From positions 1 through 26,206 of IMG/VR virus record IMGVR_UViG_3300008954_000239: 26,206 nt of DNA. One strand, written 5' to 3'. The stretch comes from a virus. The notes under the pieces are model-generated. The model had not been told where the DNA came from. It did no database searches and worked only from the letters and a program-made list of their open reading frames with translations. This document shows positions 1-26,206 of this stretch, one piece after another. Each line of letters begins with the position of its first letter. Position 1 is the stretch's first letter. The position numbers were made by a program, and so were the translations under genes.

Positions 1-245
1 ATGACAACTTCTTTACTACTCCAAGTGACTGTGAGTTTTGCTGTTAAGTTGTAATATGTTGCATCGTTTGATGTTGCCATAATGCGGAGTTCGTCACCGT
101 CAACAAGTGTTCCTGTTTGGATTCCGTCAAACCCTTTTTGGATTGTTTTCCACGCCGCACCTGTTGATGTTCCTGCATTTGCATCATTTCCGTTTTCACC
201 GTCAACATAATAAATGTTTACACTTGCACCATTATATTCGCTCAT
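1..245 (-). CDS. Beta-helix virion protein, N-terminal fragment (runs off left edge)
   Basis: The reading frame starts with ATG at 245-243 and stays open to position 1, giving about 81 residues without a stop, so the gene is cut by the window edge. Near the N-terminus the protein reads YYVDGENGNDANAGTS and then AAWKTIQKG. This resembles the opening of DUF1565/pectate-lyase-like parallel beta-helix proteins (YV-x-GNDxNxGT then W-x-TIQ), which are common in phage fibres and tailspikes. The start codon overlaps the stop of the upstream fibre gene (TAATG arrangement), so the two are probably translationally coupled. A receptor-binding or glycan-modifying virion protein is the likely role. Without the C-terminal part no enzymatic activity can be claimed. 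Confidence 0.75.
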   Translation of the reverse strand, partial: MSEYNGASVNIYYVDGENGNDANAGTSTGAAWKTIQKGFDGIQTGTLVDGDELRIMATSNDATYYNLTAKLTVTWSSKEVV

Positions 246-2215
246 TATCCAGTTCTCCTAATCTTCACTGATAAAATACAATTTGTCAAAGTAGTAACAG
301 AATCAACTTCAAATTCCATAATATTACCTGCATCAAATGTTGTCTTTGTCCAGTTTACAGAAGTGTCTTGATTTTTGGTTGAACTTGATATTGAAGGTAA
401 TCCAGAACCAGCAACACTTGCGGTGGTTGTCCAGTTTGCATAGGTACACCAGTTTACATCAAATTGAATACTACCGCTATCGGATGATGTGACCGTCCAT
501 TCTGTAACTTCACAGTCATATGGAATTACACGATGTCCTTTCTTTCCTGTTGTTATTACATCAAGTCCGTTGTCGATTGCAATTCCAATCACTTCTTCGT
601 TTTGTCCTGCCCAATATCCACCAATGGTTGCACCTGCGGCGGACACACCTTTTGCTCCTACCAAACTTGTAAACTCAGCAGTAAATCCAGTAACCAATGT
701 TCCTGCTGAAATTCCAGACTTAACATGAATGTTATCTGTAGAGATTCCTTTAGCGGTTATTCCGCTATTTGCTACTACCTGATTAAAATCACCAGTGTTT
801 CCTTTTATTATATTTCCACCTGCTGAAACTCCAAACCCACCAGAAATTCTCACCTCGTCTGACGCACCAACATTGAGTCCCATTTGTCCGGCACTTATTA
901 CTGTTGCTGATGCAATTAACCCAAGGAAAGGCCTAGCAAGATGAGAAAGTGTAAGACCATTAGCAGATATACCACCATGTGCTACAATGTTATTAAAATC
1001 ACCAGTGTATCCTTCAATAGCACCATCTTGTGCAGAAAGTCCTTTGGTTAATACTACATCTGTGAATTCTCCAGTGTTACCTATAACAAGTCCTGTAGAT
1101 TTAACTCTTGCAAACGAACCAGACTGTCCAGAAATTCCACCAATAACTTGTGATACGACTATCTCGGAACTTCCCATCGAAATTCCACCACTTGCTTCTA
1201 TTGCAGGTCGATTTCGACCTGCGGGTTTTATTGTTAAAATTGGGTCTAGAGTATTTTCCAGAACTCCAGCAGTGCCAGTAATGGTAACTTGACCAAACAT
1301 TTCTATATCACCAGTAATGTCTGGGTTTGTTAATGTGACACCAACTGCAACATCAACACCGAGAATTGCACCATCAGCAATTTTTGAAGATGTAATTGCA
1401 TTGTCTGCAATGTGTGCTGTTGTGATTCCGCCCGTAGCAACTGTTATATCTTGATAGTGAAAACCATTCCGTGTCCACATTGTTCCTGTTAAACCAGCAT
1501 CAGCAGTTATTGCGATACCTGTAATGTCTGCTTCACTTACTTTATCCCAATCAATACTTTTATCTGGTCTATTTCCACCTTTTGTTTCTTTGTTTGCAAT
1601 ATAAGTTGTATTCTTATAAGAAACTGTATCTCCTTTTGCGTATACAATATAATTAGAAGTTCCACTTTCAAATACTCTATATGCTCCCTTGTGTGATGGT
1701 TCAGTTGTTGGGGAAATGGTCGGTGTAGTAGATGTTTCTTTTTCTTTAAATGCATTACCATATAAATTTGGTAATAAATTAATTGCATTACTTGTTGTGA
1801 TTATAGTTCCGAGTGCAGTATTTCCTGTCAAACCATCTGGAGTTGTAAATACTCCAGATATTCCAGTAGTAGTTGGGATATCATCACCCACAAATCCTCC
1901 ATCACCCCAATGTGCAAGAATCCAATTTAATGTATTAATATCCCATTGATATCCAAACTCTCCAACTAACCAATCCCAAGCATATCCCACATATAATGGA
2001 AATCCTAATCTTCTCCAATCTAAAGATTCCAGTGGTTCTTCTTCGTGTACTTGAACGACATAAGGAACACCTGTATCGATAAACCATAAAAACCAATCAA
2101 GATGCCATTGACCTATCGGTGCATCTACTGGGATAGGAGCAGGCAAATTAGCAAGAATAGAATCTAATAATTTATTAGGTTCACCTGGCTGTAAATTGGA
2201 AATTCCGTTTGTCAT
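245..2215 (-). CDS. Tail-fibre-like virion protein with repeats and a carbohydrate-binding-like module
   Basis: A 656-residue protein. The first ~110 residues are Trp/Tyr-rich and of a type I do not recognise. Around residues 188-226 a segment (YAKGDTVSYKNTTYIA ... DWDKV) has the Y-GD-V-Y-x-Y-A...W spacing of small CBM5/12-like carbohydrate-binding folds. Residues ~230-550 carry degenerate repeats built on G(I/V)SAxG and TG(D/E)F with beta-strand-like spacers, typical of trimeric fibre shafts. The last ~100 residues (SGSIQFDVNW ... MEFEVDS ... ILSVKIRR) look like the beta-sandwich tip seen at the C-terminus of many marine phage fibres. An AGGAA ribosome site precedes the ATG. It sits downstream of the baseplate spike genes and is probably part of the host-recognition apparatus. 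Exact fibre type is inferred. Confidence 0.8.
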   Translation of the reverse strand: MTNGISNLQPGEPNKLLDSILANLPAPIPVDAPIGQWHLDWFLWFIDTGVPYVVQVHEEEPLESLDWRRLGFPLYVGYAWDWLVGEFGYQWDINTLNWILAHWGDGGFVGDDIPTTTGISGVFTTPDGLTGNTALGTIITTSNAINLLPNLYGNAFKEKETSTTPTISPTTEPSHKGAYRVFESGTSNYIVYAKGDTVSYKNTTYIANKETKGGNRPDKSIDWDKVSEADITGIAITADAGLTGTMWTRNGFHYQDITVATGGITTAHIADNAITSSKIADGAILGVDVAVGVTLTNPDITGDIEMFGQVTITGTAGVLENTLDPILTIKPAGRNRPAIEASGGISMGSSEIVVSQVIGGISGQSGSFARVKSTGLVIGNTGEFTDVVLTKGLSAQDGAIEGYTGDFNNIVAHGGISANGLTLSHLARPFLGLIASATVISAGQMGLNVGASDEVRISGGFGVSAGGNIIKGNTGDFNQVVANSGITAKGISTDNIHVKSGISAGTLVTGFTAEFTSLVGAKGVSAAGATIGGYWAGQNEEVIGIAIDNGLDVITTGKKGHRVIPYDCEVTEWTVTSSDSGSIQFDVNWCTYANWTTTASVAGSGLPSISSSTKNQDTSVNWTKTTFDAGNIMEFEVDSVTTLTNCILSVKIRRTG

Positions 2216-2233
2216 ATATTATTTCCTGTTATT

Positions 2234-3820
2234 CTATACATTTGGATTTAATAATTTTATATTTAGTTTACCATATATTGTCTGTGCAATAATATACCCC
2301 GACGCTCTCCATCCAATTGTTTTATTGTCGCTGCCAGGTTTCCATGGGTCTACGAGTAATGACTTTGCAGTTTCTTCTTTATCACCATATTCAAAAACAT
2401 TCCAAATACTCCTGCTACGATTGTTTGGGTCAAGTAACCACTTACTTCCAAATACACTTGGATTTATCACAGTATGTGGCGCTAGATTATACCACCACCA
2501 TGACTTATGGTTTGTTGACCACACCAATGGTTTTACTATTGAAGTATAAGAAACATCTTTCAAACCCTGTGGCCAACCTGCACCTTGAGCGAATGCTAAA
2601 TCCTCTGCGGTGTCAGAAGAAAGAGGTAACATTTCATTATGCATTACACTCTCGTCCTTGTCCGAGTCGGTAATATTTGACACACCGTTTTCATCAACTT
2701 GAATAATTTTTTCGACAATTGACAAGTTCTGAATCCATTGTATCCATGCTCCATCTTCTGGGGAATTAAAATGAACATTTTCATCCCACATTGGTTCTCC
2801 CATTGGTATATAATCCCAACCTTCTTCAATAACTTTCTCCTTCCAGAATTTACCACCAACTAAATCTTCATATACAGGTCTACCCTTCACCTTTTCTATC
2901 TCTTCTGGTTTATCAATTTGACTGTTTCCTAGAAGTTCAGCAGCCTTTGTACTTTTAATTCCTTGTGCTTTTTTTTCTTCAATTTTTGATTTTTTACTTT
3001 GTTCTACTGCTTTTTTTTCTGTTTCGCTTAAAGTAGGTCCTACTTTTTCTGCAAGTGCTTTTGGTAGTGCAGATACTACATCTGGTTTTCCAATCATACC
3101 AGTTAATAATTTATTCACATAGCAGTTACTATCCGTTGTTACCATTTTTGCAATACCCATTTTCTGAAGCGTATCCTTTGCATCAGAAAATGCATTATTA
3201 TCTAAATTAATTTGACCTAGAATATCATCACCAAAAGTTAAAATTCCTGCACCTATTACAGACATTGCAGTTACATCAAAATCAAATGCATCACCACCTG
3301 TGGAAACTGCTTCCGTTAACATATTTTTAAGATTACTTAATTGACCCCCGATATTATCTAATAATGCACCACCATTTTCAAAACTTGAAAACATATCTCC
3401 GAATCCACCTGCTCCAAGACCAAGTTCTTGTTTTGCTCCTTCTAATGCTGTTCCAATTCCCAATCGTTCTGAAAAATCTGACAGACTTCCTACACCACTC
3501 AACATATCCATATGTCCTCTAAATTCAGAAAGTGTTCCTAATATTCCTGAGGCGCCTCCATCATTAAAACCAAGAGAGTCTTGAAGACCTTCAAGCATTT
3601 CAACGACACCACCATCTAAACCTCCACCAGCAAGCAGTGATGATATTGACTCTCCTATTCCTCCTGCTCCACTCAACATATCACCCACTCCTCCTAGTGC
3701 ATCACCAAAAGGATTTTGGAATGCATCACCACTCATCACAGCATCAACTATTAACTTCTGAAAATCTGGAAGTTCTGGAACTTTTAAACTATCACAATCG
3801 TTTGGTAATTCAAATGGCAT
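2234..3820 (-). CDS. Unassigned virion/baseplate-associated protein
   Basis: A 528-residue protein I cannot assign to a T4 gene. The N-terminal half (about residues 35-215) is rich in Gly, Ala, Leu and Met, with alternating short helices such as GDMLSGAGG and LLAGGGLDGG, resembling flexible or membrane-active tail-tip segments. A charged Lys/Glu-rich stretch follows (about 265-310). The C-terminal ~200 residues are Trp-rich (WDYIPMGEPMW, WIQWIQN, KSWWWYN), suggesting a compact beta domain. ATG is preceded by AGGAG at good distance. It lies directly between the PAAR spike tip and the fibre gene in the same transcript, so a role at the spike or lower baseplate is inferred from position only. 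Confidence 0.72.
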   Translation of the reverse strand: MPFELPNDCDSLKVPELPDFQKLIVDAVMSGDAFQNPFGDALGGVGDMLSGAGGIGESISSLLAGGGLDGGVVEMLEGLQDSLGFNDGGASGILGTLSEFRGHMDMLSGVGSLSDFSERLGIGTALEGAKQELGLGAGGFGDMFSSFENGGALLDNIGGQLSNLKNMLTEAVSTGGDAFDFDVTAMSVIGAGILTFGDDILGQINLDNNAFSDAKDTLQKMGIAKMVTTDSNCYVNKLLTGMIGKPDVVSALPKALAEKVGPTLSETEKKAVEQSKKSKIEEKKAQGIKSTKAAELLGNSQIDKPEEIEKVKGRPVYEDLVGGKFWKEKVIEEGWDYIPMGEPMWDENVHFNSPEDGAWIQWIQNLSIVEKIIQVDENGVSNITDSDKDESVMHNEMLPLSSDTAEDLAFAQGAGWPQGLKDVSYTSIVKPLVWSTNHKSWWWYNLAPHTVINPSVFGSKWLLDPNNRSRSIWNVFEYGDKEETAKSLLVDPWKPGSDNKTIGWRASGYIIAQTIYGKLNIKLLNPNV

Positions 3821-3829
3821 TATATACTC

Positions 3830-4138
3830 CTATTTATTCGCGGAAACATTACTAGACCCCGTTGCTACTTGTCCACACCCTGAATATGGGTCGCCAACTC
3901 TTGCAACTCCTAATCCGTTTGCAATAACATTTGAAGATGCAACTACAATTGGTCTGGTATGAGGACAACAAGATGACCCACAGGGAATTGTATGAGTCGT
4001 ATTTAAATCTGTATCTCTGTGTACACCTATACCATTAATAATAACATTGGACGAACATGCCTGTGTCGTTGTTGTTGATGCACATCCATGATTCGTTGAT
4101 ACTGTATCTCTTGATTGTCCTCTTGCTACTGCTGGCAT
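3830..4138 (-). CDS. gp5.4: PAAR-like spike tip protein (T4 gp5.4-like)
   Basis: A 102-residue protein of the size and composition of PAAR-repeat proteins, which cap the membrane-piercing spike of contractile tails and type VI secretion systems. It is rich in Gly, Ser, Cys and His, with two similar halves that each contain a SSNVI-(I/A)NG-(I/L)GV segment (NVIINGIGVHR and NVIANGLGVARVGD), the hallmark of this fold. Clustered Cys and His (CGSSCCPHTRP, HGC) could bind a metal ion at the tip, as known for PAAR proteins. AGGAGGT precedes the ATG. The gene lies just downstream of the gp5 spike gene, its binding partner. Confidence 0.88.
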   Translation of the reverse strand: MPAVARGQSRDTVSTNHGCASTTTTQACSSNVIINGIGVHRDTDLNTTHTIPCGSSCCPHTRPIVVASSNVIANGLGVARVGDPYSGCGQVATGSSNVSANK

Positions 4139-4145
4139 AATATTA

Positions 4146-5237
4146 TTAACCTCCTGCTGGATTTAATTTAAGTTGTCCCGTTGTTGGTTTTGCTTGTATA
4201 GTAATATTTGATTCTAATGAATTTATATTAATAGCATCTTTTGCTTCCACCTCAATACCAGACTCACTTCGTAAAACAATAGACCCCATTGCATCCACAA
4301 TATAATCTCCAATAACATTTGCTTCCATATTACCAGTAACATGTGCATATAAATTTTGACCGATAAATGCGTTTGCATCTCCATCGACTTGAACTTCTGC
4401 ATCTCCCCTTACGAGAATTGTTATATTACTTGGTGATTTTTCTGTACCATCTGAATCCAGTTCACCATCAGGTCCTGTTGCACCTACTATTAAATTTACA
4501 TTACCAGTAACATGAACAAATTCATCATTCATTACTAGTTTATAATTATCCCAAACTATCTTTTCCACTTTAGTTCCAGTTGGATGAATCTCTTCAAAAG
4601 TTCCAGATTTATGATATGTGTGTAATCTTTCCTTTGTTGCTGTATCATCAATCTCTATAACATGACCACTCTCGCTTCGATGAACATGATTCTTTGGATA
4701 CCTTGCGGCGTATGGAGTTTCTGGTTCATTCCATTTTTCTGTACCGTTTGCAATCGGTATTTCTGTTTGTGTCATTTCCTTTTTATCTTCAACAATTGTT
4801 TCTTCTGTTTTATCACCTCTTGCAAGTCTATTTGTATCTTGTTCTTTGATGACTGAAGTATGATTAATAGATTTTATTGTTGGATAGCCAAGAGTTGGGT
4901 CATTAAATCCAACATCTTTCGGTTCATCTTGTGGAATACCTGCAAAACTTCCTAGCATAACTGGTTGTTGTGCATCCAGTCCATCTCTAAAGAAACCAAA
5001 GACATGTGAGCCTCGAAGCAAACCTGTTGGTGATGTACCTATACCACTAATTGCGGCACTTGTAATTGGTTGCATTGGAGATGCCCAAGGTAAAGATTCT
5101 ATAGGTACTAGATTTCTATCGGAACTATGGAATCCAAAAACACGAACTCTACATCTACCAACCTTTAACGGGTCATTGATATCTTCAACAACTCCGTGCC
5201 ACCAAATAAAATTATTTACTCCCATAAATTCTTGCAT
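4146..5237 (-). CDS. gp5: Baseplate central spike, gp5-like without lysozyme domain
   Basis: A 363-residue spike protein. Residues ~7-100 form the N-terminal OB-fold of the T4 gp5/VgrG family (WWHGVVEDINDPLKVGRCRV, later HVFGFFRDG and QQPVMLGSF). From ~235 to the end come beta-helix repeats with the V-x-G-x(5) spacing of the gp5 needle (VTGNVNLIV, VDGDANAFIG, VTGNMEANVIG). T4 gp5 has a T4-lysozyme domain between these parts. Here the ~100-160 region is a short polar linker (KEQDTNRLARGD, EETIVEDKKEM) and nothing lysozyme-like is present, so peptidoglycan cutting must come from another protein if it is needed. It lies between the gp27-like hub and PAAR genes and is preceded by CAGGA before ATG. 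Confidence 0.93.
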   Translation of the reverse strand: MQEFMGVNNFIWWHGVVEDINDPLKVGRCRVRVFGFHSSDRNLVPIESLPWASPMQPITSAAISGIGTSPTGLLRGSHVFGFFRDGLDAQQPVMLGSFAGIPQDEPKDVGFNDPTLGYPTIKSINHTSVIKEQDTNRLARGDKTEETIVEDKKEMTQTEIPIANGTEKWNEPETPYAARYPKNHVHRSESGHVIEIDDTATKERLHTYHKSGTFEEIHPTGTKVEKIVWDNYKLVMNDEFVHVTGNVNLIVGATGPDGELDSDGTEKSPSNITILVRGDAEVQVDGDANAFIGQNLYAHVTGNMEANVIGDYIVDAMGSIVLRSESGIEVEAKDAININSLESNITIQAKPTTGQLKLNPAGG

Positions 5238-5241
5238 AATA

Positions 5242-6642
5242 TTATCCTGTAGGGGTTGGGTAAAAATTTCTTGATAATTCTAAGTTCATTACATAATCCT
5301 GTTTTGTTATAAAATGTCTGACAGAAGTAACCAAATACTTTCCACTAATATATTTATCATTAAAATCTTCATCTTCTCTGAGTGGTTTAGACGATGGATA
5401 TGATAATGATACAACTTTACCAATTCTCATTTTAGAATTACCAGGAATATCACTTAATATAATTTTATTTGTTTCAAATTGCTGTTCTAATGATTCTCTA
5501 TATAAAACCCAATCTTTATAATTATCATTATCAAAATTAAATCCAGATTCATTAACATCATCCAACAAAACATTTCCTATATTTCCCGTAGATGTGGGAT
5601 AATAATGTATTAATGTGCCAATTCTTTTTTCTGGGGACATAACAGATTCAGAAAGAACAGGATACATCTTATCTTCTGGGTTGGAGATTTCTTTAGTCAA
5701 CTCATCAAAATGTTCAAAATAGTTGTACGATTTAGATATATATTGTTTTGTTAATATATCATAAGTATAAATTGATGATGCATACATTCCATCTTTCGTT
5801 TCAGATAATTTATCCGATGTACTTTCAAAATGTATTTTTTCTGGCTGTACTGCAAGTTCTTTAGTATTTCTAGCAGTTTCATTTTGTATATTTTTGAGTT
5901 TATATTCATAATTCTCAAAAATTGGACCTTGAATTAAATTCATAAGGGTATCAAGTCTATATCCATCAAAATCTTGATAAAAAACATAACTACAATCGGT
6001 AGGATTGAATGCGTTCCTTGCTCTACGAAGCAACCACTTAATACATAAAAATGGAGATTTGGTAGGAAGAACAAATGTATAATTTCCTTCTGTTGGACAC
6101 CTACCCATCACTAATGATTCGCCTACATCTAATTTAAAATGCTTATCAAAAACTTCAAATATCATATCCGAAATAGGCATATCTATTAATGAATAATTAC
6201 ATTTATTATGAATGTCTATAAATGCATCATCTGATATAAAGTGTAATTTATAAGATTGAACTTTTCCATTGGTGTCTACAATTCTATCTGATATTTTATA
6301 AATTTTAAAAATCTTTTCTATACTAACTTTTTCACCCATATCACCACCAGTAGAAAGTCCGATGATTATATTTTCTTGTCCAATTATAGGACCACCCTCT
6401 AACCAATTTTGTGAATCTCCCACCAACAAAACTCCAGAAAGATATGGTGAAAACACATCTTCAAATAATTCTAAACCCCTATATTGATTTGTCAAATCAA
6501 TAAAATTATCTTCCTCTTTACTGTGAGATGGTGGATATATTTTAATAGAATCAAGTTTAAATGCATTTTTCTTATTGACTCTTTCTTCGCTAATTCCATA
6601 CCACTCATTGGTTGGTTTAAATATATTCCATCCTGGAGTCAT
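5242..6642 (-). CDS. gp27: Baseplate hub protein, gp27-like
   Basis: A 466-residue protein whose position directly upstream of gp5 and whose overall pattern match the hub that holds the gp5 trimer. The N-terminal ~90 residues (IDLTNQYRGLELFEDVFSPY, then LSGVLLVGDS and ENIIIGLSTGG) and the C-terminal ~60 residues (MRIGKVVSLSYPSS, YISGKYLVTSVRHF, YVMNLELSRNFYP) resemble the beta-barrel segments of gp27/gpD-type hubs. The centre contains a cysteine pair and a long polar loop region. It is longer than T4 gp27 (391 residues). The ATG overlaps the last codon of gp53 (ATGA type). The fold assignment rests on motif style and gene order rather than strong identity. Confidence 0.78.
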   Translation of the reverse strand: MTPGWNIFKPTNEWYGISEERVNKKNAFKLDSIKIYPPSHSKEEDNFIDLTNQYRGLELFEDVFSPYLSGVLLVGDSQNWLEGGPIIGQENIIIGLSTGGDMGEKVSIEKIFKIYKISDRIVDTNGKVQSYKLHFISDDAFIDIHNKCNYSLIDMPISDMIFEVFDKHFKLDVGESLVMGRCPTEGNYTFVLPTKSPFLCIKWLLRRARNAFNPTDCSYVFYQDFDGYRLDTLMNLIQGPIFENYEYKLKNIQNETARNTKELAVQPEKIHFESTSDKLSETKDGMYASSIYTYDILTKQYISKSYNYFEHFDELTKEISNPEDKMYPVLSESVMSPEKRIGTLIHYYPTSTGNIGNVLLDDVNESGFNFDNDNYKDWVLYRESLEQQFETNKIILSDIPGNSKMRIGKVVSLSYPSSKPLREDEDFNDKYISGKYLVTSVRHFITKQDYVMNLELSRNFYPTPTG

Positions 6643-7592
6643 GTTATCAAACCTTTAACATCTAATAATTTTTTCAATTCTTTAATGGCAATACTTACAT
6701 AAGTTGGGTCTAGTAATTCAATTTCTTTTTTCTCATCGTTTAATCTATATTCATAATCACGATTTGTTAATACATTATTGTTGACTTGACTTCCACCTAC
6801 TCCCATGTACTTACCAATTAAAGTATCCTCAAATGTAACGGCACTAGTTGCAAATGAACCTTCTGTTCCACCCGAACCAAAACTTACTCCTGTTGCACCT
6901 AATGCTATCTGACCTGTTTGTTCAGAAGAACCCAAAGGATTTAATTGTATATAATCTCCAGATGAGCCAGGTTCTTGTCTTTCAAAGTGATGAACTGCAT
7001 CTGTTGATAGCGTGAACCTTTTTATTTTTCCTATTACTGCTTGCCCAGTAGAACCGACACCAACAACAAACTCATCTTCCGCCCATGTTTCTGGAATTGT
7101 ATTATAAATTTCTAATCTACAATTTTGTGTATCCCAACTTGAAACTCTTGCTCTTTCTTCACTAACTTGATAAATTCCATATGCATCCCAACCTCCAGAA
7201 CTTGATGCTACTGTTTGGTCTTTATGAAAATTTATTGTGTTTGGATGACCAGTTCCCGAATAGTCTGCTATAAACAAACTATATCCCGGATACTTATTTT
7301 CAATATAATTATCAATCGCTAAATTATCTAATGGCCAATCTTTATATGGATTTACTGTATTATTAAATAATAAAATTAACCAATGTAATTCTGAATTATT
7401 ATATAACTTATCTGCTATAATTTCTGGGGTTTCTCCATTTTTAATACGATAAGTTATAAAGTGGTCTTTATCCTTTTTAGATAGAGGGTCAAATCCTATT
7501 CGTTTCAATATATTGACAGCAAGTTTTTTTCTTAGAATGCCATCATTATTTTTATAAATGTAATCTACTAATGGAAAGTGTGAAAAATACAT
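6639..7592 (-). CDS. gp53: Baseplate wedge protein gp53, enlarged
   Basis: Residues 1-105 carry the gp53 signature: an N-terminal F-P-V-DY start, then YRIKNGETPEIIADKLYNN, ELHWLILLFNN and NPYKDWPL, with the same order as T4 gp53 (tyrosine-rich strand, LysM-like helix pair, W-LLL-N-PY-W). Residues ~277-310 (YEYRLNDEKKEIELLDP and IAIKELKKLL) match the family's C-terminal helix. T4 gp53 has 196 residues; the extra length is a Gly/Ser-rich beta insertion at ~110-265, an unusual enlargement that may face outward on the wedge. gp53 helps join wedges around the hub. A strong AAGGAGGAG site precedes ATG, 14 nt after gp48. Confidence 0.9.
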   Translation of the reverse strand: MYFSHFPLVDYIYKNNDGILRKKLAVNILKRIGFDPLSKKDKDHFITYRIKNGETPEIIADKLYNNSELHWLILLFNNTVNPYKDWPLDNLAIDNYIENKYPGYSLFIADYSGTGHPNTINFHKDQTVASSSGGWDAYGIYQVSEERARVSSWDTQNCRLEIYNTIPETWAEDEFVVGVGSTGQAVIGKIKRFTLSTDAVHHFERQEPGSSGDYIQLNPLGSSEQTGQIALGATGVSFGSGGTEGSFATSAVTFEDTLIGKYMGVGGSQVNNNVLTNRDYEYRLNDEKKEIELLDPTYVSIAIKELKKLLDVKGLIT

Positions 7593-7606
7593 TAATAAAC
7601 TCCTCC

Positions 7607-8953
7607 TTAATAACCGTCTATAATTCTATCTTGATGCAATAGTTCTACTTCTTGGAAAGAAAGAGTCATATTGATATGAGTCGGTGCGCCATTCTCAAAC
7701 ATTGAAACTTGTCCCGAACCAGTATAGTCCACATTAACTTCTTGTAACACACAAGGAAGTATTCTATTTAACCATTTATTTGGTGATACACTTCCATCAG
7801 GTGTAACCTGATAATATTCCAATTGGAATTCAGCAGGCATATGATAAAAATATCCACCAAGTTGTAATCTAGGATATGCGTGTTTTCTTAATGTTTTTAT
7901 AATATTATCTACCGATATAGATTCTTCATAATTACGAGGTGTGAATTCAAAAGCAAATTCAAACTTTCTCATTTCTGGTGATACAAACAAAGTTTCTCTT
8001 CTTGGATTTACTACTCTTCCAGTCCATGCCGCATATGCTCTTTTTAAATTAGTTTCAGCACCAATAATATCCGCTACTGCATCTGCCATACCTGCACCTT
8101 TTCGAAGAATTGTTCCTTCGAATGCTTTCATATCTAGATTTGCCATACCTTGAATGTCACCGATTGTAGAAAAATCTGGAGAATCATATGTGTTCATACC
8201 TGCTACATTTAATTTTTGAGGAAGGTATAGTGCAATAGTTTCTTGCATAGGAAAATCTTCTTTTTTTACTCTTCTTGTTTGCATAGAACCGGCACGACTT
8301 CCTTTCAATTCTTGCTTGAATCTCCATGAATCCCTGTGATGGGCATCTGAGTCCTCTTGAATACCTTTCTGCCCCTCTGCCCATTGAATTTGCTTTTCTA
8401 AAGTCAGGGTCTGTTTAATCTTATCTTTATTATTATCAGTATGTGTTGATATATTCGCTGTCCATTTACCTGTAGAATTTTCAGAAAATTCGATTGATTG
8501 GTTATCGTCTAGAAAATCCCCGTTCGATAGTGCCTCATTTTCGAATGCTGATATCGCATTGTTCCTGGCAGATTCGGATTGCATTGCATTAATTTCATCC
8601 AATCTATCTCTTGTCCACTCCAATTTCTGAAGTTTTTTCTCTGCGGTTATAAAAGATTCACTATGACCTTGATATATTTTAATAAAAAGAAAATTTTCTA
8701 CATCGTCTGTACCCAAATTAAGCGGATAATATAAATGTTTGGATTTCCCAGTTTCCATTTTATTCCAAATACTTCCAGAAATATCCTGTCTTTGAAGTTT
8801 TTCTCCAAAATTAGGATTAGTTCCTATACTGGACACCAATGGTCTTGTATTTTGGTCAGAAGAACTTCTTTGGTCATTTATACCTGTGTTTATAGAATCC
8901 AAATCCCTATTCAGTTGTTGTCTTCTTAATCTTTCTGCCTTACTTTCAAACAT
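7607..8953 (-). CDS. gp48: Baseplate tail-tube cap gp48-like
   Basis: A 448-residue protein. The C-terminal half (about 250-448) has the tube-cap pattern: MRKFEFAFEFTPRNYEES, then IIKTLRKHAYPRL, then YHMPAEFQLEYY and, at the end, INMTLSFQEVELLHQDRI. The MTLSFQE-LL ending is typical of gp48 and of LysM-less cap proteins in T4-like phages. The N-terminal half is a variable, charged, coiled-coil-prone extension. T4 gp48 has 364 residues. The cap sits on the hub and starts tube polymerisation together with gp54. It is the first gene of the minus-strand baseplate operon, 33 bp from the divergent gp4; AAGGAAAAAAGG precedes ATG. Confidence 0.85.
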   Translation of the reverse strand: MFESKAERLRRQQLNRDLDSINTGINDQRSSSDQNTRPLVSSIGTNPNFGEKLQRQDISGSIWNKMETGKSKHLYYPLNLGTDDVENFLFIKIYQGHSESFITAEKKLQKLEWTRDRLDEINAMQSESARNNAISAFENEALSNGDFLDDNQSIEFSENSTGKWTANISTHTDNNKDKIKQTLTLEKQIQWAEGQKGIQEDSDAHHRDSWRFKQELKGSRAGSMQTRRVKKEDFPMQETIALYLPQKLNVAGMNTYDSPDFSTIGDIQGMANLDMKAFEGTILRKGAGMADAVADIIGAETNLKRAYAAWTGRVVNPRRETLFVSPEMRKFEFAFEFTPRNYEESISVDNIIKTLRKHAYPRLQLGGYFYHMPAEFQLEYYQVTPDGSVSPNKWLNRILPCVLQEVNVDYTGSGQVSMFENGAPTHINMTLSFQEVELLHQDRIIDGY

Positions 8954-8992
8954 AGTACCTTTTTTCCTTTTATTTTAACTACATATATGTAT

Positions 8993-9427
8993 ATGGCATA
9001 TAAAGGTAAATATAAACCAAAGAACCCACAAAAGTATATAGGTGACCCAACGAAAATAATCTATAGAAGTTTATGGGAAAGAAAATTTATGGTTTTCTGT
9101 GATACCCAAGATAATATCATGGAATGGGGTTCGGAAGAAGTAGTTGTACCATATGTATCACCTGTGGATAAAAGAATGCATCGATATTTTGTTGATTTTT
9201 TGGTTAAAGTAAAAAGAAAAAATGGAATAAAAGAAACCCTACTAATAGAAATAAAACCAAAAAAACAATGTTGCGCTCCAGTTAAAAAGAAAAGAATTAC
9301 GAAATCATATATCTGTGATGTAAAGAACTGGAGTGTAAATAGTGCAAAATGGAAGGCGGCAGAAGAATTTGCGGATAACCGAGGATGGAAATTTAAAGTA
9401 TTAACCGAAGATACTTTATTGAGGTAG
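8993..9427 (+). CDS. gp4: Head completion protein gp4
   Basis: T4 gp4 family, about 144 residues. The start MAYKGKYKPKNPQKYIGDP followed by IIYRSLWERKFMVFCD, EWGSEEVVVPY and KRMHRYFVDFLVKV is the family core, resembling a restriction-endonuclease-like fold (E-E...DF-x-E-K: WERKFM, DFLVKV, IEIKPK). gp4 closes the head after packaging and, with gp50/gp65 synonyms in T4, prepares it for tail joining. I chose the second ATG (8993) because T4-like gp4 proteins begin Met-Ala-x-Lys; the in-frame ATG at 8987 would add only Met-Tyr. No good Shine-Dalgarno is visible before either start. It is the first gene of the plus-strand tail operon. Confidence 0.92.
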   Translation: MAYKGKYKPKNPQKYIGDPTKIIYRSLWERKFMVFCDTQDNIMEWGSEEVVVPYVSPVDKRMHRYFVDFLVKVKRKNGIKETLLIEIKPKKQCCAPVKKKRITKSYICDVKNWSVNSAKWKAAEEFADNRGWKFKVLTEDTLLR

Positions 9428-9429
9428 AT

Positions 9430-10368
9430 ATGGCAAAAAAATATAAAAAAACATCTCGTCTTATGCAAAGAGTCGAAGAAAGAAAAAAGAGGACTATTAA
9501 GACCGGCCGTGCTGGATTAAAACCACTTCGTGCGCGGAAAACTGAACGGAAAACTGAAGTAGTAGCAACTCCCAGCAACTATAAAGCAAAAGTCACTATA
9601 GACAGACAAGATGTGGTAGACGAAAAGAAAGAAGAAGACCCCACTATAGCACTAAGAAAAAAAGCAGAGGAAAGATTAAAAAAAATGGCTTCTGGTGCTG
9701 ACTTTACTGATATGGCAGTAAATGTATTTGATGAATTAAAAGAAATTAGAGATGCTGTTGGCGCTCCCAAGTTTGGCTCTGCGGGGATTAAGTGGATGAG
9801 GGATAGTATTACGGCACTTAACGAAATAGCAGATATTTCCGTAGAAGAAAAATTTATTAGAGATGAAAAAAGACTGATGACCACAAGAGGATTTAAACGA
9901 GAAGGTCAGATGTTCATGTTTAATTACCAACCAGCACATAAATCTAAATTGAAATATTATGATACATTCCCTGTGATTTTTATTTTAAAAAAAGAAAGTG
10001 ATGGATTCTTGGGAATCAATCTTCACTATTTACCCCCACAATTAAGAGAAAAGGTATTTCTTAATTTATTATCACTCACAAGTGGTGGTTTAGAAACGGA
10101 CAATACAAGACTCATATTGATATATGAAACATTAATGTCTAGACCAAAATTTAGACATTGGATAAAACCTTGTATTAAAAAATATCTCTATAAAAGAGTC
10201 GATTCGTTTATGTTGCGTATACCACCAGAAGATTGGTATATTGCAACCTTCCTTCCTCTAGAAAGATTTCTCAAGAAACATAGAAGCCTAGTTTGGGTAG
10301 AAACTAGGCAAAAAATATTACAAGATAGACTACATAGTGATAAAGAAGAAAAAGGATATAGTAAGTAA
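9430..10368 (+). CDS. Conserved T4-like phage protein, unassigned, basic N-terminus
   Basis: A 312-residue protein I do not place with confidence. Residues 1-55 are very basic (KKYKKTSRLMQRVEERKK, KPLRARKTERK), suitable for nucleic-acid contact. Residues ~75-135 are helical. The core at ~160-225 reads FMFNYQPAHK, LKYYDTFPVIFIL, DGFLGINLHYLPP, a pattern I recall as conserved in marine T4-like phages. T4 has gene 2 (DNA-end protector) beside gene 4, so this could be a functional counterpart, but I see no gp2-specific signature. GAGG, lying across the end of gp4, serves as its ribosome site; the stop overlaps the next start (TAATG), indicating tight coupling. Confidence 0.85.
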   Translation: MAKKYKKTSRLMQRVEERKKRTIKTGRAGLKPLRARKTERKTEVVATPSNYKAKVTIDRQDVVDEKKEEDPTIALRKKAEERLKKMASGADFTDMAVNVFDELKEIRDAVGAPKFGSAGIKWMRDSITALNEIADISVEEKFIRDEKRLMTTRGFKREGQMFMFNYQPAHKSKLKYYDTFPVIFILKKESDGFLGINLHYLPPQLREKVFLNLLSLTSGGLETDNTRLILIYETLMSRPKFRHWIKPCIKKYLYKRVDSFMLRIPPEDWYIATFLPLERFLKKHRSLVWVETRQKILQDRLHSDKEEKGYSK

Positions 10369-11138
10369 TGGGATATAGTTCAAATAAAATTGCTTCGGGA
10401 AGAAGTGACATTAAAAGCACAATAGAACAATTCAAGAGTGCATCTGGAATTGGTATATTATCTCCTGCAAGGTATGAAATTATGATTGCATCTCCTAGTC
10501 CAATTGGAGAAAGTAGACATACCGATGTATTGCGTGGTATGGGATTTTCTGGTATTGATGCTATGAGAAGACTCAGTGAAACTTGCGAAGTTGCAATGTT
10601 TCCTGGCAGAAATATATCATCTCAACCAAATAAAATTTACGGACCAGTCAGAGAGATGCCTTATGAAAATATTTACTCTGGAGATTTAGACCTAACATTT
10701 AGAGTTGGTCAAGATATGTTTGAAAGAGTATATTTTGAACAGTGGATGGATTCTGTTATGAATAAATATAACCACAAACATAAATATTATGATGATTATG
10801 TAAGGGACATATACATATCTCAACTTACAAAAGACGACAGTGTCGTATATCAAGTTGTACTACGAGAGTGTTGGCCAAAAACAGTAAATCCATTAGCACT
10901 TGGTGCAGCGGCAACAGATGATTATCAAAAACAAAGTGTTTCTATTGCTTTCCGTAAATATGAAGTAATAGATAAAGATAACCAAACAAGTAACGAAATA
11001 CCACTACTACTACAAAGACATGTGGTTGGAGTTACAAGACCAGACCTTATGCGTGGCCCAAACCCATTCGGTGATATACCAGAATTCCTACAAAGACCAG
11101 AAGACTTTGGTGTTCCACCATTCTTATCCCCCTTTTAA
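10368..11138 (+). CDS. gp54: Tail-tube-like baseplate protein (gp54/gp19 family)
   Basis: A 256-residue protein with the tail-tube fold pattern shared by T4 gp19 and the tube initiator gp54: ARYEIMIASP near residue 34, CEVAMFPGRNISSQ (~75), a variable loop, DLDLTFRVGQDMFERVYFEQ (~107) and a closing VVLRECWPKTVNPLAL ... QSVSIAFRKYEV (~165-205). An N-terminal ~30-residue arm and a proline-rich tail (PDLMRGPNPFGDIPEF) extend beyond a plain tube subunit. This and its place among baseplate/tape-measure genes favour the initiator rather than the major tube protein. Its start overlaps the preceding stop. Whether it is strictly orthologous to gp54 is uncertain. Confidence 0.8.
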   Translation: MGYSSNKIASGRSDIKSTIEQFKSASGIGILSPARYEIMIASPSPIGESRHTDVLRGMGFSGIDAMRRLSETCEVAMFPGRNISSQPNKIYGPVREMPYENIYSGDLDLTFRVGQDMFERVYFEQWMDSVMNKYNHKHKYYDDYVRDIYISQLTKDDSVVYQVVLRECWPKTVNPLALGAAATDDYQKQSVSIAFRKYEVIDKDNQTSNEIPLLLQRHVVGVTRPDLMRGPNPFGDIPEFLQRPEDFGVPPFLSPF

Positions 11139-11164
11139 AATGACATTGAGGAGAAATAAATACT

Positions 11165-11878
11165 ATGCCATTACCAACAATTGAAGTACCAAAGTACAAA
11201 TTAAAAATACCATCTTCGGGAAAGATGGTTACATATCGTCCATTTCTAGTAAAAGAAGAAAAGATACTTCTAACAGCACTAGAAACTTCCACAGATGACG
11301 GGGCACTTACAGAGGCGCTTGTTAATCTAATTAATAGTTGTATTATAACAAAAGATATAAAGATTGAATCACTTCCACCTTTTGATTTAGAATACATCTT
11401 TCTTCAACTTAGAGCAAAATCTGTCGGAGAAACTGTAGAAGTAGAAATAAAATGTAAAAATGAAGATTGTTCTCTGAGTAAATTTCCATGGGAAATTGAT
11501 ATAACAAAAATGGAAATTAAAAAGAATAAAGAACATACAAATAAAATAGAACTATCGGATGAACTTGGTATTATTATGAAATATCCTACAACAGAAAATA
11601 GTTATGGTTTAGATATTAAAAATACTGAAGATATTTTTGGTGTGATTGCTAGTTGTGTAGATTCAATCTATACAAATGAAGAAGTATTTTCGAATAAAGA
11701 CCACACAAAAGAAGAAATTGAATCGTTTATAGAACAACTATCCCCAGAATACTTTAAAAAAATAGTTGGTTTTTTCGAAACTATGCCAAGCATGAATAAT
11801 GATGTTGAATGCACTTGTCCAAAATGTGGGGAAACAACTACTGTAGGATTTAGGGGAATAGACGATTTTTTTATCTAA
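11165..11878 (+). CDS. gp26: gp26-type baseplate/tail-assembly protein (T4_baseplate family)
   Basis: A 237-residue member of the T4 gp26 family. It begins MPLPTIEVPKYKLKIPSSGK and continues VTYRPFLVKEEKILLTALE and LPPFDLEYIFLQLRAKSVGE, a highly typical opening. Cysteines C97/C102 and C218/C221 (with C216) are spaced like a zinc ribbon. A GGAGAAAT ribosome site precedes the ATG. In T4, gp26 is needed for hub assembly. Here the gene stands just before the tape measure, the position of the gpG-type tail chaperone in lambda-like phages. Its last codons are GAT TTT TTT ATC TAA, providing a T-TTT-TTT slip site; see the frameshift feature, which would extend it to about 301 residues. Confidence 0.92.
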   Translation: MPLPTIEVPKYKLKIPSSGKMVTYRPFLVKEEKILLTALETSTDDGALTEALVNLINSCIITKDIKIESLPPFDLEYIFLQLRAKSVGETVEVEIKCKNEDCSLSKFPWEIDITKMEIKKNKEHTNKIELSDELGIIMKYPTTENSYGLDIKNTEDIFGVIASCVDSIYTNEEVFSNKDHTKEEIESFIEQLSPEYFKKIVGFFETMPSMNNDVECTCPKCGETTTVGFRGIDDFFI

Positions 11879-11959
11879 GTCTCTGTCATACTAATCTGAT
11901 GACTTATTATCAGGTTAATTTTCAAATGATGCATCATCATAAATATAGTTTGACAGAGA
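11866..11959 (+). promoter_or_regulatory. Candidate programmed -1 ribosomal frameshift site with three-way-junction stimulator
   Basis: The gp26 frame runs GAT TTT TTT ATC TAA, so T TTT TTT at 11866-11872 is a correctly phased -1 slippery heptamer two codons before the stop. Seven nucleotides later a perfect 9-bp stem starts (TCTCTGTCA at 11880-11888 with TGACAGAGA at 11951-11959). It encloses an 8-bp hairpin (11893-11900 with 11909-11916, one U-G pair) and a 6-bp hairpin (ATGATG 11926-11931 with CATCAT 11935-11940). Slippage would continue into a frame open to 12069. Spacing and structure fit known -1 signals. That it works is inference. Confidence 0.7.
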
Positions 11960-12069
11960 TAGAAAATATGATACCGTGGGAAAGACAGATATATCTTTCA
12001 TTATTAAAAAATTATATACAGGAAGAAAATAAAAATATAGAATCTAAAATGAATAAGGGACTAGGATAG
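11899..12069 (+). CDS. Small tail-assembly ORF, probably the frameshift extension of gp26
   Basis: A 56-codon frame beginning at ATG 11899 and ending TAG 12067-12069, two bases before the tape-measure start. It encodes a helical peptide with YSLTEIENMIPWERQIYLSL, a pattern I recall in short proteins encoded before tape measures in marine T4-like phages and similar in style to the C-terminal part of tail chaperones (gpT-like). No Shine-Dalgarno precedes the ATG, and that ATG lies inside the arm of a predicted hairpin. The frame is also open upstream to 11854 and is in the -1 phase relative to gp26. I therefore think it is mainly made as a gp26-fusion tail of about 65 residues; independent translation is the alternative. 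Confidence 0.7.
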   Translation: MTYYQVNFQMMHHHKYSLTEIENMIPWERQIYLSLLKNYIQEENKNIESKMNKGLG

Positions 12070-12070
12070 T

Positions 12071-14101
12071 ATGGCCAGAACATTACAAGAAGCAACGCAA
12101 CATATGAAAGGTGTAGGAAGAAAAGAGAGTATTGCTCTTGCCTCATATTTACAGCGCGCTGTCTTGAGAACCGAACATCTATTAGAAGATATCATACAAA
12201 GTGGTGCTATAGAAAATATGAAAAGGGGAAGTTCTAAAGAAGGTCAAGACATGCTTGACCGTATCCTTGAACTTGCAAAGGAGGCTAAAGGTAAATCTGC
12301 GGCAGAAACGACAGAAATTAATGGTAGAATAAGTGCTATTGTTAAAACATTAGAAAAATCTGGCAAAGATGGTGCAAAACTTGTAGAGGGATTGAAAAAA
12401 AGTGGAGTAGTTGATGCGGTAAGCAAAAGAGCAACTATTGGTGAATTGTTCAAGGATGAAATAAAAGGAAAAGTAGAAGGCTTCAAAGATACAATGATTA
12501 GAAAAATACCAATGGTGGGTGGTATACTTGCAAATGTAAGAAAAGCGCATATTGCGGGGAAACAAGCAGAAGCAGATGAAATGGCGAAAGGCCAATCAGC
12601 AGACGAAGAAGAAAAACAAGAAAAACAAAGAGCAGATGTTGCACATAAAGATGCCTCAGACTCGAAGAAGGCACTGGAAAAAGTTGCAGATGCTACTTCA
12701 TCTACTGCGGAATCTACAGGAGGCATAGAAGCCGCGACTACAGAAGAAGAATATGATGCTGGGGAAGAAGAAAGAGAAGGAAAGAAGAAGAGCAAGTTAG
12801 GAAAAATGTTTGGGGGATTATCTGGACTAGTTTCAGGCAGGCGCAAAGAGGGTGGTGGTGCGGGAGGTCTTATAGGTGATTTGTTTGGTCCTGCTTTGGG
12901 TGGTGCTTTTATGGCGGCACTTGGACCAGTTCTAGGTGGTCTGGGTTCAGCCCTTGGTGTAGTTGGCAGTGTATTATCAAGTCCCTTGGTTCTTGCGGCG
13001 GGGGCTGCGATGGTTGGTTTTTGGGCTGGTGGAAAACTCTTTGAAGAGTGGTTAGGTCCAATGATGGATGCATCATTTAAAAAGGACATGGATGCAAGAG
13101 CAAGTGTTCATGCGCAAGAAAAGAAAGATGTGTTTGTACAAGGTGAAGGTGGAGAAAAATTAGCAGTATATAATGTTGGTGATAAAATGTTATCCGAAAC
13201 TGCCGCAATTGAAGCACTAGGTGGAAAAGGTAAACTAGAAGAAGCACTTGCTGACGAAAATTCTGGTGTAACAAGAGCAACTGTTACGGTTTCTGCCCAT
13301 ACTGGAAGAGCAAAGGGTGGGGGACAAGAAATGTTTGGTTCTCTGGAAGAACTTGAACAATTTTCTGGACAAAAGTCAGCATCGGATGCTATTGCAAGAG
13401 GTGGGAGTGGAGTAAATGCACAGTTCCTTGAAAATATGCGTAGGGACTTTAGAAATGACGAACAACATTATCTGGATATAATGACAAGAAAGTTTGAACT
13501 TGACGATTATGCTTCCGCGGAAGCACAAGAAGAAGCATTTGAAACTAGAGCATACGATACAAGAGTGAATGTTAATAAATATCGAGGGAGTGCAAAACGG
13601 TTGGGATTAATGAAGGAATTCAATGCAACGATACAAGCATTCCCCTTTGTATCCAAAGCAATGGGTGGAATGTTGGACAATCTTAGAGCAGATGTTGAAG
13701 AGATAGGTGGTAAATATCGTGTTACTGGAAATCTTGGTAATGTGTTTGGTGGTGACATAACCTCTGAACAATACTTAAAAGAATACGGTGAACCATCTAA
13801 ACAAGGACCATCTTTACATGAAGGCGGAGTTATAAGTGGAACTAGAGATATAACAGCAACACTTAGACCCAACGAAGCAGTAATACCACTTGATGACCCA
13901 AACATTTTACAAATGATACAAATGGTAACAACAAATGCAATGTCAAAGGGTAGTAATATATTAGATGGAGCAGTTGCTGGTTCTGCAATATTTGCACCAT
14001 CTACTTCAAATAACATTGTTAATAATAATGACACCGTGTATGCATATTCGCCTACAACCAGAAATCCAGAAAAAACATACAACAGAGTAACTTACCAATA
14101 A
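12071..14101 (+). CDS. Tail tape measure protein
   Basis: A 676-residue tape measure. The N-terminal ~240 residues are charged and helical (coiled-coil-prone: EEEKQEKQRADVAHK). Residues ~263-320 form long Gly/Ala-rich hydrophobic segments (GPALGGAFMAALGPVLGG, SPLVLAAGAAMVGFWAGG), typical of the part that enters the membrane during DNA injection. The C-terminus at ~583-605 has LHEGGVISG and RPNEAVIPLDDP, the GG-(I/V) ... EAVIPL signature of many tape measures. Length is close to T4 gp29 (590), so a tail near T4 length is expected. The start follows the stop of the small chaperone frame by one base and uses AGGAT as ribosome site. It ends just before a bidirectional terminator. Confidence 0.88.
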   Translation: MARTLQEATQHMKGVGRKESIALASYLQRAVLRTEHLLEDIIQSGAIENMKRGSSKEGQDMLDRILELAKEAKGKSAAETTEINGRISAIVKTLEKSGKDGAKLVEGLKKSGVVDAVSKRATIGELFKDEIKGKVEGFKDTMIRKIPMVGGILANVRKAHIAGKQAEADEMAKGQSADEEEKQEKQRADVAHKDASDSKKALEKVADATSSTAESTGGIEAATTEEEYDAGEEEREGKKKSKLGKMFGGLSGLVSGRRKEGGGAGGLIGDLFGPALGGAFMAALGPVLGGLGSALGVVGSVLSSPLVLAAGAAMVGFWAGGKLFEEWLGPMMDASFKKDMDARASVHAQEKKDVFVQGEGGEKLAVYNVGDKMLSETAAIEALGGKGKLEEALADENSGVTRATVTVSAHTGRAKGGGQEMFGSLEELEQFSGQKSASDAIARGGSGVNAQFLENMRRDFRNDEQHYLDIMTRKFELDDYASAEAQEEAFETRAYDTRVNVNKYRGSAKRLGLMKEFNATIQAFPFVSKAMGGMLDNLRADVEEIGGKYRVTGNLGNVFGGDITSEQYLKEYGEPSKQGPSLHEGGVISGTRDITATLRPNEAVIPLDDPNILQMIQMVTTNAMSKGSNILDGAVAGSAIFAPSTSNNIVNNNDTVYAYSPTTRNPEKTYNRVTYQ

Positions 14102-14104
14102 AAA

Positions 14105-14132
14105 AACAAGAGAGGTAAAAACCTCTCCTGTT
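14105..14132. terminator. Bidirectional intrinsic terminator between tape measure and gp32
   Basis: The inverted repeat AACAAGAGAGGT / ACCTCTCCTGTT (one mismatch) has a 4-nt AAAA loop. On the minus strand the stem GAGAGGT-ACCTCTC is followed by TTGTTTTTTT, a strong U-tract that would end the gp33-gp32 transcript. On the plus strand the tail is CTGTTCTG, a weaker terminator for the tape-measure operon. The two operons converge here. Confidence 0.85.
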
Positions 14133-14159
14133 CTGTTGACCAAAATAAAATATTAAATA

Positions 14160-15071
14160 TTAATCATTTGCCAACTTTTCAAAGTAGGATAAAGCATCAT
14201 CTTCTTTAGATTCATCACCAAATGCTTTCTCTGCTCTGGCAGAACCATCATCAGAAGAATCATCATTTGTACCAAACTTTGAACTCACCTCTCTCTGCGC
14301 TTCCTCGATTTCTTCTGCACTTGTCACAATACCACTACCAGATACGACGCTTTCGAATCGACTCTTGAGTTGTCCATAATCTTTAAAGTTAGAAGCATCG
14401 GTAAACTCTTTGAGAGAATATTGCTTTTTCCATAGTTCTTCAAGTTTTGCATCATCACCATCAAGAAGTTTAGACGATGATTCAAATTCACTCTTATCGT
14501 AGTTGATAAAACCTGCAACCTTGCGAACCTTTAATTTAAAGTTTGCACCGTTCCAAAAATCAAATGGGTTGATAGCGTCTTCATCTTCAAATTCTGGATT
14601 CATTGATTCATTAACTTTATCAAAAATCTTCTTGCCAAATTTATAAAGGAAATTCTTTCCTTCGTTTTGAGGATTGGCGGGGTCACTAACTACAAAGATA
14701 TTGGCAGTATATGATAATCTTCGTTTTCTGCTTCTTGCAATATCTTTATCTTTTTCGATTCCACTGTTCCATAGTTCACTGTTTGCTTCACATACAGGAC
14801 ATTTTCCGCCAGTAGTTGTTGGACAATTTTCAATAAACCATCCACCCTTTCCTTTGAATCCGTGATTAAATGTTCTTGCCCAAGGTAGGTCTTCGCCATC
14901 TGGTGCAGGAAGGAATCGAATAACTGCATATCCGTTACTTGATTTGTCCAACTCTGGCTTCCAGAATCTATCGTCTTTGTAGGATTCTGAACCTTTATTA
15001 AGTTTTGTAATTTCATCGGTAAGACGGCCGATATTTGATTTTGAATTTTTCTTCATATTGCTAAATGACAT
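14160..15071 (-). CDS. gp32: Single-stranded DNA-binding protein gp32
   Basis: A 303-residue T4 gp32 homologue (T4: 301). Residues ~35-80 contain FWKPELDKSSNGYAVIRFLP and WARTFNHGFKGKGGWFIENC. The zinc-binding set is H70, C83, C91, C94 (HGF ... NCPTTTGGKCPVC), equivalent to the His/Cys3 site of T4 gp32. The OB-fold core follows (RRLSYTANIFVVSDP, FLYKFGKKIFDKV, NPFDFWNGANFKLK). The C-terminus is acidic (DDSSDDGSARAEK, DESKEDDALSYFE) as needed to contact replication partners. A GGAGAAT site precedes ATG. The gene has its own sigma70-like promoter at 15140-15167 and a terminator downstream, so it can be expressed strongly and independently. It coats single-stranded DNA in replication, recombination and repair. 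Confidence 0.97.
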   Translation of the reverse strand: MSFSNMKKNSKSNIGRLTDEITKLNKGSESYKDDRFWKPELDKSSNGYAVIRFLPAPDGEDLPWARTFNHGFKGKGGWFIENCPTTTGGKCPVCEANSELWNSGIEKDKDIARSRKRRLSYTANIFVVSDPANPQNEGKNFLYKFGKKIFDKVNESMNPEFEDEDAINPFDFWNGANFKLKVRKVAGFINYDKSEFESSSKLLDGDDAKLEELWKKQYSLKEFTDASNFKDYGQLKSRFESVVSGSGIVTSAEEIEEAQREVSSKFGTNDDSSDDGSARAEKAFGDESKEDDALSYFEKLAND

Positions 15072-15139
15072 ATGATTCTCCTTTTGTTTTTGTGTACTAA
15101 ATGTACGATGTATACGAAATATTCATTAACTATGTGTAT

Positions 15140-15167
15140 AGTATATTCTATATATAAGTAAAGTCAA
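15140..15167 (-). promoter_or_regulatory. Sigma70-type promoter for gp32
   Basis: Minus-strand TTGACT (15167-15162) and TATACT (15145-15140) are separated by 16 nt. Each box has 5 of 6 consensus bases. The start of transcription would be near 15133, leaving a leader of about 60 nt before the gp32 ATG, long enough for autogenous translational control as known for T4 gp32 (no specific structure seen). Confidence 0.8.
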
Positions 15168-15186
15168 GTATTATTTTAGATATTTT

Positions 15187-15405
15187 TTATAATGGCAGTG
15201 TGGATACTTTTGGTAGGAGATTGTAATCCCTTCCTTCTGCTTCAATCTTTTCTTTGATTGGTTTTGTTATAATCTTGGCGGCAACCTTTGGTTCAATGTT
15301 GTGTTTTTCGCAAATAGCCAATACAGAATCAATATACGAACCATTTTCTGCCGCATATCTCTCGACCTCTTCTGAAAAGGTATCTTCTATTTCTTTATAA
15401 ATCAT
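15187..15405 (-). CDS. gp33: Late transcription coactivator gp33
   Basis: A 72-residue protein resembling the short gp33 of marine T4-like phages: IDSVLAICEKHNIEPKVAAK, then IITKPIKEKIEAEGRDYNLLP and a C-terminal LPL. In T4, gp33 bridges host RNA polymerase (beta flap) and the sliding clamp, turning on late promoters together with gp55; the hydrophobic-acidic end is the clamp-binding part, here VSTLPL. T4 gp33 is longer (112). It lies upstream of gp32 on the same strand, with its own promoter at 15441-15468; the pair forms an isolated replication/regulation island between two virion-gene blocks. AAGGAATACTAG precedes ATG. Confidence 0.85.
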   Translation of the reverse strand: MIYKEIEDTFSEEVERYAAENGSYIDSVLAICEKHNIEPKVAAKIITKPIKEKIEAEGRDYNLLPKVSTLPL

Positions 15406-15440
15406 ATCTAGTATTCCTTAATATTAAAATCCATTCATTA

Positions 15441-15468
15441 ATTATACTAAACATTTACAACTTGTCAA
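15441..15468 (-). promoter_or_regulatory. Consensus sigma70 promoter for gp33
   Basis: Minus-strand TTGACA (15468-15463), a 16-nt spacer and TATAAT (15446-15441): both boxes match consensus completely. Transcription would start near 15434, about 30 nt before the gp33 ATG. It lies in the 129-bp space that separates gp33 from the divergent 949-residue virion gene, so host polymerase can express gp33 before late genes come on. Confidence 0.88.
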
Positions 15469-15534
15469 TAATAAACATTATATATAGTAGGTAATATTAC
15501 TGATAATTAATTTCCTTTAGGAGAAAAACCAAAG

Positions 15535-18384
15535 ATGACAGATATCTCACAATCAACCGATGGAGTTGCATTAAATGCATTAGGTTCTAGTGGTGGTGCT
15601 TTAGTAGCAACCGACATTGTTTCTATTAACGGTAACGCAGCCTCACATGTACAATACATGAAAATGGGTTGGGGTAGTACTGGAGATGAATATTATGAAG
15701 TAGGTACTGATAATAACCCAACCGCAAGACCACTTCCTGTTATGCTTCGTCATACAGATGGTACTGCAATAGGTGGAGCAAATAATGTATTAGATGTTAA
15801 GATTGCATCACAGGGTTCACTTGCTATATCCGCAGATATTCTGCATACGCTTGGTGCATTAACTATTGAAGGTACTGCTGGAATGCATCCTCTAGAAGTA
15901 GAAGGTTCAAGTGGAGCGGCACCAGTTTGGATTGCTGCCACTGGTGGTACTTTCAGTGCAACGAATCCAAACTATACATTACCAACAATGTTGTTTGGTG
16001 CTTCTCTTGGAGGAGGAGGATACTCGGCAGCACCAGTTGGTATTACTGGTAACCGACTAATGGTAAATCATCCAGATGCATTAACAGTAATCTCAGATGG
16101 TAGTGGAACATTTGTTCAATCAACTGGTGGATTCACTTTATCTAGATTGAGTGCATTAAACACTACACCATCTGTGTTGTTCGGTGTAACACATGGAGGT
16201 GGTATTGCACCACTCGGCGTAACAGGACGAGGAGCATCAGGACATAGATTGCTTGTTGATTTAGACGGTGAAACAGTCACTGTATCTCAAACTCTAACGG
16301 GTTCTGCGGGTGTCGGTGGAACAAAAACTATGCCATCTTTGATTTATGGAATGACTGGTGCTAGCGCACAAGCAGTTAATGTAACTGGTGGTAGAATGTA
16401 TGTTTCTGTTTTGGGTGAAACACTAAAAATCGATAATGCATCAAATGCAGGACTTTATGTAAGAGCAACTGGTGGTTCTACTGTAGACCAGACATCTCCA
16501 CTAGGAATGCTTCCTACAGTTTTATATGGACATACAGCGGGTGGTGGACTTGAATCAATAGCCGTGTCTGGTGGTTTACTTGCAGTTGATATTCGTCAAG
16601 CATGTATAACTCTTGATGTAACACTTGCAACAACACAAAAAGTTCTAAACGCAACTGCTGATGCAGGAAACATCCACCATAGGTATCTAATGATATCTGG
16701 TGTAACAAATAACGGACATAAACCAGAAGAATCGCATCCAGTATTTGTAAGTGGTAAAGATGATGGTTCAACATACTCATACCCAATCGGTATCACCACA
16801 TCAATGGTTGGTGCATCTGGTGGCGCTTGGCCACTACATGTAACTGCTGATAATATCAAAGTTACTGCATTTACTCCAACTGTAACCGTGTCTGCAACAA
16901 AATTGGATACTAGAGGATTGACTGCGAAAGCGGCAGGACAAGATTCTATTATTGCTCATGGTGAAACTGCAATGGGTTCTTGGAACTGGATGAAGGTCAC
17001 TGGTGGGTTCTGTGGAGCAACATCGGAAGTTAGTAGTTTTGCACCAACTATGCTCTTTGGTAATACCGCAGGTGGTGGAATTTCACCTGTTACAGTAACT
17101 GGAGGTAACATAGCCGCAGGAGGTGGTGTAACATTTAGTTCACTACTGGTGGGTATTGGACACCCTGTTGATATAAACAGTTCAAAAGCAAGTCCACTTT
17201 ATATGGTTGTTACTGGTGGTATGAGTGCAGAAGCAGGTGCTAATGGATGGATGCCTGTTGAAAATGCAATGCCTTCATTATTACTAGGTATTAGTGGACC
17301 ATCTGCCGCACCTGTAGGAATGTCTGCTGATATGCTCAAAGTATATCTTGATGATGGAATTTCCGCAGGTAAAGATAGTATAGTTGCTTATGGTGGTGGA
17401 GGTCTTCTAGGTGTATGCGGTTCACCATCATATATTACTGCATATAATACTTTACCGACTCTCTTACACGGTTTCTCTGCCTCTGCTGGTGGTGGTAGTG
17501 CCGCACCAATAGGAATGTCTGGTGATGCAATGAATGTAAACCTCGTCAATGCAGGTATTACAGTAGATGTTTCAGTGGGGACACATGTTGAAGTAAGTAA
17601 TGACAATGGTCCTGCTCTCTTCATTCAAGGTGCAACAAATGGACACGGTGCTTGTGCAGGTGTAATCGCACCTGTAGTTCCAGTGTATGTTGCAGGTGGT
17701 ACTGCTCACGACCAACCAGTTAAAATTGAAGGTAAGGATGGAATGACTCCTGTTGAGGTGAGAGGCAGCACTGCACCTGGTTACTACCCAGTAGGAATCA
17801 CAAGTGATGCAAATTGGGCAATAGCATCTGATGGTTCACTTGTTGGTGCAGGAAGTATTGGTAATAGTCTTGATAACTTATACACCTTTATACAAAATGG
17901 TTTAAATAATAAGAGTGGATTCTCAGCAGTAGTACCCGATAAACATTTTGCAACCGATGAACGCCTTGTTGCTATGCAACCAGATGGTGGTGCAAGTAAA
18001 ACTAAAATTGGAAACGAATTCAATCAAAATGAACATAATATACATCTAGCAAATATATCTTCTGCATACGGTGCAACCGCAACTGGAAGTATGAATGTAA
18101 ACATAATTAGTTTCCCACAACCTAGTAGTTTTGTTCAGGGACAGAAAAGGGCTACAAGTACTGCGGCGGTTCTTCACGATGTCGCTACAGGACTGTCAAG
18201 TGGTGTCAAAATTAAAGGACATCAAAATAATTCCGATTATGTTTATGTTGGTGTTGAAGGTGTTGACCACGAAGATGGATACCCATTAGGACCTTCCGAG
18301 GAAATATTCTTAGAAATAGACCAGATACAATCAGTATACATATATGCATCACCGAACGGAACTGCGTGTTATATTGGTTCGTAA
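15535..18384 (+). CDS. Large repeat-containing virion protein
   Basis: A 949-residue beta-rich virion protein of unknown exact role. It contains at least seven copies of a degenerate unit with the consensus LPT-(M/L)-L-(F/Y)-G-x-GGG-x-APVG-(I/M/V)-(T/S)-G, near residues 148 (TLPTMLFGASLGGGG), 211 (TPSVLFGVTHGGG), 265 (MPSLIYGMTG), 325 (LPTVLYGHTAGGG), 503 (APTMLFGNTAGGG), 578 (MPSLLLGISG) and 638 (LPTLLHGFSA). Units alternate with short strand-rich stretches. The last ~90 residues (TSTAAVLHDVATGLSSG ... SEEIFLEIDQIQSVYIYAS) look like a compact beta-sandwich end. Gly, Ser, Thr and Ala dominate. TTAGGAG precedes ATG. A fibre, whisker or head decoration is plausible; the linked 1075-residue gene is probably a structural partner. 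Confidence 0.8.
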   Translation: MTDISQSTDGVALNALGSSGGALVATDIVSINGNAASHVQYMKMGWGSTGDEYYEVGTDNNPTARPLPVMLRHTDGTAIGGANNVLDVKIASQGSLAISADILHTLGALTIEGTAGMHPLEVEGSSGAAPVWIAATGGTFSATNPNYTLPTMLFGASLGGGGYSAAPVGITGNRLMVNHPDALTVISDGSGTFVQSTGGFTLSRLSALNTTPSVLFGVTHGGGIAPLGVTGRGASGHRLLVDLDGETVTVSQTLTGSAGVGGTKTMPSLIYGMTGASAQAVNVTGGRMYVSVLGETLKIDNASNAGLYVRATGGSTVDQTSPLGMLPTVLYGHTAGGGLESIAVSGGLLAVDIRQACITLDVTLATTQKVLNATADAGNIHHRYLMISGVTNNGHKPEESHPVFVSGKDDGSTYSYPIGITTSMVGASGGAWPLHVTADNIKVTAFTPTVTVSATKLDTRGLTAKAAGQDSIIAHGETAMGSWNWMKVTGGFCGATSEVSSFAPTMLFGNTAGGGISPVTVTGGNIAAGGGVTFSSLLVGIGHPVDINSSKASPLYMVVTGGMSAEAGANGWMPVENAMPSLLLGISGPSAAPVGMSADMLKVYLDDGISAGKDSIVAYGGGGLLGVCGSPSYITAYNTLPTLLHGFSASAGGGSAAPIGMSGDAMNVNLVNAGITVDVSVGTHVEVSNDNGPALFIQGATNGHGACAGVIAPVVPVYVAGGTAHDQPVKIEGKDGMTPVEVRGSTAPGYYPVGITSDANWAIASDGSLVGAGSIGNSLDNLYTFIQNGLNNKSGFSAVVPDKHFATDERLVAMQPDGGASKTKIGNEFNQNEHNIHLANISSAYGATATGSMNVNIISFPQPSSFVQGQKRATSTAAVLHDVATGLSSGVKIKGHQNNSDYVYVGVEGVDHEDGYPLGPSEEIFLEIDQIQSVYIYASPNGTACYIGS

Positions 18385-18411
18385 ATTTAAATATAATTAG
18401 GAAGGTCTATT

Positions 18412-21400
18412 GTGGCACGAGAAGATTATTCGAATAGAACTAGAGAAACATTACATCGTAATTGGTTATTTGATGATACAAATGTCACAGTATCTGGACA
18501 ATATGAACAAGTAAAAGATACATTCATATACAATCAGAGTTGGTGGACTAAAAACTCTAATTGTCATAACCACTATTATAAATTACAAACAGGGGTATCT
18601 TCTGGACACTCGCATGCATTTCCTAAAGATAGAGAGGAACTTGTTCTTGGTCTAATGAACAGATTTAGACAAAGTATGGGAGGTGAACACAACCACGGAG
18701 TTAAACCAGGACCAGAGAATCACCCTCCAAGTCCAAACAATAATCCTATTTCTGTATGGAGTGCATGGTCTGGCGCACAAGGAGGTGCTTTTGATGGTAG
18801 GGGTTATGGGAACTACCCCCATAATGACACAGTATATGACCCTTGGCATGGTTCATATTATGCATACGATGGAGATACCCCTGATGACCGTTGCGATAAT
18901 GCTGGGGGACATGATTCTGGTTCTGATGATTTTTGGAAAATTAATGGAGATGCTTTTAGGAGTAGCGAGGGAGAAGAAAATTATGAACCATCAATAGATT
19001 TCCGTCAAATTCAATTATGGGACCCATGTCAATACATTTATAATGATAGGTTTAGAGATGGGTTAGGACTTAGTGAATCAGAACACGAAGTCCACGCAGG
19101 TCGTTCTGACCCATCCAATGGAACTGACTGGTGTGTGGACGGTGGACAAGGACAAGCACATACGGTTTGTAATGATAATGGTGGAGTAAATTGTTATGGT
19201 GATTTTACCGTACAAGATGTTGGGTTTAATGCGGGTGGACGGTCTGGTGATTGTCCTGGCGCAAACTGGATGAGAAATCAACCACCTTCACTTGAAAGAA
19301 CACCCTTTAGACCAATACTTCTATGTGACTTGCGTACAGATAATAATCCCGCAGTTCCAGAAGGTGGATTCATTACAAGTTGTAAATTAATTCTTACTGT
19401 GAGTAAACAATCTATTGCTTGGCCGAGAAAAGGATTTACTGCTGAAGTATTTAATCTTGTTGCGGGTGCAAATGAAAATGCAAACTGGTATAGTCCTATT
19501 GGAAGACCAGATTCACTACTGAACCACGATAGTGCAGGACATACTCTTGGTCATTGGTATACCACAACATTAAGAGAAGTGAATCAAGTACCTTGGAATC
19601 TTGGTCAACATTGGCTTCCAGACCCAATACATAAATCCATATTTCCAAAAGAAACAAAGACTTATGCTTGGCAACCAGATGCGGATTGGGATGAGGATGA
19701 GTATGATACGACTGATGGTGGTCCATCTCCAAGACATCCAAATGTCCTTTGGAAATTTAATCGTCCATTTAATGAATCGTGTTATTTAGTAGGAAGATTT
19801 GATACCCATGACCCCGATGGTAGCCCCCCTGTCTACTCTTTACCATCATATTACGGAGAATGGGAACACGGTGGATTACATAGTGAACAACTTTTAGTTG
19901 GTCCTGCATATGACGGAGAACAATCTTGGGAAGGCCTTAACTCTGAAAATCCATTAACTAGCGGTTTACCTCCTTATAAATTATGGGAGCCGATTCCTTG
20001 GTGGGTTGAATGTGGATATGCTTGTGGTAACTGTAGCCATAAACCACCTATAGGTAATACAGATGGAACATCACCCAACAGTATTGGGGAAGACCGCGCA
20101 GTTGGTTGCTCTGCTGGAAATTGGCATGCAAGAGCAAGTGAAGTAGAAGGACTAACTGGTTGTGGTGGTGCAGTAGATGTTTCTTTTGGTGGATTTACAC
20201 ATGATGTAGGTTCACCCGGAGGAGGGCAACCAATACCACATTATGCATACGATGGAGAAAACCTTAATACTGATACATCCAATTCATTTGGACCATCGAC
20301 ACACACATATGTTCCAGAATGGGCGCCCATCTCAAGTCCAAATTATAAAGAATTTAATATTCCTAAATTTACAACTACTGGATTTAGTGGAGGTAATGAA
20401 AACTTATTTAATGTTGAAGGTCCTCACGGGACTGGTTCGACTGGACAATATGATGGAAGAGGAATAACCTTTGAAATAGAACTTGATGACTTTGCAAGAC
20501 ATGCTATAGCAAACAAGGAACAAAAATTAGACCTACTTATAAAGGGTGAATATAAAGGCAGAGCAGAAGGGTCTACAGTAGATGCAGTATATGAATCTGC
20601 ATCAGCATTATGGATAAAAACAAACGAAATAGGTTGTCAAGAATGTGTTGATGAATTATATCCTAAAGCAAATTCCAGTAATGCCCCAGTTCAAGGTTTT
20701 GAAGGAATAGATAAACTATGGAAAACAGATGCGGCGCAAATTGCAACCAATTTCTTTTCTGTAGATAGTCCTGCTCCAAATATGATTATTCCAATACATT
20801 TCAGAGGAAAAGGAAGTACAGTAGATTGGGAATCAGGAAATGTAGGTGGCATGTCATTTCATCTACAAACAACAGAAAATCCAAACAAAGAAGAATATAT
20901 AAAAATGCCTAAAGGATTTATGAATGAAGGACAATTGGATTCTTTTACAAGATTTAATATGGTCTTTGGAAAGATGGCAAGTACAGACTCATTCGAAATT
21001 CTTGATTCTGAATCATATAGTTTCTTCGATGATACAGATGGAACATATACACCATATAAAGTTGAAATGACAAACCATTATACAAATGTATATGTCACAG
21101 GAGATAATAGACTATTTCCAAGTGTGCCAACCACATCAAGACCAGAAACTATAAACGACCAATCAGCAAGATTTATAGGAACACATAAGATATCTTTAGA
21201 GAATGAATATTACATAGACACATATACGGACGGAGCATATATGCCAATGTTCGAAAATTTTTATGACCAAGTAGAATCCACTACTACACTAAATCCATCA
21301 TCAACTGCATATCCAGAATTTTATTCACAGGATGCAATGGTTGAAGGTGGTGGAGGTATTACTGGTGGTGGAAGAGATATCATTGAAGTAAACATTCAAG

Positions 21401-21639
21401 GAGATACTACTCATACAAACAACGGTACATACACTATTCAATCAGTATATTATATGAATATAGAACATAATATAAATATTGAAAGATTAAGAGTAAATGA
21501 AAAAGTCACTGACCAATCAGAGCAACAATGTTTAGTTAGAAGAATAAATCACAGACCAAGATTTGAAGTAAGTTATAGGTCTAGACGGCAATATGACCGT
21601 CCCGGTGACCCCGCTGGAGGAGTACCCCACGGTGATTGA
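18412..21639 (+). CDS. Giant Cys/His/Trp-rich virion protein
   Basis: A 1075-residue protein starting at GTG (18412), chosen because AGGAAGG lies 6 bases before it and no nearer ATG continues the frame. I do not recognise its family. The N-terminal ~100 residues contain three HxH motifs (H52-N-H54, H66-S-H68, H93-N-H95); HxH motifs in T4 gp37 tips bind iron. Residues ~150-640 hold many cysteines in short spacings (CGYACGNCSHKP; DWCVDGG; CNDNGGVNC) plus many Trp, Asp and Gly, suggesting metal- or disulfide-stabilised modules. A short echo, YYAYDGD and HYAYDGE, occurs near ~151 and ~610. The C-terminal ~350 residues look more regular and beta-rich. A structural, possibly host-contact or metal-binding role is inferred. 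Confidence 0.78.
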   Translation: MAREDYSNRTRETLHRNWLFDDTNVTVSGQYEQVKDTFIYNQSWWTKNSNCHNHYYKLQTGVSSGHSHAFPKDREELVLGLMNRFRQSMGGEHNHGVKPGPENHPPSPNNNPISVWSAWSGAQGGAFDGRGYGNYPHNDTVYDPWHGSYYAYDGDTPDDRCDNAGGHDSGSDDFWKINGDAFRSSEGEENYEPSIDFRQIQLWDPCQYIYNDRFRDGLGLSESEHEVHAGRSDPSNGTDWCVDGGQGQAHTVCNDNGGVNCYGDFTVQDVGFNAGGRSGDCPGANWMRNQPPSLERTPFRPILLCDLRTDNNPAVPEGGFITSCKLILTVSKQSIAWPRKGFTAEVFNLVAGANENANWYSPIGRPDSLLNHDSAGHTLGHWYTTTLREVNQVPWNLGQHWLPDPIHKSIFPKETKTYAWQPDADWDEDEYDTTDGGPSPRHPNVLWKFNRPFNESCYLVGRFDTHDPDGSPPVYSLPSYYGEWEHGGLHSEQLLVGPAYDGEQSWEGLNSENPLTSGLPPYKLWEPIPWWVECGYACGNCSHKPPIGNTDGTSPNSIGEDRAVGCSAGNWHARASEVEGLTGCGGAVDVSFGGFTHDVGSPGGGQPIPHYAYDGENLNTDTSNSFGPSTHTYVPEWAPISSPNYKEFNIPKFTTTGFSGGNENLFNVEGPHGTGSTGQYDGRGITFEIELDDFARHAIANKEQKLDLLIKGEYKGRAEGSTVDAVYESASALWIKTNEIGCQECVDELYPKANSSNAPVQGFEGIDKLWKTDAAQIATNFFSVDSPAPNMIIPIHFRGKGSTVDWESGNVGGMSFHLQTTENPNKEEYIKMPKGFMNEGQLDSFTRFNMVFGKMASTDSFEILDSESYSFFDDTDGTYTPYKVEMTNHYTNVYVTGDNRLFPSVPTTSRPETINDQSARFIGTHKISLENEYYIDTYTDGAYMPMFENFYDQVESTTTLNPSSTAYPEFYSQDAMVEGGGGITGGGRDIIEVNIQGDTTHTNNGTYTIQSVYYMNIEHNINIERLRVNEKVTDQSEQQCLVRRINHRPRFEVSYRSRRQYDRPGDPAGGVPHGD

Positions 21640-21728
21640 CCCATAAAAAATAGAGAACCGTAATGATTCTCTGTATATAATATAGCCCCGTTCGAACCTC
21701 ACTCTATGTATAACTTTTTACCGTGGCA
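21640..21728. other. Intergenic region after the virion operon
   Basis: A short convergent gap. A weak 6-bp hairpin (AGAGAA at 21652-21657, TTCTCT at 21667-21672, 9-nt loop) follows the virion stop but lacks a U-tract, so it is at best a poor terminator. A GTTCGAAC palindrome near 21689 resembles a tRNA T-loop but no tRNA can be folded around it. Nothing else is visible. Confidence 0.4.
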
Positions 21729-21923
21729 TTAAGATATAAAAATCCAAATTAAAAAAGAAATTATATATGTGGCAATAATTAATATTGCTCCATAGAAAAT
21801 TATGTATACCAAAAATATTAATGCATATTCTATTATAGTTAATACTGCTTCTATTATGAACGGAAGTATAGCAAGTACTATAAGAGAAAAGAAACTAATT
21901 ACACACAATTCAGAAAATGTCAT
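21729..21923 (-). CDS. Small hydrophobic protein, two predicted membrane helices
   Basis: A 64-residue, almost entirely hydrophobic frame with two to three long apolar stretches (VISFFSLIVLAILPFIIEAV; YALIFLVYIIFYGAILIIAT). If real it is an inner-membrane peptide, the kind of protein phages use for superinfection exclusion or as holin/antiholin, but no signature identifies it. Doubts: no Shine-Dalgarno is seen before ATG (CAACATTATG), it lies beyond a strong minus-strand terminator at 21945-21971, and AT-rich DNA easily encodes hydrophobic frames by chance. The only charged residue groups are near the N-terminus. Confidence 0.4.
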   Translation of the reverse strand: MTFSELCVISFFSLIVLAILPFIIEAVLTIIEYALIFLVYIIFYGAILIIATYIISFLIWIFIS

Positions 21924-21944
21924 AATGTTGATAGCGAAAAAGAA

Positions 21945-21971
21945 AACAGGGGAGAATTAACTCCCCCTGTT
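21945..21971. terminator. Bidirectional intrinsic terminator ending the small-gene block
   Basis: Plus strand AACAGGGGAG, loop AATTAA, CTCCCCCTGTT (one bulged base). On the minus strand it is followed by TTCTTTTT, ending the block that runs from the right edge; on the plus strand by CTTT, backing up the virion operon. Confidence 0.82.
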
Positions 21972-21978
21972 CTTTACA

Positions 21979-22158
21979 TTACTTCTTCTTCTTTTCCTTT
22001 TTTTCTTCCACTAAAGTGGTTTTAGTTTCGTCATCCAAATCTCTTTTTATTTTTCGCCTATCTTTTTTGGGGTCACGAGTTTTCTTTATATCCCAAGTCT
22101 TTGAACGGTTCTTTGGCGTACCGAACATATCTCTATCTGTTTCTTTTTTCTTTTTCAT
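21979..22158 (-). CDS. Small highly charged protein
   Basis: A 59-residue, very Lys/Arg/Asp-rich protein (MKKKKETDRDMFGTPKNRSK, then WDIKK, DPKKDRRKIKRDL and a poly-Lys/Glu end). The frame stays open upstream to 22191 but that region is the tRNA-Arg gene, so I take the ATG at 22158-22156, two bases past the mature tRNA 3' end. The only purine-rich ribosome-site candidate is AGG inside the tRNA acceptor strand (CCAGGTGTGTTATG), so translation may depend on whether the tRNA has been cut out. Composition suggests nucleic-acid binding; function unknown. A strong terminator lies 8 bp beyond its stop. Confidence 0.6.
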   Translation of the reverse strand: MKKKKETDRDMFGTPKNRSKTWDIKKTRDPKKDRRKIKRDLDDETKTTLVEEKKEKKKK

Positions 22159-22160
22159 AA

Positions 22161-22234
22161 CACACCTGGCAGGACTCGAACCTGCGACCATCGGATTAGA
22201 AATCCGATACTCTATCCAACTGAGTTACAGGTGC
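22161..22234 (-). tRNA. tRNA-Arg (anticodon UCU)
   Basis: On the minus strand a complete cloverleaf can be folded. The acceptor stem is GCACCTG / CAGGTGT (closing G-U), the D arm AACTCAGTTGGATAGAGT, the anticodon stem TCGGA / TCCGA with loop TTTCTAA (anticodon TCT, reading AGA/AGG), and the T arm GCAGG-TTCGAGT-CCTGC. The discriminator is G and CCA is not encoded, so host enzymes must add it. AGA is a frequent Arg codon in this AT-rich phage (many AGA codons in the genes here), so the tRNA would help late translation in a host that uses AGA less. Confidence 0.95.
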
Positions 22235-22241
22235 ATAGAAG

Positions 22242-22385
22242 TTATCTAATTCTAGCACCATTTCCCTTACTGGAAGTACGAGCAGGTCTATTACCTTTTT
22301 TTCGAAATATTTTTGAAGTTCTTGGTTTCCCAATCTTTACTCTATTCGCAACAGATGGGTCGTATCCTGATTTACCTTTTACCAT
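22242..22385 (-). CDS. Small basic protein
   Basis: A 47-residue basic protein (MVKGKSGYDPSVANRVKIGK, then TSKIFRKKGNRPARTSSKGN). It lies 12 nt after the stop of the first Sm-like gene and its own stop is only 7 nt before the tRNA, so it fits snugly in the operon. GGGGTG precedes ATG. The Gly/Lys/Arg/Ser composition resembles unstructured nucleic-acid-binding tails. Family not recognised; reality supported mainly by spacing and ribosome site. Confidence 0.6.
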   Translation of the reverse strand: MVKGKSGYDPSVANRVKIGKPRTSKIFRKKGNRPARTSSKGNGARIR

Positions 22386-22397
22386 TTAGCACCCCGA

Positions 22398-22739
22398 TTA
22401 TTTACTAAGTTTAAGAGCAGGATTTTTATCGGTAGGAATTTGCGTTCCACCTTGTCCAACTGGACCAGCAGAAGGTACAAAAAGTCCACTACCAAATGCT
22501 GTGTTGTATTCGTTCAATAAATCTTTTTGTGGTTCTGTAATAAATACAACAAACTTTTCTGAAATTTTAATTTTATTATCTTTAAGGTCTGCATATGCAA
22601 GCCAGGGCATTAGTCCTAGTTGCTGTCCACCAGTAGGAATAAGAATTGCAGGTTTTTTTAATTCATAAAAACCATCTTTCAATTCACATCCACATACAAT
22701 TTCCTCACCGCTTGCCAGTCTTACAATGTTAATATTCAT
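22398..22739 (-). CDS. Sm-like (LSm) phage protein, copy A
   Basis: A 113-residue protein with the compact beta-barrel pattern of Sm-like proteins described from putative cyanophages (a crystal structure of such a metagenomic protein has been published). Strands: INIVRLASGEEIVCGCEL, FYELKKPAILIP, LMPWLAYAD, IKISEKFVVFITEP, and a terminal helix LLNEYNTAFGSG. The 'L-x-SGEEI' start corresponds to the Sm1 opening where RNA-binding Sm proteins have L-x-NG. The Gly/Gln/Pro-rich tail is probably disordered. Sm-like proteins form rings that bind RNA, but RNA binding is not shown for the phage members. AAGGAAA precedes ATG. It is adjacent to a second copy (22749-23081), a tandem duplication. Confidence 0.78.
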   Translation of the reverse strand: MNINIVRLASGEEIVCGCELKDGFYELKKPAILIPTGGQQLGLMPWLAYADLKDNKIKISEKFVVFITEPQKDLLNEYNTAFGSGLFVPSAGPVGQGGTQIPTDKNPALKLSK

Positions 22740-22748
22740 AATATTTCC

Positions 22749-23081
22749 TTACACTTCTACCGTTTCTTCTACTTCTGCTTCAACCTCTTCAGTTGTATCA
22801 TCAGCAGGACCATTAATAAAAACTGTCATATATTCATCAACAAGACCAGATGTTGGTGTATAAATTACATCTACTTTTCTTGTATGAATTTTAATGTCAG
22901 TATCTCTTCTACCAAATTGAAACAATGGTGACATATTAATTCTATCACTTTCTTTATCCTGAATCATTGCTACTGGATTTTGTATGGTGTACCATTCTTC
23001 TCCCATTTCAACAACCTGAAAGATTATATCCATTCCATTATTAAGCGTCATCATCATAATATTATTATTTTCTTTAGTCAT
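22749..23081 (-). CDS. Sm-like (LSm) phage protein, copy B
   Basis: A 110-residue paralogue of its downstream neighbour. The same order of strands is visible: MMTLNNGMDIIFQVVEM, EWYTIQNPVAMIQ, MSPLFQFG, IKIHTRKVDVIYTP, then LVDEYMTVFING. The LNNG opening is closer to the canonical Sm1 motif than copy A. Identity between the copies is low, so the duplication is old. The C-terminus is strongly acidic (EEVEAEVEETVEV), unlike copy A. If the two form hetero-rings, one face would be acidic. AAAAGGAG precedes ATG. It overlaps the end of the 49-residue basic gene by 8 bp (ATGACTAA). Confidence 0.76.
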   Translation of the reverse strand: MTKENNNIMMMTLNNGMDIIFQVVEMGEEWYTIQNPVAMIQDKESDRINMSPLFQFGRRDTDIKIHTRKVDVIYTPTSGLVDEYMTVFINGPADDTTEEVEAEVEETVEV

Positions 23082-23223
23082 TTAGAATTCTCCTTTTTAG
23101 TTTTCGTGACTTTAGTTTTTTTCTTTTTTTTTTACCAAAGGCTCTTTCCCAGTTCTTGTCCCACTTCTTTTGGTCAACTGTTCTATATCTATCACCTTTT
23201 CCTGCATTATGTTTTCTTTCCAT
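23074..23223 (-). CDS. Small basic Lys-rich protein
   Basis: A 49-residue frame too short for routine detection: MERKHNAGKGDRYRTVDQKK, WDKNWERAFGK, then a run of Lys/Arg. GGAGAAG lies 5 bases before ATG, and the stop overlaps the copy-B Sm-like start (ATGACTAA), so coupling is likely. The GKGDRYR and K(F/W)-x-NW(E/D)RAFG elements remind me of short proteins in marine T4-like phages, family unnamed. Oddities: codons 31-37 contain A10-G-A7, a likely slip site for polymerase or ribosome, and its ATG overlaps a consensus -10 box, so the promoter at 23222-23249 cannot produce an mRNA carrying this start. Confidence 0.6.
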   Translation of the reverse strand: MERKHNAGKGDRYRTVDQKKWDKNWERAFGKKKRKKLKSRKLKRRILND

Positions 23224-23249
23224 TATACTTCTCCAAGTTATATAGTCAA
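23222..23249 (-). promoter_or_regulatory. Sigma70-type promoter overlapping a start codon
   Basis: Minus-strand TTGACT (23249-23244), 16 nt, TATAAT (23227-23222). The -10 box ends inside the ATG of the 49-residue gene, so transcription would begin near 23215. It follows the terminator at 23253-23277 directly and would feed the two Sm-like genes, the 47-residue gene and tRNA-Arg. Confidence 0.75.
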
Positions 23250-23252
23250 GAA

Positions 23253-23277
23253 AAAAGGTAGGATTAACCTACCTTTT
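23253..23277. terminator. Intrinsic terminator after the structured RNA region
   Basis: AAAGGTAGG-ATTAA-CCTACCTTT is a perfect inverted repeat. On the minus strand it reads GGTAGG TTAAT CCTACC TTTTTTC, a good U-tract, and would define the 3' end of the transcript covering 23278-23843. On the plus strand the tract is TTTTATT, weaker. Confidence 0.85.
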
Positions 23278-23843
23278 ATTATTTGTCGTTCCTAGTGGAG
23301 GCCAACCACTCTAGTCCTAATGAATCTTACATCATCTTCACATCTTGGGATACCCAACCGATTTCGATGTCAACAAATGCCTTGTACTGGAAGGAACGGA
23401 AGTTTAATTGGTGGTTCGGATACGGTTTGCAATTTTCACCATCGTCCGATTAATCCCTCAGGCGCGCACTTGGGAAACTTTGAGGCGGGTCTTAATGACG
23501 CGGCTCTTGTGTGCTTCTGCACCACCAAATTGTTTGTACTCCGACAGGATTCTATTATACCTGCAACTTTCGAGGTCAACTAATATTGTTATTACTCTAC
23601 TCGTACTGCCACTGTTAGAGTTATCCAACTAGAATCTATACCTCTCGGCCGTCTTCCACCCCACAACAGGGAGTCGCATACTTTAATCCGCATAACGAAA
23701 ATTTATTCAGTCACGGAGTTAGTGCAGTCAATTACCCCTGCACTATGTTATTCACTTGTCAAAAAATCCGATGATGGGCGTAATGAAAAATCATTTCGTA
23801 TCTTCCCCCACCATCAGAGAAGGGGTCACTTAACTAAAATTGT
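23278..23843 (-). ncRNA. Candidate large structured noncoding RNA (~560 nt)
   Basis: No supported gene lies here, and the tract is clearly richer in G+C than its flanks (one 60-nt line near 23461 is about 58% G+C). Many helices can be drawn in the minus-strand RNA: a 12-bp stem with two G-U pairs (23807-23818 with 23767-23778) enclosing a hairpin (23791-23798 with 23779-23786); an 8-bp hairpin (23738-23745 with 23720-23727); GUUGGA-UAAC-UCUAAC (23614-23629); UUGGG-UAU-CCCAA (23345-23357); GUGC-AGAA-GCAC (23511-23522); and longer-range pairs ACUCCG/CGGAGU (23714-23719 with 23538-23543), GAUUCUA/UAGAAUC (23630-23636 with 23548-23554) and UUGGUGG/CCACCAA (23522-23528 with 23408-23414). G-U pairs only work on this strand. 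It ends in a terminator. The class is not recognised; the 5' end is unknown. Confidence 0.65.
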
Positions 23844-24107
23844 TTATACAATTCCAGCCTGGATTGCAAAGTAGTTATCTGTATAACCGTGGAAATCCAT
23901 TCCATAACAAGTAGTGCCATTGTTTAGTTTACGACTAGTAACTTCCCAATTACCATATCGTTCAACTGTCTTTTTAACATCACTAATAGTAGCACGAAGA
24001 TTTGATACACCAAAACGGCTGTATGCTTGTTTTGCTGTAATATCGTTACCTTTTGCAAGGTATTCCATCACTCGTTGCTTTTTGCTTTTGCGTGTCTTTG
24101 TTGCCAT
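23844..24107 (-). CDS. Small helix-turn-helix-like protein
   Basis: An 87-residue protein with a basic N-terminus (MATKTRKSKKQRVMEYLAKG) followed by a winged-helix/HTH pattern, DITAKQAYSRFGVSNLRATI, then SDVKKTVERYG and a beta-wing-like end (WEVTSRKL, TTCYGMDFHGY). The frame is open upstream to 24218, but a perfect promoter at 24198-24225 would start transcription near 24191, so the upper ATG cannot be used; ATG 24107 has AGGAG 11 nt before it. It could be a DNA-binding regulator of phage or host transcription. The gene is the only coding sequence between its promoter and the structured RNA tract, so both may share a transcript. Confidence 0.78.
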   Translation of the reverse strand: MATKTRKSKKQRVMEYLAKGNDITAKQAYSRFGVSNLRATISDVKKTVERYGNWEVTSRKLNNGTTCYGMDFHGYTDNYFAIQAGIV

Positions 24108-24126
24108 AGTTCTAAAACTCCTGTTG

Positions 24127-24169
24127 TTGCGGTTCTCACTAAATTTAAGGATTCGATTACCAACCGCAA
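24127..24169 (-). promoter_or_regulatory. Leader hairpin next to the HTH gene ribosome site
   Basis: In the ~84-nt 5' leader a perfect 8-bp stem, CTTGCGGTT side TTGCGGTT (24169-24162) with AACCGCAA (24134-24127), closes a 27-nt loop. It ends three bases before AGGAG. The hairpin may protect the message or control ribosome access; an autoregulatory binding site is possible but not shown. Confidence 0.55.
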
Positions 24170-24197
24170 GTAGTCTTTCCTTTATTGTTGAAACTGT

Positions 24198-24225
24198 ATT
24201 ATAGTTTATATTAAACATATGTCAA
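24198..24225 (-). promoter_or_regulatory. Consensus sigma70 promoter for the HTH gene
   Basis: Minus-strand TTGACA (24225-24220), 16 nt, TATAAT (24203-24198): 12 of 12 consensus bases. The -35 box overlaps the TGA stop of the upstream gene. Expected start near 24191. Confidence 0.88.
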
Positions 24226-24464
24226 TTCTTTTTTTGTACGAATTCGTAAATTTTTTCTGCTTCAACTAAAATTTCTTCGTGTGTTGGAAACTTTGGTTGA
24301 ATGGCTACTGGCGACTTTGCAGTAACTGTTGCACCTTCTAATTCTTGTTCTCGTTTCCAATCTTCAAAATCTTGCCACAACGAATGGCTCTGATAAAACT
24401 TATCCATCAATAATTGTTTTGCTTCTTGATAAATGTTGTATCGTAGTTCGTAAGGGTTTGCCAT
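24222..24464 (-). CDS. Conserved phage protein of unknown function
   Basis: An 80-residue protein beginning MANPYELRYNIYQEAKQLLM and continuing FYQSHSLWQDFEDWKREQEL, ending PTHEEILVEAEKIYEFVQKK. I recall small proteins with the MxNPYELR start as frequent in marine T4-like phages; no function is known to me. It is helical, with a Pro/Ala-rich hinge near residue 50. The C-terminal EEILVEAEKIYEFV is amphipathic and could dimerise. AGGAG precedes ATG. It is the first gene after the promoter at 24532-24559, with a ~60-nt leader carrying an inverted repeat. Confidence 0.82.
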   Translation of the reverse strand: MANPYELRYNIYQEAKQLLMDKFYQSHSLWQDFEDWKREQELEGATVTAKSPVAIQPKFPTHEEILVEAEKIYEFVQKKN

Positions 24465-24501
24465 AATAATTCTCCTGTGTGTATGTGTTTGACATTTTTC
24501 A

Positions 24502-24516
24502 ATGACACATTGTCAT
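24502..24516. repeat. Inverted repeat in leader, possible operator
   Basis: ATGACA-CAT-TGTCAT is a perfect 6+6 palindrome with a 3-nt centre, located 16 bp downstream of the -10 box of the promoter at 24532-24559. It could be an operator for a dimeric regulator (for example the HTH protein next door) or a small RNA hairpin in the leader. Confidence 0.5.
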
Positions 24517-24531
24517 CGACTTACATATGTA

Positions 24532-24559
24532 ATTATACACTATAATAAGGAGAAGTCAA
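24532..24559 (-). promoter_or_regulatory. Sigma70-type promoter
   Basis: Minus-strand TTGACT (24559-24554), 16 nt, TATAAT (24537-24532), 11 of 12 consensus bases. It lies in the gap after the DUF4406-like gene (stop at 24568) and would drive the 80-residue gene. Confidence 0.86.
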
Positions 24560-24567
24560 GAAAAATC

Positions 24568-24948
24568 TTAAATTTTATTTTGGTGTGGTAATGGCGCCTC
24601 ATAGTAAATATCTAAACCCAATGCTTTTGCAAGATGCCATTCTGCTTTTGCACCACGACTTTTTTCAAATTCGGACATCATATACATTGCAGTGCAATCT
24701 TTACAAATGGCAACTAAATCTCTTTCAAGTGCTTCACGCATAAACTCACGGTCTTCATAATCAGTTGCAGGGTCAAAATCCATATGACCGTTTGGTGGTT
24801 CACCTTCTGTTCTATCCATTTCCGCAGGATTGATAACATTCCACCCCTGCTTCTCAAGAACTTTTGCTTGTCTGTCAAACGCAGGGAAGTTCCCATCTTC
24901 GTATCCACGCATAGGTCCTGCAATATAAATTGTTGGTTTCCGTTCCAT
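24568..24948 (-). CDS. DUF4406-like nucleoside deoxyribosyltransferase-fold protein
   Basis: A 126-residue protein from the ATG at 24948; the frame extends to 24999, but the extra codons overlap the neighbouring gene, and GAGAG lies before the inner ATG. It opens PTIYIAGPMRGYEDGNFPAF, the typical start of DUF4406 and nucleoside 2-deoxyribosyltransferase-like proteins (beta strand then AGPM-G nucleotide loop). It continues GWNVINPAEMD, REALERDLVAICKDCTAMYM and EKSRGAKAEWHLAKALGLDI; the S-x-GA-x-x-E-x-x-xA element holds the usual catalytic Glu. It may act in nucleotide salvage or in modified-nucleotide metabolism; the actual substrate cannot be told. Confidence 0.85.
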   Translation of the reverse strand: MERKPTIYIAGPMRGYEDGNFPAFDRQAKVLEKQGWNVINPAEMDRTEGEPPNGHMDFDPATDYEDREFMREALERDLVAICKDCTAMYMMSEFEKSRGAKAEWHLAKALGLDIYYEAPLPHQNKI

Positions 24949-24950
24949 AA

Positions 24951-25208
24951 TTAACTCTCTTTCGCTCTGCACATTTTGTGAAATTCTTCCATGTCCCAAT
25001 GCTTACATTTATTGCCTAATTTTTCATCAAGAACATATCCAATTCTAATATACTCATTCCAAAAATTACGACCTGCTTTTTTTAAATAAGTTTTACCGTC
25101 AACATTTACTGTACCATTTTCTATGCATTCTTTGTCTATGCTAAATGTATGTACTGTATTATCACTGGTACGAACAAGAACCCACCTATTAGTGGTATAG
25201 GTTTTCAT
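24951..25208 (-). CDS. Small phage protein of unknown function
   Basis: An 85-residue protein, N-terminal half beta-rich (NRWVLVRTSDNTVHTFSIDK, GTVNVDGKTYLKK), C-terminal half helical and charged (WDMEEFHKMCRAKES). No family recognised. Start ATG abuts the upstream stop (TAGATG) with only a weak AAAAAG before it, so translational coupling is likely. Its stop is 2 bp from the next start. Confidence 0.7.
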   Translation of the reverse strand: MKTYTTNRWVLVRTSDNTVHTFSIDKECIENGTVNVDGKTYLKKAGRNFWNEYIRIGYVLDEKLGNKCKHWDMEEFHKMCRAKES

Positions 25209-25409
25209 CTAATTCTTTTTCTTATCATCGGTGGACATAGGCAAAACACTTCTCAACTCTTGCATAATTTTTGCCAACTCATTATAATTCATTTTATCTA
25301 AAAGATATTTTTCATAACCATCTACTGCTTTTGTGGACCTCTTAATAATCTCTTCCACATTCTTTGGGTCATTCCACCAATCCTTCCTTTTCTTTTTGTC
25401 TGGTATCAT
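25209..25409 (-). CDS. Small charged phage protein
   Basis: A 66-residue helical protein (MIPDKKKRKDWWNDPKNVEE, then KAVDGYEKYLLDKMNYNELA, KIMQELRSVLP). I chose ATG 25409, which has GGAG close before it; a TTG seven codons earlier (25430) would be the longer alternative. Either way it overlaps the end of the upstream gene by at least 41 bp in another frame. Function unknown. Confidence 0.62.
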   Translation of the reverse strand: MIPDKKKRKDWWNDPKNVEEIIKRSTKAVDGYEKYLLDKMNYNELAKIMQELRSVLPMSTDDKKKN

Positions 25410-25623
25410 CTGCTCCAGTTCCCCAATCAAATGAATCTTGATTATTATTATTTTCTTCTATCTTTTTCTTTGTGTTTTCTATACACTCTATTATGTAGTT
25501 TAATTCGTCTGTTGTATAATAGTCACATCTTTCTATAGAATCAAAATTATATAAAAATGCAACAGTTTCATTTTCGTTGTAAATAGATTTACCTATTTCA
25601 ATTCTTGGTTTTCTTTCATCCAT
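25369..25623 (-). CDS. Small acidic phage protein
   Basis: An 84-residue acidic protein (IEIGKSIYNENETVAFLYNF, then CDYYTTDELNYIIECIENTK) with an Asn/Glu/Asp-rich tail. No family recognised. Its ATG overlaps the stop of the preceding gene (ATGGATGA, 8 bp) with GGGAG upstream, and its own tail overlaps the next gene, giving a compact overlapping trio typical of phage early regions. Confidence 0.68.
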   Translation of the reverse strand: MDERKPRIEIGKSIYNENETVAFLYNFDSIERCDYYTTDELNYIIECIENTKKKIEENNNNQDSFDWGTGADDTRQKEKEGLVE

Positions 25624-25900
25624 TTAAAAGACTCCCTGTTTCAAAACCTTGTACACTACTCACACGAAAAGAACGCCAAGCCTGTGCATCCATATCCCAT
25701 ACAGGAATGACTTCAGTATTTTTTGCTTCTTCTGTTAGTTGTATTTCTTTTTGAATAAATCCAGCACCATTTCCTTCTGCAAGAATATTAGGCTTCAATG
25801 TACAATTCATAATTCGTGTAGAGCCATCTACTTTTTCAAAAGTAACTTTGCATATTCCTTTGTGTAGTGATTCTACCATAGATTCTTTTGTTTGGTTCAT
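25616..25900 (-). CDS. WYL_2-like (DUF2693) Sm/SH3-fold protein
   Basis: A 94-residue protein resembling the phage family DUF2693/WYL_2, described as an Sm-like SH3 beta barrel. Key elements are CKVTFEKVDGSTRIMNCTLK in the N-terminal half and VIPVWDMDAQAWRSFRVSSV in the C-terminal half; the W-D-x-(D/E)-x-x-x-WRSFR element is the family hallmark. Function is not established; a regulatory or nucleic-acid role is commonly supposed. AAGGAGAT precedes ATG, and an extended -10 promoter lies just upstream. With the two LSm-like proteins it makes three small SH3-type barrels in 3.5 kb. Confidence 0.85.
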   Translation of the reverse strand: MNQTKESMVESLHKGICKVTFEKVDGSTRIMNCTLKPNILAEGNGAGFIQKEIQLTEEAKNTEVIPVWDMDAQAWRSFRVSSVQGFETGSLLNG

Positions 25901-25924
25901 AATATAAATCTCCTTTATGTGTTA

Positions 25925-25953
25925 ATTATAACACAACCTCAATTAAAATACAA
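25925..25953 (-). promoter_or_regulatory. Extended -10 promoter for the WYL_2-like gene
   Basis: Minus-strand TGTTATAAT has a full TATAAT (25930-25925) with the TG of an extended -10. The best -35, TTGTAT (25953-25948) at 17 nt, is poor. It would start transcription near 25918, 18 nt before the ATG. Confidence 0.68.
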
Positions 25954-25958
25954 GAAAA

Positions 25959-26206
25959 TTATTTTTCTTTTTCTTGTCCAGTTCCAAATAAATTTTTATT
26001 GGTAAGAGTTCTTGGTGCATTTTTCATAATCCAATCAAATGCCTTTTTCTTTAATCCAGAATCTGTTGTCATCTTTCTGCCAGGCTCTTTCATAGTAAGA
26101 TATGAAAAGTCTTTTACAACAATAGTATCTTTCTTTTTGCCAGTCTTAATTGGTTTACCATCTTTATCTTTATAGAGTACTGTATTCTTGGCACCACCCA
26201 AAACAA
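25959..26206 (-). CDS. Unknown protein, C-terminal fragment (runs off right edge)
   Basis: The frame is open from the right edge to a stop at 25959, about 82 residues. A TTG at 26201 is the only in-frame start candidate in view, and the frame continues upstream (Val-Leu-Gly-Gly), so I regard it as a cut gene. The sequence is Lys-rich (VLYKDKDGKPIKTGKKKD, TIVVKDFSYLTMKEPGRK, KKKAFDWIMKNAPRTL) with a basic tail. No family can be named from this part. It is the most upstream member of the minus-strand block seen here and ends just before an independent promoter. Confidence 0.65.
   Translation of the reverse strand, partial: VLGGAKNTVLYKDKDGKPIKTGKKKDTIVVKDFSYLTMKEPGRKMTTDSGLKKKAFDWIMKNAPRTLTNKNLFGTGQEKEK

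Follow-up and report, generated by a model that had tools for sequence, protein, structure and literature searches.

A putative programmed −1 ribosomal frameshift joining gp26 and gp51 into a long form of the tail assembly chaperone in a T4-like phage

The tail assembly chaperones (TACs) of phage lambda (gpG/gpGT) and other siphophages are produced with a −1 slip that takes place shortly before TAC-N ends, ahead of the tape measure gene. In E. coli dnaX, the signal consists of a Shine-Dalgarno (SD)-like element, an X XXY YYZ heptamer and a downstream hairpin. For T4-like phages, the abstract of a study by Vladimirov, Gautam and Davidson in Virology (2022; 566:9–15) reportedly describes conserved frameshifting in several groups, the T4 pair being formed by genes 26 and 51. 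In passages citing Vladimirov et al. 2022, polyT sequences are named as known −1 signals in the TAC-N genes of T4-like phages (PMC12846349), and some T4-like phages are stated to have two genes, one short and one long, in place of frameshifting (PMC10885494). A TAC frameshift with a GTTTTT motif has been described for the Vandenendeviridae and Andersonviridae (PMC12846349).

The window analysed here, by which the whole stretch of DNA is meant, comprised 26,206 bases of an IMG/VR virus record with a G+C content of 36%. Comparison with PHROG and Pfam profiles identified a T4-like tail and head module composed of a tail tube cap, a gp4-like head closure protein, a gp2-like DNA end protector, a gp19-like tail tube protein and gp26, followed by gp32. 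The gp26 homologue was preceded by the gp19-family tail tube gene and followed by a 676-aa open reading frame (ORF), which gave no PHROG or Pfam profile match and was assigned as a probable tape measure by its position only. The head closure homologue (8987–9427) also matched the TnsA-like endonuclease N-terminal domain PF08722 (E=1.3e-22), two large ORFs (15535–18384 and 18412–21639; 949 and 1075 aa) were without PHROG match, and a tRNA-Arg(TCT) was located at 22160–22235 on the minus strand. Other near-stop heptamers in the window (24222–24464 and 25616–25900) were dropped, as their −1 extensions were only short; at 24222–24464 (minus strand), A AAA AAG lies two codons ahead of a small-ORF stop, with a −1 frame that closes within a few codons, and is probably meaningless.

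The gp26 gene ends with the codons GAT (11864–11866), TTT, TTT, ATC and TAA, the final T of GAT and the two Phe codons forming an in-phase T TTT TTT heptamer a single codon (ATC) before the stop (Table 1), which bears out the slippery site proposed in a preliminary description of the locus. After the slip site, the −1 frame is open for 65 codons, which together with 236 gp26 residues give a 301-aa fusion beside the 237-aa gp26; frame length and product sizes are those initially given (65 codons; 237 and about 301 residues), whereas the gap between the −1 stop (12067–12069) and the next ATG (12071) is a single base (12070) and not the 2 bp first reported. A further in-phase T6C is found within gp26 at codon 203; because of this second site, the heptamer alone is no proof, and the evidence lies in its position and conservation.

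Table 1. Coordinates of features at the gp26–gp51 junction, numbered along the window.
Feature	Position	Strand	Basis
gp26 homologue, short tail assembly chaperone (TAC-N), 237 aa	11165–11878	+	PF12322, phrog_150, AlphaFold2 model
SD-like AGGGGA, candidate dnaX-type upstream stimulator	11852–11857 (ends 8 nt upstream of heptamer)	+	relatives
Slippery heptamer T TTT TTT, in phase	11866–11872	+	sequence; T6N at the equivalent place in 142/143 junctions
−1 frame extension (gp51, TAC-C), 65 codons	11872–12069	+	phrog_634 and phrog_150 profiles; protein conserved from the slip site on
gp26 stop TAA, one codon after heptamer	11876–11878	+	3 nt after heptamer in 137/142 relatives
Predicted RNA three-way junction (outer stem 11879–11888/11951–11960; hairpins 11894–11915 and 11926–11940)	11879–11960	+	MFE fold
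Small-ORF ATG from the mechanical listing; not accepted as the true start	11899–11901	+	no SD; within predicted stem; conserved residues upstream; mostly Glu in relatives
Probable tape measure protein, 676 aa	12071–14101	+	position only

Two scans of IMG/VR yielded 160 loci with 144 distinct junctions, including the window; apart from the in-frame fusion L043, the two parts lay in separate frames in all of them (143). Of these 143, 142 combined an in-phase T6N (TTTTTTC in 133, TTTTTTT in 8 and TTTTTTA in 1) with a gp51 in the −1 frame; the phages being related, the counts do not represent independent events. The exception (L102) has a gp26 gene that is apparently broken upstream. Where the gp26 stop was not 3 nt past the heptamer (five junctions), it was found 24 nt past it, with the slip site unchanged. 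Divergence was large, the nearest relatives being at most 49% identical to the window, and no close relatives were found by a search through the tape measure. The Phe-Phe pair at the slip site was encoded by TTT TTC in 71 of 74 cases and by TTT TTT in the other three, compared with TTT TTC in only 6 of 79 cases elsewhere in the same genes, and the preceding codon ended with T in all 74 (50 expected). The same kind of heptamer in the same phase was detected in Emdodecavirus, Busanvirus, Menderavirus, Vibrio D483, Ceceduovirus, an Acinetobacter phage and Kyanoviridae. Isolates with the same arrangement were Emdodecavirus phiM19, Acidovorax ACP17, Stenotrophomonas Moby, Vibrio D483 and Aeromonas P19; it was also seen in P-TIM68, S-SRM01, MC09 and the single-cell virus AG-345-D19, and in Acinetobacter SH-Ab 15599, whose T7-ATC end is identical to that of the window. 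In L043 (3001–3891), the only in-frame gp26–gp51 fusion among the 144 junctions, the TTTTTTCGG of close relatives is replaced by TTTTTGG, an apparent loss of 2 nt by which the two frames become a continuous one of 297 aa.

Judged from the sequence, these phages very probably use a programmed −1 ribosomal frameshift that yields two forms of the tail assembly chaperone. This reading is based on the heptamer, its phase, the conserved coding of the −1 frame and the family relations, all of them present in the sequence, from which we infer slippage and its efficiency, an effect of stimulators and the chaperone function. The majority of ribosomes would terminate at the gp26 stop and release gp26 (TAC-N, 237 aa), while a minority, holding Phe-tRNA in both the P and the A site on T TTT TTT, would slip back by one base and read 65 further codons through gp51 (TAC-C), producing a TAC-NC of 301 aa. 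Slipping is probably promoted by the AGGGGA about 9 nt upstream and by downstream RNA structure. If lambda gpG/gpGT are taken as the model, the role of the gp26 part would be to coat the tape measure and that of the gp51 end, present in the long form, to recruit subunits of the tail tube.

The upstream candidate stimulator recurs in the family. An SD-like 4-mer was located 8–16 nt ahead of the heptamer in 137 of 142 distinct junctions, with relatives carrying GAGGG about 9 nt upstream where the window has AGGGGA. Where the codon here encodes Glu, it was GAG in 117 of 128 cases, whereas GAG made up 42% of the Glu codons preceding Gly in other parts of these loci.

Downstream of the slip site, the window arms TCTCTGTCA (11880–11888) and TGACAGAGA (11951–11959) are perfectly complementary over 9 bp, starting 7 nt past the T run, which agrees with the spacer and stem originally described. 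A perfect 9-bp stem with a partner no more than 75 nt away begins at only about 0.1% of window positions. The MFE structure was a three-way junction with inner hairpins of 9 bp and 6 bp (−29.5 kcal/mol, z −4.33; 0 of 200 shuffles as good); the junction and the 6-bp hairpin had been correctly anticipated, while the first inner hairpin, initially given as 8 bp, is one pair longer. It is possible, though less likely than not, that ribosomes slip at the heptamer but that this three-way junction is incidental, stimulation coming from the SD-like sequence ahead of the slip site and from the stop codon close by; such an arrangement is a variant of the frameshift reading, and its likelihood does not exclude that of the latter. 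Consistent with an incidental junction, the 6-bp hairpin is largely a consequence of the codons for MMHHH, and the 9-bp stem and three-way junction of the preliminary description are not conserved across the family: among 43 relatives without the local hairpin, in-register pairing of the long-range stem was no better than that of shuffled partners (4.67 vs 4.87), and in the majority of relatives another hairpin forms locally. The opposite is suggested by the stability of the window fold, with z ranging from −4.3 to −6.2, by the finding that L067 (9/9) and L018 (8/9) can form the pairs of the same outer stem with different bases, and by the presence of some downstream structure in most relatives (mean z −2.5 against shuffles; 50-nt windows, n=142). 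A role of the three-way junction in the window is therefore regarded as plausible, without conservation across the family.

The hairpin found in most relatives comprises 10 bp and begins about 5 nt past the heptamer. Covariation was counted by pairs on this named hairpin in 134 sequences; 80% of the cells were paired, changes on both sides were recorded in 75 cells (26 ± 4 after shuffling), and the column pair 21–35 was U-A in 69, A-U in 14 and G-C in 12 sequences. RNAalifold returned no consensus structure over all 134 sequences, a result probably due to a mixture of classes. In a subgroup with GTATTGCAMGAG or similar past the slip site (L020, L024, L033, L035, L038, L039, L046, L058, L061, L066, L068 and L070), the slip site is kept and the common 10-bp hairpin is missing. 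We tentatively propose, with slightly less than even confidence, that the cyanophage-type gp26/gp51 junction bears a three-part signal in which the slip site T TTT TTC is preceded at about 9 nt by the SD-like GAGGG and followed at about 5 nt by a 10-bp hairpin, the latter kept by compensatory changes although it codes for conserved protein, and that single lineages such as that of the window have swapped this hairpin for a different, larger fold, a changing stimulator thus accompanying a fixed slip site.

Protein conservation in the −1 frame reaches back to the slip site and covers residues ahead of the ATG in the window, with LSxxHxxL lying between slip site and ATG as part of the motif LSxxHxxLxxYY; the third codon positions of this frame are the most variable ones, including in the 38 of 142 junctions that contain no ATG, GTG or TTG within the first ten −1 codons and still keep the same protein there. 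At the position of ATG 11899, relatives mostly have Glu. As initially observed, this ATG lies within a predicted stem and lacks an SD, which is present before both neighbouring genes; in the family, too, an SD-like 4-mer preceded the first gp51 ATG in 0 of 130 cases, compared with 32 of 131 gp26 starts, a weak control given how often clear SDs are missing in this group. In the slippery run, the phase and the absent SD, points on which the preliminary description had said that relatives could refute it, the relatives bear it out. Taken jointly, the conserved −1 protein upstream of the ATG and the absent SDs favour a fusion over separate initiation. It is accordingly quite improbable that gp51 is made solely as a separate small protein by termination-reinitiation (coupled translation), with no fusion and with the T run as a by-product of the Phe-Phe peptide. 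This alternative would account for the ATG that occurs within ten −1 codons, shortly after the gp26 stop, in 96 of 142 relatives, for the TAATG or TGATG overlaps in L082, L085–L088 and L090, and for the annotation of gp51 as its own gene in databases, but it leaves the choice of Phe-Phe codons and the preceding T unexplained, and in S-CAM1 and DSL-LC03 the gp51 sequence is conserved even though gp51 is unannotated. Judging by the position of these start codons, a separate gp51 could be made in addition to the fusion where an ATG closely follows the stop.

Some junctions depart from the common pattern. Rhizobium phage AF3 (L086) combines T TTT TTG with a TGATG overlap, and Vibrio phage K414 (L085) has a TAATG overlap and no T6 run, which suggests shifts between frameshifting and coupled reinitiation. 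In the Ackermannviridae loci L174, L180 and L090, a gp51-like tail is found in the −1 frame and the T6 run is missing (GAG ATT TTC ATT TAA); L090 has a TAATG overlap, and L174 and L180 are without a nearby ATG, GTG or TTG. A sequencing or assembly error, in which a miscounted T splits one continuous gp26–gp51 frame, would fit a break at a homopolymer and the continuous frame of L043 but can practically be dismissed, as the same frame relation is repeated in 142 of 143 metagenome junctions and in isolate genomes, with runs that are mostly T6 followed by C and not long homopolymers.

The upstream protein matched PF12322 (the gp26/T4_baseplate family; E=1.2e-62, 211.9 bits against a curated cut-off of 24.5) and the first 232 positions of phrog_150 (E=8e-66). 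The 56-aa small ORF matched positions 66–118 of the 121 positions of phrog_634 (baseplate hub assembly catalyst, gp51; E=1.4e-23) as well as the C-terminal end of the gp26 profile phrog_150 (positions 243–278). Since both proteins match parts of phrog_150, the PHROG gp26 family already includes joined proteins. An AlphaFold2 model of gp26, built from an alignment of IMG/VR loci only, reached a pLDDT of 88.7, while a model of the L043 fusion was of low confidence from residue 239 on (TAC-C part). The top PDB entries obtained with VIA for the gp26 model were the prophage protein 3fgx (Z 7.9), the HK97 TAC 2ob9 (Z 7.7), the prophage protein YqbN 3klu (Z 7.1) and 5ir0 (Z 5.0), after which values dropped to 2.9; Foldseek ranked 2ob9 first with a weak E of 0.56. 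A sequence search of the PDB with the gp26 profile gave nothing credible, and no sequence similarity to solved chaperones was detected. The model supports a relationship of the predicted gp26 fold to known TAC-N over residues 1–90 only, with moderate Z and a modest match. The presence of the HK97 chaperone among the top matches lends weight to the proposal that gp26 is the analogue of gpG; the assignment of the 56-codon frame as the T part is supported, but its membership in the known gp51 family, and the earlier publication of such an arrangement, had gone unrecognised in the preliminary description. These results support the view that gp26 and gp51 are tail assembly chaperones rather than parts of the baseplate hub.

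The gp51 protein of cyanophages has been described as 'truncated', with only about 20% of the length of T4 gp51 and without its first ~200 residues (Sullivan et al., PMC3037559). It is most simply understood as the tail of a gp26–gp51 fusion, the frameshift being the source from which the ~200 residues would come. On this basis, a core gene of an abundant aquatic phage group is re-annotated.

Judging by the passages that cite Vladimirov et al. 2022 and by what its abstract reportedly states, a T4-like chaperone frameshift of this kind is already published, and the window, which shares both gene families and the place before the probable tape measure, adds another member. The Vandenendeviridae and Andersonviridae likewise have a poly-T −1 site where TAC-N ends and a −1 frame that is open family-wide (PMC12846349), but they are other phage families with another motif. 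The arrangement of the signal is that of E. coli dnaX, with T TTT TTY in place of A AAA AAG and in a different gene, the stimulatory elements of the window being candidates only. With lambda, other siphophages and HK97, the locus shares the position of the slip, and the fold of the HK97 TAC (2ob9) is related to the gp26 model over residues 1–87; it differs in belonging to a contractile-tailed phage, in about 150 further gp26 residues and in its T6-run heptamer. In T4 itself, PF12322 covers gp26 (208 aa) as well as the first 201 of the 249 residues of gp51, and gp51 matches the full profile of gp26 plus extension, its C-terminus corresponding to the extension; in T4 and AbTZA1, gene 25 comes after gp26 instead. 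T4 gp51 is thus a gp26 domain with this tail, and T4 encodes as two genes what phages of the window type make by slippage. The short and long forms of T4 come from two separate, divergently oriented genes without frameshift, whereas those of the window would derive from one frameshifted message, a clean case in which the T4 lineage encodes separately what other lineages obtain by frameshifting.

Follow-up and report, generated by a model that had tools for sequence, protein, structure and literature searches.

The window, a stretch of 26,206 nucleotides, is an IMG/VR fragment of a marine T4-like phage encoding an ssDNA-binding protein, a late transcription regulator, and baseplate and tube proteins. 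Its ssDNA-binding and head-closure proteins are nearest to those of cyanophages, at about 57-63% identity. Positions 23278-23843 sit inside a leftward block of small genes, and a preliminary description had proposed that they hold one unassigned large RNA rather than a gene. We found no supported gene there: the only open reading frames of at least 60 aa (23320-23583 and 23408-23632, both on the plus strand) had no match in Pfam or PHROGs. Neither frame showed the protein homology that the description had named as speaking against an RNA, and relatives of the region differ by many indels in its hairpins, which counts against a protein-coding gene. As described, the region is GC-richer than its flanks (0.43 in 23251-23750 versus about 0.32 to the left and about 0.35 to the right), and a tRNA gene lies about 1.05 kb away. 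Searching INPHARED directly with the DNA of this stretch gave no match. In the direction of the minus strand, we assigned the following features:

24198-24225, minus strand: sigma70-type promoter TTGACA-16-TATAAT (promoter scan, 12/12), which would start the transcript
23844-24107, minus strand: gene for an 87-aa winged-helix-like protein (PHROG 4973), first cistron of the same putative transcript
23770-23815, minus strand: 5' hairpin GAUGGUGGGGG..CCCAUCAUC, the long G-U stem of the preliminary description
23747-23766, minus strand: conserved leader UUUUUUGACAAGUGAAUAAC, between the 5' hairpin and manA
23534-23742, minus strand: manA RNA, Rfam RF01745, full model (1-192)
23408-23529, minus strand: insert 'module B', closed by GGUGG/CCACC and containing GUGC-AGAA-GCAC, found in seven viral records and the window
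23287-23398, minus strand: module C, a pseudoknotted RNA without Rfam counterpart (98.8 bits, E 7.4e-24; E-values of our covariance model R1 are rough)
23318-23341, minus strand: almost invariant 24-nt strand GUGAAGAUGAUGUAAGAUUCAUUA of module C
23294-23310, minus strand: hairpin P5 of module C, whose loop GGCC pairs with an upstream AAGGC (pseudoknot P4)
23253-23277, minus strand: terminator hairpin of 10 pairs with a minus-strand T run
23222-23249, minus strand: promoter of the next gene, TTGACT-16-TATAAT (promoter scan, 11/12), directly after the terminator
22160-22235, minus strand: tRNA-Arg (TCT), the next RNA gene on the same strand

The structural elements named in the preliminary description were recovered on the minus strand: the hairpins GUGC-AGAA-GCAC (at the start of module B) and GUUGGA-UAAC-UCUAAC (within manA), the long stem with G-U pairs (GAUGGUGGG..CCCAUCAUC, 23770-23815), and the terminator at the end of the region (23253-23277). 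Homology of manA and of module C both fix this strand. Single-sequence folding energy gave z-scores of -1.85 for the minus and -0.80 for the plus strand, which is weak evidence from only 20 shuffles. We judged the structure to be beyond chance because of homology with covariation (manA, E 2.8e-14; module C, E 7.4e-24).

When 23200-23900 was searched by cmscan with E-values up to 5, nothing besides manA exceeded its cut-off. The manA match scored 63.7 bits (E 2.8e-14), over the gathering cut-off of 55.2, which is modest compared with about 150-197 bits in most cyanophage-type members. The closing helix of the manA core ([[[[[ ]]]]] in Rfam) covaries in 11 relatives, where columns 27-32 pair with 207-212 through exchanges such as GGACGG/CCGUCC, ACUCCG/CGGAGU and GCCUGG/CCAGGC. 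Since the same search matched none of the GOLLD/ROOL-type families, the suggested membership in that class was not borne out. tmRNA, RNase P and introns likewise had no match above cut-off, and ARAGORN found no tmRNA. Sub-threshold matches to Termite-leu, sraA, snoZ157 and RsmZ (23216-23375) were rejected as low-scoring and lying mostly on the terminator hairpin.

To describe module C, we used the covariance model R1, built from 11 short-hairpin sequences (the hairpin of L188 trimmed by hand), with the window absent from its seeds. Module C is present in about 35 uncultured phage loci: R1 found 33 matches in 535 kb of relatives, window included, and two more in L193 and L194. These record counts include near-duplicates (30 of the 33 are distinct), and nearly all relatives are uncultured fragments. 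Among 684 kb of cyanophage-type manA loci, R1 found none.

Covariation among the homologues, whose absence the preliminary description had listed as evidence against its proposal, is strong. When the 30 distinct sequences were aligned by R1, 99.3% of cells paired and 18 of 20 pairs had changed on both sides; this fitted alignment leans towards structure, and exchanges such as CGUUCCU/AGGAACG for GACUCUG/CAGAGUC are readable by eye. The covariation score was 0.645 versus 0.221 ± 0.016 for shuffled and at most 0.103 for slid alignments. None of 500 shuffles matched module C in any measure, and slid versions were 32-46% paired. When the pseudoknot was included in the MAFFT alignment A3, 97.7% of cells paired, with both-side changes in 14 of 24 pairs. 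The diagnostic pseudoknot pair, with strands taken from all 33 matches, was A-U in 11 cases, G-C in 22 and broken in none.

Searches for known counterparts of module C gave no match among Rfam 15 families at E up to 2 (L175 copy) and none for the window copy, and a text search of papers for its core found none. Fragments of 20-30 nt in INPHARED lay nearly all inside annotated Kuravirus or cyanophage genes and were judged chance. As for isolates near the module C phages, their RNA polymerases were at most about 27% identical, and the winged-helix protein had no match.

Relatives were gathered by several routes. L129-L151 were reached through the upstream winged-helix gene (PHROG 4973), a branch-tuned manA pattern found 17 stretches in viral contigs, and a scan for the GAAGAUGAUGUAAGAUUCAUUA block found 33 contigs. 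Bacterial genomes gave a single match to the manA pattern (L169, Roseobacter), which looks like coding sequence and is not manA. In most relatives the region opens with a hairpin and an UUUGACAAGUGAAUAA leader, continues with manA and any optional inserts, and ends with a conserved block (GAAGAUGAUGUAAGAUUCAUUA plus a closing stem) and a terminator. In 12 records the gap between the end of manA and the start of module C stays at 5-7 nt, and manA and module C therefore form a unit. Other domains fill this gap in the window and in L152, L153, L160, L161, L166 and L189. Module B is one of them in the window; in L185 and L186 it instead stands on the 3' side of module C, and in L193 and L194 behind a truncated manA. 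Compensatory changes in 5 of its 22 predicted pairs (7 sequences) suggest that module B is probably a structured RNA. A further insert, GGGGAAGUGGA..CUUCCCC ('module A'), stands between manA and module C in L152, L153, L160 and L161 and is absent from the window.

Either partner also occurs alone: module C without manA in L173, L182 and L186, and manA without module C in L155, L159, L162 and L164. In L171, L175, L176, L178 and L181, module C is present and manA is found nowhere in the record. It then lies near a T7-type RNA polymerase gene (L171, L175, L178) or a DUF932 gene (L176, L181), and in L171 and L176 between tRNAs, the L171 copy beginning 2 nt after a tRNA-Arg. In L175 and L181, module C is one bead in a string of stem-closed domains with ACAAUCUAA-like spacers between them. 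Strings with such spacers adjoin the RNA polymerase or DUF932 genes of L175 (minus strand, about 1500-2320), L181 and L178; a recurring domain type is GGGGxGUAGUA..CUACUxCUCCCC, and Rfam matched nothing besides tRNAs among the string domains of these three records. Phage-borne tmRNA genes were seen as well, permuted in L145 (5057-5376) and L187 (7212-7472) and standard in L189 (6560-6896); of these, L187 and L189 have manA and module C as well.

That is, homology with covariation upholds a structured non-coding RNA on the minus strand of a tRNA-bearing T4-like phage. Of the claim of one unassigned large RNA, the structured RNA stands and the single molecule does not, the region being a string of separate modules. 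By the measure of Rfam, 'undescribed' holds for insert B and module C; a family already listed there, manA, accounts for about 210 of the 560 nt.

We then considered the transcript signals. The winged-helix gene begins at ATG 24107 after AGGAG, and an open reading frame start at 24218 falls within the promoter 24198-24225; the winged-helix assignment itself is weak (HTH_39, E 0.0012, just under the cut-off). A counterpart of the 5' hairpin is present in most relatives, and the leader is retained even where manA is lost (L173). The terminator hairpin is nearly palindromic and could stop transcription on both strands; the terminator scan lists the plus strand only. T-tailed hairpins of unrelated sequence stand at the same place in many relatives, and in most relatives a TTGAC..TATAAT promoter for the next gene follows soon after. 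The gene 3' of the terminated RNA region lies at 23081; a search for relatives of the downstream 110-aa gene found none. In L159, L162 and L172, a promoter with 11-12 of 12 matches lies 81-85 nt upstream of the GUGAC motif, against a background rate of 0.018 per 110 nt, so that the RNA of these three loci would start shortly before manA. Most relatives, and the window, are without a promoter directly before manA. The gene preceding the RNA varies between phages, and the RNA is constant.

The established reading of manA is that of a switch. A riboswitch candidate since 2010, a label repeated in later phage literature (PMC9964418), it was found in potential 5' UTRs (Weinberg et al. 2010, PMC2864571) and is typed as Cis-reg in Rfam; ligand binding or expression switching by manA is a proposal in the literature (PMC2864571, PMC9964418). 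Applied here, manA would be a metabolite-sensing, riboswitch-like leader for the downstream gene, and the modules on its 3' side would serve as the expression platform. Cyanophage-type loci agree with this: the next open reading frame, often the ssDNA-binding protein gene, follows at a median of 45 nt in 81 loci, and in 50 of the 81 a same-strand open reading frame starts within 60 nt, as a cis-regulator predicts. In the window, however, the next gene does not follow manA directly: about 255 nt lie between them, with two further RNA modules, a terminator and a new promoter. A 5'-UTR switch is unfit here because of this terminator and new promoter; the 5'-UTR position is the basis of the Cis-reg label, and its loss in the window counts against that label and not against the sequence membership of manA. 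In 16 loci of the window's branch the next open reading frame follows at a median of 200 nt, an underestimate because the finder accepts chance open reading frames, and what lies downstream varies between relatives: an HNH endonuclease gene, an unassigned gene or one for a conserved small protein.

In the isolate S-CREM1, moreover, manA precedes a tRNA instead of a gene: its distance to tRNA-Leu is 1 nt and its overlap with tRNA-Asn also 1 nt, and the published annotation and our scan agree that it fills the space between them. The authors of that annotation kept the cis-regulatory label (PMC9964418). A wcaG RNA lies among the tRNA genes of the same array (OP535465, 9745-9842; L196:746-843). 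A further manA (L009:1067-1249, 72.6 bits) was seen in a virus contig of 81 kb whose spacers are rich in TATA and which may come from a virus of archaea. No clear gene occupies the next 420 nt or so, and the gene beyond them is convergent, a setting that also disagrees with a leader. We consider the leader reading unlikely for this region, and open reading frame spacing, the promoters of three loci and the S-CREM1 position favour a free RNA in the window's branch. Cyanophage manA copies ahead of gp32 may still be regulatory.

Alternatively, the RNA could be a 3' UTR element of the winged-helix gene, protecting or regulating that mRNA and having no separate life. It comes straight after this gene, in the same orientation and without an intervening terminator (window, L129, L130, L132), and the window's 12/12 promoter is found only ahead of the gene. 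In L133 and L135, however, the RNA stands before the winged-helix gene with its own promoter and a terminator-like hairpin; elsewhere it follows other genes, and module C occurs in another kind of phage beside RNA polymerase or DUF932 genes. We regard this explanation as improbable. In L133 (3775-3990) and equivalently in L135, a promoter and then an untranslated leader of about 200 nt precede the 83-aa winged-helix gene; this leader is conserved between both and perhaps structured. Another relative with the winged-helix gene has a group I intron match (L140:1168-1342, 59.4 bits). Least of all do we believe that modules B and C are mobile RNAs which hitch-hike at a recombination hot spot near endonuclease and methylase genes and bring the phage no benefit: modules come and go and change their order (A and B may separate manA from C, or B may follow C) and some neighbours encode endonucleases, but strict pairing over divergent sequences, fixed manA spacing and termination kept by unrelated terminators point to selection on the RNA.

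We thus favour, with reasonable though limited confidence, a modular non-coding RNA gene that is transcribed with the winged-helix gene, terminated, and acts in trans without switching the next gene. Its sequence, structure, homology and signal positions are observed; that it is transcribed, stable, cut and active in trans, and what it would act on, we infer. Transcription would run leftward from 24198-24225 through the small winged-helix protein gene and the RNA gene (5' hairpin, manA, an optional insert that is module B here, and module C) and stop at 23253-23277. What remains would be a stable, structured RNA about 560 nt long or, if this is cut, its individual modules. The RNA would work in trans, the next gene being served by its own promoter after the terminator. 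Our best guess for its job is an interaction with the host translation or RNA-processing machinery during infection, because of the tRNA and tmRNA neighbours and the likeness to the T4 RNAs discussed below. For module C, we lean slightly towards an undescribed class of autonomous pseudoknotted phage RNA, found in T4-like phages and in phages with a T7-type RNA polymerase, with manA as its usual partner in a trans-acting RNA and not a riboswitch. What the region resembles is a small set of RNA tools of the phage, not a gene switch.

A branch in which manA stands apart from downstream genes, is joined to a second RNA and is terminated makes the reading as a stable phage RNA testable, as does an isolate with manA between tRNAs. 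The consensus structure of module C is good enough for searches and laboratory probing; since two unrelated phage lineages carry this module, its role in infection may be a general one.

How does this RNA compare with known ones? It shares with manA (RF01745) a full-length match above the curated cut-off, the GUGACUGAAUAA and GGUAUA..AAUCC motifs and the setting in marine T4-like phages; it differs in its low score, its place outside a 5' UTR, and the modules B and C, terminator and new promoter that follow. The wcaG RNA (RF01761), like manA, is a marine cyanophage RNA typed as cis-regulatory and lies among tRNAs in S-CREM1, but it is absent from the window and unrelated in sequence. GOLLD, ROOL and other large ornate phage RNAs resemble the window RNA in measuring several hundred nucleotides, having many helices and occurring in phages near tRNA genes; the window RNA differs in being made of small separable modules and in having no match to them in Rfam at E 5. 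The rnaC and rnaD of T4 (species 1 and 2 RNAs) are stable, structured and cut from a tRNA transcript; they lie within a tRNA cluster, where 1-6 nt separate them from the adjoining genes. Neither matches module C in sequence or structure, and the module C model (full model, filters off) reached at best 8.1 bits in their region, on a tRNA. The window RNA, unlike them, lies 1 kb from a tRNA, the tRNA setting being seen for relatives only: manA in S-CREM1 and module C in L171 are placed among tRNAs just as rnaC and rnaD are. In our reading, the region would yield a stable phage RNA, probably acting in trans, that compares with rnaC and rnaD of T4.
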